Origin: an uncultured Aquabacterium sp.
Lineage (GTDB): Bacteria > Pseudomonadota > Gammaproteobacteria > Burkholderiales > Burkholderiaceae_C
Length of the DNA stretch: 64,000 bases
Direction: 5' to 3'
Assembly: GCF_913773725.1 (NCBI RefSeq)
Contig: NZ_CAJYGK010000053.1
Span: 62,001 to 126,000 of the forward strand
Part shown: piece by piece, positions 1 through 64,000 of the stretch
Position numbering within the stretch: position 1 is the stretch's first letter
Layout: each line of letters opens with the position of its first letter
Position numbers and translations under genes: made by a program
The notes under the pieces: generated by a model
What the model was told of the DNA's origin: nothing
What the model saw: only the letters and a program-made list of their open reading frames with translations
Databases searched by the model: none

Positions 1-1
1 G

Positions 2-961
2 GTGTGCCACACCGACCGGGGTACGCTCGATGGTCACGCCCGCCAAGTGGTGGCGCTGGCCGCCATGCTGGCCACTGCCGACACCGAGGTGGTGCTGGCC
101 ACCCTTGGCCCCTGCCACGACGACGTGGCCGACATGGGCGCCGACCGCCTGCTCTGCTTGCCGGACGCCGTGCGAGAGCAGCATGGCCTGGACGCGGCGG
201 CGCAATGGCTCACCGACCTGCACCAGCAACTGCGCCCCACATTGACCTGTCTGCCGGATCACGATGCCGACGCCGACCTCGGTCGCCGCTTTGCAGCTGG
301 CCGCCAGCTCACCTTGGCTGCCTCGGTGGTGGAGGTCCAGCGACATGGTGCGGGCCTGCATTGGCGGGTGCGTGTCAACGCCCGGGAAGATGCGCTGTGC
401 AGTGCCCCGCAGGTGGCGCTGCTCGCGCCGGGCGTGGCCCGCACCGACCTGCCCTTCGTGGGGCTGGGACGCCGCTGGGATGCCGATGAACACGGCATGC
501 CACCTCGCTGGCCCGCCCAGGAGGACGCTGGACTCGAAGACCTGGGCGTCGAGCCCGGTGATGCCCGCACGGTGGCGCTCGAAGAAGCCGACTTCATCCT
601 CGCCGCGGGCAACGGTGTGACCGATCTCGCTTTGTTTCAGCAGTTGGCTGATGCGCTGGGCGCCGCCACCGGTGCCTCCCGTGTGGCCGTTGACGATGGC
701 CGCTTTCCGCGCAGCAAGCAGATCGGCGCGACGGGCAAGACGGTCAAGGCGACGACCTACTTGGCCGTCGGCATCTCGGGTGCGGTGCAACACCTGCAAG
801 GCATCAAGGACTGCCGCCACGTGATTGCCGTGAACACGGATGCCGCTGCCCCCATGGCCCGACGTGCCGCCTTGATGGCCGTCGAGGACAGCACCGCCTT
901 GATGCGCGAACTGCTGGCCTTGGTGCAGGCCCACCGACAGGCCCGTAAGGAGACCCTCTGA
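2..961 (+). CDS. etfA: Electron transfer flavoprotein alpha subunit (dimethylglycine/sarcosine-type), 5' partial
   Basis: The visible 319 residues carry the FAD-binding C-terminal domain of ETF alpha: a GNGV element near residue 203, QIGATGKTV at 240-248 and AVGISGAVQH at 255-264, the usual FAD/NAD-like fold signature. The N-terminal AMP/ETF domain is present but the true start lies left of the window, because the frame is open to the first base and the family runs longer. The role is to carry electrons from flavin dehydrogenases to the quinone pool. It overlaps the beta subunit by TGATG (959-963) and lies directly upstream of gbcA-gbcB. In Pseudomonas an equivalent ETF pair sits beside dgcAB and gbcAB and serves demethylation of dimethylglycine. 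That assignment is inferred from context; the ETF alpha identity is firm. Confidence 0.88.
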   Translation: MCHTDRGTLDGHARQVVALAAMLATADTEVVLATLGPCHDDVADMGADRLLCLPDAVREQHGLDAAAQWLTDLHQQLRPTLTCLPDHDADADLGRRFAAGRQLTLAASVVEVQRHGAGLHWRVRVNAREDALCSAPQVALLAPGVARTDLPFVGLGRRWDADEHGMPPRWPAQEDAGLEDLGVEPGDARTVALEEADFILAAGNGVTDLALFQQLADALGAATGASRVAVDDGRFPRSKQIGATGKTVKATTYLAVGISGAVQHLQGIKDCRHVIAVNTDAAAPMARRAALMAVEDSTALMRELLALVQAHRQARKETL

Positions 962-1752
962 TGCCCCACATCACCGTGTTGGTCGGCCAGCGACCTCATC
1001 CCGTCAGTGGTCGCATGGTGCGTGCGCCTGGCGATGCCGTGGCCGTGTCACTCGCGCTGCAGTGCGTGGGGGCCGAGCACGTGCGCCTGCTCAGTGCGGG
1101 AGCCCTCGACCTGGAGGTCGCACGCGCTTATCTGGCCCTGGGCGCCCGCACGATCGACGTGCTCAGCGTGGCGCCGGGTGAGGACGCGGCCTTCGTGCTG
1201 GCCGACGCCATCGCCTCGGGCAGCACGGACACGCAGGACCTCGTGTTCACCGGGCTGCGCGGCGAGGACGGGCTGGCTTCAGGCGCGTTGCCGTACACCC
1301 TGGCCCGGCACTTGCGTTGCCAGGTCATGCGCGATGTTGTGGGCCTTCAGACCGAAGGAGCCGCCTGGCGGGTGACCCAGGCCTTGCCCAAAGGGGCCAG
1401 ACGCCAGTGGCGCCTCTTGCGTCCGGCCGTGCTGGCCATCCATCCGTCGGCTGCGGTCACCCAGCGGCACGCGCATGCGGCCGTGCTGAGTGGCGAGGTG
1501 CGGCTCATCGATGCGCCGACGGCGTCGGCCTTGACCCAGCCCGCCGGGCCCACCTGGCAGCGCGTGCCTGCATCCCGGCGCCTGGTGCCGCTTGACGTCC
1601 CCCGAGCGCAAAGCGGGCACAGCCGGATGCTGGGTGCCATCGGCAGTGATGCCGCCGCGACGCCAGCGCAGGTGCTCAAGACTGGCACCGCGCAAGACAA
1701 GGCGCGTGCGGTCTTCGAGTACCTGCAAGCGAACGCCTTGCTGCCTTTCTGA
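961..1752 (+). CDS. etfB: Electron transfer flavoprotein beta subunit (dimethylglycine/sarcosine-type)
   Basis: A 263-residue protein with the ETF beta layout: the N-terminal alternating alpha/beta domain with the DLVFTGLRGEDG segment around residues 90-101 that corresponds to the AMP-binding region, and a C-terminal arm that embraces the alpha subunit. It forms the heterodimer with the preceding gene. The start ATG overlaps the etfA stop (TGATG), and AAGGAG stands about 10 bases upstream, inside etfA, so translation is coupled. It is divergent from housekeeping EtfB, as expected for the copy dedicated to betaine demethylation. The next gene, gbcA, starts 58 bases downstream on the same strand, so one transcript could serve the electron carrier and the oxygenase. 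Confidence 0.85.
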   Translation: MPHITVLVGQRPHPVSGRMVRAPGDAVAVSLALQCVGAEHVRLLSAGALDLEVARAYLALGARTIDVLSVAPGEDAAFVLADAIASGSTDTQDLVFTGLRGEDGLASGALPYTLARHLRCQVMRDVVGLQTEGAAWRVTQALPKGARRQWRLLRPAVLAIHPSAAVTQRHAHAAVLSGEVRLIDAPTASALTQPAGPTWQRVPASRRLVPLDVPRAQSGHSRMLGAIGSDAAATPAQVLKTGTAQDKARAVFEYLQANALLPF

Positions 1753-1810
1753 CCTTGTTCACTTCCACCGCTTCTAGCCCATCTCACTTCCGACTCGCGA
1801 AAGACCCATC

Positions 1811-3067
1811 ATGTCCAACGCCCAGAACCATCTGCTCAACGACCTGCTCGAACGCCGCCGCCCCGGCTACAGCCTCGAGGCCCCGTTCTACCTGAGCCAC
1901 GAAGTCTTCCAGGCCGATGTGCAGCGCATCTTCGGTCAGCACTGGATCTTTGTGGCCGTCGAGCCTCAGATCCCGGAGGCGGGCGACTACCTGACCGTCG
2001 ATGTGGGCAAGAACTCGATCATCATCTTGCGAGACGACGACAACGAGGTGCAGGCCTTCCACAATGTGTGCCGGCACCGAGGCTCGCGGCTGTGCGCTTC
2101 GCACCGTGGCTCGGTGGGCAACCTGGTGTGTCCCTACCACCAGTGGACATACGACACCAAGGGCTCCCTGATCCACGTGGAGCACATGGGCGCCGACTTC
2201 GACAAGCGCCAGCACGGGCTCAAGAAGGTGCACGTGCGCAGCCTCGAAGGCCTGATCTTCATCTGCCTGGCCGACGAGCCCCCTGCCGACTTCGAGCAGA
2301 TGGCTGCCCAGCTGACGCCCTACATGGCGCCGCACCGACTCAAGGACTGCAAGGTGGCCGCGCAGGCCGAGATCATCGAGAAGGGCAACTGGAAGCTCGT
2401 GATGGAGAACAACCGCGAGTGCTACCACTGCGTGGGCAACCATCCCGAGTTGACGTTGTCACTTTACGAGTACGGCTTCGGCTACCAGCCGAGCCCCGCC
2501 AACGCTGAAGGCATGGCCAGGTTCCGCGACATCTTGGCCAAGAGCCATGAGCGCTGGGAGTCCATGGGACTGCCATCGCGTGAGATCGAGGTCCTCGACA
2601 CCTGCGTCACAGGCTTCCGCACGCAGCGCTTGCCGCTGGACCGTGCCGGGCAATCGCAGACGATGAACGCCGAGGTCGCCAGCAAGAAGCTGCTGGGCCA
2701 GATCACCGACCCGGCCGTCGGAGGGCTGTCGTTCTGGACGCAACCCAACTCCTGGCATCACTTCATGAGCGACCATGTGGTGAGCTTCTCGGTGCTGCCC
2801 ATCGGGCCGGATCAGACCCTGGTGCGCACCACCTGGTGCGTGCACAAGGACGCGGTAGAGGGCGTGGACTACGACGTTGCCAACCTCACCAAGGTCTGGA
2901 ACGCCACCAACGACCAGGACCGCCGCCTGGTGGAAGAGTCGCAGGTCGGTGTGGCCAGTGGTGCGTACACACCTGGCCCCTACTCGCCCTACACCGAAGC
3001 GCTGGTGGAGAAGTTTTGCAACTGGTACGTGGGCCGCATGCGTGCGCTGACCCCGACCACCGCCTGA
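1811..3067 (+). CDS. gbcA: Glycine betaine monooxygenase, Rieske oxygenase subunit (GbcA type)
   Basis: This 418-residue Rieske non-heme iron oxygenase alpha subunit has the [2Fe-2S] ligands C87-x-H89 and C107-x2-H110, followed by the catalytic domain with the mononuclear-iron segment NNRECYHCVGNHPEL (about residue 200 onward). In the characterised family it removes one methyl group from glycine betaine, giving dimethylglycine and formaldehyde. GbcB follows 15 bases after its stop and supplies electrons; the ETF pair upstream and the betaine ABC transporter and GbdR-type regulator downstream support glycine betaine over stachydrine or carnitine as the substrate. The ribosome-binding site is weak (GAAAG before the ATG). 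Family identity is certain; the exact quaternary ammonium substrate is inferred from the neighbourhood. Confidence 0.9.
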   Translation: MSNAQNHLLNDLLERRRPGYSLEAPFYLSHEVFQADVQRIFGQHWIFVAVEPQIPEAGDYLTVDVGKNSIIILRDDDNEVQAFHNVCRHRGSRLCASHRGSVGNLVCPYHQWTYDTKGSLIHVEHMGADFDKRQHGLKKVHVRSLEGLIFICLADEPPADFEQMAAQLTPYMAPHRLKDCKVAAQAEIIEKGNWKLVMENNRECYHCVGNHPELTLSLYEYGFGYQPSPANAEGMARFRDILAKSHERWESMGLPSREIEVLDTCVTGFRTQRLPLDRAGQSQTMNAEVASKKLLGQITDPAVGGLSFWTQPNSWHHFMSDHVVSFSVLPIGPDQTLVRTTWCVHKDAVEGVDYDVANLTKVWNATNDQDRRLVEESQVGVASGAYTPGPYSPYTEALVEKFCNWYVGRMRALTPTTA

Positions 3068-3082
3068 CGAGCGGGGTCCCTG

Positions 3083-4198
3083 ATGGACAGCGCCCCCGCC
3101 TGGTCCTCTGACACCGACGACACGCTGCTGTGCGTGCAGGTGCGGCCCGAGACCCACGACGTCAAGACCTTCGTGTTCAACACGCCCTCCCCGCGGCGCT
3201 TCGCCTACCTGCCGGGCCAGTTCCTGACCCTGAGCGTGCCCATCGGTCCGGGTGGCGAGACCGTGCAGCGCAGCTACACGATTTCGTCGAGCCCAACGCG
3301 TCCGGACCGATTGAGCATCACCGTCAAGCGCGTGCCGGGTGGCCCCATGTCCAACTGGCTGCACGATCACCTGCAAGCCGGCATGCAGGTCGACGCGCTG
3401 GGGCCGGCCGGCGAGTTCAGTTGCTTCGCAAAGGGCGGGCCGCTCCAGCCGATCAGCCTCGGCGGTGCCGATCGCCCCCGCTACCTCTTCGTCTCCGGCG
3501 GCAGCGGCATCACCCCGCTAATGAGCATGACGCGGGCGCTGTCGGACCTGTCTACCGACGCCGACATCCTGTTCGTGCATGCCGCCCGCAGTCCCGATGA
3601 CCTGATCTTCGCTGACGAGTTGCGCAGCCTGGCGCGACAGCACCCGCGGTTGCAGCTGGCCTTCGTGTGCGAGCAGCATGGCAGCCAGCCGCACTGGCCG
3701 GGCTATCGCGGTCGACTCGATGCGGCCTTGCTGATGCGCATCGCGCCCGACCTGCGTGAGCGTGACGTCTACAGCTGTGGGCCCGGTCCCTTCATGGCCG
3801 CCATCCGCCGCCTGCTGGCGGAACTGGGACACCCGGAGGCGCGCTACCGCGAAGAGAGTTTCAACTTCGAAGAGCTCGCTTCAGCGAGCCTCGCATCCGC
3901 TGAGGGCGTCTGCAGCGCTCCCCCTGTGGCGGCCTCGGGCCACCGCATCACGCTGAACCGATTGGGCGACACCTTCACCTGTCAGCCCGGCCAGACCATT
4001 CTGGCCGCGGCCATACAGGCCGGAGTACGCCTGCCGGCCTCCTGCAGCAACGGACTGTGTGGCACCTGCAAGACCCACAAGGTCTCTGGCGAGGTGACCA
4101 TGAACCACAAAGGCGGGATCCGCCAGCGTGACGTCGATCAGGGCTGGATCCTGCCCTGCTGCAGCCATCCGCAAGGGGACGTGGTCCTGGACCGCTGA
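3083..4198 (+). CDS. gbcB: Glycine betaine monooxygenase, reductase subunit (GbcB type)
   Basis: This is the partner reductase of GbcA. Residues about 10-115 form an FAD-binding domain with the RSYTISS flavin motif, residues about 120-245 the NAD-binding domain (SGGSGITP then YSCGPGPFM), and the C-terminus is a plant-type ferredoxin with cysteines C321, C326, C329 and a fourth in LPCC near 359. The order FNR-ferredoxin is the class seen in GbcB and related demethylase reductases. It passes electrons from NAD(P)H through FAD and the 2Fe-2S cluster to the Rieske centre. Start ATG lies 15 bases after gbcA, clearly the same operon. A perfect inverted repeat follows the stop codon. Confidence 0.9.
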   Translation: MDSAPAWSSDTDDTLLCVQVRPETHDVKTFVFNTPSPRRFAYLPGQFLTLSVPIGPGGETVQRSYTISSSPTRPDRLSITVKRVPGGPMSNWLHDHLQAGMQVDALGPAGEFSCFAKGGPLQPISLGGADRPRYLFVSGGSGITPLMSMTRALSDLSTDADILFVHAARSPDDLIFADELRSLARQHPRLQLAFVCEQHGSQPHWPGYRGRLDAALLMRIAPDLRERDVYSCGPGPFMAAIRRLLAELGHPEARYREESFNFEELASASLASAEGVCSAPPVAASGHRITLNRLGDTFTCQPGQTILAAAIQAGVRLPASCSNGLCGTCKTHKVSGEVTMNHKGGIRQRDVDQGWILPCCSHPQGDVVLDR

Positions 4199-4205
4199 TC
4201 CGGAC

Positions 4206-4239
4206 CTTGGTGCATGGCGCGCGGCCGCAGTGCACCAAG
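4206..4239. promoter_or_regulatory. Perfect 9-bp inverted repeat after gbcB
   Basis: CTTGGTGCA at 4206-4214 is matched by TGCACCAAG at 4231-4239, separated by a 16-base GC-rich loop that is partly self-complementary (GCGGCCGC). It starts eight bases after the gbcB stop and about 230 bases before the ABC ATPase start. There is no T-run, so it is not a textbook intrinsic terminator. It could be a transcript-stabilising hairpin, a weak terminator or an operator in the 273-base gap that probably carries the transporter promoter. The repeat is seen directly; the function is open. Confidence 0.5.
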
Positions 4240-4471
4240 AGCAGACATGCAGGACCGCTGGTCCCCACCGCGTGCACGGTGGTGTCGCTTCAGGTGCAAC
4301 GGCCCCGCGTTCACCACCTGAAACCCCAGGAAACCGATGCTGTTCACCCGGCAGGAGACGCCTCAAGCTCGGTTTTCGATGTTGACGAAGCCTGCAAACA
4401 CTTCCCCTAATGGCATGGAGTTTGCGTTTACAGGCCCCGTCGTGCTTTGCGTTCCCTCAACCGGAGGCAAG

Positions 4472-5509
4472 ATGACTTCGACCAAGATCCAGATACGCAA
4501 CCTCTACAAAATTTTCGGACCTCGACCCGAGGAAGCCCTGCGCTTGCTGCAACAAGGCATGAGCAAGGACAAGGTATTCGAGCGTACCGGCCAAGTGACC
4601 GGCGTCAACAACGTCAGCTTCGACGTGGACGCCGGAGAGATCTTCGTGCTCATGGGTCTGTCAGGCTCGGGCAAGTCGACCCTGATCCGCCTTATCAACC
4701 GACTGGTCGAACCCAGTGCCGGCTCGATCATCGTGGACGGCGAAGACCTGGCGAAGCTGCCGCACAACCAGCTCGTCAAGTGGCGGCGGCAGCGCCTGGC
4801 CATGGTGTTCCAGTCTTTCGCGTTGATGCCGCACCGCACTGTGCTCGAGAACGCAGCGTTCGGGCTCGAGGTGGCGGGAAGCCAGCGCGGCTGGCGTGAA
4901 AACAAGGCTTACCACGTGCTTGAGCAGGTGGGCTTGAAGGCCTATGCGAAGAAGTACCCGGGCCAGCTGTCGGGCGGCATGCAGCAGCGCGTGGGTCTGG
5001 CCCGTGCCTTGGCTGTGGACCCCGACATCCTGCTGATGGACGAGGCTTTCTCGGCACTCGACCCGCTCAAGCGCACGGAGATGCAAGACCTCATGCTGGA
5101 GCTGCAGCGCGGACAGCGTCGCACGATCTTCTTCGTGTCGCACGATCTCGAAGAGGCGCTGCGCATCGGTACCCGCATCGCCATCATGGAGGGCGGCACC
5201 CTGGCCCAGGTCGGCACGCCGCACGAGATCATCACCCAGCCGGCCAACGACTACGTGCGCCGCTTCTTCAAGGGGGTGGACACCTCCCGCTACCTCACTG
5301 CGCTCGACCTGCTCGACCAGGGCTTCGACAAGAGCCGCCTCAACGGAGGGCCGCGCGTGCCCTCCAGCACCACCTTGCCCGAAGCCCTGCGTCGCGTTCT
5401 GGGCGGCAACGAGCCGATCGGGGTGGTGGATGACACCAATGAACTGCTGGGCTGCATCACCCCGAAGAGCCTGCTCGTGAAGATCGCCGAAGGAGCCCGC
5501 CATGTCTGA
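4472..5509 (+). CDS. Glycine betaine/choline ABC transporter ATP-binding protein (ProV family)
   Basis: ATPase of a quaternary-amine ABC importer. It has the ProV-type N-terminus, with LYKIFGP and a kinked helix before the nucleotide-binding domain, Walker [10 protein letters not shown], the signature [15 protein letters not shown], Walker [13 protein letters not shown] and the switch His in FVSHD. The C-terminal part is short for ProV: at 345 residues there is room for only one partial CBS-like module ([14 protein letters not shown]), where ProV usually has a CBS pair. I chose the ATG at 4472 because GGAGG lies five bases upstream; an earlier in-frame ATG at 4337 would add 45 unconserved residues. 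It overlaps the permease gene by 8 bases. The binding protein is encoded separately at 8599-9477. Confidence 0.9.
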
Positions 5510-6374
5510 CCTGCTGTCCAACCTGACCGGCAACCCTCATGACCTGTTGCCCCTGGGCAAGTGGGTCAATGACTTTGTTGCCTGGCTGCTGGAGCATGGC
5601 GGCCCCGTCTTCGACAGCATCGGCACGGTCGTGGATGGCTTCGCAACCGGTATCGAAGCGACGTTGTCGGTCGCACCGGCCGCTTTGCTCATCGCCATGG
5701 CAGCGGCCGTCGGTTTCTGGCGACTCGGCTGGAAGTTCGCGCTGTTCGTGCTGGGCTCTCTGTCCCTGATCTGCATCACCGGCTTCTGGCCGCAGACGGT
5801 CGTGACCTTGGCGCTGACGCTGTCCGCCACGTTGATCAGCCTGTTGCTGGGTGTGCCTTTGGGCATCTTGGCCGCACGCAGCGGCTGGGTGCAGCAGACA
5901 TTGCGACCGGTTCTGGATTTCATGCAAACCATGCCCGCCTTCGTCTACCTGATCCCTGCGGCCATGGTGTTTGGCCTCGGACGTGTACCCGGCATCATGG
6001 CAACGGTTGTGTTCGCCATGCCGCCGGTGGTGCGCCTCACCAGCCTGGGCATCCGACAGGTCAACGCTGAACAGGTGGAAGCCGGGAACGCCTTTGGCTG
6101 CACCGGTTTGCAACTGCTGTTCAAGGTCCAGTTGCCCATTGCGCTGCCGACCATCATGGCCGGGGTCAATCAGACCATCATGATGGCCTTGTCCATGGTG
6201 ATCATTGCGTCCATGGTGGGCGCGGGTGGCCTGGGCAACGATGTGCTGGCCAGCATCCAGCGCCTCGACGTCGGCCTGGGTTTCGAGAGTGGCCTGGCTG
6301 TCGTCTTGCTGGCCATCATCCTCGACCGCATCACCGAGAGCTTCGGCAGCTCTGCGCGGGCCGAATCCCACTGA
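5502..6374 (+). CDS. Glycine betaine/choline ABC transporter permease (ProW family)
   Basis: A 290-residue inner-membrane permease with a hydrophilic N-terminal stretch, then several membrane segments and the binding-protein-dependent transport loop ([20 protein letters not shown], around residues 193-212), typical of ProW/OpuAB. The motif [16 protein letters not shown] is characteristic of betaine permeases. Its start lies inside the end of the ATPase gene, so the two are translationally coupled. It would pair with the ATPase just upstream and the Tat-exported binding protein of the facing operon. Downstream, the regulator begins 24 bases after its stop, so all three may share a transcript. 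Confidence 0.9.
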
Positions 6375-6398
6375 CCCTCTTCTGGCGCACACCCCACC

Positions 6399-7466
6399 AT
6401 GGCCCACTCACCCGATCTGGCGCTCGACGCCGACCTGCCGAGTCCCCCCACCGTCGGGCCGAGCCGCACTCGGCGGGTGGGCTTTCTGCTGCTGCAGGAT
6501 TACTCCATGATCGCATTCGCCAATGCGCTGGAGGCGTTCCGGATGGCCAACTATGCCAGTCGCCAGCCGCTTTACAGCTGGGCTGTGGTACCGGTGCGTC
6601 CAGGCGTGCTCGCCAGCAATGGGCTGGGGGTGCAGCCGACGGGCGGGCTGCAGCAGCTGGAAACCTGCGACATGGTGTTCGTGTGCGGGGGCATTGATGT
6701 GCGCGCCGCCACCGACGAGCACGTCCGTCTGCAACTGCGCATCCTGGCCTCCCAGCGACGGCCGCTGGGCGCCCTGTGCACGGGGTCTTTCGCTCTGGCC
6801 AGCGCCGGTCTTCTGGATGGCTACAAATGCGCCGTGCACTGGGAAAACCTCGCAGCCATGCGGGAGGAGTTTCCCAAGGTGCAGTTTGCGCAGGCGGTGT
6901 TCACCATCGACCGCGACCGCTATACCTGTTCGGGGGGCACCGCGCCCCTCGACATGGCACTGCACCTCATCCGGTCTCACCACGGCCCTCATCTCACTTC
7001 ACAGATCTCGGAGCAGTTCATCCTCGAGCGGCAGCGTGCCAGCACCGACCGGCAGCGGGTGCCTCAGCCTGAGTGCATCGGCCCTGGATACCAGCACCTC
7101 ACCGAGGCCATGGAGATCATGTCGGCCAACATCGAGGAGCCGCTGTCGCTGCAGGAGATTGCCAACGCCATTCATCTGTCGCTGAGGCAGATCGAGCGGC
7201 TCTTTCACCGCTACCACAATCTGAACCCGGCGCAGTACTACATGAACCTGCGCTTGCGCCGAGCCCGCGAACTGCTGACCCACAGCGCCATGCCGATCAT
7301 GCAGATCACCATTGCCTGCGGCTTTCAGTCGTCGTCACACTTCTGCAAGGCCTATCGCAACCTTTTCGGGCACCCTCCCAGCGAAGAGCGCCGGCAGTCC
7401 ATCGGGGCCAGCACGGCGCGCAAGGTGACGCACCGCCAGAGAGAACGGCCGCCGATGGTGGCCTGA
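6399..7466 (+). CDS. gbdR: GlxA/AraC-family transcriptional regulator, GbdR-like
   Basis: A 355-residue regulator with an N-terminal DJ-1/PfpI-like domain (residues about 26-205, with Cys127 in GALCTGSFALA) and a C-terminal AraC-type double helix-turn-helix (about 235-335: LSLQEIANAIHLSLRQIERLF and the second helix pair ending GFQSSSHFCKAYRNLFG). This architecture and its position match GbdR of Pseudomonas, which senses glycine betaine and dimethylglycine and activates gbc, dgc and transport genes. It ends the betaine operon and is followed by an intrinsic terminator. The specific inducer is inferred from context; other GlxA-family paralogues such as the carnitine regulator share the fold. 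Confidence 0.85.
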   Translation: MAHSPDLALDADLPSPPTVGPSRTRRVGFLLLQDYSMIAFANALEAFRMANYASRQPLYSWAVVPVRPGVLASNGLGVQPTGGLQQLETCDMVFVCGGIDVRAATDEHVRLQLRILASQRRPLGALCTGSFALASAGLLDGYKCAVHWENLAAMREEFPKVQFAQAVFTIDRDRYTCSGGTAPLDMALHLIRSHHGPHLTSQISEQFILERQRASTDRQRVPQPECIGPGYQHLTEAMEIMSANIEEPLSLQEIANAIHLSLRQIERLFHRYHNLNPAQYYMNLRLRRARELLTHSAMPIMQITIACGFQSSSHFCKAYRNLFGHPPSEERRQSIGASTARKVTHRQRERPPMVA

Positions 7467-7487
7467 GCAAAGGCTCTTCAAGGAACC

Positions 7488-7522
7488 GAGGCCAGCGGGC
7501 GGTAAGCCAGCTGGCCTCTTTT
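7488..7522 (+). terminator. Intrinsic terminator after the gbdR-like gene
   Basis: A perfect 9-bp stem, GAGGCCAGC at 7488-7496 and GCTGGCCTC at 7510-7518, with a 13-base loop is followed at once by TTTT. It starts 22 bases after the regulator's stop codon and is the best Rho-independent terminator in the window, closing the plus-strand betaine operon. Confidence 0.85.
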
Positions 7523-7545
7523 CATGCTGCCTTCAGCATGGCCGT

Positions 7546-7571
7546 GCGGGGTGCCGGGCGTGGCACCCCGC
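7546..7571 (-). terminator. Strong hairpin after the porin gene
   Basis: GCGGGGTGCC (7546-7555) and GGCACCCCGC (7562-7571) form a perfect 10-bp stem with a 6-base loop, located just past the minus-strand porin stop at 7580. There is no clear T-run on the minus strand directly after it, so termination may be weak or assisted. A second small hairpin (ATGCTG/CAGCAT, 7524-7539) sits between it and the gbdR terminator. Confidence 0.5.
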
Positions 7572-7579
7572 GCCTGTCG

Positions 7580-8560
7580 TCAGAACGCGTGCGACAGTCC
7601 CACGCCATACACCGTGCGCGACTCTGACGGGAAGCTCTTGCGGGCCAGGTCGACGTAGACGGTGGTGCGCCGGCTCAAGGCATAGCCCGCCATGGCGCCT
7701 GCCACGCGCTGAGCCTCGGCGCCGTCGACCTTCACTTTGCCCCAGCCCAGGTTGTAGGTGAATTTGTCCACCGTGTACTGGGCACCGAGCGTGATGGTCT
7801 TGGCCACCGAAGGGCCCGCCTTGCTTTCGTTCCAGGCGCCCATCAGCGACACACCCATCACCTTGCCCTTCAAGCCGACAAAGGTGTCGGTGTTGCCCGC
7901 ACTGTTGCGCCCGCGCGAGAGCATCGCCGAGATGTCATTCGTGCTGTACACCAGCGCGCCGGCGGTGGACCGGGTCTTGTCGCCCGTTCGCTTCTCAGGC
8001 GAGCCACTGAGGCTGACCGTGAAACCGCCCACGGTGGGCGAGGTGTAGTAGACGCCATTGTCGATGCGGCCGTATTCGGCCGAGCCGCCATTCGCTTTGG
8101 GGTCGGAGGGGTAGTTGTAGTGCCACAGGTCCCAGGCCGGCGAAGCAATGCGGTCAAAGTAGTACCAGGGGTCGAACTTCCAGTCGTTGCTGTACGTGGC
8201 ATCGAGTGCGCGGCCCAGCTTCACGCTGCCGAAGTCGCCCTTCAGGCCAACAGTGGCTTCGTCATGCCAGAACGGGCGATTGCCCTTCTCGATCGCGCCG
8301 GTATCCAACTCCATGCGCGTGCTGAGCCGGAAGAACACGCTGTTGCCGCCGCCCAGGTCTTCGCTGCCGGAAAAGGCCACGTTGCTGCGCCTGATCGTGC
8401 CCAGCTGGGTCGTGCCGGTGGTGTCACGAAAAAGCCCGAGATCGAGCAGGCCGCTGATCTTGACGCCTTCCTGGGCGAAAGTGGGCGCCGAGGCCATGGA
8501 CAGGGCGAGCAGGGTCCACGAGGTGGCTGTCCGGCCACCCCGGTAAAGAGAACACTTCAT
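7580..8560 (-). CDS. Gram-negative porin (betaproteobacterial OmpC-like)
   Basis: A 326-residue outer-membrane beta-barrel precursor: signal peptide 1-29 with cleavage after TFA, then the trimeric general-porin pattern of Burkholderiales (VKISGLLDLGLF, SNVAFSGSEDLGGG, FGSVKLGRALD) and the terminal Phe (GLSHAF) recognised by the BAM machinery. GGAG lies 8 bases before the ATG. It follows the betaine-binding protein gene by 38 bases on the same strand, so it is probably co-transcribed and may provide outer-membrane entry for betaine. Porin identity is firm; substrate preference is inferred only from the neighbour. It is slightly short for the family. Confidence 0.85.
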   Translation of the reverse strand: MKCSLYRGGRTATSWTLLALSMASAPTFAQEGVKISGLLDLGLFRDTTGTTQLGTIRRSNVAFSGSEDLGGGNSVFFRLSTRMELDTGAIEKGNRPFWHDEATVGLKGDFGSVKLGRALDATYSNDWKFDPWYYFDRIASPAWDLWHYNYPSDPKANGGSAEYGRIDNGVYYTSPTVGGFTVSLSGSPEKRTGDKTRSTAGALVYSTNDISAMLSRGRNSAGNTDTFVGLKGKVMGVSLMGAWNESKAGPSVAKTITLGAQYTVDKFTYNLGWGKVKVDGAEAQRVAGAMAGYALSRRTTVYVDLARKSFPSESRTVYGVGLSHAF

Positions 8561-8598
8561 GTTGAGAACTCCGAAAGAGATGCGTCAGGAGGCGCGCT

Positions 8599-9477
8599 TC
8601 ACAGCGCGGCAGACAGCCACTTGCTGACCAATTGAGGGTGGCTGGCGATGTAGGCCGCTGCTTCCTTGTCGTAGCTGCTCGACCGGGCCTTGAACATCAC
8701 CCCCTCCAGGTCGGACAGAGGGATCTTGAAGTTTCTGATGAACGCAGCGACCTTCGGGAAGTCGGCAGTGAAGCCCTTGCGTGCGAGCGCGTGGATTTCT
8801 TCAGCGCCACCCAGCACCTTCTGCGGTTCTTCAAGGTAGCGGATCTTGTACTGCGAGAACAGCCAGTGCGGCGACCAGGTTGTCACCACGATCCACTCGT
8901 TCTTTCGCATGGCCCGGTCCAGCGCCGACACCATGGCGGCATCCGAGGCGGTGAGCAGCCGGTAGTCCAGGCCGTAGGCCTTGAGCGCCTGCTCCGATGA
9001 GCGCATCAGGCCGGAGCCTGCATCAATGCCCTGGATCTGGCCCTTGAGCTTGTCCTTCACGTCTGGCTTCTTCAGGTCGTCCAGGCTGTTGAGAACGGAT
9101 TTGGGGATGTAATCGGGCACGGCCCAACCCAGCTTGGCGTCCGTGTAGAGGGCGCCCAGGTCCTCCACGTCTCCTTGCACCTTGTCCCAGTAGCCCTTGT
9201 GCGTGTTCGGGAGCCAGGCCATCAGCATCAGATCGATCTGGCCGCGCTGCAGTCCGGCGTATTGCAGGGCGATGTCGGTCATGACCAGTTCGACCTTGGT
9301 GGCGAGCTTGGCCTCGATCAATTGTTTGGCCGTGTGGGTGACGGCTTCGGCGTCGGACCATGCGGTCCAGCCTATGCGCAGGGTCTTGGGAGGGGAGGCC
9401 AGGACGCCAGGCGCCGCGCTGATGGTCAGCACGGTCGCAGCGCCGCTCAGGAAACGGCGACGGGACAAAGTCGTCAT
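8599..9477 (-). CDS. Glycine betaine ABC transporter substrate-binding protein (OpuAC/ProX family), Tat signal
   Basis: A 292-residue periplasmic binding protein. The N-terminus has a twin-arginine motif (SRRRFL, residues 5-10), a hydrophobic stretch and an ALA-like cleavage site near 27, so it is probably exported folded through Tat. The mature part has OpuAC landmarks: IGWTAWSDAEAVTH, LMLMAWLPNTHKGYW and VTTWSPHWLF, whose Trp residues in related proteins form the cage around the trimethylammonium group. GGAG lies 8 bases upstream of the ATG. It serves the ATPase and permease encoded at 4472-6374 on the opposite strand, an unusual split of the three components into facing operons. Confidence 0.92.
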   Translation of the reverse strand: MTTLSRRRFLSGAATVLTISAAPGVLASPPKTLRIGWTAWSDAEAVTHTAKQLIEAKLATKVELVMTDIALQYAGLQRGQIDLMLMAWLPNTHKGYWDKVQGDVEDLGALYTDAKLGWAVPDYIPKSVLNSLDDLKKPDVKDKLKGQIQGIDAGSGLMRSSEQALKAYGLDYRLLTASDAAMVSALDRAMRKNEWIVVTTWSPHWLFSQYKIRYLEEPQKVLGGAEEIHALARKGFTADFPKVAAFIRNFKIPLSDLEGVMFKARSSSYDKEAAAYIASHPQLVSKWLSAAL

Positions 9478-9685
9478 GCGTTTACTCCAGTGATCGGATG
9501 TTGAGGGGGGTGGGGCGGGCGTTGTGCGGTGGGGCCGTACAACGTATCTTCACAATAGAAAGCCCACCCGCACCCAACTGGTTGAGATGCGACGAAAGCT
9601 GTCCTGCATGCGACGCCACGCTGTCCACACGTCCCTCAGCCGGGGGGCTGGCGACGTCCTGAGCGCCCGGGCCCGCGTGCTGCGC

Positions 9686-11128
9686 TCAGGCGGCCGAGGC
9701 CGGGTGGTCCGCGGCCGCCCGCCCGCCCAACAGCCGCCGCCGCGTCTTCTCGATGTTGTTGCGCAGCGCATAGAGCTCGTCCGCGTGCGCCAGCGGCACC
9801 GTGATCTGGCTGGCCACCCGGTCGAGCTCGTCGAGTTCATCGAGCAGTTCGGTGGCGGGCGCCTCGGGGTCGTCCATGCGGAGTTCGACCTCGCGCAGCC
9901 GCGCATACCAGCGGAACACGCGCTGCCGCACCCGGTAGGTGTACAGCGGCGGCACCACGCGCGACAGCGGCAGCAACAACACGATCAAGCCGCCGATGAC
10001 CAGCCACATGCGTTCCAGCAGGTTGCTGGCCCAGAAGGGCAGGTAGCGCTGCCAGAACGGTGGGGTGCCGTTGATGGCGCGGTCGCCTTCGGGGCTGACG
10101 GGCAGTTCGCTGGTGCGGGTGTTGGGGAAGTCGCGTGCGCGGTTGAACCAGCCGGCGCCGCCGTGCAGCTGCTGGGCCGTCTGCGCGAACAGCTGGCGCA
10201 GCGCAGGGTGGGTGTCCTCGCTGGTCAGCAGCGCGGTGGTGGCCGCCAGCAGGCCGATGTCGTGCGGAGGCAGGTCGCGGGCCAGGTCGACCATGCCGCG
10301 CGGCAGCGTGACGGTCTGCAGAAAGGGCAGGCGGCGCGCCAGGGCGTCGGCCTGCGGCAGGTCGGCCAGGGCGATGCCCGGTTCGGTCAACAGGCGCTGC
10401 ACCACGGGGGATTCGGGTGCGGTCACGAGCACGATGGCATCCAGCCGGCCGGCCAGCAGGGCGCGGGCTGCGGCGTCGGCCGGCTGCTGGCTGAGTTGGA
10501 GGGCTTGCGGGGTCAGGCCATTGGCGTCCAGCAACCGGCGCATCAGGTCGGGCACGCCGCTGCCCGGCTGGTCGATGTTGACGCGCAGGCCGCGCAGCTG
10601 GGTCAGCGAGGTCAGGGCCGGCGGCGAGGCGGGGGCGGCTGTCGGCTTGCGGCCATGGGGCCACAGGGCGGCCGGACGGTAGAACAGCCAGACGGGCTCG
10701 TAGAACAGCGCGCCCAGTGACATCAGGCCGGCGTCGGCATCGGCCCCCAGGTCGTCGCTGCCGCCGCGCACGAAGGCCACATCGGCTTCGCCGTCCCGCA
10801 GTGCCTGCAGGTTGGCGGCCGTGCCTTCGGTGGCGAGCAAACGCACGCGGATGCCGTCGCGCGCCAGGGCATCGGCATAGCGCTGGCCAAAGGCGGCATA
10901 GGCACTGCCAGCCGGGCCGGTGGCCAGCGTGACGGTGCGCGGCGGTTGCGGATCCAGCCACCAGTAGGCCGCCGCCAGCAGCCCCCCTGCCAGCAGCAGC
11001 ACGGGGCCGGCCGAGGCCAGCATGTCGCGCACGGACAGCACCCACAGACGGATGGCGAGCCGCAGACGTTGGGTCACAGGGGGGCGGTGGTCGGCCATGG
11101 GCACAGGGAGGAGGTCGGTTCGGACCAT
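9686..11128 (-). CDS. Membrane-anchored TAXI-family solute-binding protein
   Basis: A protein of up to 480 residues. After a cytoplasmic leader there is a membrane segment (PVLLLAGGLLAAAYWW), then a TAXI-type binding domain (VTLATGPAGSAYAAFGQRYA, ATEGTAANLQALRDGEADVAFV), then a second membrane segment (MWLVIGGLIVLLLPLSRVV) and a charged cytoplasmic tail of about 80 residues. TAXI proteins normally deliver ligands to TRAP permeases, but this tethered form with a cytoplasmic tail has no permease near it. The start is uncertain: ATG 11128 or ATG 11098, neither with a good ribosome site. Family recognition is firm; ligand and partner are unknown, and a sensory role is possible. Confidence 0.8.
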   Translation of the reverse strand: MVRTDLLPVPMADHRPPVTQRLRLAIRLWVLSVRDMLASAGPVLLLAGGLLAAAYWWLDPQPPRTVTLATGPAGSAYAAFGQRYADALARDGIRVRLLATEGTAANLQALRDGEADVAFVRGGSDDLGADADAGLMSLGALFYEPVWLFYRPAALWPHGRKPTAAPASPPALTSLTQLRGLRVNIDQPGSGVPDLMRRLLDANGLTPQALQLSQQPADAAARALLAGRLDAIVLVTAPESPVVQRLLTEPGIALADLPQADALARRLPFLQTVTLPRGMVDLARDLPPHDIGLLAATTALLTSEDTHPALRQLFAQTAQQLHGGAGWFNRARDFPNTRTSELPVSPEGDRAINGTPPFWQRYLPFWASNLLERMWLVIGGLIVLLLPLSRVVPPLYTYRVRQRVFRWYARLREVELRMDDPEAPATELLDELDELDRVASQITVPLAHADELYALRNNIEKTRRRLLGGRAAADHPASAA

Positions 11129-11198
11129 CCGATTCTAGGCAGGGCTGCTGGCCGGTTGAGGCATGCTTGGGGTTGGTGCAGTTTGTCCTTGTCCATCC

Positions 11199-12125
11199 AT
11201 GTCCCAGCTTCATACGTTTTTTGCGGTGGTGTCCGCCATCGTCCTGTTCGTCTACGGGCTGCAAGGCTTCAGCCGGGAGTTGCGTGCGGTGGGCGGCGAG
11301 GCACTGCAGAGCTGGTTGAGCCGGGTCACCGGCAACCGGTGGGCGGGGTTTGGCGTGGGCGCGGTGGCCACCGCCGTGTTGCAGTCCAGCAGCGCCGTGA
11401 CCTCGCTGACGGCCTCGCTGGTCGACGCGGGCGTGATCTCGTTTCGGGCCAGCCTGGGCGTGCTGCTGGGGGCCAACGTCGGCACCACGGCGACCGCCTG
11501 GCTGGTGTCCTTCAAGCTGACCGGCATCGGGCCCTTCTTCATCGTGCTGGGCACCCTGATGTCGGTCCTGCCGGCGCGGGTGCGGGTGGCCGGTCAGTCG
11601 GTCTTCTATTTCGGGCTGATCTTTTTTGCGCTGGATCTGATTTCGGCCACCCTCAAGCCCCTGCAGAACGAGCCGGCATTCGTGTCGGCGCTGGCGCTGG
11701 CCAGCGTGCCGCTGCTGGGCGTGCTGGCCGGCCTGTTGCTGACCGCGGTGATCCAGTCCAGCAGCGTCACCACCGGTCTGGCCATCCTGCTGGTGCAGCA
11801 GGGCACCCTGCCTGCGGAAGCCGCGGTGCCCATCGTCATCGGCGCCAACGTCGGCTCGACCTCGACCGCGCTGATCGCCAGCCTGGGCATGGGCGCCACC
11901 GCGCGCTCGACCGCGCAGGCGAACTTCCTGTTCAACCTGCTGGGCATGCTCGCTTTCTTCCCCTTCCTGCCGCTGTTTGCCGAAACGGTGGTGCGGCAGG
12001 CGGGCGATCCCGGCATGGCCGTGGCCTGGGCCCATCTGGTCTTCAACCTCACCCTGGCCTTCGTCTGCCTGACTGGCTTCAACGTGATCGAACCGCGCCT
12101 GCGGCGGTGGCTGGCCCCACGCTGA
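11199..12125 (+). CDS. Na/Pi-cotransporter family protein (PNaS type)
   Basis: A 308-residue inner-membrane protein made of two inverted repeats. Each carries the diagnostic QSSS motif (QSSSA at 62-66, QSSSV at 186-190) and a GANVG(T/S)T element (91-97 and 216-222). This is the core of the sodium-dependent phosphate transporter family; longer members add a PhoU-like tail, which is missing here. I start at ATG 11199 (MSQLH) because it begins the first membrane helix directly; the upstream ATG at 11163 adds 12 unlikely residues. It is divergent from the TAXI gene (70 bases apart). Phosphate is the likely substrate by family; nothing local confirms it. Confidence 0.85.
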   Translation: MSQLHTFFAVVSAIVLFVYGLQGFSRELRAVGGEALQSWLSRVTGNRWAGFGVGAVATAVLQSSSAVTSLTASLVDAGVISFRASLGVLLGANVGTTATAWLVSFKLTGIGPFFIVLGTLMSVLPARVRVAGQSVFYFGLIFFALDLISATLKPLQNEPAFVSALALASVPLLGVLAGLLLTAVIQSSSVTTGLAILLVQQGTLPAEAAVPIVIGANVGSTSTALIASLGMGATARSTAQANFLFNLLGMLAFFPFLPLFAETVVRQAGDPGMAVAWAHLVFNLTLAFVCLTGFNVIEPRLRRWLAPR

Positions 12126-12204
12126 TCCCCCGAGAGGGGCGCCAGCCGCGTCCCGGGCCCCCGATATAGTGCAGCGCAGAACAAACGATCGGGAAGGATT
12201 GCAG

Positions 12205-15200
12205 ATGCGCGGGTCATGGCAGACCAGGGGCGGCCGATGGGCCGCGGCCGTGCAGGGGCGGGCGTGGACGGCGGTGCTGGCGGCGCTGGGCGTGGTCTCG
12301 GTGGTGGTGGCCACGCAGGTGCTGGCCACCACGGTGCAGACCATGTCGCCCCAGGGCGAGGTGGCCAAGGTGCGCCAGGCCCGGGTCACCTTTTCGGACC
12401 CGATGGTGAAGTTCGGCGACCCGCGTCTGCCGGCGCCGGCCCAGGTGCGTTGCCGCAACGAGAGCCCCCTGACGGGCAGCGGCCGCTGGGTGGACGACCG
12501 GACCTGGGTGTACGACTTCACGCAGGACGTGCCGGCCGGCACGCGGTGCGACGTGAGCCTGAACACCGGCCTGGCCTCGCTGGCCGGGCAGGCCGTGACC
12601 GGCAGCAAGGCCTTTGCCTTCAGCACCGGCGGGCCGGCCGTCGTGCGCGCCTACCCGAGTGCCGACAGCGGCAACGAGATCGAAGAGGAACAGGTCTTTG
12701 CGCTGCTGCTCAATGGCGCCGCCACGCGGGCCAGCATCGAGCAGCGGGCCTACTGCGAGGTCAGCGGCGTGGCCGAGCGCCTGCCCGTCAAGGTGGTGGA
12801 CGGCGCGGTGCGCAACGACATCCTGAAAGCGGTGGACCTGACCGCGCAGCAGGCCCGCGTGGTGACGGTGCAGTGCGGCCGCCCGCTGCCGCCGGACGCC
12901 CAGGTGAAGCTGGTGTGGGCCAAGGGCATTGCCACGCCGTCGGGCGTGGGCAGCTCGGCCGACCGGGTGCTGAGCTACCGCGTGCGCCCGCCGTTCACGG
13001 CCAGCTTCACCTGCGAGCGGGTGAACGCCCGCAGTGACTGCCTGCCCATCCGGCCGATGCGCATCGAGTTCTCGTCGCCCGTGCCGCGCAAGCTGGCCGA
13101 ACGCATCGTGTTGAAAACGCCGGACGGGGAGCGCAAGCCGGTGGTCGAGCAACACCGGGGCGAGGTGCAGGAGCGCCTGGTGAGCGCCGACAGCGGCGGC
13201 CTCCGCCGGTGGTTCTACTTCTTCACGCGCAACAAGGGCAGCACCGGCATCGACCCGGACGAAAGCGGCGTGAGCGCGGTCGTCTTCCAGCCGGGCTTCC
13301 CCGAGAACGCCGCCGTGCGCATCGAGCTGCCGGCAGGCTTCAAGGACGATGCCGGCCGCACGCTGGGCAATGCCTCGGCCTTTCCGCTGCAGACGCGCAC
13401 GGCCGATGCGCCGCCGCTGGCCAAGTTCCCGAAGGCGACCTTCGGCGTGCTGGAGCTCAATGCCGAACCCACGTTGCCGGTGACGGTGCGCCATGTCGAG
13501 GGCGACCTGGCCATCAAGGGCCTGCAGGCCGGCGTGCGCGACCTGAAGGTGGCGGACGACGCGGCCATCATCGCGTGGCTGGCGCGCGTCAAGCGCTACG
13601 ACGAGCGCCGCCTGCAGCGCAAGGACGTGGAGGCAGAACTGGGCGTGCGCCTGCCGCCGCCGCCCCAGCCGAAAGCCAAGCGCCCGGTGAAGCGCCGGGA
13701 TGACGCCGACAGCTGGGAAGACGACCGCCGCGAGGACGACCCGAATTGGGTGCAGACCCGCACCGTGAGCCTGCTGGCGCGCGAGAAGGCCGCCACCAGC
13801 CTGAAGCTGCCCACCTCGCAGCGCACCGAGCCACACCCCTTCGAGGTGATCGGCATTCCGATGCCGCAGCCGGGCTTCCACGTGGTCGAGATCGCCTCGC
13901 CGCGCCTGGGCCAGGCCTTGCTGGACCGCAACGCGCCCATGTACGTGCGCACCAGCGTGCTGGTGACCAACCTGGGCGTGCACTTCAAGTGGGGGGCGGC
14001 CAACTCGGGCGTGTGGGTGACCACGCTCGACAAGGCCCAGCCGGTGCCGGACGCCGCCGTGCAGGTCTCGGACTGCCTGGGCCGGGTGGTGTGGCGCGGC
14101 CGGACCGACCGCCAGGGCTTTGCGCTGGTGAACGAGGCGCTGCCTCGCATGGACTGGTCGTCGTGCGATGCCGGCGAGACAGGCCGCGAAGTGGGCTACT
14201 TCGTCAGTGCGCGCAAGACCGACGCCCAGGGCCGTGCCGACATGGCCTTCGTGTGGTCGACCTGGAACGAGGGCATCGAGGCCTGGCGCTTCCACGTGAA
14301 CCAGGATTACAGCGAAGAGACCGAGCCCGTGCGCTATCACACGGTGATGGACCGCACCCTGCTGCGTGCCGGGCAGACCGTGTCGATGCAGCACCATGCG
14401 CGGGCCGAGCGGCTGCGCGGCCTGCGCCTGCCGACGGCGGACGAGCTGCCCTCGGAAGGCCGCATCGTGCACGAGGGCTCGGGCCAGGAGTTCAGTTTCA
14501 CACTGAACTGGCGCGGCCGGCGCCATGCCGAAACCACCTTCGCCATTCCGGAAGACGCCAAGCTGGGCGTGTATGCCGTGCAGATGCCGCACGGGCCGCA
14601 TGGCGGGTATGTGCAGACCGGGTCGTTCCGCGTCGAAGAATTCCGCCTGCCCGTGATGACCGGGCGCCTGATGGGACCGAAGGGCGCGCTGGTGCAACCG
14701 CGCGACGTGCCGCTGGGCCTGCAGATCAACTATGGCAACGGCGGCGGCGCCAGCGGCCTGCCGGTGCGCGTGTCGGCCCAGCTGGGCGATACCGACGTGC
14801 AGGCGGCCTTGCGCACGCAGCGCTTCCCGGGCTTCCGCTTCGAGCCACCGCGCGAGCCGCGCTCGCAGGCAGAACGCAGCTTCTTCTCGGATGATCGGGT
14901 CGACGAGGACGACGAGGAGAACGCCCTGCACCCGCGCGACGGCAGCGCGCGGCTGGTGGCCGACAAGCTGGCCGTCACGCTGGACGCCAAGGGCGCCGGC
15001 AAGGTGACGCTGCCCGGCCTGCCCGCGGTGACGCGGCCGCAGCAGCTGCTGGTGCAGGCCACCTACGCCGACCCGAACGGCGAGGTGCAGACGCTGAGCC
15101 AGTCGCTGCCGGTGTGGCCTTCCGCCGTGGTGCTGGGCGTGCGCACGGATTCGTGGGTGTCGGTCAAGCAGAAGGTGGCCACGCAGGTGCTGGCGCTGGA

Positions 15201-18200
15201 CACCCAGGGCGTGCCGCAGGCCGGCGTGAGCGTGACCGTGAAGGCGGTGGCTCACCGGACGAGCTCCACCCGCAAGCGGCTGGTGGGCGGCTTCTACGCC
15301 TACGACAACCAGAACGCCGACGAGGACCTGGGCACGGTCTGCCGTGGCACGAGCGACGCCCGCGGCCTGGTGCTGTGCGAGGTCGAGATGAAGCAGGCCG
15401 GCGAGATCGAACTGATCGCCGAAGCCAAGGATGCAGGCGGCCACCTGGCACGCTCGGCCGCGTCGGTGTGGGTCACGCGGCAGGGCGAAGTCTGGTTCGG
15501 CGGCGACAACCAGGACCGCATGGACCTGATTCCCGAGCGCCGGCAGTACGAGGCCGGGCAGGTCGCGAAGTTCCAGGTGCGCAGTCCCTTCCGCCAGGCC
15601 ACCGCGCTGATCGCCATCGAGCGCAACGGCATCCTCGAAACTTTCACGGTGCAGTTGAACGGGCAGGACCCGACGATCGAGGTGCCGGTGAAGGCCGAGT
15701 GGGCGCCCAATGTGTACGTGTCGGTGCTGGCCGTGCGCGGCCGCATCCGCGAGGTGCCCTGGTATTCCTTCTTCACCTGGGGCTGGCGCGCGCCCAGCGA
15801 GTGGTGGCAGGCATGGCGCAACGAAGGCCAGCAGTACCAGGAGCCGACCGCGATGGTCGACCTCTCCAAGCCCGCCTTCAAGTACGGCATTGCCGAGATC
15901 GAGGTGGGCCACAAGGCGCACACGCTGAAGGTGGACGTGCAGCCCGACAAGCCGAGCTACCCGGTGCGCGGCACCAGCCTGGTCCGCGTGAAGGTGACGC
16001 TGCCCGATGGCAAGCCCGTGCCGGCCGGCACCGAGGTGGCGCTGGCGGCCGTGGACGAGGCCCTGCTGGAGCTGCAGCCCAACGACAGCTGGGACCTGAT
16101 GAAGGCCATGATCCAGCCCCGGGCCTATGGCGTCGAGACCGCCACGGCGCAGATGCAGATCATCGGCAAGCGGCACTATGGCCGCAAGGCCGTCCCCACC
16201 GGCGGGGGCGGCGGCGATTTTCCCACCCGCGAGCTGTTCGACACGCTGCTGCTGTGGAACCCGCGCGTGGTGCTCGACGCCCGCGGTGAGGCCCTGGTCA
16301 AGGTGCCGCTGAACGATGCGCTCACGAGCTTCCGCATCGTCGTGGTGGCCGATGCCGTGCAGGGCGACAACGCCGCGCTGTTCGGCAAGGGGCAGGCGCA
16401 GATCCGCGCCACGCAGGACCTGCAGATCCTGTCGGGGGTGCCGCCGCTGGTGCGCGAGGGCGACCAGTACCGCGCCATGTTCACACTGCGGAACACGACG
16501 GCCCAGGCCATGGACGTGGTGCTGCAGGGCCAGGCCGGCGGGCCGCTGCCCGAGCAGCGCCTGCGCATCGAGCCCAACGCTGCGGCCGAGGCGGGCTGGG
16601 ACATCACCGTGCCCTACAACGTGGCGCAGCTGGCCTGGCAGGTGAGCGCGAAGGCCACGGGCAGCACCGGGGCGCAGGACCGCATGGCCTTCACGCAGAA
16701 GGTGGTGCCTGCCGTGCCGGTCACGGTGCAGCAGGCCACGCTGATGCAGCTCGACAAGGCAGCGGGCATCCCGATCGCCCCGCCGCTGAAAGCGCTGCCC
16801 GATGGCAACGGCGCGCTGCGCGGCGGCATCGAGGTGGCGCTCAAGCCGCGGCTGGCCGATGGCCTGCCCGGCGTGCGCGAGTTCTTCGCTCGCTACCCCT
16901 GGAGCTGCCTGGAGCAGCGCACCTCGGTGGCCATCGGCCTGCGTGACGCGGCCTACTGGCAGAGCATCGCCAGCCAGATCCCGCTGTACCTCGATGAAGA
17001 CGGCCTGGCGAACTACTTCCCGCCCTCGTCCGGCATGCCGCGCACCGGCAGCGACAGCCTGACCGCCTACCTGCTGGCCATCACCGACGAGGCCAGCCGG
17101 CTGGGCTACGACTTCCGCATCCCGGCCGACACGCGCGAGAAGATGGAGCGCGGCCTGATTGCCTTTGTCGAAGGGCAGATCAAGCGCGACTTCTGGGCGC
17201 CCGCCTTCCTGAAGAACGGCGACCTGGACGTGCGCAAGCTGGCGGCGCTCGAAGCCCTGAGCCGCACGGGCCGCGTGCTGCCGCGCATGCTGGGCTCGAT
17301 CCAGATCCTGCCCAACCAGTGGCCAACCGGCGCGGTGATCGACTGGCTGATGGTGCTGCAGCGCGTGAAGGACATCCCCGAGCGCGACAAGCGGCTGGCC
17401 GAGGCCGAGCAGATCCTGCGTGCGCGCCTGAACGTGCAGGGCACGCGGCTGGGCTTCTCGACCGAGCGCGACGACAGCTGGTGGTGGCTGATGGCCAACG
17501 GCGACGTCAACAGCGTGCGCATGCTGCTGGGCGCGATGGACCGCCCGGGCTGGGCCGACGACATGCCGCGCCTGATGACCGGCACGCTGCAACGCCAGCA
17601 GCGCGGGCACTGGTCGACCACGGTGGCCAATGCCTGGGGCAGCGTGGCGGTCGAGGCCTTCTCGAAGCGCTTCGAGAAGGAGCCCGTGACCGGCAGCACC
17701 CGCGCGCTGTTCGAGATGCCGGTGGCCGGTGGCGCGCCGGTGCCCAGCGGCGAAGCACGCGTGCTGAACTGGTCCGGCCAGGCGGCGGGCGGCACGCTGG
17801 CGCTGGGCTGGCCGCGCGGCTTTGCGGTGGGCGGCAACAAGGCCGACACCACTGTGCGCGTGACGCACGATGGCACGGGCAAGCCGTGGGTGACCTTCAC
17901 CAGCAAGGCCGCGGTGCCCGTGCAGGTGCCGTTCAGCTCGGGCTACCGCCTCACCAAGACGGTGACGCCGGTGGAGCAGAAGGTGAAAGGCCAGTACAGC
18001 CGCGGCGACGTGCTGCGCGTGCGGCTCGACATCGACGTGCAGGCCGATGCGACCTGGGTGGTGCTCAACGACCCGGTGCCGGGCGGGGCGACGATTCTGG
18101 GCAGCGGCCTCGGCCGCGACAGCGCCATCGACACCGCCAGCGAGCAGGAAGACGACCGCGGCTGGCTGGCCTACAAGGAGCGCAGCTTCGAGGCCTACCG

Positions 18201-18363
18201 CGCCTATTACCGCTACCTGCCGAAGGGCCGCTTCCAGGTCGAGTACACGGTGCGCCTCAACAACCCGGGCACCTTCGGCCTGCCGCAGACGCGCATGGAA
18301 GCCATGTACGCGCCCGAGATGTTCGGCGAGGCGCCCAACGCGCCGGTGGTGGTGAAGCCATGA
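12205..18363 (+). CDS. Bacterial alpha-2-macroglobulin (large, with thioester motif)
   Basis: A 2052-residue envelope protein. One hydrophobic segment (residues about 20-41) acts as signal or anchor; no lipobox Cys follows it, unlike the E. coli YfhM lipoprotein. The body shows macroglobulin-like domains, a charged low-complexity insert near residues 490-515, an MG2-type stretch (VRYHTVMDRTLLRAGQTV), and the thioester CLEQ with Cys1568 in YPWSCLEQRTS, followed by the thioester and C-terminal receptor-type domains. The family traps attacking proteases and is encoded with PbpC, which is thought to repair peptidoglycan after damage. The pbpC start overlaps its stop by ATGA. ATG 12205 has GGAAGG eight bases upstream; an earlier in-frame start at 12169 lacks one. 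Confidence 0.93.
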   Translation: MRGSWQTRGGRWAAAVQGRAWTAVLAALGVVSVVVATQVLATTVQTMSPQGEVAKVRQARVTFSDPMVKFGDPRLPAPAQVRCRNESPLTGSGRWVDDRTWVYDFTQDVPAGTRCDVSLNTGLASLAGQAVTGSKAFAFSTGGPAVVRAYPSADSGNEIEEEQVFALLLNGAATRASIEQRAYCEVSGVAERLPVKVVDGAVRNDILKAVDLTAQQARVVTVQCGRPLPPDAQVKLVWAKGIATPSGVGSSADRVLSYRVRPPFTASFTCERVNARSDCLPIRPMRIEFSSPVPRKLAERIVLKTPDGERKPVVEQHRGEVQERLVSADSGGLRRWFYFFTRNKGSTGIDPDESGVSAVVFQPGFPENAAVRIELPAGFKDDAGRTLGNASAFPLQTRTADAPPLAKFPKATFGVLELNAEPTLPVTVRHVEGDLAIKGLQAGVRDLKVADDAAIIAWLARVKRYDERRLQRKDVEAELGVRLPPPPQPKAKRPVKRRDDADSWEDDRREDDPNWVQTRTVSLLAREKAATSLKLPTSQRTEPHPFEVIGIPMPQPGFHVVEIASPRLGQALLDRNAPMYVRTSVLVTNLGVHFKWGAANSGVWVTTLDKAQPVPDAAVQVSDCLGRVVWRGRTDRQGFALVNEALPRMDWSSCDAGETGREVGYFVSARKTDAQGRADMAFVWSTWNEGIEAWRFHVNQDYSEETEPVRYHTVMDRTLLRAGQTVSMQHHARAERLRGLRLPTADELPSEGRIVHEGSGQEFSFTLNWRGRRHAETTFAIPEDAKLGVYAVQMPHGPHGGYVQTGSFRVEEFRLPVMTGRLMGPKGALVQPRDVPLGLQINYGNGGGASGLPVRVSAQLGDTDVQAALRTQRFPGFRFEPPREPRSQAERSFFSDDRVDEDDEENALHPRDGSARLVADKLAVTLDAKGAGKVTLPGLPAVTRPQQLLVQATYADPNGEVQTLSQSLPVWPSAVVLGVRTDSWVSVKQKVATQVLALDTQGVPQAGVSVTVKAVAHRTSSTRKRLVGGFYAYDNQNADEDLGTVCRGTSDARGLVLCEVEMKQAGEIELIAEAKDAGGHLARSAASVWVTRQGEVWFGGDNQDRMDLIPERRQYEAGQVAKFQVRSPFRQATALIAIERNGILETFTVQLNGQDPTIEVPVKAEWAPNVYVSVLAVRGRIREVPWYSFFTWGWRAPSEWWQAWRNEGQQYQEPTAMVDLSKPAFKYGIAEIEVGHKAHTLKVDVQPDKPSYPVRGTSLVRVKVTLPDGKPVPAGTEVALAAVDEALLELQPNDSWDLMKAMIQPRAYGVETATAQMQIIGKRHYGRKAVPTGGGGGDFPTRELFDTLLLWNPRVVLDARGEALVKVPLNDALTSFRIVVVADAVQGDNAALFGKGQAQIRATQDLQILSGVPPLVREGDQYRAMFTLRNTTAQAMDVVLQGQAGGPLPEQRLRIEPNAAAEAGWDITVPYNVAQLAWQVSAKATGSTGAQDRMAFTQKVVPAVPVTVQQATLMQLDKAAGIPIAPPLKALPDGNGALRGGIEVALKPRLADGLPGVREFFARYPWSCLEQRTSVAIGLRDAAYWQSIASQIPLYLDEDGLANYFPPSSGMPRTGSDSLTAYLLAITDEASRLGYDFRIPADTREKMERGLIAFVEGQIKRDFWAPAFLKNGDLDVRKLAALEALSRTGRVLPRMLGSIQILPNQWPTGAVIDWLMVLQRVKDIPERDKRLAEAEQILRARLNVQGTRLGFSTERDDSWWWLMANGDVNSVRMLLGAMDRPGWADDMPRLMTGTLQRQQRGHWSTTVANAWGSVAVEAFSKRFEKEPVTGSTRALFEMPVAGGAPVPSGEARVLNWSGQAAGGTLALGWPRGFAVGGNKADTTVRVTHDGTGKPWVTFTSKAAVPVQVPFSSGYRLTKTVTPVEQKVKGQYSRGDVLRVRLDIDVQADATWVVLNDPVPGGATILGSGLGRDSAIDTASEQEDDRGWLAYKERSFEAYRAYYRYLPKGRFQVEYTVRLNNPGTFGLPQTRMEAMYAPEMFGEAPNAPVVVKP

Positions 18364-20600
18364 CCCACCGCGGGCCGCGGTGGGGGCGGTGCCCGCGGCA
18401 GGCGTGGCGCTGGGCGGCCCTGTGCGGCGCGCTGTGGGCCCTGCCCGTGCAGGCCCTGCCCCGCTTTGACGAGGTCAAGGCCGCCTACCGCGCCTCGGAC
18501 ACGGTGGTGGAAGACCGCCGTGGCGTGCCGCTGCAGGCCGTGCGCACCGACCCCACGCAGCTTCGCGGCGCGTGGGTGCCGTTGACCGAGGTGTCGCCGG
18601 CCTTGCGAACCGCCCTGCTGCTGTCCGAAGACCGGCGCTTCTACGAGCACGCCGGCGTCGACTGGCAGGCCGTGGGCGCGGCGGCCTGGGGCAACCTGTG
18701 GAACAGCCGCACGCGCGGCGCCTCCACCGTGACCATGCAGCTGGCCGGCCTGCTGGACGAAGATCTGGCCATGCCCGGTGGCGGCCGACAGTCGCGCTCG
18801 GGCGTGGCCAAGCTGGGCCAGGCGGCCACCGCGCTGCGGCTGGAGCGCCAGTGGCGCAAGGACCAGATCCTGGAGGCCTACCTGAACCTGGTGGGCTTTC
18901 GGGGCGAGGTGGTGGGCATCGGTGCGCTGTCGGCGCGGCTGTTCCAGAAATACCCCTCGGGCCTGAACCACGACGAGGCGGCCATCGTGGCCGCGCTGGT
19001 GCGCGCGCCGAATGCCCCGGCGCGACGGGTGGCCGACCGCGCCTGTGCGCTGCTGCGCGAGCAGAAGCTGGCGCCTAATTGCAGCGCGCTGGCCACCTAC
19101 ACCGCGCAGCGGCTGGCGTTGCGCCACAGCGAACGCCTGGACGCGGACGCGCAACTGGCCCCGCACCTGGCGCGGCGGGTGCTGGCGGGCATCGCCGGCC
19201 CCACGCCGCCCGCGCGCGTGAGGACCACGCTGGACGCCGGCTTGCAGCGCTTTGCCCGCGACACGCTGCGCCTGCGGCTGCGCGAGCTGCGCAACCGGCA
19301 CGTCGAGGACGGCGCGGTGGTGGTGCTGGACAACGCCACGGGCGAGGTGCGCGCCTGGGTGGGGTCGAGCGGCGGCGGGCTGTCGCAGGCGGCCGAGGTG
19401 GATGGCGTGAGCGCCTTGCGCCAGGCCGGCTCCACGCTCAAGCCCTTTCTCTATGGCCAGGCGATCGAGCAACGCTGGCTGACCGCCGCCTCGGTGCTGG
19501 ACGACTCGCCCGTGGGCCTCAACACCGGCGCGGGGCTCTACATCCCGCAGAACTACGACCACCGGCACAAGGGTCCGGTGTCGGTGCGCACGGCGCTGGG
19601 CTCGTCGCTGAACGTGCCGGCGGTGCGGGCGCTCGTGCTGGTCACGCCCGAGCGCTTCGCCCAGCGGCTGACGGCGCTCGGCCTGCCGCTGACGCACCGC
19701 GGCGACCACTATGGCTACAGCCTGGCGCTGGGCTCGGCCGAGGTCTCGCTCGTGTCCCTGACCAACGCCTACCGGGCGCTGGCGCAGGGGGGGCTGTACA
19801 GCCCGTGGCGCGCCGTCAGCGCTGCCGTGGGCGATGGGAAGCCGGTGTCCGCGCCCGTGGTGCGCGTGATGGACGCGGCCGCCGCCTACATCGTGGCCGA
19901 CGTGCTCGCCGACCGGGAAGCGCGCGTGCCGACCTTCGGCCTGGCCAACGCGCTGACGGCGCGCTACTGGGCGGCCGCCAAGACGGGCACCAGCAAGGAC
20001 ATGCGCGACAACTGGTGCGTGGGCTTTTCGAAGCGCTTCACGGTGGGCGTGTGGGTCGGCAATGCCGATGGCGAGCCGATGTGGGGCGTGTCGGGCACCA
20101 CGGGCGCCGCCCCCGTGTGGCGCGCGGTGATGGACGAGCTGCACCGGCGCCATCCCGATCCGCAGGCGCACCGAGCGCCCCCGCCCCCTGCCGGGCTGGT
20201 GCAGCAGGCCGTGCACTTCGAAGGCGGCCTGGAGGCGGCGCGCAACGAGTGGTTCGTGGCCGGCACCGAGCAGGCCGAGATCCGCCTGGCCAGCGCGCGG
20301 GGTGTGGCTCACACTCTGATCCAGTCGCCGGGCGATGGGACGATTTACGCGCTTGATCCGGACATCCCCCTGCACGCGCAGAAGCTGATGTTCAAGGGCG
20401 TGGACGGCCTGCCCGCGCGCTGGGCCTGGCGGCTCGATGGCCGCCGCCTGGGCCCGGCGGGCGACCGGGCCTGGCCGATGTGGCCCGGCAAGCACGTGCT
20501 CGAACTGGTGGACGAGCGGCAGGCCGTGCGCGCCACCGCCCGCTTCGAGGTGCGGGGTGCGCAAGTTCGCGCCCCTGCGCCCTCACCCGCCCGGCGCTGA
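18360..20600 (+). CDS. pbpC: Penicillin-binding protein 1C
   Basis: A 746-residue bifunctional class A PBP. A signal/anchor sequence is at 16-32. The glycosyltransferase domain has EDRRFYEH (catalytic Glu90) and RGASTVTMQLAGLL (119-132). The transpeptidase domain has STLK at 358-361, SLN at 416-418 and KTGT at 541-544, all intact. The C-terminal 130 residues form the BiPBP_C domain typical of PbpC (DGTIYALDPDIP onward). Translation starts at ATG 18360 within the stop of the macroglobulin gene, the pairing seen across Proteobacteria; the reading frame remains open further upstream but that part is antisense-like shadow. The product would act in the periplasm on lipid II. Confidence 0.95.
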   Translation: MTHRGPRWGRCPRQAWRWAALCGALWALPVQALPRFDEVKAAYRASDTVVEDRRGVPLQAVRTDPTQLRGAWVPLTEVSPALRTALLLSEDRRFYEHAGVDWQAVGAAAWGNLWNSRTRGASTVTMQLAGLLDEDLAMPGGGRQSRSGVAKLGQAATALRLERQWRKDQILEAYLNLVGFRGEVVGIGALSARLFQKYPSGLNHDEAAIVAALVRAPNAPARRVADRACALLREQKLAPNCSALATYTAQRLALRHSERLDADAQLAPHLARRVLAGIAGPTPPARVRTTLDAGLQRFARDTLRLRLRELRNRHVEDGAVVVLDNATGEVRAWVGSSGGGLSQAAEVDGVSALRQAGSTLKPFLYGQAIEQRWLTAASVLDDSPVGLNTGAGLYIPQNYDHRHKGPVSVRTALGSSLNVPAVRALVLVTPERFAQRLTALGLPLTHRGDHYGYSLALGSAEVSLVSLTNAYRALAQGGLYSPWRAVSAAVGDGKPVSAPVVRVMDAAAAYIVADVLADREARVPTFGLANALTARYWAAAKTGTSKDMRDNWCVGFSKRFTVGVWVGNADGEPMWGVSGTTGAAPVWRAVMDELHRRHPDPQAHRAPPPPAGLVQQAVHFEGGLEAARNEWFVAGTEQAEIRLASARGVAHTLIQSPGDGTIYALDPDIPLHAQKLMFKGVDGLPARWAWRLDGRRLGPAGDRAWPMWPGKHVLELVDERQAVRATARFEVRGAQVRAPAPSPARR

Positions 20601-20604
20601 CCGC

Positions 20605-22938
20605 TCAGAGTTTCTGCAGCGCCTCGTTGGCTTCGGTGAGCCCCTTGCCGGCCGCCTGCTGCAGATAGCGCCGTGCGGCGCGCACATCGCGCCGCGTGTC
20701 CTCGCCCTTGGCCAGCTTGTTGCCCAGCATCAGCGCCGCATGGGCGTGGCCCTTGTCGGCCGCCTGCGTCAGCACGCGCAGGCCCTGCCGGGCGTCATGC
20801 AGCGGGCTCTGCTCGGCCAGCAGGATGCGCGCCTGCCAGTAGCGTGCTTCCACCAGCCCCTTGTCGGCGGCGCGGTCCAGGTCCTGCGCTGCGGCGCGGA
20901 TGTCGTCGGGCAGCGCTTCCTGGTTGAGCAGCTGCACGGCCTTGGCGGCCTGCCACAGGCTGCTTTCACGGGCCTGCGGGGCGGCCTGCTCCAGCAGGCG
21001 GGCGGCGCCGGCCACGTCCTTCGTGGCCCCGCCCGCGCCCAGCAGCTTCTGCCACGCCAGGATGAGCTGGGCCTGCGTCTGCCCCGCCTGGGCCTGCTCT
21101 TCGAGCACGGCTTCGGCCGGGTAGGTGCGCAGGCGCAGGTCGGGCTCGAACTGCATCGGCCACTGCGCCAGCAGCATCTGCGCATCGGCGCGGGCCTGCT
21201 GCAGCGTGTGGTGCTGGCGCACGAAGGGCAGCATGCCCGTGCCGACCAGGGCCAGCCACACGGCCACCGGGGCGGCCACGCCCATGCCGATGCGCCAGCG
21301 CTTGACGCTGCCGTTGGCCTTGAGCTGTTCAAGGACGCGGCGACCGAAATCGCCGTCGAAATGGCGGGCGATGCGGCGACGCGTTGTCCACTCGAGTGCC
21401 AACCACGCGAGCGCGCCACCGCCCAGGCTCCAGAGCACGGGCTGCCAGACGCCCGGGGCGGGCCAGCCGGTGCCGTACAGCGCGCCGGCGGCCAGCGCGG
21501 TCAGCCCGCACAGGTAGACGGCTGGCTCGGTCAGCTCCGAGCCGTACAGCCGGGCCAGGGCGGTGCGCAACGCGGTGGTGGCCCGGGCCACGTAAGCCTG
21601 GTCGACCAGGCCCTTGAAATGGGTCTCGACGGCGGCGGCGGCATCCTCCGGGCTGGCCTTGGCATCGGCCACCCGCTCGGCGATCAGCATGTTGAGCTCG
21701 GAGCGCAGGAAGTCGGCCGTGGTGTCGAGCAGGTCGCTGCCACGGTGGCGCCGCCAGCGTGCCGAGCCGGCCACGCGGGCTTCGAGGGTGGCCAGGTCAT
21801 CGGCCAGCATGTGGCCAGCGATGTTCTCGAAGCTGAACACGCGGGCCTCGGGCCCGAAGCCGTACAGCACGAAGTCGTCGTCGCTGGCGCGCAGGCTGGC
21901 GCGGCGCACGTCCAGGCGCAGGCGGTGCCGGGTTTCGAGGGCCTGGCCCTGCACGCTGTGCAGCACGTCCAGCAGGGCGCCCAGCTGAGGCATGTCTTCG
22001 CGCGGCACCTTGTGCTCGACCAGGGCGCGCAGCGTCTCGTCGGGCGTCACAACGGACAGGGTTTCGTCGTGCACCACCTCGGCGGTGATGGTGCCGCGCA
22101 CGTGCTGGATGCCCGAGGCCAGGCAGCCAGGGCAGTCGATGCGGCCGGTGGCATGGCAGCGCGCACAGTCGATGTGGCCTTTGCCGAAGCAGCCGCTGCA
22201 GCTGATCTTGCCGTCGTAGCCGCAGTGGTAGCACGTGGTGCGCCCGCTGCTGGAGCACGCCGAGCAGCTGCGGTAGACCGTCTGGTAGCTCGTGACGTAG
22301 CTGTTGCTGCTGTGGTTCCAGGTCTGCTGGCTGACCTGTTCCGTCCACGATCCCCGGCCGCCGCAGCTGCTGCACGACAGGTGCTTGGTGCCGTGGCACG
22401 AATAGCAGTTGATCTTGCCGGCGCCAAAGCAGGCGTGGCAGTTGGTGTGACCCACGCCGGAGCAGGATGGGCACGAGACCTGGCAGGCGCCGCTGCACTG
22501 GTGGCAGGTGTGCTCGTAGCCGACGGTGCCTGGCGCACGCAGGAAGCCGGCTGAGCGAGGCATCAGCCGCCGGTAGCTGCCGACCTGCTCGTTGGCCCAG
22601 GCCTGCAGGGCCCGCGGGGCTTCCTCCTGGGCCCGTGCGAGTCGCTCGGACAGGTCCTGCCGGAAGCCGTACTCGCCGGGGTGCTTGTCGGTGCCGGCTG
22701 GCAGCCGCGCGGGGCCGGTGTGAACGCTTTCCGAGAAGCTCACGAACTGATCTACCGTGATCTCCACGGGCAGACCGTAGGTCTCCTCTGGCGCGGTCTG
22801 TGTCAGGTCCGCGGCGTCGAAGCGCGTGACGGGCTCGATGTGCGCAGCGACCACGCCCAGCACGAGGCCGGGCGGGTGGGCGGGATCGGCCGCCGGTGCG
22901 GTGGCCGGGGCTTCGGCGGTGGAGGTCTGTTCGCTCAT
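20605..22938 (-). CDS. Membrane protein with ten CxxC zinc-finger motifs and Sel1-like repeats
   Basis: A 777-residue protein of unknown function. Residues 145-272 hold ten CxxC motifs, several in the DnaJ-type CxxCxGxG form, as two blocks of five (145-192 and 225-272) separated by a Ser/Thr/Gln-rich insert. No J-domain is present. Two membrane-spanning stretches follow in the middle (TALAAGALYG region and VAAPVAVWLALVGTGMLPF). The C-terminus has Sel1/TPR-type repeats (ARILLAEQSP..., AHAALMLGNKLAKGE, EANEALQKL). The start ATG 22938 overlaps the stop of the upstream phosphodiesterase gene (ATGA), so it is the last gene of a four-gene operon. It converges on pbpC with a 4-base gap. Domain recognition is firm, the role unknown. 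Confidence 0.8.
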   Translation of the reverse strand: MSEQTSTAEAPATAPAADPAHPPGLVLGVVAAHIEPVTRFDAADLTQTAPEETYGLPVEITVDQFVSFSESVHTGPARLPAGTDKHPGEYGFRQDLSERLARAQEEAPRALQAWANEQVGSYRRLMPRSAGFLRAPGTVGYEHTCHQCSGACQVSCPSCSGVGHTNCHACFGAGKINCYSCHGTKHLSCSSCGGRGSWTEQVSQQTWNHSSNSYVTSYQTVYRSCSACSSSGRTTCYHCGYDGKISCSGCFGKGHIDCARCHATGRIDCPGCLASGIQHVRGTITAEVVHDETLSVVTPDETLRALVEHKVPREDMPQLGALLDVLHSVQGQALETRHRLRLDVRRASLRASDDDFVLYGFGPEARVFSFENIAGHMLADDLATLEARVAGSARWRRHRGSDLLDTTADFLRSELNMLIAERVADAKASPEDAAAAVETHFKGLVDQAYVARATTALRTALARLYGSELTEPAVYLCGLTALAAGALYGTGWPAPGVWQPVLWSLGGGALAWLALEWTTRRRIARHFDGDFGRRVLEQLKANGSVKRWRIGMGVAAPVAVWLALVGTGMLPFVRQHHTLQQARADAQMLLAQWPMQFEPDLRLRTYPAEAVLEEQAQAGQTQAQLILAWQKLLGAGGATKDVAGAARLLEQAAPQARESSLWQAAKAVQLLNQEALPDDIRAAAQDLDRAADKGLVEARYWQARILLAEQSPLHDARQGLRVLTQAADKGHAHAALMLGNKLAKGEDTRRDVRAARRYLQQAAGKGLTEANEALQKL

Positions 22939-23864
22939 GGCGCGGCCACCCCGTCGCAGAAGGCGGCCGGCTGGCCATCGATGATGGCGCCGCTGGGCAG
23001 CAGGCCCGTGGTGCGCCGTGCTTCGCGCAGGGCGCGGGCGTGTTCGGCGTCGGCGCCCAGGTGGTAGGTGAACACGGGGATGCCGAGGTCGCGGGCCAGG
23101 GGCAACAGGCGCGGATTGGCTGCCAGCGTGTTGATGTCGACGTGCACGCCGACGGGCTTGCCGATCTCCTGCTGCAGGCGGCGCAGCCAGGCGTCGTCGA
23201 GCACAGGCGGCTGAAGCCGGCTGGCGCTGTTGCGGGTGGCCGGATTCTGGCGGGCCAGCGCCTGGGGATCGAGCACGATCAGGCCCAGGTAGCCTGCCGG
23301 GTCGACCTGGCGGGCGCATTGCAGTTGCCGGCGCTCGATGGCGGTCAGGAACCAGTTGCCATCCGGCAGGCCGCGGTGCAATGTGGCCACCGCCTGCTGG
23401 GCGGCGTCGCAGCGGCTGTTGCTCTGCTTGAGTTCGACATTGAGTACCTTGTCCCGGTCGTCATCGCGCAGCTTGTCGAGCACTGCGCTCAGAAAGGGCG
23501 CGGGCTCGCGCGTGACGCGCCCTGCACGGTCCTTCAGCAGCACCTCCTTCCATGCGGCGCTGGACAGGTCCTGAACACGGCGGCCGCTCAGGGTCGTGGT
23601 GCGACCCACCTGCAGGTCGTGGTGCAGCACCCAATGGCCATCGGCCAGCTGCTGGATGTCGATCTCGGCGCCATCCCAGGGGCCATCGAAGGCCCGCACG
23701 ATGGCGCTCTGGGCGTTCTCGGGCGCATCGGGGGTGCCCCGGTGGGCGTGCAACGCCATGCCTTGGCAGGTGGCCTGGGCCAGGACAGGTGCCAGCAGGG
23801 CGAGCGTCAGGCTCAGACGGCGAGCCAGCCTGCGGGGCTCAAGGGTTGGGAGGCACATAGCCAT
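22935..23864 (-). CDS. Secreted glycerophosphodiester phosphodiesterase family protein
   Basis: A protein of about 309 residues with a signal peptide (RRLSLTLALLAPVLAQA) and a GDPD TIM barrel: AHRGTPDAPENAQSA gives the catalytic His-Arg and Glu-Asn pair, GAEIDIQQLADGHWVLHHD the metal-binding Glu/Asp and second His, and VLNVELKQ a further Glu. These enzymes split glycerophosphodiesters to glycerol-3-phosphate and the head-group alcohol. The start is ATG 23864 or 23858; either overlaps the end of the preceding membrane-protein gene. The stop overlaps the next start. Family assignment is strong; the substrate, such as glycerophosphocholine, is inferred. Confidence 0.85.
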   Translation of the reverse strand: MAMCLPTLEPRRLARRLSLTLALLAPVLAQATCQGMALHAHRGTPDAPENAQSAIVRAFDGPWDGAEIDIQQLADGHWVLHHDLQVGRTTTLSGRRVQDLSSAAWKEVLLKDRAGRVTREPAPFLSAVLDKLRDDDRDKVLNVELKQSNSRCDAAQQAVATLHRGLPDGNWFLTAIERRQLQCARQVDPAGYLGLIVLDPQALARQNPATRNSASRLQPPVLDDAWLRRLQQEIGKPVGVHVDINTLAANPRLLPLARDLGIPVFTYHLGADAEHARALREARRTTGLLPSGAIIDGQPAAFCDGVAAP

Positions 23865-25401
23865 AGGTGATGCCGCCCAGCAGGCGGGTGCGAACGAGTT
23901 CATTGACGGGGTAGCCATAGCCCTGGCCCACCGCCACCACATGCAGGGCGTTGCCCAGAAGCCGGCCACGCACATTGAGACCGTCGGGCTGCGCGTAGCC
24001 GTCGCGCACCTGGTCGCGCATGTAGGCGTACAGGCGGCTTTCGGTGACAGGGTTGTCGATCCAGCTCAGGGTCAGCCAGACCAGGGCCAGCACGGCAATG
24101 GGCGTGGCCCATAGGAAGCGGGCGCGTGCCTGCCAAGCGGGCACGGCCGCCACCGTGAGCGAGAGCAGCAGGTAGCTCAGCTTGGCGAGGTGGCCCACGG
24201 CACCCAGCAACGAGAAGAACAGCGCCACCGGCGGCACGATGGCTGCACGCGCGGCGTCCAGCCCCCGGTCGGCCAGCGGGCGGCCGTCGGCAAAGTCTTC
24301 AACCGGCGCGTCGTAGCGGGTCAGTTCCTCGCGGGCGATCTTGTCCACCAGGGGCTGGAAGACCTCGCGCTGGAACGCGGCACCATCCCGGTAGCCGGGC
24401 TGCAGCACGATGCCGGCGGGCAGGTGCAGCTTGTCACGCAGCTCGGCCTGCACGCCGGGGTGGGCGAAGAAGGCGGGCCAGCCCAGGCCCGGCGGGATGC
24501 GCCGGCCCTTGACGGTCAGGCCCTGGGCGCCGGCGCGATCGGCCTTGCGGCGCACCTGCGTGGCCACGGCCTCGCGGAAGGTCGCCTCGTCGGCCAGGTC
24601 CCAGCTGGCCGGCACGGGCACACGCTGGCGCACCTTGCGCCGCACGGCATCCTGGGCCCCGCCCGGCACGGTCGAGGGTGTCCAGCCGCGCCGGCCCAGG
24701 TCGCGCAGGTAGTCGCCCCAGGCCTGATCCTGGCGGCGTGCCACTTCGTCGTCCATGTCGCCGGCGCCGGGCATGCGGGCATAACGTCGCCACTGGTCCT
24801 GCGTCTTGTTCACGGCCTCGACGTAGCGGCCGTAGTAGCCGGCCGGCCCGCCCAGCGACTGCTCGACCTGGCGGCGGATCAGCGTGAGCTTGGCGTCGTG
24901 GATCTTCTCGTCGAGCCGGTCGACCGAGGCCGCCATCACGGGAAACTGCGCCAGAAAGGCCTTGCCGGCCGGCTGCCCGAACAGACCGGCGTCGTCGGTG
25001 AGGCCATCGAGCTCGACGCGACCCTCCACCAGCGCGCGCTGGACCAGCACGATGTTGAGGCTGGCACGGCGAAACGACGGGCTGCTGGTCGCCACGAGCT
25101 GCTCGACCAGGGTCTGCAGCGAGCCATAGACCACGCCCCCCGACAGCGCACACCAGAAGGCGATGGCGATGAAGCTGGGCGTGCGCCGCCCCGAGCGCTG
25201 CCTGCGTCCGAGCAGCACCTGCAGCACCACGAGCGACACGGCCACGCCGGACAGGCTGCGGCCGAACACCTCGATGCGGTGGAGCTGGTCCGTGGTCGGC
25301 GCGCCCCCGACCACGTCCAGCAGGCGGGCGTTGAAGGCGAGCTCGAAGCAGAGGTAGAGCGCCGTCAGCAGCGCGATGAAGACGGTCTGTCCGCGGGTCA
25401 T
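23839..25401 (-). CDS. Multi-spanning membrane protein of unknown function
   Basis: A 520-residue protein I do not recognise. Three hydrophobic segments near the N-terminus (ALLTALYLCFELAF, SLSGVAVSLVVLQVLLG, FIAIAFWCALSGGVVYG) are followed by a long charged region of about 270 residues rich in Arg, Asp and Gln, then two or three C-terminal membrane segments (VPPVALFFSLLGAVGHLAK, SYLLLSLTVAAVPAW, TPIAVLALVWLTLSW). The large middle part is probably a periplasmic or cytoplasmic soluble domain. It starts one base after the stop of the lipoprotein gene and its end overlaps the phosphodiesterase gene, so it belongs to the four-gene operon. Confidence 0.75.
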   Translation of the reverse strand: MTRGQTVFIALLTALYLCFELAFNARLLDVVGGAPTTDQLHRIEVFGRSLSGVAVSLVVLQVLLGRRQRSGRRTPSFIAIAFWCALSGGVVYGSLQTLVEQLVATSSPSFRRASLNIVLVQRALVEGRVELDGLTDDAGLFGQPAGKAFLAQFPVMAASVDRLDEKIHDAKLTLIRRQVEQSLGGPAGYYGRYVEAVNKTQDQWRRYARMPGAGDMDDEVARRQDQAWGDYLRDLGRRGWTPSTVPGGAQDAVRRKVRQRVPVPASWDLADEATFREAVATQVRRKADRAGAQGLTVKGRRIPPGLGWPAFFAHPGVQAELRDKLHLPAGIVLQPGYRDGAAFQREVFQPLVDKIAREELTRYDAPVEDFADGRPLADRGLDAARAAIVPPVALFFSLLGAVGHLAKLSYLLLSLTVAAVPAWQARARFLWATPIAVLALVWLTLSWIDNPVTESRLYAYMRDQVRDGYAQPDGLNVRGRLLGNALHVVAVGQGYGYPVNELVRTRLLGGITYGYVPPNP

Positions 25402-25402
25402 G

Positions 25403-26248
25403 TCAGTTGTCCAGCACGATGCGGACGGGCTTCTGTTCCTGTGCCGGGAAGTTCATCGCGCCGGCAGGCGCCGGGCCGGCCACGCGCGTGGGGTTGCTGC
25501 TGCCCCCCGAGCCCGCAGCGGCCGGCGTCCGCCGGGCCGGGGTGGTGCTGGCCGTTGCGGGCGCCGCGGTGTTGCGCGCCGTGCCGGAGGGTGCGGGCGC
25601 CGGGCCGGTCGCCGCGGCCCGCGTGCCGCTGGGCCGCTCGGTCGTGGGGGCACTGGGCAGGCCAGGTTGATGGCGTGCCGCGGTGCGCGGCAGGGGGCCC
25701 GCGGCGGCGGCGGGGGCGCCGGGGGGCGGGCCGGCGTAGTCCGCACGCAGCAGGCGTGCGTCCTGGTAGGTGAAGCGGATGGTCTTGTTCGGGTAGGCGA
25801 AGTCGAAGGTGGCCGCGTCGGCATAGGTGTTGACGACGGGCACGGTGTTGCAGTCCCCGAAGTCCCAGGCCAGCACCTCGGCGCCCTGCAACGAGATCAG
25901 GTGCGTCTTGAAATTGCAGTTGCGTTCGGCCTTGTCGAGCACGATGAGCGTGCGGCCGTTGACCAGGCTCACCGACTGCACCTTGACGGTGGTGGCCTTG
26001 TCCAGCGGGATCACGCGCAGGTACTTCTGCAACTTGATCGAGTACTGACCGTTGAGCACCCGCAACCGCGCTTCGCTGCCATCCGGCATGCGGAAGGCAT
26101 CGACCGTCTGGCCGAATAGTTCGGCGTTGTCCACCTGAAACTGCAGGCGCCCCTGGCGATCGGGCTGGACGGCGCAGGCGGTCAGCAGCGTGGTGGCAGC
26201 CAGGAGCCAGGCGGCCCGCAAAGGGGGAATCGGAAACCGGCAGGTCAT
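25403..26248 (-). CDS. Predicted lipoprotein with Pro/Ala-rich tail
   Basis: A 281-residue protein starting at ATG 26248, with a lipoprotein signal whose lipobox is LLTAC (Cys25). A folded region of about 140 residues follows, with paired cysteines (RNCNF, FGDCN), then a low-complexity Pro/Ala/Thr tail from about residue 165. I do not recognise the fold. It is first in the four-gene minus-strand operon; the second gene starts one base after its stop. The gene diverges from the response-regulator gene, with an 18-bp inverted repeat between them. Earlier in-frame ATGs add a leader that would spoil the signal peptide. Confidence 0.72.
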   Translation of the reverse strand: MTCRFPIPPLRAAWLLAATTLLTACAVQPDRQGRLQFQVDNAELFGQTVDAFRMPDGSEARLRVLNGQYSIKLQKYLRVIPLDKATTVKVQSVSLVNGRTLIVLDKAERNCNFKTHLISLQGAEVLAWDFGDCNTVPVVNTYADAATFDFAYPNKTIRFTYQDARLLRADYAGPPPGAPAAAAGPLPRTAARHQPGLPSAPTTERPSGTRAAATGPAPAPSGTARNTAAPATASTTPARRTPAAAGSGGSSNPTRVAGPAPAGAMNFPAQEQKPVRIVLDN

Positions 26249-26308
26249 CTCGGGACGGGGCAGAAAGGTTTTGAAACACATGCTACAGGATGATGTGCCG
26301 GGCACCTT

Positions 26309-26326
26309 GCGTGACAGGCGTCACGC
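26309..26326. promoter_or_regulatory. Inverted repeat in divergent promoter region
   Basis: GCGTGAC and GTCACGC flank a four-base AGGC centre, a perfect 7-bp dyad lying midway between the lipoprotein gene start (26248) and the response-regulator start (26402). It is well placed for an operator controlling one or both genes. The dyad is seen; binding is inferred. Confidence 0.45.
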
Positions 26327-26401
26327 CGAACGTGTGGGAAACCGGGAGGAACCTGCCTGTTCCATCGATTGCGGCGCCGTCCCCGGCGGTATGCTGGCCG
26401 G

Positions 26402-28045
26402 ATGTTCCACCTGGATGCAGACCGTCACCAGATCCGCGCCCTTGTTGTCGACAGCAACCCTTTGTCGCGCAGCATCCTGGTGTCGCAGCTGCGCGAGTAC
26501 GGCATCCACAACATCCAGCAAGTGGGCCGTGCGCAGGACGCCCGCAAGCGCCTCGAGGTCAGTCCGTATGACCTCGTGGTGTGCGAGTACCACTTCGACC
26601 GCACGCAGTACACCGGCCGCGATCTGCTCGATGACCTGCGCCAGAAGGGCCTGTTGCCCCTGTCGACCACCTTCGTGATGGTGACGGGCGAGGCGAGTTA
26701 CGGCTGTGTGGCCGAGGCCGCCGAGGCCGCGCTGGACGGCTACCTGCTCAAGCCCTACACCGCCAATGCGCTGATGGAGCGCATCGTGCTGGCCCGTCTG
26801 CGCAAGCGCGAGCTCAAGACCATCTTCGACGCCATCGAGGCCAACCGCATGGACGAGGCGGCCGAGCTGTGCCTGCAGCATTTCGAGGAGCGCAAGCCCT
26901 ACTGGCTGTACACCGCACGCATCGGCGCCGAGATCTCCATCAGCCAGGGGCGCATCGAGATGGCGCAGCACCTGTACGAGGTCGTCACGAAGGAGCGGGC
27001 GCTGCCGTGGGCCCGGCTCGGCATCGCCCGCGTGCAGGGTGCGGAAGGTCACCTGCAGGAGGCCCGCACCACGCTCGAGAACCTGATTGCCGACCACAAG
27101 TCGTATGCCGACGCGTACGACGTGATGGGCAAGGTGCAGCTCAACCAGGGCGAGATGGACGGGGCCTACGAGACCTTTGCCATGGCGTGCGAGATCACGC
27201 CCTCGTCCATCGTGCGGCTGCAGAAGGCGGGGCTGATGGCCTTGTACACGGGGCGCAAGGCCCAGGCCGAGCGCCTGATGGAGCGGGTGGTGCGCATCGG
27301 GGCGGGCTCGAGGATGTTCGACCCGATCGCCATGGTGGTGCTGTCGTTCTGCAAGTACCTGGGTGACGACGACCGCACGCTGCAGCGCTGTGCCGACGAC
27401 CTGACGCGGGCCCTGAGCAAGGACCCGCTGAACCTGCGGCTCAAGCGCTTTGCCGACACGGTGCAGGCCCTGATCCTGTGCCAGCGCAAGCGCACCTCCG
27501 ACCTGGCGCCGCTGCTGGAGGAAATGGTGCGCGACCTGATGTCGCCTGCCGGCGATTTCGAGGCGGCCACCAACATGGTGACGCTGTTGGGCCTGATCGC
27601 CGAGCGGGTGTCGAACCGCGACTTCGCCGACCGCACCGTCAGCGCCATCGGGGCGCGTTTCTGTTCCTCGCGCGTGACGCTGGACGTGCTCAGCGGCGCG
27701 GCCGAGCTCGACACGCACAAGGAGTTGCTGCGTGCGGCCTACCAGGCCGTCAATGCGCGCGTGCAGGCGGCCATGGCCCTGAGCCTGGAAGGCAAGCAGG
27801 AGGCCGCGGTGCGCGCGCTGATCGCCGGAGCCAACGAGACGCGCAACCCGCGCTTTGTCGAAACCGCCGAGGGCGCGCTCAAGCGCCATGGTGCGCGCAT
27901 CAAGGCCGCGGCCGAACTGGGCGAGGTGATCGAGGCGTTGAAGGTGGCCCTGCTGCCGGCGGCGTTCAAGGACCCGACCGCCGGGGGGCGCGAGCCCGGC
28001 AGCTTTCCCATCGTGGGTCGATCGGCCGTCACCGCGCCTGCATGA
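26402..28045 (+). CDS. Response-regulator receiver plus TPR protein with Glu phosphoacceptor
   Basis: A 547-residue protein: a receiver domain at about 12-130, then helical TPR-type repeats to about residue 520 (WARLGIARVQGAEGHLQEA, AYDVMGKVQLNQGEMDGAYE and others). In the receiver, Thr95 (MVTGE) and Lys117 (LKPY) are kept, but the aspartate that is normally phosphorylated at the end of strand three is Glu62 (LVVCEYHF), and the acidic pair is reduced to Asp17-Ser18. It may therefore be locked in an active-like state or act as a scaffold. There is no DNA-binding domain and no adjacent kinase. ATG 26402 was chosen because it begins the receiver fold closely. Confidence 0.85.
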   Translation: MFHLDADRHQIRALVVDSNPLSRSILVSQLREYGIHNIQQVGRAQDARKRLEVSPYDLVVCEYHFDRTQYTGRDLLDDLRQKGLLPLSTTFVMVTGEASYGCVAEAAEAALDGYLLKPYTANALMERIVLARLRKRELKTIFDAIEANRMDEAAELCLQHFEERKPYWLYTARIGAEISISQGRIEMAQHLYEVVTKERALPWARLGIARVQGAEGHLQEARTTLENLIADHKSYADAYDVMGKVQLNQGEMDGAYETFAMACEITPSSIVRLQKAGLMALYTGRKAQAERLMERVVRIGAGSRMFDPIAMVVLSFCKYLGDDDRTLQRCADDLTRALSKDPLNLRLKRFADTVQALILCQRKRTSDLAPLLEEMVRDLMSPAGDFEAATNMVTLLGLIAERVSNRDFADRTVSAIGARFCSSRVTLDVLSGAAELDTHKELLRAAYQAVNARVQAAMALSLEGKQEAAVRALIAGANETRNPRFVETAEGALKRHGARIKAAAELGEVIEALKVALLPAAFKDPTAGGREPGSFPIVGRSAVTAPA

Positions 28046-28105
28046 AGCCACATTGCCAACGCTGACGTCCGTCCTGGTGGCGAAGCGCTGGCGTAACCTG
28101 TGGTC

Positions 28106-28459
28106 ATGCCCTGGCTTGTCAAACACCCCCGCTCCGTGCGCTCGCCTGCCGGCCTTGAATGGCGCATCTGGCGCCTTTTGCCCCGTGTGCTGCTGGTGGG
28201 CACAGCCGTGCTCCTGCTGGTGGCCGGGGTCGCGTGGTGGCTGGCCCCGCCGACCGACGCCAGTGGTGCGCACGACCCCGACACGCTGCGCCTGGTCTTC
28301 ATCCTGATCGGCGGCATGGTGCTGCACTGGACCCTGGTGCTGACCGTGGCCATCGGCTGCGCCATCGTCATGCTGATGAAGGGCCCCACCTACGTGGCCG
28401 ACCCCTATCCGCTGCCCGACAGCGACACACCGTATCCGGGGCTGCGTCGCAAGGACTAG
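28106..28459 (+). CDS. Small two-TM membrane protein, unknown
   Basis: A protein of 117 residues from ATG 28106 (MPWLVKHPRS). It has two membrane segments (VLLVGTAVLLLVAGVAWWL and LVFILIGGMVLHWTLVLTVAIGCAIVML) joined by a short acidic loop, and a polar C-terminus rich in Pro, Tyr and Asp. I do not recognise a family. It ends 10 bases before the AmpG-like transporter and is probably co-transcribed with it. A GTG two codons upstream is a weaker start. Confidence 0.65.
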   Translation: MPWLVKHPRSVRSPAGLEWRIWRLLPRVLLVGTAVLLLVAGVAWWLAPPTDASGAHDPDTLRLVFILIGGMVLHWTLVLTVAIGCAIVMLMKGPTYVADPYPLPDSDTPYPGLRRKD

Positions 28460-28469
28460 CATCGCGGGC

Positions 28470-29708
28470 ATGCGTGTGCCCGCCCCGCCCTCGTCGTCTT
28501 CCCCGCTGTTGCTGCTGGCCGGTCTGTACGCGGCTCAGGGGCTGCCCTACGGCTTCTTCACGCTGGCCCTGCCCGTGCTGATGCGCGAGGCCGGCTGGTC
28601 GCTGACCGCGCTGGGCTTTCTGCAGTTCCTGGCCGCGCCCTGGGTGCTCAAGCTGCTGTGGGCCCCCTGGGTGGACCACCACGGTGCGCGCCGCACCTGG
28701 CTGCTGTCGATGCAGCTGGCGTCCTGTGCGCTGGCGCTGGCCATGGCATGGCTGGGCTTTCACGAAGGCAGCGTGGCGCTGTTCGTCGCCGTGTTCGTCT
28801 TCAACCTCTTTGCCGCCACGCAGGACGTGGCCACCGACGGGCTGGCGGTGCGCTTGCTGAGCGCCAGCCAGCGCGGGGTGGCCAACGGCATCCAGGTCGG
28901 CGCCTACCGCTTCGGCATGGTGCTGGGCGGTGGGCTGCTGTTGTGGGTGTTTGCGCGCACGGGCTGGACGGTGACCTTTCTGGGCATGGCGGCCTTGCTG
29001 GCCCTGCTGACGCTGCCGGTGTGGCGCATGCGCGAGCCCGCTGCCATCGCGCCTGCGCCGCAGCCGGACGATCGCCCCCGCGGCCGGCAGCTTGCGTGGT
29101 TGTGGCTGAGCCGGGCGCTGCGCCCGGGCGTGCTGACGCTGGCCGGACTGATCTTCTGCTTTCGTTTTGGCGACCAGATGGGGGCCGGCCTCATCACGCC
29201 CTTTCTGCTGGACCAGGGGCTGGACAAGGCCGACCTGGCGCTGCTGAAAGGCACGGTCGGGTCGGGCACCAGCCTGCTCGGGGCCGCGCTGGGTGGGGCC
29301 TTGATGCTGCGGGTGGGCCGGCGCACGGCCCTGCTGGGCAGCGGCATGCTGCAGGCCGCCGTGTATGCGCTGTACGTGGCCGCCGCGCTGGGCGTGGGCG
29401 GGCTGCCGCTGCTGTGGGGCGCGACCATGCTGGAAGGCGTCATCGGCACGATGGTGACCGTGGCGCTGTTCTCGCTGATGATGGATGCGGCCGACCCGGC
29501 CCACGCCGGCACGGACTACACCCTGCTGGGCAGCGTGGGGGTGTCCCTGGCGGCCCTGGGCAGCGTGGCGGGCGGGCTGGTGGGTGACACGCTGGGCTAT
29601 GCCTGGGCTTTTGGCGCTGGCGCGCTCGTGTCGCTGGCAGGCCTGCTGGCGCTGGTGCGCTGGCTGGACGCCCACCCCGTCAACGCGCGGGTGCGCGAAG
29701 CGTGGTGA
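28470..29708 (+). CDS. MFS transporter of the AmpG/PAT type
   Basis: A 412-residue transporter with twelve predicted membrane segments. The N-terminal GLYAAQGLPYGFFTLALPV and the ATQDVATDGLAVRLL motif at the end of the first bundle are characteristic of the peptide-acetyl-CoA/AmpG subgroup of the major facilitator superfamily. AmpG imports anhydro-muropeptides for cell-wall recycling; this protein is shorter than enterobacterial AmpG, and its exact cargo cannot be read from sequence. It follows the small membrane protein by 10 bases and converges on the DUF4197 gene. Confidence 0.8.
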   Translation: MRVPAPPSSSSPLLLLAGLYAAQGLPYGFFTLALPVLMREAGWSLTALGFLQFLAAPWVLKLLWAPWVDHHGARRTWLLSMQLASCALALAMAWLGFHEGSVALFVAVFVFNLFAATQDVATDGLAVRLLSASQRGVANGIQVGAYRFGMVLGGGLLLWVFARTGWTVTFLGMAALLALLTLPVWRMREPAAIAPAPQPDDRPRGRQLAWLWLSRALRPGVLTLAGLIFCFRFGDQMGAGLITPFLLDQGLDKADLALLKGTVGSGTSLLGAALGGALMLRVGRRTALLGSGMLQAAVYALYVAAALGVGGLPLLWGATMLEGVIGTMVTVALFSLMMDAADPAHAGTDYTLLGSVGVSLAALGSVAGGLVGDTLGYAWAFGAGALVSLAGLLALVRWLDAHPVNARVREAW

Positions 29709-29720
29709 GCGCGCTGTGCC

Positions 29721-30419
29721 TCAGCGGGCGGCGCCGAACACCTTCTGAAGCAGGGCGCTGCCGGTGCCGACCGGATCCTGACGGATCTTGCGTTCTTCCT
29801 CGCCGATGATGGTGTAGAGGCCGTCGAGCGTCTTGCCCGTCACATACCGGGCCACACTGGCTTCTTCCGGCTTGACCAGGCCCGCAGCCGAGGCCTTGCT
29901 GGCGATGCGGTCGTAGGCCTTGGTGGCGCCCACTTGCTCGGTGGTCTGGGTGACGACGGGCAGGAACTTCTCGCCCAGCGGGGCGCGGGTCTTGTCGGCA
30001 AAGAAGGTGGTGACGGCGTTGTCGCCGCCGGTCAGGATCTTCTTGGCGTCGCTGACGCTCATGGACTTGACCGCGCCGACCAGCAGGTCCTGCCCCGGCG
30101 GCACCGCGGCTTCGGCGGCCCGGTTCATCGAGGTCACGAGTTCGTCGACGCGTTTGCCCTGGCCCGTCATCTTCAGCAGGCGGGCGGCGTCTTCGAGGTA
30201 GCCCGGCAGCGGGATGCGCACCTTGGGGTTGTCGAGAAACCCGCCGCTGCGCCCCAGCAGGCCGACCGCCGCCAGCGCACCCTTTTCCAGCGCGGCCTTC
30301 ACGCCGGCACTGGCGTCCTGGTTGCTGAGGTCGGCGAGCGACAGGGCCAGGGCCTGGCGGGTGGCGGCCAGCACGAGCAGGGCCACGGAAGACTGAGCGA
30401 GGAAGAGGCGGCGTGACAT
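29721..30419 (-). CDS. DUF4197 family exported protein
   Basis: A 232-residue protein with an N-terminal export signal containing a twin-arginine-like SRRLFLAQSS and a hydrophobic core ending ALA. The mature part matches the DUF4197 pattern: LSNQDASAGVKAALEKGA, KVRIPLPGYLEDAARLL, DAKKILTGGDNAVTTFFADK and GLYTIIGEEERKIRQDP near the C-terminus. It is predicted periplasmic and helical with no known function. ATG 30419 (MSRR) is preferred; another ATG at 30428 adds three residues. It stands alone between converging and co-directional genes. Confidence 0.85.
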   Translation of the reverse strand: MSRRLFLAQSSVALLVLAATRQALALSLADLSNQDASAGVKAALEKGALAAVGLLGRSGGFLDNPKVRIPLPGYLEDAARLLKMTGQGKRVDELVTSMNRAAEAAVPPGQDLLVGAVKSMSVSDAKKILTGGDNAVTTFFADKTRAPLGEKFLPVVTQTTEQVGATKAYDRIASKASAAGLVKPEEASVARYVTGKTLDGLYTIIGEEERKIRQDPVGTGSALLQKVFGAAR

Positions 30420-30512
30420 GAAGGCCACTGTAGCGCGGGCGCGCCCGGTTGGGGGCCTGTCGGCATGACCCGATTGCGGGGCCGCCCCTGGCCAACCGGC
30501 GATGCCCCGGCG

Positions 30513-32870
30513 TCAGCCCGGGCGCGAGGCGAGGACCGGCGTGGCGCCCGACAGCGCCGGCAGCAGGTGGCGCGGCAGCAGGTGAAAGGCCTCGGGCGGC
30601 AGGGGGCGGCTGTAGAAGAAGCCTTGCAGTTCGTCGCAACCCATCTCGCGCAGGATGGTGGCCTGGCCTTCGGTCTCGATGCCCTCGGCCACCAGGTGCA
30701 GCCGAAGTGCCTTGGCCATGGCCACGATGGCAGAGGCCATCGCCATGGCGCCGTCGTCCCGGCCCAGGTCCGTCACGAAGGCCCGGTCGATCTTCATCAC
30801 GTCGATCGGCAGCTGGCGCAGGATGGCCATCGACGAGTAGCCTGTGCCGAAGTCGTCCAGTGCGATCGAGATGCCCCACTGGCGCAGCTCGGCGAGCTGG
30901 GCGCGTGCCGCGGCGGTGTCGCCCACCAGCAGGCTTTCGGTCACCTCCAGCTCGAGCGCCTGGGGCGGCACATGGTGGCGCGCCAGGGCATCGCGCACAT
31001 GGGCGACCAGCGCGCCATCGGCCAGCTGTTGGGGCGAGACATTGACCGACACCCGGCCCAGCAGCAGGCCCTGGTTGCGCCAGGCCGCGATCTGGGCGCA
31101 GGCCGCATCCAGCACCCACAGGCCGATCTCGCCGATCAGCCCGCCGGTTTCGGCCACCTCGATGAAGTGGCCCGGATACAGCAGGCCGCGCACCGGGTGC
31201 TGCCAGCGGATCAAGGCTTCGGCCGAGTCGATCGCGCCGTCGGCCGGGCGCACGCGGGGCTGGTAGTGCAGCACGAACTCGTTGCGGGCCAGGGCCTGGC
31301 GCAGTTCGGCCAGCAGGCTGACGCGTTGGCGGGCGGCCAGGTCCAGCGCGCGCTGGAAGACCTGATGCCGGCCCCGCCCGTCGGCCTTGGCGGCGTACAG
31401 CGCGATGTCGGCGCAACGCAGCAGTTCGGCGGCCGTGCGGCCGTGCCCCGGGCTCAGGGCGATGCCCAGGCTGGCGCCCAGCACATGGGTGCTGGTGCCC
31501 AGCTCGTAGGGCGCCGAGATGCGGCCGAGTACCGCCTGGGCCACCGCGACGGCATCGTGCTCGTCGGCCTCGGGCAGCACGATGACGAACTCGTCTCCGC
31601 CCAGCCGGGACACGAACGTGCCCGGCGGCACCGCCTCGTGCAGGCGCTGGGCCACCAGGCGCAGGATCTGGTCGCCTGCCTGGTGACCACGGCTATCGTT
31701 GACGTCCTTGAAGTGATCCAGGTCCATGAACAGCACGGCCAGGCGGGCTGCGGCGCCTGGCGCGTCCAGCAGGCTCTGGAGCCGTTCGTGCAGACCGTCC
31801 CGGTTCGGCAGCCCGGTCAGGCTGTCGTGCACGGCGCGGTGCACCAGCTGCTGCTCACGGTCGTCGATGCGGGCGGCCATGTCGTTGAAGGCCCGGGCCA
31901 GCACGCCGATCTCGTCGGCGCGGTCCGTCTGCACCCGCGTGCCGCGGCGGCCTTCTGCCACCCGGCGTGCGCCGTCCGTCAGCTCGGCCAGCGGCCTGAG
32001 CGTGCGACGCAGCTGCCACAGGCACAGCAGCGCAATGCCCAGCAGCGTCGCAGCGGCCACCAGCCCCAACCACACGCTGAGCGGCTGACCCATCCAGCGC
32101 ACTTCGGGCTGCGGGCTGCGTTGCTCGAACACCCAGTCGCCGGCGCCGAACTCGGCCCCGAGGAACAGCCGGCTCTCGGTGCGCAGCTGGGGAGCGTCGC
32201 TGTCCGTGCGCAGCGCGTCGCCACCGCCCAGCCGGGCCAGTTCCACGCCCCGGGCATCGCGCACCCGCCACAGGCCGTCGTGGCCGGCATCCAGCACCGG
32301 CGCCCACAGGTGGTCGGCGCGAAGCTCGCCGATCCAGCGGATCAGGCCGTCCCGGCTCACGGCCAGCAGCACCTGGGGGGCGTGGTCGGCACCGGTGGCC
32401 ACGCGCAGGCGGACCTCGATGCGGTGGTCGCCGCGCGACTCGGGGATCGGCGGCCGGTTGTAGGGGCCGGCCTGGGCCGTTTCCCAGCGTCGGCCCAGGT
32501 CGACGGCCGGGTCGCTGGACCAGGCGGTGCGGCCCCGATCGTCCAGCCACGACAGCCGCTGGAAGACCCGCTCCAGCCCCGGAAGCCAGGCCGCAGCCAG
32601 GCCGTCACGGACGGGGTCGGCGGCCGGGGTGGCGGCCAGCAGCGTCTTGCCCGCCAGCAACCGGTCGAACACCTGCCGTGCCGTGCGTCGCGTGGTGTCG
32701 GCCCTGGCGCGTTCGTCCAGGGTCTGGGCCACCTCCCGCACCGCGATGTGCGAGATGCCGTCCGACAGCGCCAGGGGCAGCACGGCGGCCAGAAGGAAGA
32801 GGGCGAACAGGCGATGGGCCAGCCGCTGGCTCAACAGCGTGCGCAGAGACAGGGGCGTGGACCTTGCCAT
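30513..32870 (-). CDS. GGDEF-EAL c-di-GMP turnover protein with periplasmic sensor domain
   Basis: A 785-residue inner-membrane protein: membrane segment at about 20-40, a periplasmic domain of roughly 210 residues, a second membrane segment (WLGLVAAATLLGIALLCLW), a HAMP linker, GGDEF domain and EAL domain. The active motifs are intact: GGDEF at 424-428, EAL at 551-553 and DDFGTGYSS further on, so it could both make and degrade c-di-GMP. The RxxD inhibitory site is not obvious. Its ATG lies 8 bases after the stop of the pseudopilin gene on the same strand, suggesting co-expression of a pilin-like protein with a c-di-GMP enzyme. Confidence 0.93.
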   Translation of the reverse strand: MARSTPLSLRTLLSQRLAHRLFALFLLAAVLPLALSDGISHIAVREVAQTLDERARADTTRRTARQVFDRLLAGKTLLAATPAADPVRDGLAAAWLPGLERVFQRLSWLDDRGRTAWSSDPAVDLGRRWETAQAGPYNRPPIPESRGDHRIEVRLRVATGADHAPQVLLAVSRDGLIRWIGELRADHLWAPVLDAGHDGLWRVRDARGVELARLGGGDALRTDSDAPQLRTESRLFLGAEFGAGDWVFEQRSPQPEVRWMGQPLSVWLGLVAAATLLGIALLCLWQLRRTLRPLAELTDGARRVAEGRRGTRVQTDRADEIGVLARAFNDMAARIDDREQQLVHRAVHDSLTGLPNRDGLHERLQSLLDAPGAAARLAVLFMDLDHFKDVNDSRGHQAGDQILRLVAQRLHEAVPPGTFVSRLGGDEFVIVLPEADEHDAVAVAQAVLGRISAPYELGTSTHVLGASLGIALSPGHGRTAAELLRCADIALYAAKADGRGRHQVFQRALDLAARQRVSLLAELRQALARNEFVLHYQPRVRPADGAIDSAEALIRWQHPVRGLLYPGHFIEVAETGGLIGEIGLWVLDAACAQIAAWRNQGLLLGRVSVNVSPQQLADGALVAHVRDALARHHVPPQALELEVTESLLVGDTAAARAQLAELRQWGISIALDDFGTGYSSMAILRQLPIDVMKIDRAFVTDLGRDDGAMAMASAIVAMAKALRLHLVAEGIETEGQATILREMGCDELQGFFYSRPLPPEAFHLLPRHLLPALSGATPVLASRPG

Positions 32871-32878
32871 GGGCTCCG

Positions 32879-33355
32879 TCAGAAATCGGTGGCCACACCG
32901 ACGAACTGACCGTCACGGCCCCGAAGCACGTCGTCCAGGCTGTCCTTCTGGGAGATCTGGCTCTTGGTGGCACCGTCCGGGCCCAGGCTGTAGAGGTCGA
33001 AGTCGCTGTTGATGGGGTTGAGATCCCGATCCTTGCGTGCGCCACCGCGGCCGTTCGCATCGACGTTGTAGTAGACGTAGGGGCGACCCCAGGGGTCGTT
33101 GCGGGCGGCCCCGATGGCGGCCAGGCTGTCCGGAAAGGCGCGGTGATCGTCCCAGTGGCGCTGGATCTGGACGGACAGGGTGGCGATGTCCTGCACGGCG
33201 GTGCGGGCGCGCAGACGGTCCTGATGGCTGTTGTAGGCGGGCAGGGCGATGGCAGCCAGCACGCCCAGGAGCGCGACGACGAGCAGGACCTCGATCAACG
33301 TGAACCCGCGGGGGGCACGAGCCGGGCGCCGGGCTGAGACCAGGGAAGGGAACAT
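32879..33355 (-). CDS. Type II secretion/type IV pilin-like major pseudopilin (GspG-like)
   Basis: A 158-residue prepilin. The leader ends in [16 protein letters not shown], with processing after Gly17, the mature protein starting Phe18 and Glu22 at position +5; this is the prepilin peptidase site and hydrophobic stem. The globular part contains [12 protein letters not shown], close to the conserved DPWG-P-Y element of GspG. No other secretion genes lie nearby, so it may be an orphan pseudopilin. ATG 33355 gives the shortest complete leader. The GGDEF-EAL gene follows by 8 bases. It diverges from the acuI-like gene. Confidence 0.82.
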
Positions 33356-33500
33356 GGGATGTCGGAGATGTCGGAACAGGCGCCTGATGGGATATCGGAC
33401 ACCGCGGGGGGTACTTGAGCCCATGGGGGCAAGCCGCACGGCGCAGACAGCAAAGCAGTATGCTGCCCTCCGCATCCCGCCAACCGCATGGAGACAAGAC

Positions 33501-34481
33501 GTGTTTCAAGGCATCCTGATCCGCAAGGACGAACAAGGCTACCGCGCTGCCCTCGAGTCCATCGACGACGCCCAACTGCCCGATGGGGACGTCACGGTGC
33601 GTGTGGCCGCATCGACGTTGAACTACAAGGACGGGCTCGCCATCACCGGCAAATCCCCTGTGGTGCGCCAGTTTCCGCTGGTGCCGGGCATCGACCTGGC
33701 GGGCACCGTCGAGACCAGCACGCACGCCGACTGGAAGCCCGGCGATCAGGTGGTGCTCAATGGCTGGGGCGTGGGCGAAACCCACTGGGGTGGCCTGGCC
33801 GAGAAGGCCCGGTTGAAGGGCGACTGGCTGGTGCCGCTGCCATCGGCCTTCTCCCCTGAACAGGCGATGGCCATTGGCACAGCGGGCTATACGGCCATGC
33901 TGTGCGTGCTGGCGCTGGAGCGCCACGGCGTGACGCCGGACCGCGGCGAGATCGTCGTGACCGGGGCCGCGGGCGGTGTGGGCAGCGTGGCCGTGGCCCT
34001 GCTGGCCAGGCTCGGCTACACCGTGGTGGCCGTGACCGGCCGTCCGCAGGAGGCCGACTACCTCAGGACCCTGGGCGCAGCCGAGATCCTCGAGCGCAGC
34101 GCGTTCAGCAACCCGGGAAAGCCGCTGGCCAAAGAGCGCTGGGCCGGGGCGGTGGACACCGTGGGCAGCCACACGCTGGCCAATGTGTGTGCCAGCACGA
34201 AGTACGGTGGCGTGGTCACCGCCTGCGGTCTGGCCGGCGGCATGGACTTCCCCGCCACGGTGGCGCCCTTCATCCTGCGCGGCGTGACGCTGGCGGGCAT
34301 CGACAGCGTGATGGCCCCGCGCGAGAAGCGCCTGGAAGCCTGGGCGCGCCTTGGCCGTGATCTCGACCCGGGCAAGCTGGCGCTGATCACCGAGACCATT
34401 TCGCTGGCCGACGCCATCCCCACAGCGCAGAAGCTGCTGGACGGCCAGGTGCGCGGCCGTGTCGTCGTGAAGATCGCCTGA
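33501..34481 (+). CDS. acuI: Acrylyl-CoA reductase-type MDR oxidoreductase (AcuI/YhdH family)
   Basis: A 326-residue medium-chain dehydrogenase/reductase without the structural zinc site. [19 protein letters not shown] and [13 protein letters not shown] near the N-terminus and the NADPH-binding [21 protein letters not shown] are hallmarks of AcuI, which reduces acryloyl-CoA to propionyl-CoA with NADPH and detoxifies it. The start is GTG 33501 (first residues MFQGILIRK), with GGAG about 7 bases upstream, giving the usual family length. It stands alone, divergent from the pseudopilin gene with 145 bases between. Confidence 0.88.
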
Positions 34482-34650
34482 ATGCACGGCCCTCAAGCGA
34501 TGTGCCATTGACCTAGGGAGTGTCGGTGGGATGTGCTTTGTCTATGCTGAATCCTGAAGTATGCGAGCCGGCGAACGGGGGGGGTGGTCACTGAGGGCAC
34601 TCCCTGCGGAGCCGCGCATGGTTGAGCGTGCATTGATGAGGGGAGAGCTC

Positions 34651-35592
34651 ATGAAAGCTGTGATCTGGAGGGTGGCTACGGGAGCCGTGCTGGCTGTGGT
34701 GGCTGCGGCTGCAACAGCAGCGGACCCCATAGACGTTGTGATTCCAGCGCCCGTTGACGGGGTCGTGACTGAGTACACACTGTTCGATTTCGCGGCGGTC
34801 TCGATCTGGCGGACCAACGCGCAAAAGCAGGATGTGCAGCCGGCCCTGGTGGAAGGCCAGGTGATCACCAAGATCGGCGGCGGCGGCGATTACATTGTTC
34901 GCCTCCCCGGTCTGCCTCCCGCCGAGCGCTACATTCGAGACAATGTGACAGTCCGAGTCGCCGCCGACCCGACCCTTCCCGACATTCATCAGATCATCCA
35001 GAAGGTGTCGGGCGGATACACACCAGCGGGCACTGGCAATCGGGCGGCGCCTACTCCTGATGAGGTCGTGGCGGGAGAGGTGAGCGACCTGTCCATAGAG
35101 GCCACAGTGTTCGACCCGGTAGGGGGGCGCTACCGACTCGTGGATGTCTTCGGCACGATCGCCCAGACTTTGGGGCCCCGCGCCCAGGTGAACATACCGG
35201 ACCTTTTCGCCGACACGAATCTGGATGGCGAACTTGGGCCTGGTGACCGGCTTTACAGCTTGGTTGATCTGCGCTGGTATCTGTCTGCCCTGCCTACCTT
35301 CACTCTGGGCGACACCTTCACCATCGTGGATGGAAGGGTCGAGGAGCTCCCTGGCATGCTATTCAGCAGCATGCCATTTCTTTTTGACGAGGTGCGGGGC
35401 TTCTACAGTGATGGCCTGCTGGGTCAGTCGTCCATGTCGCGCGGCGCAGGGGGCGTCGTGGCGGCGGTTCTTGCCCAGCACGGATTGACTCCGCAGGTGC
35501 CCGAGCCTTCAGCCGTGATTCTGGCTCTGACCGGCTTGGGTGTGCTGGCACGCCGGCATCGCTGGAGCTCGGGTGACTCAATGGAGCGCTAA
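34651..35592 (+). CDS. PEP-CTERM sorted exported protein
   Basis: A 313-residue exported protein. Signal peptide 1-24 ends in ATAA; the mature part has no family I recognise. The C-terminus carries the PEP-CTERM tripartite tag: VPEPS at 283-287, a hydrophobic segment (AVILALTGLGVLA) and a basic stretch RRHR. Exosortase would cut there and pass the protein to the cell surface or exopolysaccharide matrix. No exosortase or EPS genes occur in the window. ATG 34651 has GGGGAGAG just upstream. The DNA around 34500-35590 reads less GC-biased than its neighbours and the gene may be a late arrival. Confidence 0.85.
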   Translation: MKAVIWRVATGAVLAVVAAAATAADPIDVVIPAPVDGVVTEYTLFDFAAVSIWRTNAQKQDVQPALVEGQVITKIGGGGDYIVRLPGLPPAERYIRDNVTVRVAADPTLPDIHQIIQKVSGGYTPAGTGNRAAPTPDEVVAGEVSDLSIEATVFDPVGGRYRLVDVFGTIAQTLGPRAQVNIPDLFADTNLDGELGPGDRLYSLVDLRWYLSALPTFTLGDTFTIVDGRVEELPGMLFSSMPFLFDEVRGFYSDGLLGQSSMSRGAGGVVAAVLAQHGLTPQVPEPSAVILALTGLGVLARRHRWSSGDSMER

Positions 35593-35603
35593 GCTGCGGT
35601 CCC

Positions 35604-35921
35604 ATGGACCTGACGCACCTGCAGGCTCAGTTGCGCGCGTTTGCCGACGCGCGCGGCTGGCAGCCGTTTCACACCCCCAAGAACCTGTCGACCGCGCTGA
35701 TGGTCGAGGCGGCCGAGCTGGCCGAGATCTTCCAGTGGATGACACCGGAAGAATCGGCCCACGCGGCCGACGACCCGGCCACGCGCCAGCACATCGGCGA
35801 GGAGATGGCTGACGTGATGCTCTACCTCGTGCAGATCGCGATGCAGACCGGCATCGACCTGGAGGCGGCCGTGCAGGACAAGCTGGTGAAGAATGCGGTC
35901 AAGTACCCCGCGCCCACCTGA
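35604..35921 (+). CDS. MazG-like nucleotide pyrophosphohydrolase
   Basis: A 105-residue all-alpha NTP pyrophosphohydrolase of the RS21-C6/dCTPase-like type. KNLSTALMVEAAELAEIFQW supplies the metal-binding Glu cluster (ExxE) and EEMADVMLYLVQIA the second acidic helix (ExxD). Such enzymes hydrolyse non-canonical or excess (d)NTPs to the monophosphate. It begins 11 bases after the PEP-CTERM gene on the same strand, but no functional link is evident. Full length for this single-domain family. Confidence 0.88.
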   Translation: MDLTHLQAQLRAFADARGWQPFHTPKNLSTALMVEAAELAEIFQWMTPEESAHAADDPATRQHIGEEMADVMLYLVQIAMQTGIDLEAAVQDKLVKNAVKYPAPT

Positions 35922-35995
35922 GCGCGCCCTGACTTGACCCGGGGGTGCTGGCTTTCCCGGTTGAAGCGGCTGCGTCGCCGGCGCACAGTGGGCGC

Positions 35996-36589
35996 ATGAC
36001 CCTTGCTGCGCCCCCCACTGCCACCTTCCACCACATGCGCGACGGCACGCCCGAAGACTGGGCCGTGATCGCGCGCGAGTTCGGCGCCTACGCCCGCGAG
36101 CTGCCCGGCCGCGTGCTGACGCACCTGAAGCTGCTCGATGGCGACTTCGGCGGCTTCCCGGTTGACCGGCTCACGCACTGCCTGCAGACGGCCACGCTGG
36201 CCCACCGCGATGGGCAGGACGAGGAGTACGTGGTGTGCGCGCTGCTGCACGACATCGGCGACACGCTGGGCAGCTACAACCATGCGGACGTGGCGGCCGT
36301 CATCCTGCAGCCCTTCGTGAGCGAGGAAAACCACTGGATGGTGGCCCACCACGGCATCTTCCAGGGCTACTACTTTTTCCACCACCTGGGCATGGACCGC
36401 AATCTGCGCGAGCGCTTCAAGGACCAGACCGAGCTCTACCGCCGCACCGCGCATTTCTGCGAGCGCTACGACGCGGCGGCCTTCGACCCCGAGGCCGAGA
36501 CGCTGCCCCTCGAGTTCTTCGAGCCCATGGTGCGGCGCGTGTTCGCGGCGCCGAAGCGCAGCCTGTATCAGCGCGCACTCGAAAGCTGA
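35996..36589 (+). CDS. HD-domain protein, predicted phosphohydrolase or oxygenase-like
   Basis: A 197-residue protein with an HD fold: His in DRLTHCLQTA, the HD pair in ALLHDIGDTLGSYNHAD and later His residues in HHGIFQGYYFFHHLG. The pattern resembles the small stand-alone HD proteins grouped with PhnZ-type enzymes rather than signalling HD-GYP. These bind two metals; either phosphomonoester hydrolysis or mixed-valent di-iron oxygenation is possible and the sequence does not decide. ATG 35996 was chosen as the first with family-like sequence after it. Spacing to the MazG-like gene is 74 bases. Confidence 0.8.
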   Translation: MTLAAPPTATFHHMRDGTPEDWAVIAREFGAYARELPGRVLTHLKLLDGDFGGFPVDRLTHCLQTATLAHRDGQDEEYVVCALLHDIGDTLGSYNHADVAAVILQPFVSEENHWMVAHHGIFQGYYFFHHLGMDRNLRERFKDQTELYRRTAHFCERYDAAAFDPEAETLPLEFFEPMVRRVFAAPKRSLYQRALES

Positions 36590-36681
36590 GCCTGCCCGCG
36601 CCTCGTCCTGAGGCGGGTGGAAGCTCGGCAGGCATCCGGTTTGCCGGACGACGGGATCCTGAACCCTTCAGAGGAGCCGTC

Positions 36682-37827
36682 ATGTCCCTGTCCCCTCTCA
36701 CGCGTGGATCCGTGCGCGGATCCGTCCCGGTCGCCCGCCTGCACGATGCGGCAGCCGCCCTTCAGCCGGCGGCGCGGTCGGTACGCCGTGCGGCTGCGCG
36801 GCCGTCCACCTGGGCTGTGGCGCTGGGGGCCATGGCCGCCCTGGGAGCCAGCGCCTGGTACGTGAACCGCCAGCGCACGCGGGTGGAAGCCGAGAACCCG
36901 CCGACCGGGCACTTCGTCGAAGTGGACGGTGTGCGCCTGCACTACACCCGGCATGGCGACCCGGCTGCGCCGCCGCTGGTGCTGCTGCACGGCATGGGCA
37001 TGATGGGTCAGGAGATGGAGATGAGCGGGCTGGTGGAGCGCGCCGCTCGGCAGTATCACGTGTTCGTGTTCGACCGCCCGGGCTACGGGCACAGCACCCG
37101 CCCGTCCGGCCGCCTTTACACACCCGATGAGCAGGCCCGGCTGTTCTTGCAGGCGCTGACCTTGCTGGGCGTGCACCGTCCCGTGGTGCTCGCCCATTCC
37201 TGGGCCACGCTGGTGGCGGTGGCCATGGCGGAGCAGGCGCCGAGCGAGCTCAAGGGCCTGGTGCTGGTGGGCGGCTACTACACGCCCGCGCCACGCTTCG
37301 ACGTGCTGATCAACAGCTTGCCGGCCCTGCCCTTGCTGGGGCCGCTGATGGCGAACACCTTGTCGCCGCTGTTGTCGCGGGCGATCTGGGGGCCGACGAT
37401 GTGGCGCGTGTTCTCACCCGGCGACAGCGCGGTGCGTCGGGATTTCAACGCGCGCTACCCGAAGTGGATGACGTTGCGCCCGCTGTCGATCCAGACCGCG
37501 GCAGCCGAGGCCGCGATGCTGATCCCGTCGTCTGTCGTGCAGCGTGCGCGGCACAGCCGCCTTCAAGTGCCCGTGGTGCTGGTGGCGGGGGAACACGACC
37601 GGCTCATCACCTCCGGCTGGCATTCAAAGCGCGTGCAGGACCGCCTGCCGCAGTCCCGGCTGCACATCGTGCCGGGGGCCGGCCACATGGTGCATCACAC
37701 CGATCCCGATGCCGTGTTCGACGCCGTGCGCGAGGTGTCGTCGCTGGTCACGCCCGACACGCCGGTGGACCTGGCCGCGCCCGCCCGTGTGGCCCCCGAA
37801 GACATCGGCTTGCAGCCGGCCGCCTGA
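36682..37827 (+). CDS. Membrane-anchored alpha/beta hydrolase
   Basis: A 381-residue protein with an N-terminal basic leader and one membrane segment (TWAVALGAMAALGASAWYV), then an alpha/beta hydrolase domain from about residue 75: VLLHGMGMMG (oxyanion hole), DRPGYGHS, the nucleophile elbow AHSWAT (Ser in place of the usual G-x-S-x-G frame with both Gly replaced by Ala), Asp in GEHDRL and His in GAGHMVHH. The triad is therefore complete. Substrate unknown; esters, epoxides or lactones are possible. GAGGAG lies 6 bases before ATG 36682. The 92 bases upstream contain a nested GC-rich hairpin that could end the HD-gene transcript. Confidence 0.82.
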   Translation: MSLSPLTRGSVRGSVPVARLHDAAAALQPAARSVRRAAARPSTWAVALGAMAALGASAWYVNRQRTRVEAENPPTGHFVEVDGVRLHYTRHGDPAAPPLVLLHGMGMMGQEMEMSGLVERAARQYHVFVFDRPGYGHSTRPSGRLYTPDEQARLFLQALTLLGVHRPVVLAHSWATLVAVAMAEQAPSELKGLVLVGGYYTPAPRFDVLINSLPALPLLGPLMANTLSPLLSRAIWGPTMWRVFSPGDSAVRRDFNARYPKWMTLRPLSIQTAAAEAAMLIPSSVVQRARHSRLQVPVVLVAGEHDRLITSGWHSKRVQDRLPQSRLHIVPGAGHMVHHTDPDAVFDAVREVSSLVTPDTPVDLAAPARVAPEDIGLQPAA

Positions 37828-37849
37828 GCGGAGGTGCGATGATCGCGGC

Positions 37850-38128
37850 ATGAGCATCGTCGTCTACTGGTTGAGCGAGCAAGGCCCGGGCGTGCAGGGC
37901 TTTGCGGATGGGGAACTGTCCGAGGCGCTGGCCTTTGCCGAAGCGCAGCGCAAGGCGCGCAGTGCCGAGGGCCAGCCCCTGCACCGCCACGTGGTCATCA
38001 GCACCGAGCTGGGCGACCACGTCGGCCTCGCGGGCGTCAGCGACGAACGCCCGGCCGACTACAGCTGGACCAAATCGCACCGGGGCGGCCCGCCCGACAA
38101 GGGCAATCCGCCGAAGACCCTGGCTTGA
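37850..38128 (+). CDS. Small conserved-looking hypothetical protein
   Basis: A 92-residue soluble protein beginning MSIVVYWLSEQ, with a mixed alpha/beta pattern and a Gly/Pro-rich basic tail (HRGGPPDKGNPPK). It starts 22 bases after the hydrolase gene with GGAGG about 15 bases upstream. I do not recognise a family; coding bias and length suggest a real gene. It converges on the YbaK gene. Confidence 0.6.
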   Translation: MSIVVYWLSEQGPGVQGFADGELSEALAFAEAQRKARSAEGQPLHRHVVISTELGDHVGLAGVSDERPADYSWTKSHRGGPPDKGNPPKTLA

Positions 38129-38138
38129 TCGCCGGGCG

Positions 38139-38645
38139 TCAGCGCACCGTCACATCCACCACGGGCGCCTGCGTCCACGCCACCAGGTCGGCCAGCGTCA
38201 GCTTGAAGACCGCGTTGGGGTGGCCGGCCGCCGCCCAGATCACATCGAAGCGGCCCAGCTCTTCATCGAGCAGCACCACCGGCGGTTCGACATGCCCCAG
38301 CGGCGACACCCCACCGATCGTGAAGCCCGTGCGCGCCTTCACGAACTCGGCATTCGCGCGGCCCAGCGACTGGCCCGCACCGCACACCAGCGCCTGCACC
38401 TTGTGCTCGTCGACCCGGCGGTCGCCGCTGGTCACGACCAGCACGGCGCGGTCATCAGGCTTGAGGCGAAAGATGATGCTCTTGGCGATCTGACCCAGCG
38501 ACACGCCCAGCGCATCGGCCGCCTGCTGCGCGGTGTGCGCGGCGTCGTCGAGCGCGATCGGCAGATGGGGGTGGCCCAGGGTTTCAAGCAGCGTGCACAC
38601 GCGGCGCACGCTGTCGGACAGGGGTTTGACTTCGGCTCCACACAT
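38139..38645 (-). CDS. YbaK/EbsC-type aminoacyl-tRNA deacylase
   Basis: A 168-residue protein with the YbaK/ProX editing fold: [23 protein letters not shown], the substrate Lys in that segment, [16 protein letters not shown], and [12 protein letters not shown] near residues 120-132, the family's signature Gly loop. Such enzymes hydrolyse mischarged tRNA such as Cys-tRNA(Pro) or Ala-tRNA(Pro). ATG 38645 (MCGAEV) gives the normal family length; an upstream in-frame ATG at 38699 adds 18 residues that look non-coding. It diverges from the alaC gene. Confidence 0.88.
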
Positions 38646-38754
38646 GCGGGGGATTATCGCTGCCAGCACTTCGGCTAGGATGGCTGCGGGCTGCGCCACA
38701 TTGCGCGGTCACGTCGCTCGGACGGTTCCGGGCGCTCACGTGAAAGACCACACC

Positions 38755-39963
38755 ATGTCCTCTCTGACGGGCAAGCGCCGCTTTGCGCGCATCGACCGCC
38801 TTCCCCCCTACGTCTTCAACATCACGGCCGAACTCAAGCTGGCCGCCCGCCGCCGCGGGGAAGACATCATCGACATGAGCATGGGCAACCCCGACGGGGC
38901 CACGCCAATGCACATCGTCGCCAAGCTCACCGAAGTGGCCCAGCGGCCCGACACCCACGGCTACTCGGCCTCGAAGGGCATCCCGCGTCTGCGCCGCGCG
39001 ATCTCGCACTGGTACAAGGACCGCTACGACGTCGACATCGATGCCGACAAGGAGGCCATCGTCACCATCGGCTCGAAAGAAGGCCTGGCGCACCTGATGC
39101 TGGCGACGCTGGACCGCGGCGACACCGTGCTCGTGCCCGACCCGTCGTACCCCATTCACATCTATGGCGCCGTGATCGCCGGGGCCGACATCCGCTCGGT
39201 GCCGCTGGTGCCGGGCGTGGACTTCTTTGCCGAACTGGAAAAGGCCATCCGCGGCAGCTACCCCAAGCCGAAGATGATGATCCTCGGCTTCCCATCCAAT
39301 CCGACGGCGCAGTGCGTGGAGCTGGATTTCTTCGAGCGCGTGGTGGCGCTGGCGAAGAAGCACGACATCTTCGTCGTGCACGACCTGGCCTATGCCGACA
39401 TCGTCTACGACGGCTGGACGGCCCCGTCGATCATGCAGGTGCCCGGCGCCAAGGACATCGCGGTCGAGTTCTTCACGCTCAGCAAGAGCTACAACATGGC
39501 GGGCTGGCGCATCGGCTTCATGGTCGGCAACCCGGATCTGGTGGCCGCACTGGCTCGCATCAAGAGCTACCACGACTACGGCACCTTCACGCCGCTGCAG
39601 GTGGCTGCCATTGCCGCGCTGGAAGGCGATCAGCAGTGCGTGAAGGACATCGCCGCGCAGTACCAGAAGCGCCGCGACGTGCTGGTCAAGGGGCTGCACG
39701 AGGCGGGCTGGATGGTCGACAAGCCGAAGGCTTCGATGTACATCTGGGCGAAGATCCCCGAGGCCTACCAGCACCTGGGCTCGATCGAGTTCGCGCGCCA
39801 GATGCTGGAGAAGGCCAAGGTGTGCGTGTCACCCGGCATCGGCTTCGGTGACCACGGCGACGACCATGTGCGGTTTGCGCTGATCGAAAACGAATCGCGC
39901 ATCCGCCAGGCCATCCGTGGCATCAAGACGATGTTCAAGGCCGACGGGGTGACGCCGGCCTGA
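38755..39963 (+). CDS. alaC: Alanine-synthesising aminotransferase (AlaC type)
   Basis: A 402-residue class I/II PLP aminotransferase. The N-terminus [20 protein letters not shown] is nearly diagnostic for AlaC. Further landmarks are [19 protein letters not shown], the PLP-ring Asp in [10 protein letters not shown], the Schiff-base Lys in [12 protein letters not shown] and the carboxylate-binding Arg in HVRFALIEN. In E. coli AlaC makes alanine from pyruvate and glutamate. In many Burkholderiales this gene precedes hom and thrC; here it is followed by a hairpin and the converging lipase gene, so that linkage is lost. Confidence 0.9.
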
Positions 39964-39982
39964 CCTCGCGCCAGGCCGGCGT
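39952..39982. terminator. Hairpin between converging alaC and lipase genes
   Basis: ACGCCGGCCTG (39952-39962) and CAGGCCGGCGT (39972-39982) form a perfect 11-bp stem with a 9-base loop across the alaC stop, just before the lipase stop at 39991. It has no T-run on either side, but its position fits a shared, possibly Rho-assisted, transcription end. Confidence 0.55.
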
Positions 39983-39990
39983 GTGCGGGC

Positions 39991-41908
<1,918 letters not shown>

Positions 41909-42059
41909 GCGGGTGTGGGCGTGGTACGGTGCGTCACCGGCTATTCAGCCCCAGGCGGGCGCCCCCGCACATCAGGCAAAGTCCCTGGATCCGGGGCGCT
42001 TGGCACCAGGTTTTGGTGCATGCTGGCGTGATCGGCAGAAAAAAGACGAGGTGGGTTGA

Positions 42060-42650
42060 ATGAAGATCGATAAGGTGGCGCTGGTGGGACGGCATGTGCG
42101 GCTGGAGCCGCTGGTGGCCTCTCACCTGCCCGGTCTTGCGCTGGCGATCGAAGACGGGCGTTTGTGGGAACTGCCCTTCACCTTTGTGCCGCCCCCGGCG
42201 GAGGTGGCGGGCCTGCTGGCAAACGCCGAGGCGGCGTTCGCCGCAGGGCGCGAACTGGCCTTTGCCACGGTGGACGCGGCCACAGGCCGTGTGGTGGGCA
42301 GCACGCGCTTTCGCAACATCGAGGCGGCCCACCGCCGCGTCGAGATCGGCTTCACGTTCCTGGCCGCGTCGGCCCAGCGCACGGCGATCAACACCGAGGC
42401 AAAGTGCCTGATGCTGACCCACGCCTTCGAGGTGTGGGGCTGCAACCGGGTCGAACTCCTGACCGACGAGCGCAACACGCGGTCGCGTCAGGCCATCGCG
42501 CGGCTGGGCGCGGTTCAGGAAGGGCTGCTGCGCAGCCACATGGTCATGCGCGACGGCTTTGTGCGCAACTCGGTGATCTTCAGCATCACCGCCGCCGAGT
42601 GGCCGCAGGTCAAGGCCGGCCTGGAAGCGAAGATGGCACTCAGGTCATGA
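42060..42650 (+). CDS. GNAT-family N-acetyltransferase (RimJ/RimL-like)
   Basis: A 196-residue protein of the RimJ/RimL-like GNAT group: VRLEPLVASHLPGLALAI at the N-terminus, IGFTFLAASAQRTAINTEAK (acetyl-CoA loop and following helix) and NRVELLTDERNTRSRQAIARLGAVQEG, where the last part is the typical strand-helix that binds the cofactor. The acceptor amine is unknown. Its last 11 bases overlap the end of the converging chrA gene. Confidence 0.85.
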   Translation: MKIDKVALVGRHVRLEPLVASHLPGLALAIEDGRLWELPFTFVPPPAEVAGLLANAEAAFAAGRELAFATVDAATGRVVGSTRFRNIEAAHRRVEIGFTFLAASAQRTAINTEAKCLMLTHAFEVWGCNRVELLTDERNTRSRQAIARLGAVQEGLLRSHMVMRDGFVRNSVIFSITAAEWPQVKAGLEAKMALRS

Positions 42651-43995
42651 GCCCGGGCAGCAGGCGCACGACCAGCCCGGCTGCCGCCGACACCAGCACC
42701 ACCTTGATCACGCTGGTCTGAAAGCGGATCAACGCCACGGCCGCCAGCACCCCGATGACCGCGGCGGGCCATTCGAACGGGCCCGACCAGCCTGCCGGCC
42801 ACAGCACGTGCCACCCAAAGAACAGCGCCAGGTTCACGATGACGCCGACGACCGCGGCGGTGATGCCGGTCAGCGGCGCGGTGAAGGCGAGCTTGCCGTG
42901 CGTGGACTCGATGAAGGGCGCGCCGAGGAAGATGAAGCAGAACGACGGCAGGAAGGTGAACAGCGTGACCACGCAGGCGGCCGCGATGCCGGCCAGCGGC
43001 AGGGCGTCGGGGCCGAACAGGGCGTGGGTCCAGCCGCCGACGAAGCCGACGTAGGACACCACCATGATGAGCGGCCCCGGCGTGGTCTCGCCCAACGCCA
43101 GGCCATCGATCATCTGCCCGGCGGTGAGCCATTGGAAGTGGTCGACCGCACCCTGATAGACGTAAGGCAGCACCGCATACGCACCGCCGAAGGTCAGCAG
43201 CGCTGCCTTGGTGAAGAACCAGGCCATCTGCGTGAGCACGGCCTGCCAGCCGAGCAGCAGCGTCAGCGCGCCCATGCCGAGGGCCCACAGGCCGAGGCCT
43301 GCCGCCAGCACCCGCGCAAAGCGCGCCCAGGTGAAGCGGGCATGGCTCGGCACGGGCGTCGTGTCGTCGATGACGGCCGGTGCGTGAGGCCCACCGGCCT
43401 GTCCGTGGCCCGCGCTGGCGGTGAAGGCGGCGGGGGCCACCCGCCCGCCCAGGTGGCCGATCAGGCCAGCCGCGATCACGATCAGGGGGAAAGGCAGGCC
43501 GGCGGCGAAGATGGCGACGAAGGCCGCGGCCGCGATGCCCCACAACCAGGCGTTGCGCAGGGTGCGTTTGCCGATGCGCACCGCGGCCGAGACCACGATG
43601 GCGGTGACGGCCGGCTTGATGCCGTACAGGGCTGCGGCCACCGCCGGCACATGCCCCCACGCCAGGTAGACCCACGACAGCGCGATCAGGATCAGCAAGG
43701 ACGGCAGCACGAAGAGCCCGCCTGCGACGAGGCCGCCCCAGGTGCGGTGCATCAGCCAGCCGATGTAGGTTGCGAGCTGCTGGGCCTCGGGGCCGGGCAG
43801 CACCATGCAGTAGTTCAGTGCATGCAGAAAGCGCCGCTCGGAGATCCAGCGCCGGCGCTCCACCAGGTCGTCGTGCATCAGCGCGATCTGGCCCGCCGGG
43901 CCACCGAAGCTCAGAAATCCCAGCCGCAGCCAGTAGGCCACGGCTTCGCGGAAGGTGGGTGGAGCGGGTGGTGTGGCGGGCGGCATGGGCGTCAT
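42640..43995 (-). CDS. chrA: Chromate transporter (ChrA family, two-domain form)
   Basis: A 451-residue inner-membrane protein with two CHR domains in tandem. The first begins FREAVAYWLRLGFLSFGGPAGQIALMHDDLVERRRW and contains LNYCMVLPGPEAQQLATYIGW; the second repeats the FTKAALLTFGGAYAVLPYVYQ and ALGETTPGPLIMV elements. Characterised members export chromate using the proton motive force. Start is ATG 43995 or 43986. It stands alone; no chrB regulator is near. Confidence 0.9.
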   Translation of the reverse strand: MTPMPPATPPAPPTFREAVAYWLRLGFLSFGGPAGQIALMHDDLVERRRWISERRFLHALNYCMVLPGPEAQQLATYIGWLMHRTWGGLVAGGLFVLPSLLILIALSWVYLAWGHVPAVAAALYGIKPAVTAIVVSAAVRIGKRTLRNAWLWGIAAAAFVAIFAAGLPFPLIVIAAGLIGHLGGRVAPAAFTASAGHGQAGGPHAPAVIDDTTPVPSHARFTWARFARVLAAGLGLWALGMGALTLLLGWQAVLTQMAWFFTKAALLTFGGAYAVLPYVYQGAVDHFQWLTAGQMIDGLALGETTPGPLIMVVSYVGFVGGWTHALFGPDALPLAGIAAACVVTLFTFLPSFCFIFLGAPFIESTHGKLAFTAPLTGITAAVVGVIVNLALFFGWHVLWPAGWSGPFEWPAAVIGVLAAVALIRFQTSVIKVVLVSAAAGLVVRLLPGLMT

Positions 43996-44032
43996 ACGCC
44001 GCCATTGTCGTCCCGCCGTGTGTCAGGGCGCA

Positions 44033-44848
44033 TCACGGCATCAGGGGGGCGGCCATGGCATGGGCCTCGACGCGCCGGAATGCCGCTGCCTGGTGGTCGA
44101 AGTCCCAGCGCTCGATGACGGCGTCGGTGGCCGAGCCCTGCCCCAGGCGGATCAGGTTGACGGAGTTGGGCGCGTGGCCGCGCACCCGGCGGGACACCGC
44201 GGTGCCTGCCTGGACGTTCCACACAGGTGCGGCAAAAGGCGCTGCGCCAGCGCGCGCGATCGGATGGATGGACGGCAGGTGGATGTGGCCGCTGAGCACC
44301 ACCTGCATGCCCGCCTCGGCCCAGCAGGACAGGGCGCGGGCATGGCCGCGCAGGAGGTTGCGTCGGTCCTGCGGCTGGGTCACCCACAGGGGCTGGTGCA
44401 CCACGACCACCCGGAGTTGGCCGGGCGTGCCGCGGCGCAGGCGGGCGGCCACGCGCTCCACCTGGGCGGCCGACACCTCACCGTGCTTGTGCCGCCATGC
44501 CCGTGTGGTGTTGACGCCGAGCACCAGCAGGTCGGGCAGGGACAGGCAGACATCGTCCGGGGGGCCGAACGCCCGGTGGTAGCGGCGGTAGGGATCGAGC
44601 AGGCGCGCCGGCAGGTTGAACAGCGGGATGTCGTGGTTGCCCGGGACGCAGACCGTGTGGCGCGGACGCAGGCGGGCATGGAAGCGCCGTGCGGCGTCGA
44701 ACTCGGCCCCGCGGGCACGCTGGGTGATGTCGCCCGACCAGACGAGCACCTCGGGTTGCTCTTGCGCCCACAAGGCGGCCAGGGCCTCGAGTGCTGCGGG
44801 GCACTCGGTCCCGAAGTGGGTGTCGGACATCTGCAGCAGCACCGGCAT
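44033..44848 (-). CDS. Calcineurin-like metallophosphoesterase
   Basis: A 271-residue enzyme with the full metallophosphoesterase set: SDTHFG (residues 8-13), SGDITQ, PGNHD, VVVHQPLW and SGHIHLP, giving the dinuclear metal ligands. It resembles the 3',5'-cyclic nucleotide/UDP-sugar type phosphoesterases, but the substrate cannot be read from sequence. Its start lies 7 bases after the stop of the lipid kinase gene on the same strand, so the two are probably co-transcribed. Confidence 0.87.
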   Translation of the reverse strand: MPVLLQMSDTHFGTECPAALEALAALWAQEQPEVLVWSGDITQRARGAEFDAARRFHARLRPRHTVCVPGNHDIPLFNLPARLLDPYRRYHRAFGPPDDVCLSLPDLLVLGVNTTRAWRHKHGEVSAAQVERVAARLRRGTPGQLRVVVVHQPLWVTQPQDRRNLLRGHARALSCWAEAGMQVVLSGHIHLPSIHPIARAGAAPFAAPVWNVQAGTAVSRRVRGHAPNSVNLIRLGQGSATDAVIERWDFDHQAAAFRRVEAHAMAAPLMP

Positions 44849-44855
44849 GCCGCCC

Positions 44856-45914
44856 TCATGCCGGCACGAGCAACTGCAGCCGCTGCGGCGCCACCGTGAA
44901 GCGCAGCGGGGTCTGCATGAAGGTGGTTTCGCCGTCCGTGGCGACCTTGAGTCGCCGTGGCTTGCGGGGCAGGCGCGGGCTGAGGGTCAGGGTGTGAAAC
45001 GGCAGGCAGGTCACGGCTTCCGCTTCGGCAAGCCGGCCGGCTGCACCGCGCAGCAGCAGACCGAGCATCTGCATGCGGCTCATGGGGGCCGTCATGATGG
45101 CCATCAGCTGGTCCTCACCGGGCTGTGCGGCTGCATCCAGCCCCAGTTGCTGGAGCTGCAGCGCGTTGTTGCCGACAAACAGGGTGGGGGTGACGACGGT
45201 CGTGGCCTGGCCATCCACCTCGAGCTGGATCACCCAGTTGCGATGCGGGCGCAGCACGGTCAGCAGGCCGGCCAGCATGGCGACCGGGCGGCTGCGCCCG
45301 AGCCGGCCCTTGATCTCCTCCCGGTCATCGAGCGCCCGCGCGTACAGTCCCATGCTGGCATTGACCAGGAAGGGCCGGCCGTTCACCAGGCCGACGCGCA
45401 CCGGCTGGATGCGGGCATTCAACAGCCCTTGCAGGGCGGCTTCGGTGTCGGTCGGAATGCCGTGAGCGCGGGCCACATAGTTGAACGTGCCTTGTGGCAA
45501 CACCCCGAACGGCAGACCGGTGGGCAGCACCAGTGCGGCCAGCGCGTTGACCGTGCCGTCCCCGCCGGCCGCCACCACGGCGCCGCCGCTGGCGCGTGCC
45601 GCATCGACGGCGCGCCGGCCGGCGCGCGCCAACTCGCGCGGGTGGCGCAGGGCGTGCAGTTCGTAGCGGCGGCCTGCCGCGTCCAGCACCTGGCGCAGCG
45701 TGGCCATGCAGTCCGCGCTGTCCGGGCGGCCCGAGCCCGGGTTCAGCACGATGTGCAGCGGGGCGTCGGACAGGAGGGCGGCACCGTCATCCGGCTGGGG
45801 CCACCCGCTGCCAGGAGCCCCACCCGACCCGAGCGGCTCGGCCGGCGTGCACGCCGGCGCCTGCGCCATTCGAGGCAGATCGGCGCGCAGCAGGGGAGGC
45901 GGTGTGACGGGCAT
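44856..45914 (-). CDS. Diacylglycerol kinase-family lipid kinase
   Basis: A protein of 352 residues from ATG 45914 (MPVTPPPLL). The DAGK catalytic domain shows IVLNPGSG, the nucleotide-binding AAGGDGTVNALAALV and LPQGTFNYVARAHGIP, a variant of the LPxGTxNDFA motif with Tyr-Val for Asp-Phe. The C-terminal beta-sandwich domain (FVGNNALQLQQLGLD) is complete. Such soluble proteins phosphorylate diacylglycerol or other lipids. The upstream in-frame ATG at 46004 would overlap the divergent arfB gene and is unlikely. The phosphoesterase gene follows at 7 bases. Confidence 0.87.
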   Translation of the reverse strand: MPVTPPPLLRADLPRMAQAPACTPAEPLGSGGAPGSGWPQPDDGAALLSDAPLHIVLNPGSGRPDSADCMATLRQVLDAAGRRYELHALRHPRELARAGRRAVDAARASGGAVVAAGGDGTVNALAALVLPTGLPFGVLPQGTFNYVARAHGIPTDTEAALQGLLNARIQPVRVGLVNGRPFLVNASMGLYARALDDREEIKGRLGRSRPVAMLAGLLTVLRPHRNWVIQLEVDGQATTVVTPTLFVGNNALQLQQLGLDAAAQPGEDQLMAIMTAPMSRMQMLGLLLRGAAGRLAEAEAVTCLPFHTLTLSPRLPRKPRRLKVATDGETTFMQTPLRFTVAPQRLQLLVPA

Positions 45915-45993
45915 CGGGGTTCCTGGGTGCACCCCCGGGCGGCAAACGGCATGCCCGCAGGCCGTCCTATGATGCCGATCCTGGAGAGCCCCC

Positions 45994-46392
45994 ATGTCGA
46001 CCACGGTTGCCCATCACGAAGTGGAGTTCATCGCCATCCGGGCGCAAGGCCCGGGCGGGCAGAACGTGAACAAGGTGTCGAACGCCGTGCACCTTCGCTT
46101 CGACGTGATGGCTTCCTCCCTGCCCGAGGCCATCAAGGCCCGGCTGCTGGCGCTGGGCGACCAGCGCATCAGCAAGGACGGGGTCATCGTGATCAAGGCG
46201 CAATCGGCCCGCAGCCTGGCCCAGAACAAGGCCGAAGCGCTGGCGCGCCTGGAAGCGATGGTGGCCGAAGCGAGCGTGGTGCAGAAGGCGCGCCGGGCCA
46301 CGCGGCCTACGCTGGGCTCGAAGCAGCGCCGCCTGAAGGGCAAGGCGGTGCGCGCCGAGGTCAAGGCCGGGCGCGGTAAGCTCACGTGGTGA
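45994..46392 (+). CDS. arfB: Alternative ribosome-rescue factor ArfB (YaeJ)
   Basis: A 132-residue peptidyl-tRNA hydrolase with the release-factor GGQ motif in [19 protein letters not shown] (residues 19-37) and a basic C-terminal tail ([20 protein letters not shown]) that enters the empty mRNA channel of stalled ribosomes. It rescues non-stop complexes without tmRNA. Diverges from the lipid kinase gene with 79 bases between starts and runs into the sirtuin gene 37 bases later. Confidence 0.93.
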
Positions 46393-46429
46393 GGCCGCGG
46401 CCCCCGGGCATGCCGTCCGATCTCCCGTT

Positions 46430-47350
46430 GTGACGCAGACCGTTCCCATGGACCCCTCCGATCCGGACCCCACCCCGCCAGCGCCCGACCTTGCCGCGGC
46501 CCTGGACCATGCCGCCGAGTTGCTCGCCCAGGCCGACGCCCTGATCGTGGCGGCCGGTGCCGGCATGGGCATCGATTCAGGCCTGCCGGACTTCCGCGGC
46601 AACGAAGGCTTCTGGAAGGCCTACCCGGCGCTGGGCCGGGCCCGCATCGATTTCTACGGCGCCGCTTCGCCGGACACCTTTCATCGCCGCCCGGGGCTGG
46701 CCTGGGGCTTTTACGGCCATCGGCTGGCGTTGTACCGCGCCACCGCGCCGCATGCCGGCTTCGGCATCCTGAAACGCTGGGGCGAGGGCATGCTGCAGGG
46801 CGTGCGGGTGTTCACCAGCAATGTCGATGGCCAGTTTCAGAAGGCGGGGTTCGACGCGGAGGCCGTGCACGAGTGCCACGGCTCCATCCACCATCTGCAG
46901 TGCCTGGGCCCGTGCAGCGACGCCATCTGGCCGGCCGATGCCTTTGTGCCCGATGTGGACGACGACGCCTGCCTGCTGCGCAACGCGCCGCCCACCTGCC
47001 CGCGATGCGGTGGGTTGGCGCGCCCGAACATCCTGATGTTCGGGGATGGTGGCTGGGTGGATGACCGGGAGTCGGCCCAGTCCGATCGACTGCGACGTTG
47101 GCTGGCACAGGTCAGCCGCCCGGTGGTGGTGGAACTGGGCGCCGGCACGGCGGTACCGACGGTGCGCCGTTTCAGCCACGCCGTGGTGCAGCAACTGGGG
47201 GGGCGCCTGGTGCGCATCAACCTGCGCGAGCCAGCGGTGCCCAGCCCGCTGGACGTGGGCCTGCCCATGGGGGCCCTGGCCGCCCTGCAGGCACTCGATG
47301 CCCGCCTGGATCAGGCGACCCGTCGCCAGTCTGGTTTGGACGCGGACTGA
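46430..47350 (+). CDS. Sir2-family NAD-dependent deacylase-like protein
   Basis: A protein of about 306 residues with the sirtuin NAD fold: AAGAGMGIDSGLPDFRGNEGFW, TSNVDGQFQKAGF (the usual TQNxDGLH is altered), catalytic His in ECHGSIHHLQC, zinc cysteines in that segment and CPRCGG, and ARPNILMFGDGG. The C-terminal LGAGTAVPTVR and RINLREP follow the family. The changed NAD/substrate loop suggests a divergent branch rather than CobB. The start is GTG 46430 or ATG 46448. It ends in a 40-base overlap with a converging small gene. Confidence 0.85.
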   Translation: MTQTVPMDPSDPDPTPPAPDLAAALDHAAELLAQADALIVAAGAGMGIDSGLPDFRGNEGFWKAYPALGRARIDFYGAASPDTFHRRPGLAWGFYGHRLALYRATAPHAGFGILKRWGEGMLQGVRVFTSNVDGQFQKAGFDAEAVHECHGSIHHLQCLGPCSDAIWPADAFVPDVDDDACLLRNAPPTCPRCGGLARPNILMFGDGGWVDDRESAQSDRLRRWLAQVSRPVVVELGAGTAVPTVRRFSHAVVQQLGGRLVRINLREPAVPSPLDVGLPMGALAALQALDARLDQATRRQSGLDAD

Positions 47351-47565
47351 TCGGCGGCAGGCGCGCTGGGAGGCCGCTGCCGGCGGGCGCCGCGCCCGAG
47401 CAGTGACCGCGGCAGCAACAGCGCTGCCGACAGGCTCAATACCGCGGCCATGGGCAGGTGCCCGGTGAAGCCGGCCCAGATGGCGGCCATCAGGCCCAGG
47501 GCACAGGCCACGGTGGCCATGACGCGCGAGCGTCGCCACGCGGAAGGGGCATGCACAGTTTCCAC
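47311..47565 (-). CDS. Small two-TM membrane protein, unknown
   Basis: An 84-residue protein from a GTG at 47565, chosen because AGGAGG stands six bases upstream; no ATG gives a comparable site. Two adjacent hydrophobic stretches (VMATVACALGLMAAIWAGF and PMAAVLSLSAALLLP) are followed by a basic, Pro-rich tail. No family recognised. Its 3' end overlaps the sirtuin gene by 40 bases on the opposite strand. The good ribosome-binding site and membrane pattern support a real gene. Confidence 0.55.
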   Translation of the reverse strand: METVHAPSAWRRSRVMATVACALGLMAAIWAGFTGHLPMAAVLSLSAALLLPRSLLGRGARRQRPPSAPAADQSASKPDWRRVA

Positions 47566-47700
47566 GGCGCCTCCTGAGGGGGATGGCGTGGCCGCTGAGG
47601 GCAGCAAATCGTGAGGGATGCCACGCGAAACGCCATTGAATGCCGATCAGGAGCCGGGCACAAGACCGGGGAACCCCGCGGTACCCGGGCGTGTTGCGGC

Positions 47701-48876
47701 TCAGAGGGCCAGGCGGCTGGCGTAACCCGTCATCTCCAGATACCCGCTGCCCACCGCCTGCCCGGTGGCGTCGCGCAGCACGCTCAGCCCTTCCCAGTAG
47801 ACGCTGCCGGTGCTGCCCCGGCTGTCGAGCTCCTGGTTGTCCAGTTCGGCCTGCACGGTGTAGCGACGCCCTTGCGGCAGTGTGAGGGTCCAGCTGACGG
47901 GATAGGCGGCCCCGGTGGCCGGGCTGCGCCACACGCGGCCCGGCGCGAACTGCACCTCGCCATGGGTGAAGGCCCGCGCGGGCTGGCCCGGTGCCCGCCA
48001 GCTGCCGCCCGTCCACAGCGTGCTGCCATCGGCACGCCGCAGACGGAAGGCCGTCAGGGCGCTGCCGTCGGCCAGGTTCATGCCGATCCAGTCCCACCCC
48101 ACGGCATCGGGGTGCATCACGGTCTCGCTCCATTCGTGGTCCATCCATGCCAGGCCCGTGACAGCCACGGCCTCGCGCGGTGGGCTGCTCTGGCCGGTGG
48201 GCCGCTTGAGCGTCAGGTGCCCGGTCGCCCGCAGTTGGGGGTGCGAGTAGTAGTGGCTGGCCTGGGTCACGTCAGGCCCCTTGCGGGAAAAGCCGGCCTG
48301 GCCCTGCAGCAGCACGGGCTGGGTCTGTGTGAAGCGCAGGTCGAGCACGAAATCGCCGGCCTCGATGTGACCGAGGTAGCGGCTCTGCTCGGGCGGGCCT
48401 TCGCGCCGCAGGGTCCAGTTGCGCAGGCGCACGGCGGTGTCCCGCGTGCTGGCCTCCGCCAGGCCGAAGCCGGCGCGGGCCAGGCGCTGGTCGTGCAGCA
48501 GGCGCCGGCCAGCCAGGTCGGTGACCGCAGCATGGGCGAACAGCAGCTGGTGTGGCGCAAAGGCGCTCGGGTTGCCGGGGGCCACGTCGGTGCGTGAGCG
48601 GAAGAAGGTGATCTGAAAACCGAAGCGCCGCGGGGCCTCGCCCTCGGTCTGCAGCGAGCCGGTCAGGTACCACCATTCGGTGCGGCTGCCCGGGTGGGCG
48701 CCGAAGTCGCGCGGAAAGCGCAGCGCGCGGCCGGGCTTCGGGATGTCTTCCGGCGAGCGGCCGTCGGCCGGCACGGCTGCGCTTTCCTGCGCGGCCAGGG
48801 TTCGGCTCGGCAACAGGCTCCATCCTGCAGACAGGCTCATGATGTGAGCCAGATGCATGCGGCGTGACACGCCCAT
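47701..48876 (-). CDS. AttH/CrtC-type lipocalin-like exported protein
   Basis: A 391-residue protein with a signal peptide (about 1-29, ending LAA). The body is the two-domain lipocalin-like fold shared by AttH and carotenoid 1,2-hydratase: GSRTEWWYLTGSLQTEG near residue 65, FGFQITFFRSR, SHYYSHPQLRATGHL, LAWMDHEWSE and GWDWIGMNLADGSAL. It is predicted to bind or modify a hydrophobic ligand in the envelope. The ATG 48876 overlaps the stop of the permease gene, so it is third in an ABC-transporter operon, an arrangement known from att-type loci. The cargo is unknown. Confidence 0.83.
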   Translation of the reverse strand: MGVSRRMHLAHIMSLSAGWSLLPSRTLAAQESAAVPADGRSPEDIPKPGRALRFPRDFGAHPGSRTEWWYLTGSLQTEGEAPRRFGFQITFFRSRTDVAPGNPSAFAPHQLLFAHAAVTDLAGRRLLHDQRLARAGFGLAEASTRDTAVRLRNWTLRREGPPEQSRYLGHIEAGDFVLDLRFTQTQPVLLQGQAGFSRKGPDVTQASHYYSHPQLRATGHLTLKRPTGQSSPPREAVAVTGLAWMDHEWSETVMHPDAVGWDWIGMNLADGSALTAFRLRRADGSTLWTGGSWRAPGQPARAFTHGEVQFAPGRVWRSPATGAAYPVSWTLTLPQGRRYTVQAELDNQELDSRGSTGSVYWEGLSVLRDATGQAVGSGYLEMTGYASRLAL

Positions 48877-51470
48877 CACCAGTCCTCCTTCACCGCCATC
48901 ACGGCGTCATGGCCTGCGGCGGCGCGCCCGGCCAGCCAGGCGGTCAGCGTGCCGGCGGCCACCACGCTGGCACACAGGGCGGCCAGGCGCCAGCCGGGCA
49001 GCATCAGGTCCATGGTCCAGTGAAAGCTTTGCGGGTTGACCACGTGCACCAGCACCACGCTCACCGCCACCCCCAGCCCGAGGCCCAGCAGCGCCCCCAC
49101 GCCCGTCAGCGCCGCGCCTTCGCCCGCCACGGTGGCCAGGATCTGCCGCCGGGTGAAGCCCAGGTGGCCCAGCAGGCCGAACTCCTTGCGCCGAGCCAGC
49201 ACCTGCGCCGAGAAGCTGGCCGCCGTGCCGAACAGGCCGATGCCGATGGCCACCGCCTGCAGCCAGTAGGTCACGGCAAAGCTGCGGTCGAAGATGCGCA
49301 GCGTGACCTCCCGGATCTGCCGGGGTTCGGCGAACTCGAGCAGCGCGCCGTCCAGTCCTTGCTGGCTGGCCAGCGCCCGGATGCGGGTCTGCAGCACGTC
49401 GGTGCGGGCCTCCGGAGTCAGCCACAGCGCCAGGTCGTTGAGCGCGCGGTCATCGGTCAGGCGCTGGTAGTCGGACTCGGTCAGCACCACGGCGCCCTGC
49501 TGACGGGCATAGTCGCGCCACACGCCGAGCACGCGCGTGGCCACAGGCGGCTGGCCTGCGCGCAGGGGCAACAGCAGGCGGGTGCCCGGGCGGGCGCCGT
49601 ACAGGTCGACCATGGCCTCGCTCACCCAGGCCCCCACTTCGCCCGGTTGCAGCGCGCGGGTCGGCCACGCCTGCCCCACCAGCGGCAGGTCGCGTGCCGG
49701 ATCCGCCAACGGGCGCGCGATCAGGGCAATCGCTGGCTGGGCCGGGTCGAGCCGGAGGTCGACCACGCGCACGCCCTCGGCCCGGCGCACCCCCGGCAGC
49801 GCGCGGATGCCGTCCAGCAGCGCGGGGCCGAGGTTCAGGGTGTCGGTATGGTCGCTGCTGGTGGCCGTGCGCGCATACAGGTCGGCCGGCAGCACCACAT
49901 CCAGCCATTGGGTGACCGACTCGCGGAAGCTGGCCACCATCACCGTGAGCGCCACCGACAGGCTGAGGCTGGCCACGACCCCAGCGATGGCGACCGTGGC
50001 GGTGTGGCGCATGCGCCGGGCCCGTTCCATGGCCAGCAACGCGGCCGGGTGGCGGGGGGCCGGCAAGGTGCCCAGCATGGCGCCGACGGCGGCCGGCACG
50101 CAGGCGATGCCGCCCATCAGGATGGCCGCCACGGCCAGGTAGGCCCACAGCGGCACCCCACCGACCGGCGGCAGCAGGGCCATTCCGGTGCCGGCGATCA
50201 GCAGGCCGGGCCCGATCCACGCGGACCGTCCGGCCCCGCCCAGTTCGCCCAACCCTTTGAGCGCCTGGGCCGGTGCCAGCCGCTGTGCGGCGCGGGCCGG
50301 CAGCCAGCCACCGGCGAGCGCGGCGACGATGCCCAGACCCCCATACAGCGCCGCCGCACCGGGAGACCATTGGAGGGTGGGCGCGATGCCAGGGAAGTAG
50401 CCGCCGCCCAGGTCGCCTGCCAGCAGCCGCAGCGCCGCGGCCGCCAGTCCCGTGCCCAGGGCCAGCCCCAGCGCCGATCCCACCACGCCGATCAGCGCCG
50501 ATTCGGCCAGCACCAGCTGCAGCCGCTCACGCGCGCCGAGGCCCAGCACGCCCAGCAGGGCGAACTGCTGCTGGCGTTTGGCCACCGACAGCGACAGGAT
50601 GGAGAACACGAGAAAGGCCCCGGTGAACAGCGCAACCAGGGCCAGCACGGTGAGGTTGATGCGGTAGGCGCTCGACACGTTGGACACCCGCTCGCCGGCG
50701 TCCTCGCTGGCATCGGCGCTCACGCCGGGCGGCAGGTCCAGTGCCGTCCGCACGTCGGCGGGACGGGCGCCGTCCACCAGCTTGAGGTCCAGCCGCTGCA
50801 GGCGACCGAACTGGGCGAAAACCTGCTGTGCTCCGGCGATGTCCATCACCCCGAGTGCGGCGCCGCCTGCGCTGACCGTGCCGACCACCCGCAGGCGCTG
50901 CCAGCGCAGGCCGGCCTGGACCTCAATGACGTCACCGGCCTGCACGCCCAGGGTGCGCCGGGCGGCGGCGTTCAATGACACCGCGTCCGGCTGCAGCAGC
51001 GTGAAGCGTCCGTCGTCGGCACCCGCTTCCTTGGCCGGCACCTCGGTTTGTGGCGCCTGTCGGGGCATCAGCGATGGGGCCAGCGGGGCCGCAACCAGGG
51101 TGTCAAGCCCGAGGATCTGCAAGCTCACGGCCTGAGCCGGATTCTGGCCCGGCCGGCGCGCGCGGGTGCGCACCTCCACCACCGGGCTGGCCAGCGCCAC
51201 CTGGGGGTGGGCCGCGACCCTGGCATACAAGGCCTCGGCAAAGCCGCCGCTGGCGGCCCGCAGTGTCAGATCGGCCTGGCCGTTGACGCTGCGCACGGCC
51301 GCGCTGAACTCGCTGAGCGCCGAGCTGTTGATCAGCTGCACCGAAAAAGCCAGGGCCACGCCCAAGGTCACGGCCAGCACCGCGGTGGCGTGCCGCAGCC
51401 CGTGGTGTCGCAGTTCGGGCCAGGAAAAGGCGCGCAGCAGGCGGCCCAGCGGAGAGGGGGCGGCCATCAT
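48876..51470 (-). CDS. ABC transporter permease, FtsX/MacB type
   Basis: An 864-residue inner-membrane protein with the FtsX double-unit plan: an N-terminal helix (RHATAVLAVTLGVALAFSVQ), a large periplasmic domain (about 45-265), a block of membrane helices (VLALVALFTGAFLVFSIL and others), then a second half with another N-terminal helix (ATVAIAGVVASLSLSVALTV), periplasmic domain and closing helices. Such permeases with a LolD-like ATPase extract lipoproteins or lipids from the inner membrane rather than import solutes. ATG 51470 overlaps the ATPase stop (ATGA), and its stop overlaps the AttH-like gene start. Confidence 0.87.
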   Translation of the reverse strand: MMAAPSPLGRLLRAFSWPELRHHGLRHATAVLAVTLGVALAFSVQLINSSALSEFSAAVRSVNGQADLTLRAASGGFAEALYARVAAHPQVALASPVVEVRTRARRPGQNPAQAVSLQILGLDTLVAAPLAPSLMPRQAPQTEVPAKEAGADDGRFTLLQPDAVSLNAAARRTLGVQAGDVIEVQAGLRWQRLRVVGTVSAGGAALGVMDIAGAQQVFAQFGRLQRLDLKLVDGARPADVRTALDLPPGVSADASEDAGERVSNVSSAYRINLTVLALVALFTGAFLVFSILSLSVAKRQQQFALLGVLGLGARERLQLVLAESALIGVVGSALGLALGTGLAAAALRLLAGDLGGGYFPGIAPTLQWSPGAAALYGGLGIVAALAGGWLPARAAQRLAPAQALKGLGELGGAGRSAWIGPGLLIAGTGMALLPPVGGVPLWAYLAVAAILMGGIACVPAAVGAMLGTLPAPRHPAALLAMERARRMRHTATVAIAGVVASLSLSVALTVMVASFRESVTQWLDVVLPADLYARTATSSDHTDTLNLGPALLDGIRALPGVRRAEGVRVVDLRLDPAQPAIALIARPLADPARDLPLVGQAWPTRALQPGEVGAWVSEAMVDLYGARPGTRLLLPLRAGQPPVATRVLGVWRDYARQQGAVVLTESDYQRLTDDRALNDLALWLTPEARTDVLQTRIRALASQQGLDGALLEFAEPRQIREVTLRIFDRSFAVTYWLQAVAIGIGLFGTAASFSAQVLARRKEFGLLGHLGFTRRQILATVAGEGAALTGVGALLGLGLGVAVSVVLVHVVNPQSFHWTMDLMLPGWRLAALCASVVAAGTLTAWLAGRAAAGHDAVMAVKEDW

Positions 51471-52138
51471 GCCGACCCGCGCAGTTCGATCAGGCCCGTG
51501 GGCGTCAGTCGCAGCACCCGGTCCGCACGGGCCGCGGCGGCCTCGGAGTGGGTGACCATCACGCAGGCTGCGCCGTGTTGCCGGGTCTGGGCCACCAGCA
51601 CGCCCATGACCTGTTCGGCGGTGCGCGGGTCGAGGTTGCCGGTGGGCTCGTCCGCCAGGATGAGGGCCGGACGGTGCACCAGGGCCCGCGCGATCGCCAC
51701 GCGCTGCAACTGCCCGCCCGAAAGTTGCTGCGGCAGCCGGGCGCCCAGGCCGGCCAGCCCGACATCATCCAGCGCCTGTGCCACCCGGGCATCGTCCTGC
51801 TGGCCCAGCAGCATCAAGGGCAGGGCGACGTTCTGCGCCACATCGAGGTGGGGCAGCACATGGAAGGCCTGGAAGACGAAGCCCAGGTGCTGGCGGCGGA
51901 ACAGGGCCTGGGCGGCCTCGTCGAGCGTGGTGATGGGCGTGCCCAGCACGGTGATCGTGCCTTCCGAGACGGTGTCGAGCCCCGCCAGAGCGTTCAGCAG
52001 CGTCGATTTGCCGACGCCGGATTCGCCCACGATGGCGACGAACTGGCCCGGCGCGACCTGCAGGTCGACCTGGGAGAAAACAGGGTCGGGGCCATAGCGT
52101 TTGGCCAGCTGGCGGACGTCGAGCATGGGCGTGAGCAT
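51467..52138 (-). CDS. ABC transporter ATP-binding protein, LolD/MacB type
   Basis: A 223-residue ATPase: Walker A GESGVGKST, Q-loop in GFVFQAFHVLPHLDVAQN, signature LSGGQLQRVAIARAL, Walker B LILADEPTGNLD and switch His in MVTHSE. The LPHLDVAQNV pattern and size are those of LolD/MacB/FtsE-type ATPases that drive FtsX-like permeases. It is first in the operon with the permease and AttH-like gene. The start is ATG 52138 or 52126; the second directly precedes the conserved LDVRQLAKRYG. Confidence 0.9.
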   Translation of the reverse strand: MLTPMLDVRQLAKRYGPDPVFSQVDLQVAPGQFVAIVGESGVGKSTLLNALAGLDTVSEGTITVLGTPITTLDEAAQALFRRQHLGFVFQAFHVLPHLDVAQNVALPLMLLGQQDDARVAQALDDVGLAGLGARLPQQLSGGQLQRVAIARALVHRPALILADEPTGNLDPRTAEQVMGVLVAQTRQHGAACVMVTHSEAAAARADRVLRLTPTGLIELRGSA

Positions 52139-52228
52139 ATCGGCCTCTGCAACCGGGGCCCGGCAAGGGGTGGGGACAAGACCGCGACGCCAGCGCGTGC
52201 TTGGCGCTCTGCCCTACAGTGTCGGCCC

Positions 52229-52474
52229 ATGTCGTCCTCGCCCCCTCCTTCCGCCCCCACGGCTGTGCCCAGCCCTTGTCGCAGCCAGTGCAAGCTGGAC
52301 GAAGACAAGGTGTGCATCGGGTGCGGGCGCACCATCGACGACATCCGGGCGTGGCGTGACATGCCCGATGCCGAGCGGCTGGCCTGCGTGGCCCGGGCCG
52401 AGGCCCGCCGCCTGGCCGCTTCCGAGACCGCCTCGGCCTCGGACTCAGTGCGCGCCGCGGTTGAGCGTCTCTGA
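52229..52474 (+). CDS. DUF1289 family small protein
   Basis: An 81-residue protein with the DUF1289 signature: SPCRSQCKLDEDKVCIGCGRTIDDIRAW, four cysteines that probably bind a metal or Fe-S cluster, followed by a short helix (MPDAERLACVARAEAR). Function unknown; the family is widespread in Proteobacteria. It diverges from the ABC operon (91 bases apart), and its last 30 bases overlap the 3' end of the EutR-type gene on the other strand. Confidence 0.85.
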   Translation: MSSSPPPSAPTAVPSPCRSQCKLDEDKVCIGCGRTIDDIRAWRDMPDAERLACVARAEARRLAASETASASDSVRAAVERL

Positions 52475-53474
52475 GGGGCTCTCGCCGAACAGCTTGCGGT
52501 AGTCCAGCGCAAACTGGCTCAGGTGCCAGAAGCCCCAGCGGGCGGCCACGTCCTGCACGCCCTGGCCTTGAAGGGCGGCCTCGCGCAGGTGGCGGCGTGC
52601 GCCATTGAGGCGGATCGCGCGCAGGTACTGGATCGGGCTCAGGCCCATCACCTCTTCAAAGCAGTACTGCAGCGTGCGTCGGCTCACGTGAAGGCGTTCG
52701 CACAGCTCGGGCACGGTCACCGCCTGGTCGGGGTGCGCGAGCACGTAGGCGTGGGCCTGCGTCACGACCTTCTGCCGACGGGCCAGACTGTGCCGCATCG
52801 CGGTGTCGACCTCGCTGGTGTCCAGCAGATCGAGCAGCAGACTCAGCACGGCGCCTTCCATGGCCTGCAGGTCGGCATCGCGGCGGGCCGCGGGCTGTGG
52901 CTCACTCAGTGGCAGCAGCCCGTCGAGTGCATGCATGCAGGCAGGCCTGCCGGGCGTCGTCGCGGGCGCGCAGCACCTCTGCCTGCTGCAGCGCGTGCCA
53001 GTCCAGCCGGCAGCCCTGCTGCGCGGCGGCGTCCATCAGCGCCTGGCGCTGCACGACCACGCCGAACAGGCTGTGGCGGTCCGGGGTGACGAGCTCGAAG
53101 CGCTCTCCACCCGGGCGCACCATCACGTCATGCGTGCCGTGCAGGCGGCCGTTGATGCGGGTGGGCAGGGTGGCGAGCGGGTCGGGCACGCCGAACCAGA
53201 AGGAGTCTGTCCAGACCTCGCACGACTGGCGCAGCGCCTGGCTGGTCTGTTCGCGGAAGACCTGGATGTGGGGCAGCCGCCATTCGGTGAGCCGGCCCAC
53301 AAAGCGCCCCGGGCCCAGTTGATCGTAGTGCTGCTGCCAGGCCGTCAGGTTGTGGGCATGCTCGTCGACATCGTGGGCCCGCACCTCGTGCAGGCCCGCA
53401 TGCGCGGACGCCAGGGCGCCCCACAGTGGGGCGGCCGGGGCCGAAGGGGCGTCGACAGGGCGGGCTGAGGGCAT
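52445..53474 (-). pseudogene. eutR: AraC-family ethanolamine regulator (EutR-type), split by a frameshift
   Basis: Two abutting frames make one AraC-type regulator. The first (from ATG 53474) gives an N-terminal ligand-binding domain of about 180 residues including WTDSFWFGVPDP and DVMVRPGGERFELVTPDRHSLFG. The second (52936 to 52445) gives the linker and DNA-binding domain: VTVPELCERLHVSRRTLQYCFEEVMGLSP and VQDVAARWGFWHLSQFALDYRKLFGESPS, close to EutR. The join is at a TGCA-TGCA-TGCA run; removing one 4-base unit fuses the frames through ACLHALDG into about 341 residues, the usual EutR size. As written it is broken: decayed gene, phase-variable repeat or sequencing error. Its place beside eat-eutBC supports the EutR call. 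Confidence 0.8.
52928..52939 (-). repeat. Tandem TGCA x3 at the eutR frameshift
   Basis: Three TGCA units in a row sit exactly where the two halves of the regulator change frame (offset of one base). A two-unit version keeps the frame open. Preceding TGCC is one mismatch from a fourth unit. Such a short tetranucleotide run can expand or contract by slippage. Confidence 0.8.
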
Positions 53475-53558
53475 GGCGCAGGGCTGAAAACAACGTCAAC
53501 CCTGCTTCAAGCAACTTTCCTACCCGTTTTGCGGTGCCCCCCGACGCCTGTCACCCGA

Positions 53559-54386
53559 TCAGAAGGCCCGGGTCAGGCTGGCCACCCAGCGCGTGCCCAC
53601 CACATTCCGTCCGCGCCCGTTGGAATCGAAGAAGGTCCACAGTGCGGTGTCGCCCTTCTTGGCGTTGCCGGTGTTGTGGCTGGCCGCCAGCGAGAAGGTC
53701 CAGGGGCCTTCCACGCGCGACACACCCACCTTCACGTCGGTGAAGTTGTACGGGCCGAAGTTCTTGACGATCTGGCGGCCGGCATGCAGGTTCAGCGTCC
53801 AGCCGGGGGCGATCTCGGGGTTCCAGTTGGCCTCGACATAGGTCGAGCCGCGCGAGCTCTTGTTGACCCCGCTGTAGGGATCGACCGCGAAGGCGGCCCA
53901 GTGCGAGCTGACCGCGTACCAGACCCCGACGGACGCCGCGCCCTGGCTCACGGCGGCGTGCAGCTCCTGGGTGTCGTAGCTGACGTGCTTGCCATCGGCG
54001 TCGCGCGTGAAGGCACCCGGGAACCAGTAGCTGATGAAGCCCAGCTCCAGGCCCATGCCGGCGCCGATCTCGGTGCGCCAGCCGCCGTACAGGTCGATTT
54101 CGGTGCCCGAGCTGTTGGCGTAGGCGGCATTCGACACGCCCGAGCCGAACAGGCCCGCGAACCAGCCGTTGGTGTGGGTGGCGTCGAAGGTCAGTTGGGC
54201 GGCCGGCTTGCCCTGGGTCTGCGAGACCCCGCGGAACAGGTAGTCGGACACCACGCCGGCGGTGCCGGTCAGGGTCCAGCCAGAGGCCGTGGTGGTCTGG
54301 GCGTGGCCGGCCAGCGGGGCAAGCAGCGCGAGCGAGGCGGCCAGGGCGATCGAAGGCAGGCGGCGCAGCGAGAGGGGCAGGGACAT
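53559..54386 (-). CDS. TorF-family putative porin
   Basis: A 275-residue outer-membrane protein: signal peptide about 1-29 (ending GHA), then the TorF pattern GTAGVVSDYLFRGVSQTQGKPAAQ, GWFAGLFGSGV, LYGGWRTEIG and a C-terminal aromatic Phe (SLTRAF). It is probably a small beta-barrel. ATG 54386 has GGAG nine bases upstream. It is divergent from the ethanolamine permease, sharing a 205-base intergenic region with a long dyad, so it may be co-regulated and serve ethanolamine entry. That role is inference; the family is clear. Confidence 0.82.
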   Translation of the reverse strand: MSLPLSLRRLPSIALAASLALLAPLAGHAQTTTASGWTLTGTAGVVSDYLFRGVSQTQGKPAAQLTFDATHTNGWFAGLFGSGVSNAAYANSSGTEIDLYGGWRTEIGAGMGLELGFISYWFPGAFTRDADGKHVSYDTQELHAAVSQGAASVGVWYAVSSHWAAFAVDPYSGVNKSSRGSTYVEANWNPEIAPGWTLNLHAGRQIVKNFGPYNFTDVKVGVSRVEGPWTFSLAASHNTGNAKKGDTALWTFFDSNGRGRNVVGTRWVASLTRAF

Positions 54387-54449
54387 GCGTGAGGCTCCAG
54401 GGTGGTTGCGAAGACGTTCCCCAGTATTTCGGCAGTCGTGCGCCAAGCC

Positions 54450-54517
54450 TTATCAAGATTTGGCAAACCTGCAGGGGCGCCGGTGCTGCGCGGGGCAGGT
54501 TTGCCAAATTCCGATAA
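54450..54517. promoter_or_regulatory. Long interrupted palindrome between torF-type and eat genes
   Basis: ATTTGGCAAACCTGC at 54458-54472 and GCAGGTTTGCCAAAT at 54495-54509 are a perfect 15-bp inverted repeat around a 22-base GC-rich centre. Three bases outside each arm the symmetry resumes with TTATC (54450-54454) and GATAA (54513-54517). It lies 63 bases from the torF-type start and 74 from the eat start. The most likely role is the operator for the adjacent EutR-type regulator, controlling both directions. The symmetry is seen; the binder is inferred. Confidence 0.75.
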
Positions 54518-54591
54518 CGCGGCGGCCGGGGTGCTTCCTACATTGAGGCTCAGCTCCATCCACCCGGCTGCCCGATCAGCCCGTCGCCGCC

Positions 54592-55983
54592 ATGTCCACC
54601 CCTTCGTCACCCGGTTCGCACACCCTCAAACCCGTGCTGAGCACCCTGCAGCTCTGGGGCATCGCCGTCGGCCTCGTCATCTCGGGCGAGTACTTCGGCT
54701 GGAGCTTCGGCTGGGCCTCGGCCGGCACGCTCGGCTTCATGGTCACGGCGCTGTTCGTGGCCGCGATGTACACCACCTTCATCTTCAGCTTCACCGAACT
54801 GACCACGTCGATCCCGCATGCCGGCGGGCCGTTTGCCTACAGCCGCCGCGCCTTCGGGCCCACCGGGGGCTATCTGGCCGGGGCCGCCACCTTGATCGAG
54901 TTCGTGTTCGCGCCACCGGCCATTGCGCTGGCCATCGGGGCCTACCTCAACGTGCAGTTCCCATCGCTCGACCCCAAGACGGCGGCCCTGGGCGCCTACC
55001 TGATCTTCATGGGGCTCAACATCGTCGGCGTGCAGATTGCCGCCACCTTCGAACTGCTGGTGACGCTGCTGGCCATCTTCGAGCTGCTCGTCTTCATGGG
55101 CGTGGTCTCGCCCGGTTTCTCGGTGGCCAACCTGGTCAAGGGCGGTTGGTCCGGGCAGGACGAATTCAGCCTGGCGGCCATCCCCGGCATCTTCGCTGCC
55201 ATCCCGTTTGCCATCTGGTTCTTCCTGGCGATCGAAGGCGTGGCCATGGCCGCGGAAGAAGCCAAGGACCCGAAGCGCTCCATTCCCGTCGCCTACATCG
55301 CGGGCATCCTGACGCTGGTGGCGCTGGCGATCGGCGTGATGGTGTTTGCCGGCGGTGCCGGCGACTGGACCCAGCTGGCCAACATCAACGACCCGCTGCC
55401 CCAGGCCATGAAGATGATCGTGGGCGAGAACAGTGGCTGGCTGCACATGCTGGTGTGGCTGGGCCTCTTCGGCCTGGTGGCGAGCTTCCACGGCATCATC
55501 CTGGGCTACTCGCGCCAGATCTTCGCGCTGGCCCGTGAAGGCTACCTGCCGGCCTACTTCGCCCAGGTTCATCCGCGCTTCCACACCCCGCATCGCGCCA
55601 TCCTGGCGGGCGGCGTCATCGGCATCGCGGCCATCTACAGCGACGAGCTGATCCAGTTCGGCGGCCAGACGCTGACAGCCAACATCGTCACGATGGCCGT
55701 CTTCGGCGCGATCCTGATGTACATCCTCAGCATGCTGAGCCTGTTCAAGCTGCGCCGCAGCGAGCCGGGCATGGCGCGGCCCTTCCGTGCGCCGATGTAC
55801 CCGGTCTTCCCCGCCATCGCGCTGGTCGGTGCCACCGTCTGCATGGTCGCCATGGTCTATTACAACTTCTTGATCTTCTGCGTGTTCGTCGCCATGCTGG
55901 CCGTGGGCTACGTCTACCACCGTGCCACGGGCCACCAGCGCACGGAGGCACCGACCGCGCCCGCCACCCCTGCCCTGCACTGA
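54592..55983 (+). CDS. eat: Ethanolamine permease
   Basis: A 463-residue APC-superfamily transporter with about twelve membrane segments. The N-terminal LWGIAVGLVISGEYFGWSFGW and ELTTSIPHAGGPFAYSRRAFGP match the Eat ethanolamine transporter, as does AIEGVAMAAEEAKDPKRSIP in the middle. It imports ethanolamine at the inner membrane. It starts the operon eat-eutB-eutC (4 bases to eutB) and faces the dyad at 54450-54517. No microcompartment shell genes follow, as in other minimal eut loci of Proteobacteria. Confidence 0.9.
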   Translation: MSTPSSPGSHTLKPVLSTLQLWGIAVGLVISGEYFGWSFGWASAGTLGFMVTALFVAAMYTTFIFSFTELTTSIPHAGGPFAYSRRAFGPTGGYLAGAATLIEFVFAPPAIALAIGAYLNVQFPSLDPKTAALGAYLIFMGLNIVGVQIAATFELLVTLLAIFELLVFMGVVSPGFSVANLVKGGWSGQDEFSLAAIPGIFAAIPFAIWFFLAIEGVAMAAEEAKDPKRSIPVAYIAGILTLVALAIGVMVFAGGAGDWTQLANINDPLPQAMKMIVGENSGWLHMLVWLGLFGLVASFHGIILGYSRQIFALAREGYLPAYFAQVHPRFHTPHRAILAGGVIGIAAIYSDELIQFGGQTLTANIVTMAVFGAILMYILSMLSLFKLRRSEPGMARPFRAPMYPVFPAIALVGATVCMVAMVYYNFLIFCVFVAMLAVGYVYHRATGHQRTEAPTAPATPALH

Positions 55984-55987
55984 CACG

Positions 55988-57397
55988 ATGACCGGCTCTG
56001 CATCGCACCGCTACACCCACCGCGTCGGCACGCAGACCTTCGGCTTTCGCGACCTGAAGGACCTGATGGCCAAGGCCACGCCCGCGCGCTCCGGCGACCG
56101 GCTGGCCGGCGTGGCCGCAGGCTCGGCGCAAGAACGCGTGGTGGCCCAGATGGCGCTGGCCGAGTTGCCGCTGGCCACCTTCCTGAACGAGGCGCTGATC
56201 CCGTATGAGGAAGACGAGGTCACCCGCCTCATCCTCGACACGCACGATGCCACGGCCTTTGCGCCCATCGCCCACCTGACGGTGGGCGACTTCCGCAACT
56301 GGCTGCTGGCCGACGACACCGATGCCGATGCGCTGGCCGCGGTGGCACCCGGCATCACGCCCGAGATGGCCGCGGCCGTCAGCAAGATCATGCGCAACCA
56401 GGACCTGATCCTGGTGGCCCGCAAATGCGCGGTGCGCTCGGCTTTTCGCAACACCATCGGCCTGCCGGGGCGCTTTTCCACCCGGCTGCAACCGAATCAC
56501 CCGACCGACGACGCCAGCGGCATCGCGGCCAGCATGCTCGACGGCCTGCTCTATGGCAGCGGCGACGCCGTCATCGGCATCAACCCCGCCACCGACAACG
56601 TGCCCCAGGTCATCAAGCTGGTGACCATGATGGCCGAGGTGATCGACCGCTACGAGATCCCCACGCAGTCGTGCGTGCTGACCCACGTCACCAACACCAT
56701 CCAGGCCATCGAGCGCGGCGCGCCGGTCGACCTGGTCTTCCAGTCCATTGGCGGCACGGAGGCCACCAACCGCAGCTTCGGCATCGACCTTGCCGTGCTG
56801 GGCGAGGCCCGCGCGGCGGCGCTGTCGCTGCACCGCGGCACGGTCGGCGACGACGTCATGTACTTCGAAACCGGCCAGGGCAGTGCGCTGTCGGCCAACG
56901 GCCACCATGGTGTCGACCAGCAGACCTGCGAGGCCCGCGCCTATGCCGTGGCGCGTCACTTCAAGCCGCTGCTGGTCAACACGGTGGTGGGCTTCATCGG
57001 GCCAGAGTACCTGTACGACGGCAAGCAGATCATCCGCGCCGGGCTGGAAGACCACTTCTGCGCCAAGCTGCTGGGCCTGCCCATGGGCTGCGACGTCTGC
57101 TACACCAACCATGCCGAAGCCGACCAGAACGACATGGACGTGCTGCTGACGCTGCTGGCCGCGGCCGGCTGCACCTTCGTGATGGGCATCCCGGGTTCGG
57201 ACGACATCATGCTGAACTACCAGACCACGTCCTTCCACGATGCGCTGTATGCGCGCCGCGTGCTGGGCTTGCGGCCGGCGCCCGAGTTCGAAGCGTGGCT
57301 GGCCCGCGTGGGCATCTTCAGCCAGGCCGATGCCGGCTTCCGCCTGCCGGAGGGCATGCCGGCCTTGTTTCAGCCTGCGCTCAAGGGGGCGGCCTGA
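55988..57397 (+). CDS. eutB: Ethanolamine ammonia-lyase large subunit
   Basis: A 469-residue TIM-barrel subunit. [52 protein letters not shown] and [17 protein letters not shown] are unmistakable EutB motifs; [20 protein letters not shown] and [14 protein letters not shown] complete the active site that holds substrate and the adenosyl radical. With EutC and adenosylcobalamin it splits ethanolamine into acetaldehyde and ammonia in the cytoplasm. ATG 55988 lies 4 bases after eat; the stop overlaps eutC by one base (TGATG). Confidence 0.96.
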
Positions 57398-58263
57398 TGG
57401 CGCAGGATGATCGTTCCGACGCGCCCCCGCTGGTGCACGCCAACCCCTGGGCCGCGCTGCGCCACTTCACCGCCGCGCGCATCGGGCTCGGTCGGGCCGG
57501 CGTGAGCCAACCCACGCAGCCGCAACTGGCCTTCCAGCTGGCGCACGCCCAGGCACGCGATGCCGTGCACCTGGCGCTGGATCTGGACGCGCTGCAACAG
57601 GCGCTGGCTTCGCTCAAACTGGGCTGCCTGCGGCTGCACAGCGCGGCCACCGACCGCGACACCTACCTGCAACGGCCCGACCTGGGGCGAAGGCTGGATG
57701 CGGCCTCACGGGCGCAATTGACCGAGCGCCGTGATGCGGGCGGCAGCCGGGCAACGGCCGGGGCCGACGCGCCCACCGCTCGGCCCTACGACCTCGCCTT
57801 TGTCGTGGCCGATGGCCTGTCTGCGCTCGCCATCGGCAGCCACGCCCTGCCCTTTCTGCAGCGCATGGTGCCCCGCCTGCGCGACGAAGGCTGGCGCATC
57901 GCCCCGATCTCCCTGGTCGAACAAGGCCGCGTGGCCGTGGCCGACGAGGTGGGCGAGCTGCTCGGCGCCCGCCTGGTGGTGATCCTGATCGGAGAACGGC
58001 CGGGCCTGAGTTCACCCGACAGCATGGGTCTGTACATGACCTGGATGCCGCGTGTGGGCCTGACCGACGCCAGCCGCAACTGCATCTCGAACGTGCGCCC
58101 CGCCGGTCTGCCCTACGACGAAGCCGCCGACAAGCTGCACTGGCTGCTGACCGAAGCCCGCCGCCGCGAACTGACCGGCGTGGGCCTGAAGGACGAGACC
58201 GCCCAGCCCGCCGATGCCCTGGGGCTGGGCGCGCGCAACTTCCTGCTGCCGGACAAGGGGTGA
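57397..58263 (+). CDS. eutC: Ethanolamine ammonia-lyase small subunit
   Basis: A 288-residue subunit. The N-terminal half has [32 protein letters not shown], and the C-terminal Rossmann-like B12-binding half has [41 protein letters not shown] and [21 protein letters not shown], where EutC binds the cobalamin lower face. It starts within the eutB stop codon, so the pair is translationally coupled. No eutA reactivase, adenosyltransferase or acetaldehyde dehydrogenase follows in the window. Confidence 0.95.
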
Positions 58264-58380
58264 CGCGAGGGGGCTGGGGCCCGTCCTGTGCCCCGGCTTT
58301 CACCCGCCTGCCCCTGTGCCCATCAGGGCTTGGGGGAATCCGCCATGCCTCGCGGCCCGGTTCGGCCGAACAATGGGGTC

Positions 58381-59775
<1,395 letters not shown>

Positions 59776-59833
59776 GGAGCGAGCGGGTCAACGAGGGTGG
59801 CGGCCGCTCGGCGTGCGGGCGGCCATGCGGTGC

Positions 59834-60259
59834 TCAGCGGCGCACGCAGCGCTCGAAACCGTGGTTGCCGCCCTTGAACTCGGCCTCGTAATAGAACTTC
59901 TGGAAGCTGGCCTTGCCCTTGCGTACCGAGACCGTGCCCAGGCCGGTGCCGTAGTCCTTGGTGGACGGATCGGTCAGGGCAAAGGTGATGGCGATGTGCG
60001 AGCCCGTGGCCACGGCCTGACCCAGGTAGGTGCCGAAATCGGGCACGTCCATCTTGAACGCGTAAGCGCCATAAGCGCCCACGCTCTGCGACTTTTCGAG
60101 CGCCATGGTGACGACGGCGGTGTAGGGCCCCTCCTTGGCGTCCTGGCCGGTGCAGTCGTACACACCGCTGAGGTCAGGGCCCTGGAAAGGCTTGGCGGCG
60201 TGGGCGGGGAGGATGAGGGCGGCGGCGAGGGCCAGGATGGGGGTGAGGCGGGTGGGCAT
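59834..60259 (-). CDS. Small exported protein, unknown
   Basis: A 141-residue protein with a clear signal peptide (PILALAAALILPAHA) and a mature part of about 120 residues containing GPDLSGVYDCTGQDAKEGPY and GTGLGTVSVRKGKASFQKFYYEAEFKGGNHGFERC, with two cysteines that may pair. It resembles small periplasmic beta-rich proteins; I do not assign a family. ATG 60259 was chosen since the extra 33 upstream residues do not fit a signal peptide. Converges on sdaA. The 116 bases between it and the next fragment hold nothing recognisable. Confidence 0.65.
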   Translation of the reverse strand: MPTRLTPILALAAALILPAHAAKPFQGPDLSGVYDCTGQDAKEGPYTAVVTMALEKSQSVGAYGAYAFKMDVPDFGTYLGQAVATGSHIAITFALTDPSTKDYGTGLGTVSVRKGKASFQKFYYEAEFKGGNHGFERCVRR

Positions 60260-60375
60260 GGGACGAGCGGGAAGGGTGAGCGAGATGCTCTGATTCTGCC
60301 TCGGGCAGGACCCTGGTCGTTCAGCGGAGCAATCCAGATGGATCGCTGCCCGGACCACCAGCCTGTCTGGCCTGA

Positions 60376-60684
60376 TCAGTGGAATAGACGGAACTGATGA
60401 ACCCTGCCGGCCCCGGTCAGGGATGTGGTGCGTATAGATGCCTTTCTCGACATCTTCCCTGGGTGTGCTTTGAACAGGCGCTCGACATTGCTGTGCTTGT
60501 CCGTGCTCTCGTCAGCCTCCAGGTTGTTGCCGGTTCCGCCGAAGAAGAAGGCGATCTTCAGTGTGGTGGCGGTGGGCATACAGGTGTGGTCAAGGTGCTC
60601 GAAGCTGCTGCTCAGGGCTTCGTAAGGCTGTCGCGTGGCGTGACCTGCCGTGGAGGCCTCAGCGGGCTTGCTGGCGTTGATCAT
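60376..60684 (-). pseudogene. N-terminal remnant of a DUF2235/Tle1-type phospholipase effector gene
   Basis: An open frame of 102 residues contains IAFFFGGTGNNLEADESTD and HSNVERLFKAHPG, the start of the DUF2235 domain, matching FFFDGTRNNY and HSNVARLYDVYPG of the intact effector gene at 61794-63989. The aspartate of FFFDGT is Gly here, and the protein stops before any catalytic residue (Ser, Asp, His of the triad are absent). It overlaps the end of the second DUF3304 gene by 26 bases. Best explained as the leftover of a second effector gene lost by deletion. Confidence 0.75.
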
Positions 60685-61270
60685 CGTTGCACGGTGGATG
60701 GTTGTGAGAGGCGCCTGGGCGTTGTTCGTCTCCGGTGATGGGCAGTTTCAGCCGTGGTGGGGAATAGCCGGGCGTCACGGCGGCTTCGACATGACCGTCG
60801 GGGTAGAAGTGCACCTCCAGCGCAGCAGGCTCGCCGCCTGAAAGGTCGGCGACAGGCACCTGAACCTCCCGAAAGAGGCTCTTGCGCCATTGATGGGTCT
60901 CACCGTATCTGTTGGTGGTCAAGTACGTGCAGTAACTGGCTGACCACCGAATGGTCACTTGTGCCTTGCTCGACGGGTTGAAGCTGTAGCAACACGTTGA
61001 CTTGCCGCCGCCGGTCGTCGGGCTGCTCACAAAGACGTTGCCTCCGCCTGCTCCATTGACCGTGAAGCTGTCGATGTAGGTGTCCGTGTAGTTGTAGCCT
61101 TGAATCAAAAGACCTTGTAGGTCATGTGCTCCGCTCCCGCTTTCTGCCACTGGACTGGATGGGGACGCCACGCAAGCTGTGATGCCAAGGCAAGCGGTGA
61201 AGAATGCAGCGAAAGCTGAGCGAGGGCCCCCTGGCTGCACACGCGCTTCGTCGATGTTGAGTCCGTTCAT
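60659..61270 (-). CDS. DUF3304 lipoprotein-like protein, probable Tle1 immunity (second copy)
   Basis: A 203-residue exported protein. The hydrophobic N-terminal segment ends in GITACVAS, a possible lipobox. The mature part has the DUF3304 pattern GYNYTDTYIDSFTVNGAGGGNVFVSS, GGGKSTCCYSF and EVHFYPDGHVEAAVTPGY. Genes of this family commonly follow Tle1 effectors and are thought to be their periplasmic immunity proteins. ATG 61270 overlaps the stop of the first copy (ATGA). It also overlaps the truncated effector remnant downstream, suggesting it once guarded that effector. Confidence 0.75.
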   Translation of the reverse strand: MNGLNIDEARVQPGGPRSAFAAFFTACLGITACVASPSSPVAESGSGAHDLQGLLIQGYNYTDTYIDSFTVNGAGGGNVFVSSPTTGGGKSTCCYSFNPSSKAQVTIRWSASYCTYLTTNRYGETHQWRKSLFREVQVPVADLSGGEPAALEVHFYPDGHVEAAVTPGYSPPRLKLPITGDEQRPGASHNHPPCNDDQRQQAR

Positions 61271-61797
61271 GGAGCGCTGTACTTGTTATCGGGGCAGTCC
61301 TCGGTGGCGGGGGGCATCGGGTAATGATCCCAGGGCGCTTTCTGCGGAATCGGTGTGCGAGGGCCCTTGTAAACCGGAGACCAAGGCGCATAGTTGGACA
61401 CCACCGCCCTGACGCTGCCATCCGGAAGAAAGTGAACAAACAGTGCACCCAGTTCGGCATAGCGATCAAGCGGGACCCGCCGTCGGAAACACCGCCATGT
61501 TCCCTCGCGCCAGTTGGCCACCTCCCACCGCACCTCGATACTGGTGGCAGCTGTCCACTTCATTGGAATGCGCGCACAGCAAACGACGCTACCGCCCTTC
61601 CCGGCCTGGAACCCATGGCGCCCGTCTACCCAGAAGTCCTGCACGCTGAGGTGGTCTGCCAAGTGGTCCACGCCCGTCATGCTGACGCCCTCCATGACCA
61701 CACGCTCGCCCATGGCGTGACTGTTGTTCGCCCAGAGCGAGATCAAGAGTACAAGGATCGTGGATCGGAGGCCGTGAGCTCGGATCTGCCCTCTCAT
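61267..61797 (-). CDS. DUF3304-type exported protein, probable Tle1 immunity (first copy)
   Basis: A 176-residue protein with a signal peptide (STILVLLISLWANNSHA) and DUF3304 features: SVQDFWVDGRHGFQAGKGGSVVCC, followed by WEVANWREGTWRCF and ALFVHFLPDGSVRAVVSNYAPW, parallel to the second copy. It lacks a lipobox, so it is probably soluble periplasmic. Its ATG overlaps the effector stop (ATGA), the tightest possible coupling for a toxin and its antidote. It is diverged from the next gene but recognisably the same family. Confidence 0.77.
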   Translation of the reverse strand: MRGQIRAHGLRSTILVLLISLWANNSHAMGERVVMEGVSMTGVDHLADHLSVQDFWVDGRHGFQAGKGGSVVCCARIPMKWTAATSIEVRWEVANWREGTWRCFRRRVPLDRYAELGALFVHFLPDGSVRAVVSNYAPWSPVYKGPRTPIPQKAPWDHYPMPPATEDCPDNKYSAP

Positions 61798-63989
61798 GCG
61801 ATCGCACGCGGTCTGTCGGGGGCCGCAACATCCGGCGTCGCGGGCGTTGGCGGTCGCACATTGGAGATCAGCATCCTGTCCGAGCCCGCGTACACCTTGC
61901 GATAGCGGAGGTAGCCCGCCTTCGCAAGCAGGAAGGGTTCACGGCCTTCGGTCAGCATGCGAGGAATCTGCTTCGTCCGGTGGAACTCCATTGCAGCCTG
62001 GCGCTGAGCGTCGGTCAACCCGTCGCCATTTGGCATCTCCCGGCCGGCGTGGTGCCTCTGGCTTGCGCGCTCCGCCCGCTGGATCCGCTTGTGCCAATCT
62101 TCCAGCATGGCCTCCATGTCGTCCTGACTGTCCGGGTTACCGGGCACCAGCTTGAACCAGGCACGGGAGTCATGCACGTACTCGTCGAAGAAGGCGGCTG
62201 CGGCATCCGTGATCGGTGTGGCCGCATGCCACCATGTGGCCAGCTCTTCCCATTCGCGCGCGTGGTCGTCCGAGAAACCCGGAGACTGCCGTTTCGGCAC
62301 GAAGTCCGGCCCCTTGCGCCGGAGCCACTGCTGGAAGGCGTCCAGCTCGTTTTCCAGTTCCCTGTTGGCCGAGTGCAGATCGTTCTGGTCGAAGGTGGAG
62401 GAACGCCTGAAACTTTCCGTTTCGTGCAGCGGCAGCGACTGACCGACGCGACGCAGCAGACGCCACTGGATGTACAGCTGGCGCTGCTCGCGGAAGATGT
62501 CGGTGAGCGACGATGGCCACACCGTCTGTCCCGACTGAGTCACGACGGGCTTGCCTGCCTGGCAGACCTCAAGGTAGCGGTTGAAGTCGTCGATGGTGCG
62601 CCGTGACAGCGCGAACCGCTTCTTGGCCTTGTCCGACGCCAACTCGAGCTTCAGCGGCACACCGGACAGGCGCGCCTCGCGGTACATCATGATAAGCGGA
62701 ATGCGCGACAGCATGTCCTCGCCATCGGCGCTCAGGCCTTTGCCTTGCTCCTGCGGCGCGTAGCCACCGCCGATGTCGGAGTGCACGCCGGGCAGCACGA
62801 TCTCCTGCATCTTCCCGTCGTACTGCCCGTTGACCGAGATCGAGTCTAGTGGAAAGCTGCGCCGTACCTCATGGGCGGCCACCAGGTGCAGGCAGCGCAC
62901 ATCCGACGGAACGCGCAAGCTGACTTCAGCATCCGACCAGGCCGAGTGCCCGTCGAGCCAGCGGCCGAACAGCGAGTTGCCCAGTGTGTTGGCCAGGCCC
63001 ACTGAGGCCACGGTGTCGAAAATGCCGAGGAACTCGATCTCGAATGGGAAGCCACCCAGCGTCATTGCGTGCTTTGTGGACATGCCAGAGAGTTGCGCGT
63101 CGAGCTTGCCGAGCGCCTGCAGCCAGTTCACGAACACTCGTGCCTTGGTCGCGCCACGAGAGAAGCCGAAGACCGACACGTTGATCTTCTCGACCATACC
63201 GGGATCCAGCCGCGCCGGCTTCAAGTCTGGGCCGGTGGGCCAGTGTGGCCGGATCGCGTCGTGCAGCCGAGTCAGCAGGCCTGTGAAGGCCTCGCGGGTG
63301 GCGCGCGCTGGGTCTGTTGCGCCGTCGTCGCTGGGGTCGGCAAACCAGCCGCGCTCAGACAGCCGCTTCAACGTGCTGGCAGACAAGTACGTCCGGTTGG
63401 CGAGCCGGTGAGCCTCGTCGGCCGTGATCAGCATGGCCCCCTGCTTGAAGAAGCGATGCACGTTGTTGATAGCCTGGACCAATGCCCACACCAGACGGGC
63501 GCTGCCATTGTTGGCGGCCGCCGCACCGAGCGTGCCATCGAGCAGGCCCTTGCCGGTGTCGCCGATCTGCTTGAACTCGGTGCCAACCCCTGGCACATAG
63601 ACCTTGAAGAAGTGCTTGTACAGCTCGGGCTTGTAGGCCCAGTCGGTGTCGGACGCGAGCACGCCGGGCACGCTCTGGCCCGGATAGACGTCGTAGAGGC
63701 GCGCGACATTGCTGTGGCAGTTGGGGGACTTGCGCTCTTCCTTCTCTTTGTGCTTCGTCGCTGCGGCCTGCGGGTCGCTCGGCTCACACGCCATGTAGTT
63801 GTTGCGCGTGCCGTCGAAAAAGAAGCCGAAGAACAGGTTGTACTTGCAGGACTCGCCGGGTTTGCCGTATTGGGGTTGTTCGCGGGACAAATATGGCTTC
63901 AAATCTCTGCGTTCGCGCCCATCGAAAACCACTTCGTAGTTGTCAGCCGAGGCATAGGAGCTTGAAATCAATTCGCTTAGCCGGATCAT
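61794..63989 (-). CDS. tle1: Tle1-type (DUF2235) type VI secretion phospholipase effector
   Basis: A 731-residue alpha/beta hydrolase with the DUF2235 domain. FFFDGTRNNY (56-65) opens the domain, nucleophile Ser277 lies in GFSRGA, Asp325 in FDTVAS and His403 in GVHSDIGGGY: an intact catalytic triad of the Tle1 class, which hydrolyses phospholipids of target membranes. The C-terminal 300 residues form the helical membrane-anchoring part. No signal peptide, as expected for a T6SS cargo. GAGAGG precedes the ATG. The gene is complete, 11 bases from the window end; any VgrG or adaptor would lie beyond it. Confidence 0.88.
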   Translation of the reverse strand: MIRLSELISSSYASADNYEVVFDGRERRDLKPYLSREQPQYGKPGESCKYNLFFGFFFDGTRNNYMACEPSDPQAAATKHKEKEERKSPNCHSNVARLYDVYPGQSVPGVLASDTDWAYKPELYKHFFKVYVPGVGTEFKQIGDTGKGLLDGTLGAAAANNGSARLVWALVQAINNVHRFFKQGAMLITADEAHRLANRTYLSASTLKRLSERGWFADPSDDGATDPARATREAFTGLLTRLHDAIRPHWPTGPDLKPARLDPGMVEKINVSVFGFSRGATKARVFVNWLQALGKLDAQLSGMSTKHAMTLGGFPFEIEFLGIFDTVASVGLANTLGNSLFGRWLDGHSAWSDAEVSLRVPSDVRCLHLVAAHEVRRSFPLDSISVNGQYDGKMQEIVLPGVHSDIGGGYAPQEQGKGLSADGEDMLSRIPLIMMYREARLSGVPLKLELASDKAKKRFALSRRTIDDFNRYLEVCQAGKPVVTQSGQTVWPSSLTDIFREQRQLYIQWRLLRRVGQSLPLHETESFRRSSTFDQNDLHSANRELENELDAFQQWLRRKGPDFVPKRQSPGFSDDHAREWEELATWWHAATPITDAAAAFFDEYVHDSRAWFKLVPGNPDSQDDMEAMLEDWHKRIQRAERASQRHHAGREMPNGDGLTDAQRQAAMEFHRTKQIPRMLTEGREPFLLAKAGYLRYRKVYAGSDRMLISNVRPPTPATPDVAAPDRPRAIA

Positions 63990-64000
63990 CTTGGCCTCTC

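What the first reader, a model, noticed from the sequence alone, without database searches (positions are those of the whole stretch)
54450..54517. 68-bp interrupted palindrome in the divergent torF-eat region: candidate EutR operator
Two perfect 15-base arms (ATTTGGCAAACCTGC and its complement) with a 22-base centre, plus TTATC/GATAA symmetry three bases beyond each arm. A dyad this long is very unlikely by chance in GC-rich DNA, and the arms are AT-rich islands. It stands between the porin gene and the ethanolamine operon, next to an AraC/EutR-type gene, so it probably controls both. I know of no described EutR site of this form.
Basis: partly seen in the sequence, partly recalled or inferred. 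Interest (0 to 1): 0.75.

Follow-up and report, generated by a model that had tools for sequence, protein, structure and literature searches.

The report
Mirrored EutR boxes between torF, eat
The palindrome looks like two back-to-back copies of a conserved switch site for the ethanolamine regulator EutR, one facing the ethanolamine uptake operon and one facing a porin gene that was probably drawn into the same response.

Summary
The dyad is real, exactly at 54450-54517, and unlikely by chance. A motif trained on 17 relatives without the window finds the box upstream of eat in 61 of 80 named loci (60 of 79 without one copy of a training locus), against 5 of 2163 control stretches. In a blind search 7 of 9 consensus hits lie before eat. 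A -10-like hexamer follows at 19-20 nt in 67 of 80 forward boxes, the geometry of an AraC-type activator at -35. Of 25 loci without the box 9 have a sigma-54 element, against 0 of 80 with it. In the genus the second box occurs in the 4 genomes with torF beside eat and not in the 2 without. EutR sites are already known in enterics, so the kind is known; the mirrored pair and the TorF link were not found in the papers searched. Binding is not shown, and the window's own eutR is split by a frameshift.

The parts
54500..54518 (+). right EutR-type box TTTGCCAAATTCCGATAAC, facing eat
   Evidence: 29.0 bits with a motif trained without the window; next best non-box place in the window 10.6
54449..54467 (-). 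left EutR-type box TTTGCCAAATCTTGATAAG, facing torF
   Evidence: 21.0 bits; kept in L123-L125 (21.0, 15.7, 15.7)
54473..54494 (.).
   Evidence: alignment
54539..54544 (+). -10-like hexamer TACATT, 20 nt after GATAAC, for eat
54423..54428 (-). -10-like hexamer AATACT, 20 nt after GATAAG, for torF; same hexamer at the same distance in L123-L125
54592..55983 (+). eat, ethanolamine permease
   Evidence: TIGR00908, 653.6 bits, cut-off 381.75
55922..57397 (+). open frame of eutB, ethanolamine ammonia-lyase large subunit
   Evidence: PF06751, 736.8 bits
53559..54386 (-). torF, TorF-family putative porin
   Evidence: PF09694 131.5 bits, TIGR02001 118.7 bits
52902..53474 (-). N-terminal part of the split EutR-like gene
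   Evidence: NF007522 127.1 bits, model 32-191
52445..52936 (-). C-terminal, DNA-binding part of the split EutR-like gene
   Evidence: PF12833 89.4 bits; NF007522 122 bits, model 214-343

Best explanation
The dyad is a divergent operator made of two asymmetric EutR-type boxes set back to back. In each box one helix-turn-helix of the AraC-family regulator EutR would contact TTTGCC and the other GATAA(C/G). GATAA(C/G) lies at the -35 position, so bound EutR, activated by ethanolamine and adenosylcobalamin as in enterics, would bring sigma-70 polymerase to a -10 about 20 nt downstream. The right box drives eat-eutBC and is the widely conserved one. The left box is probably an inverted duplicate of it that goes with torF and drives that porin gene. 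Shown: sequence, conservation, position, -10 spacing, co-occurrence with eutR and torF. Inferred: binding, activation, ligands, the duplication, the role of TorF.
For: Box in 61 of 80 named eat loci against 5 of 2163 control stretches at 15 bits, and 62 against 24 at 10 bits. With eutR just upstream of eat 25 of 29 held-out loci have it, with eutR downstream 9 of 9. The box moves with the head of the transcription unit: before torF in Zoogloea L094 and Aromatoleum L114, where torF precedes eat, and before eutB in L103. Blind consensus search: 7 of 9 hits directly before eat. A TATAAT-like hexamer (4 of 6 or better) 19 or 20 nt downstream in 67 of 80 forward boxes, against 0.55% of positions in the window. 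In the genus: two boxes in 4 of 4 genomes with torF between eutR and eat, one box in 2 of 2 without. The torF-facing box has a -10-like hexamer at 20 nt in the window, L123, L124 and L125; the left boxes of four pairs without torF (L025, L030, L031, L033) have none. E. coli EutR shares the first recognition helix (HVSRRTLQ) and much of the second, and a similar block stands before eutS in E. coli.
Against: No binding or expression data. The box is present in L028 although its genome G012 gives no EutR match, and in 27 of 42 held-out loci where eutR is not seen within the flanks. G162, a genome of the sigma-54 type (L011), has an EutR-like gene elsewhere. No genome of the 25 searched, and neither of two intact genus copies, reaches the EutR cut-off of NCBIfam. 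The E. coli block matches only 14 of 19 letters, which 17 of 300 resampled sequences also reach, and L119 13 of 19 (79 of 300); L121 and L122 show none. Mirrored pairs without torF exist. The four torF genomes of the genus are probably one event. The window's eutR is split.
Confidence: 0.82

Rival explanations
1. Both boxes serve eat alone: the left one is an auxiliary upstream site (looping or cooperative binding, as other AraC-family proteins use; recalled) and torF is not regulated by it.
For: Mirrored pairs also occur where the divergent neighbour is eutR, and there the left boxes of L025, L030, L031 and L033 have no -10-like hexamer at 17-22 nt, although they score higher than the right ones.
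Against: In the window and L123-L125 the left box has a -10-like hexamer at 20 nt facing torF. The second box is absent from the two genus members without torF there. In L094 and L114 torF itself has the box.
Confidence: 0.2
2. The boxes belong to a regulator other than EutR.
For: The box is present where eutR is not seen (27 of 42 held-out loci) and in L028, whose genome has no EutR match.
Against: Box with eutR just upstream in 25 of 29 and downstream in 9 of 9 held-out loci; two of the four misses have it before torF. Similar block at E. coli eutS, an established EutR target (PMC4643982, passages).
Confidence: 0.08
3. The inverted repeat acts as RNA or as a cruciform: a hairpin, attenuator or terminator.
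For: As RNA the stretch folds to -38.6 kcal/mol, z -4.56.
Against: The dyad lies upstream of both -10 candidates, so it would not be in either transcript; no Rfam match; no terminator-like site; single boxes without any dyad are conserved in most loci; the fold follows from any perfect dyad.
Confidence: 0.03
4. Chance dyad.
For: None found.
Against: Mean 0.017 per resampled window; boxes kept in L123-L125 while the centre diverged.
Confidence: 0.01

Closest known systems
EutR site at the eut promoter P1 of enterobacteria (PMC5821096, section 8 read)
   Same: AraC-family EutR, site just upstream of -35, ethanolamine operon; E. coli eutS upstream has CTTGCCGAATTTTGTTATT against TTTGCCGAATTTCGATAAC here
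   Different: Second half differs (GTTATT against GATAAC); here the short eat-eutBC operon, two mirrored boxes, and a porin as second target. The published motif could not be compared: the two sources are not held
EatR/RpoN ethanolamine promoter of Pseudomonas aeruginosa (PMC5821096, passages)
   Same: Same operon content, eat-eutBC
   Different: Sigma-54 -24/-12 promoter and enhancer-binding protein; that element is absent here
Divergent AraC-family operators such as araBAD-araC (recalled)
   Same: Asymmetric AraC-type sites between divergent genes
   Different: Here the divergent neighbour is torF, not the regulator gene, which stands beyond torF

Membership tests
EutR-regulated ethanolamine promoter | AraC-family EutR-like gene in the locus | tested here: met
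   Two pieces match NF007522 over model 32-191 and 214-343; intact 341-aa copies in L144, L145, L146. The gene is split in the window
EutR-regulated ethanolamine promoter | Regulator reaches the NCBIfam EutR equivalog cut-off (319 bits) | tested here: not met
   Intact genus copies score 247.3 and 251.1; best of 25 genomes 255.1. So EutR-like, not a curated EutR
EutR-regulated ethanolamine promoter | Conserved box at or just upstream of -35 of the first eut gene | tested here: met
EutR-regulated ethanolamine promoter | Box matches the enteric EutR site | tested here: inconclusive
   14 of 19 letters at E. coli eutS, reached by 17 of 300 resampled sequences; 17 of 19 in L120, reached by 0 of 300; published motif not read
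EutR-regulated ethanolamine promoter | EutR binds the site and needs ethanolamine and adenosylcobalamin | not testable with these tools
   Needs gel shift, footprint and reporters
EatR/sigma-54 ethanolamine promoter | -24/-12 element with at most one mismatch within 250 bp upstream of eat | tested here: not met
   0 of 80 box-bearing loci, the window included; 9 of 25 loci without the box
RNA attenuator or riboswitch | Rfam match or terminator in the leader | tested here: not met

The most novel reading that the evidence does not exclude
TorF-family porins are an ethanolamine-induced outer-membrane entry route that was recruited several times to eut loci: by mirroring of the EutR box in this genus, and by insertion into the operon in Oxalobacteraceae, Zoogloea and Aromatoleum. 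This would give a porin family of unknown substrate a function and show how a gene joins a regulon by inverted duplication of an operator.
Probability: 0.45. Interest if true: 0.55.

Novelty: new member of a known kind. Interest (0 to 1): 0.42.

Why it matters
It gives a precise, testable EutR box for the short ethanolamine operons of Burkholderiales, separates EutR-type from sigma-54-type promoters of the same operon, and ties a putative porin family to ethanolamine use. It also offers a clean case of a gene being added to a regulon by a mirrored operator.

Tried and rejected
Rejected: the palindrome as the operator unit; hairpin or attenuator; a sigma-54 element in the arms. My first print of upstream regions was on the wrong strand for 12 loci, because loci from the genome search are not oriented; corrected. 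Further targets in the own genome: of 12 pattern hits with up to 2 mismatches (reversed control 9) only the two boxes and one place at C86 have 0 or 1, and C86 was not followed, so no further target is claimed. Literature searches showed in their listings no paper on an EutR site in Burkholderiales or on TorF and ethanolamine; two papers likely to hold the enteric motif are not held. 'EutR' in PMC5320631 is a MocR-type ectoine regulator (passages).

Limits of counts: the 15-bit threshold was set after seeing the scores (held-out values fall at 17.0 and above or 11.4 and below). L115 repeats training locus L017 and L105 repeats L015; both are kept in the counts unless said. Many loci are close kin, so p values are not corrected. 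The mirrored-pair pattern is strict and missed four known pairs (L025, L030, L031, L033).

Full report
What is there. The dyad stands as described. It is the only perfect 15-base inverted repeat with a gap of up to 60 in the window, against a mean of 0.017 in 60 resampled windows. Neighbours: torF (53559-54386, minus), eat (54592-55983, plus), eutB, and beyond torF an AraC-type gene in two overlapping frames whose best NCBIfam model is EutR.

The unit is a box, not the palindrome. Of 200 family genomes 25, the own one included, have eat. Of the 24 others 17 have eutR within 2 kb upstream. A 24-column motif trained on those 17, without the window, reads tTTtCCGAaTtnGGATAGCGCcgg. The window scores 29.0 bits at 54500 (plus) and 21.0 at 54444-54467 (minus); the next place in 64 kb scores 10.6. 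So each arm plus its outlying GATAA is one asymmetric box, and the dyad is two of them back to back. Of the 7 loci left out of training one, L028, has the box.

Held-out test. An eat alignment fetched 80 named loci, the best 80 of a longer, capped list. The box (15 bits or more, from 320 bp upstream to 25 bp inside eat) is in 61 of 80, or 60 of 79 without L115, a copy of a training locus. Control stretches of 345 bp from the same 105 loci: 5 of 2163. At 10 bits: 62 of 80 against 24 of 2163. Four of the five controls lie in eut loci: before eutB in L103, before torF in L094 and L114, and beside an EutR-like gene in L097. The fifth, L072 at 15.1 bits, was not examined. With eutR just upstream of eat 25 of 29 have the box; the misses are L094 and L114 (box before torF), L110 (11.4 bits) and L038 (4.8 bits). 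With eutR downstream 9 of 9; with eutR not seen in the locus 27 of 42.

Blind tests. TTTGCCGAWTTTCGATAAC with at most one mismatch gave 9 hits in 9 of 399 genomes of the order; 7 lie directly before eat and 2 (L155, L156) gave no match to eat, eutR, eutB, torF or eutS. The reversed control had none in the rows listed. The mirrored pair was found in 3 of 399 family genomes, all three at eat: the window, G1055 and G1174, the last two with eutR as divergent neighbour. That pattern is strict and missed the pairs of L025, L030, L031 and L033.

Promoter geometry. Over 68 distinct forward sites a TATAYT-like hexamer stands out 19-20 nt after GATAAC. Of 80 forward boxes 67 have 4 of 6 or better there; the rate over the window is 0.55%. 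So GATAAC lies at -35, where a review places EutR of enterics (just upstream of -35). In the window TACATT stands at 20 nt on the eat side and AATACT at 20 nt on the torF side.

Why two boxes. In the genus 6 of 42 genomes, the own one included, have eat. Four (window, L123, L124, L125) have torF between eutR and eat and two mirrored boxes. Two (L126, L127) have eutR next to eat and one box. A torF of 89% identity or more occurs in those same four of 42 genomes; more distant TorF relatives occur in others. The centre differs between the window and L124/L125 while the boxes stay, and both arms differ together at one letter. AATACT at 20 nt is kept in all four genomes, whereas the left boxes of four pairs without torF have no such hexamer at 17-22 nt. 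Elsewhere torF lies between eat and eutB in seven loci (L044, L048, L055, L057, L080, L089, L109) and before eat in Zoogloea L094 and Aromatoleum L114, where the box stands before torF. Of the 80 named loci 11 have torF within the flanks: 8 of the 61 with the box and 3 of the 19 without (L094, L110, L114). A small unrooted tree puts the eut-linked TorFs in at least two groups, which suggests repeated recruitment.

Two kinds of promoter. Of 25 loci without the box 9 have a -24/-12 element with at most one mismatch, against 0 of 80 with it; Fisher p 7e-7, not corrected for kinship. This fits the EatR/RpoN type of P. aeruginosa (PMC5821096, passages). One genome of that kind, G162, nevertheless has an EutR-like gene elsewhere.

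Relation to enteric EutR. E. coli EutR is 38% identical to an intact genus copy and shares HVSRRTLQ and much of the second helix-turn-helix. Before eutS, E. coli and L118 have CTTGCCGAATTTTGTTATT at -73, L119 GTTGCCGAAATTTGTTATT at -68, L120 TTTGCCGATTTTCGATAGG at -72; L121 and L122 have nothing comparable. Of 300 resampled sequences each, 17 reach the E. coli value, 79 that of L119 and 0 that of L120. A review states that the enteric EutR site was predicted by comparative genomics and confirmed by footprint (section 8); the sources are not held. So the kind is known.

The regulator here. The window's EutR-like gene is interrupted by a frameshift; intact 341-aa copies exist in G592, G624 and G591. 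Whether the break is real or an assembly error cannot be told here. The only EutR matches in the own genome are the two pieces.

Verdict. A divergent EutR-type operator of two boxes: known in kind, with an arrangement and a likely target, torF, for which the searches above showed no earlier report. Odds: two boxes 0.82 as stated; TorF as an ethanolamine porin 0.45.

Noticed in passing
52445-53474: The EutR-like gene of the window is split into two overlapping frames; close relatives carry an intact copy.
   Followed up: partly
L103, 5820-5993: eutB has its own upstream box (31.3 bits) where eat and eutB are far apart.
   Followed up: yes
L097, 500-4000: eat stands behind two other open frames; the box lies at the head of the group, next to an EutR-like gene. 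Possible wider regulon.
   Followed up: partly
L018, 122 nt apart upstream of eat: Two boxes in the same orientation (30.2 and 18.1 bits) instead of mirrored.
   Followed up: no
L039, L040, L042, L052: Herbaspirillum loci have about 1.4 kb between eat and eutB with no match to torF; content not examined.
   Followed up: no
54458-54509 against L124/L125: Both arms differ together at one letter (CCA/CCA against CCG/CCG), as if the arms were kept alike by conversion or selection.
   Followed up: no
L028 (genome G012): A 21.2-bit box before eat in a genome with no EutR match.
   Followed up: no
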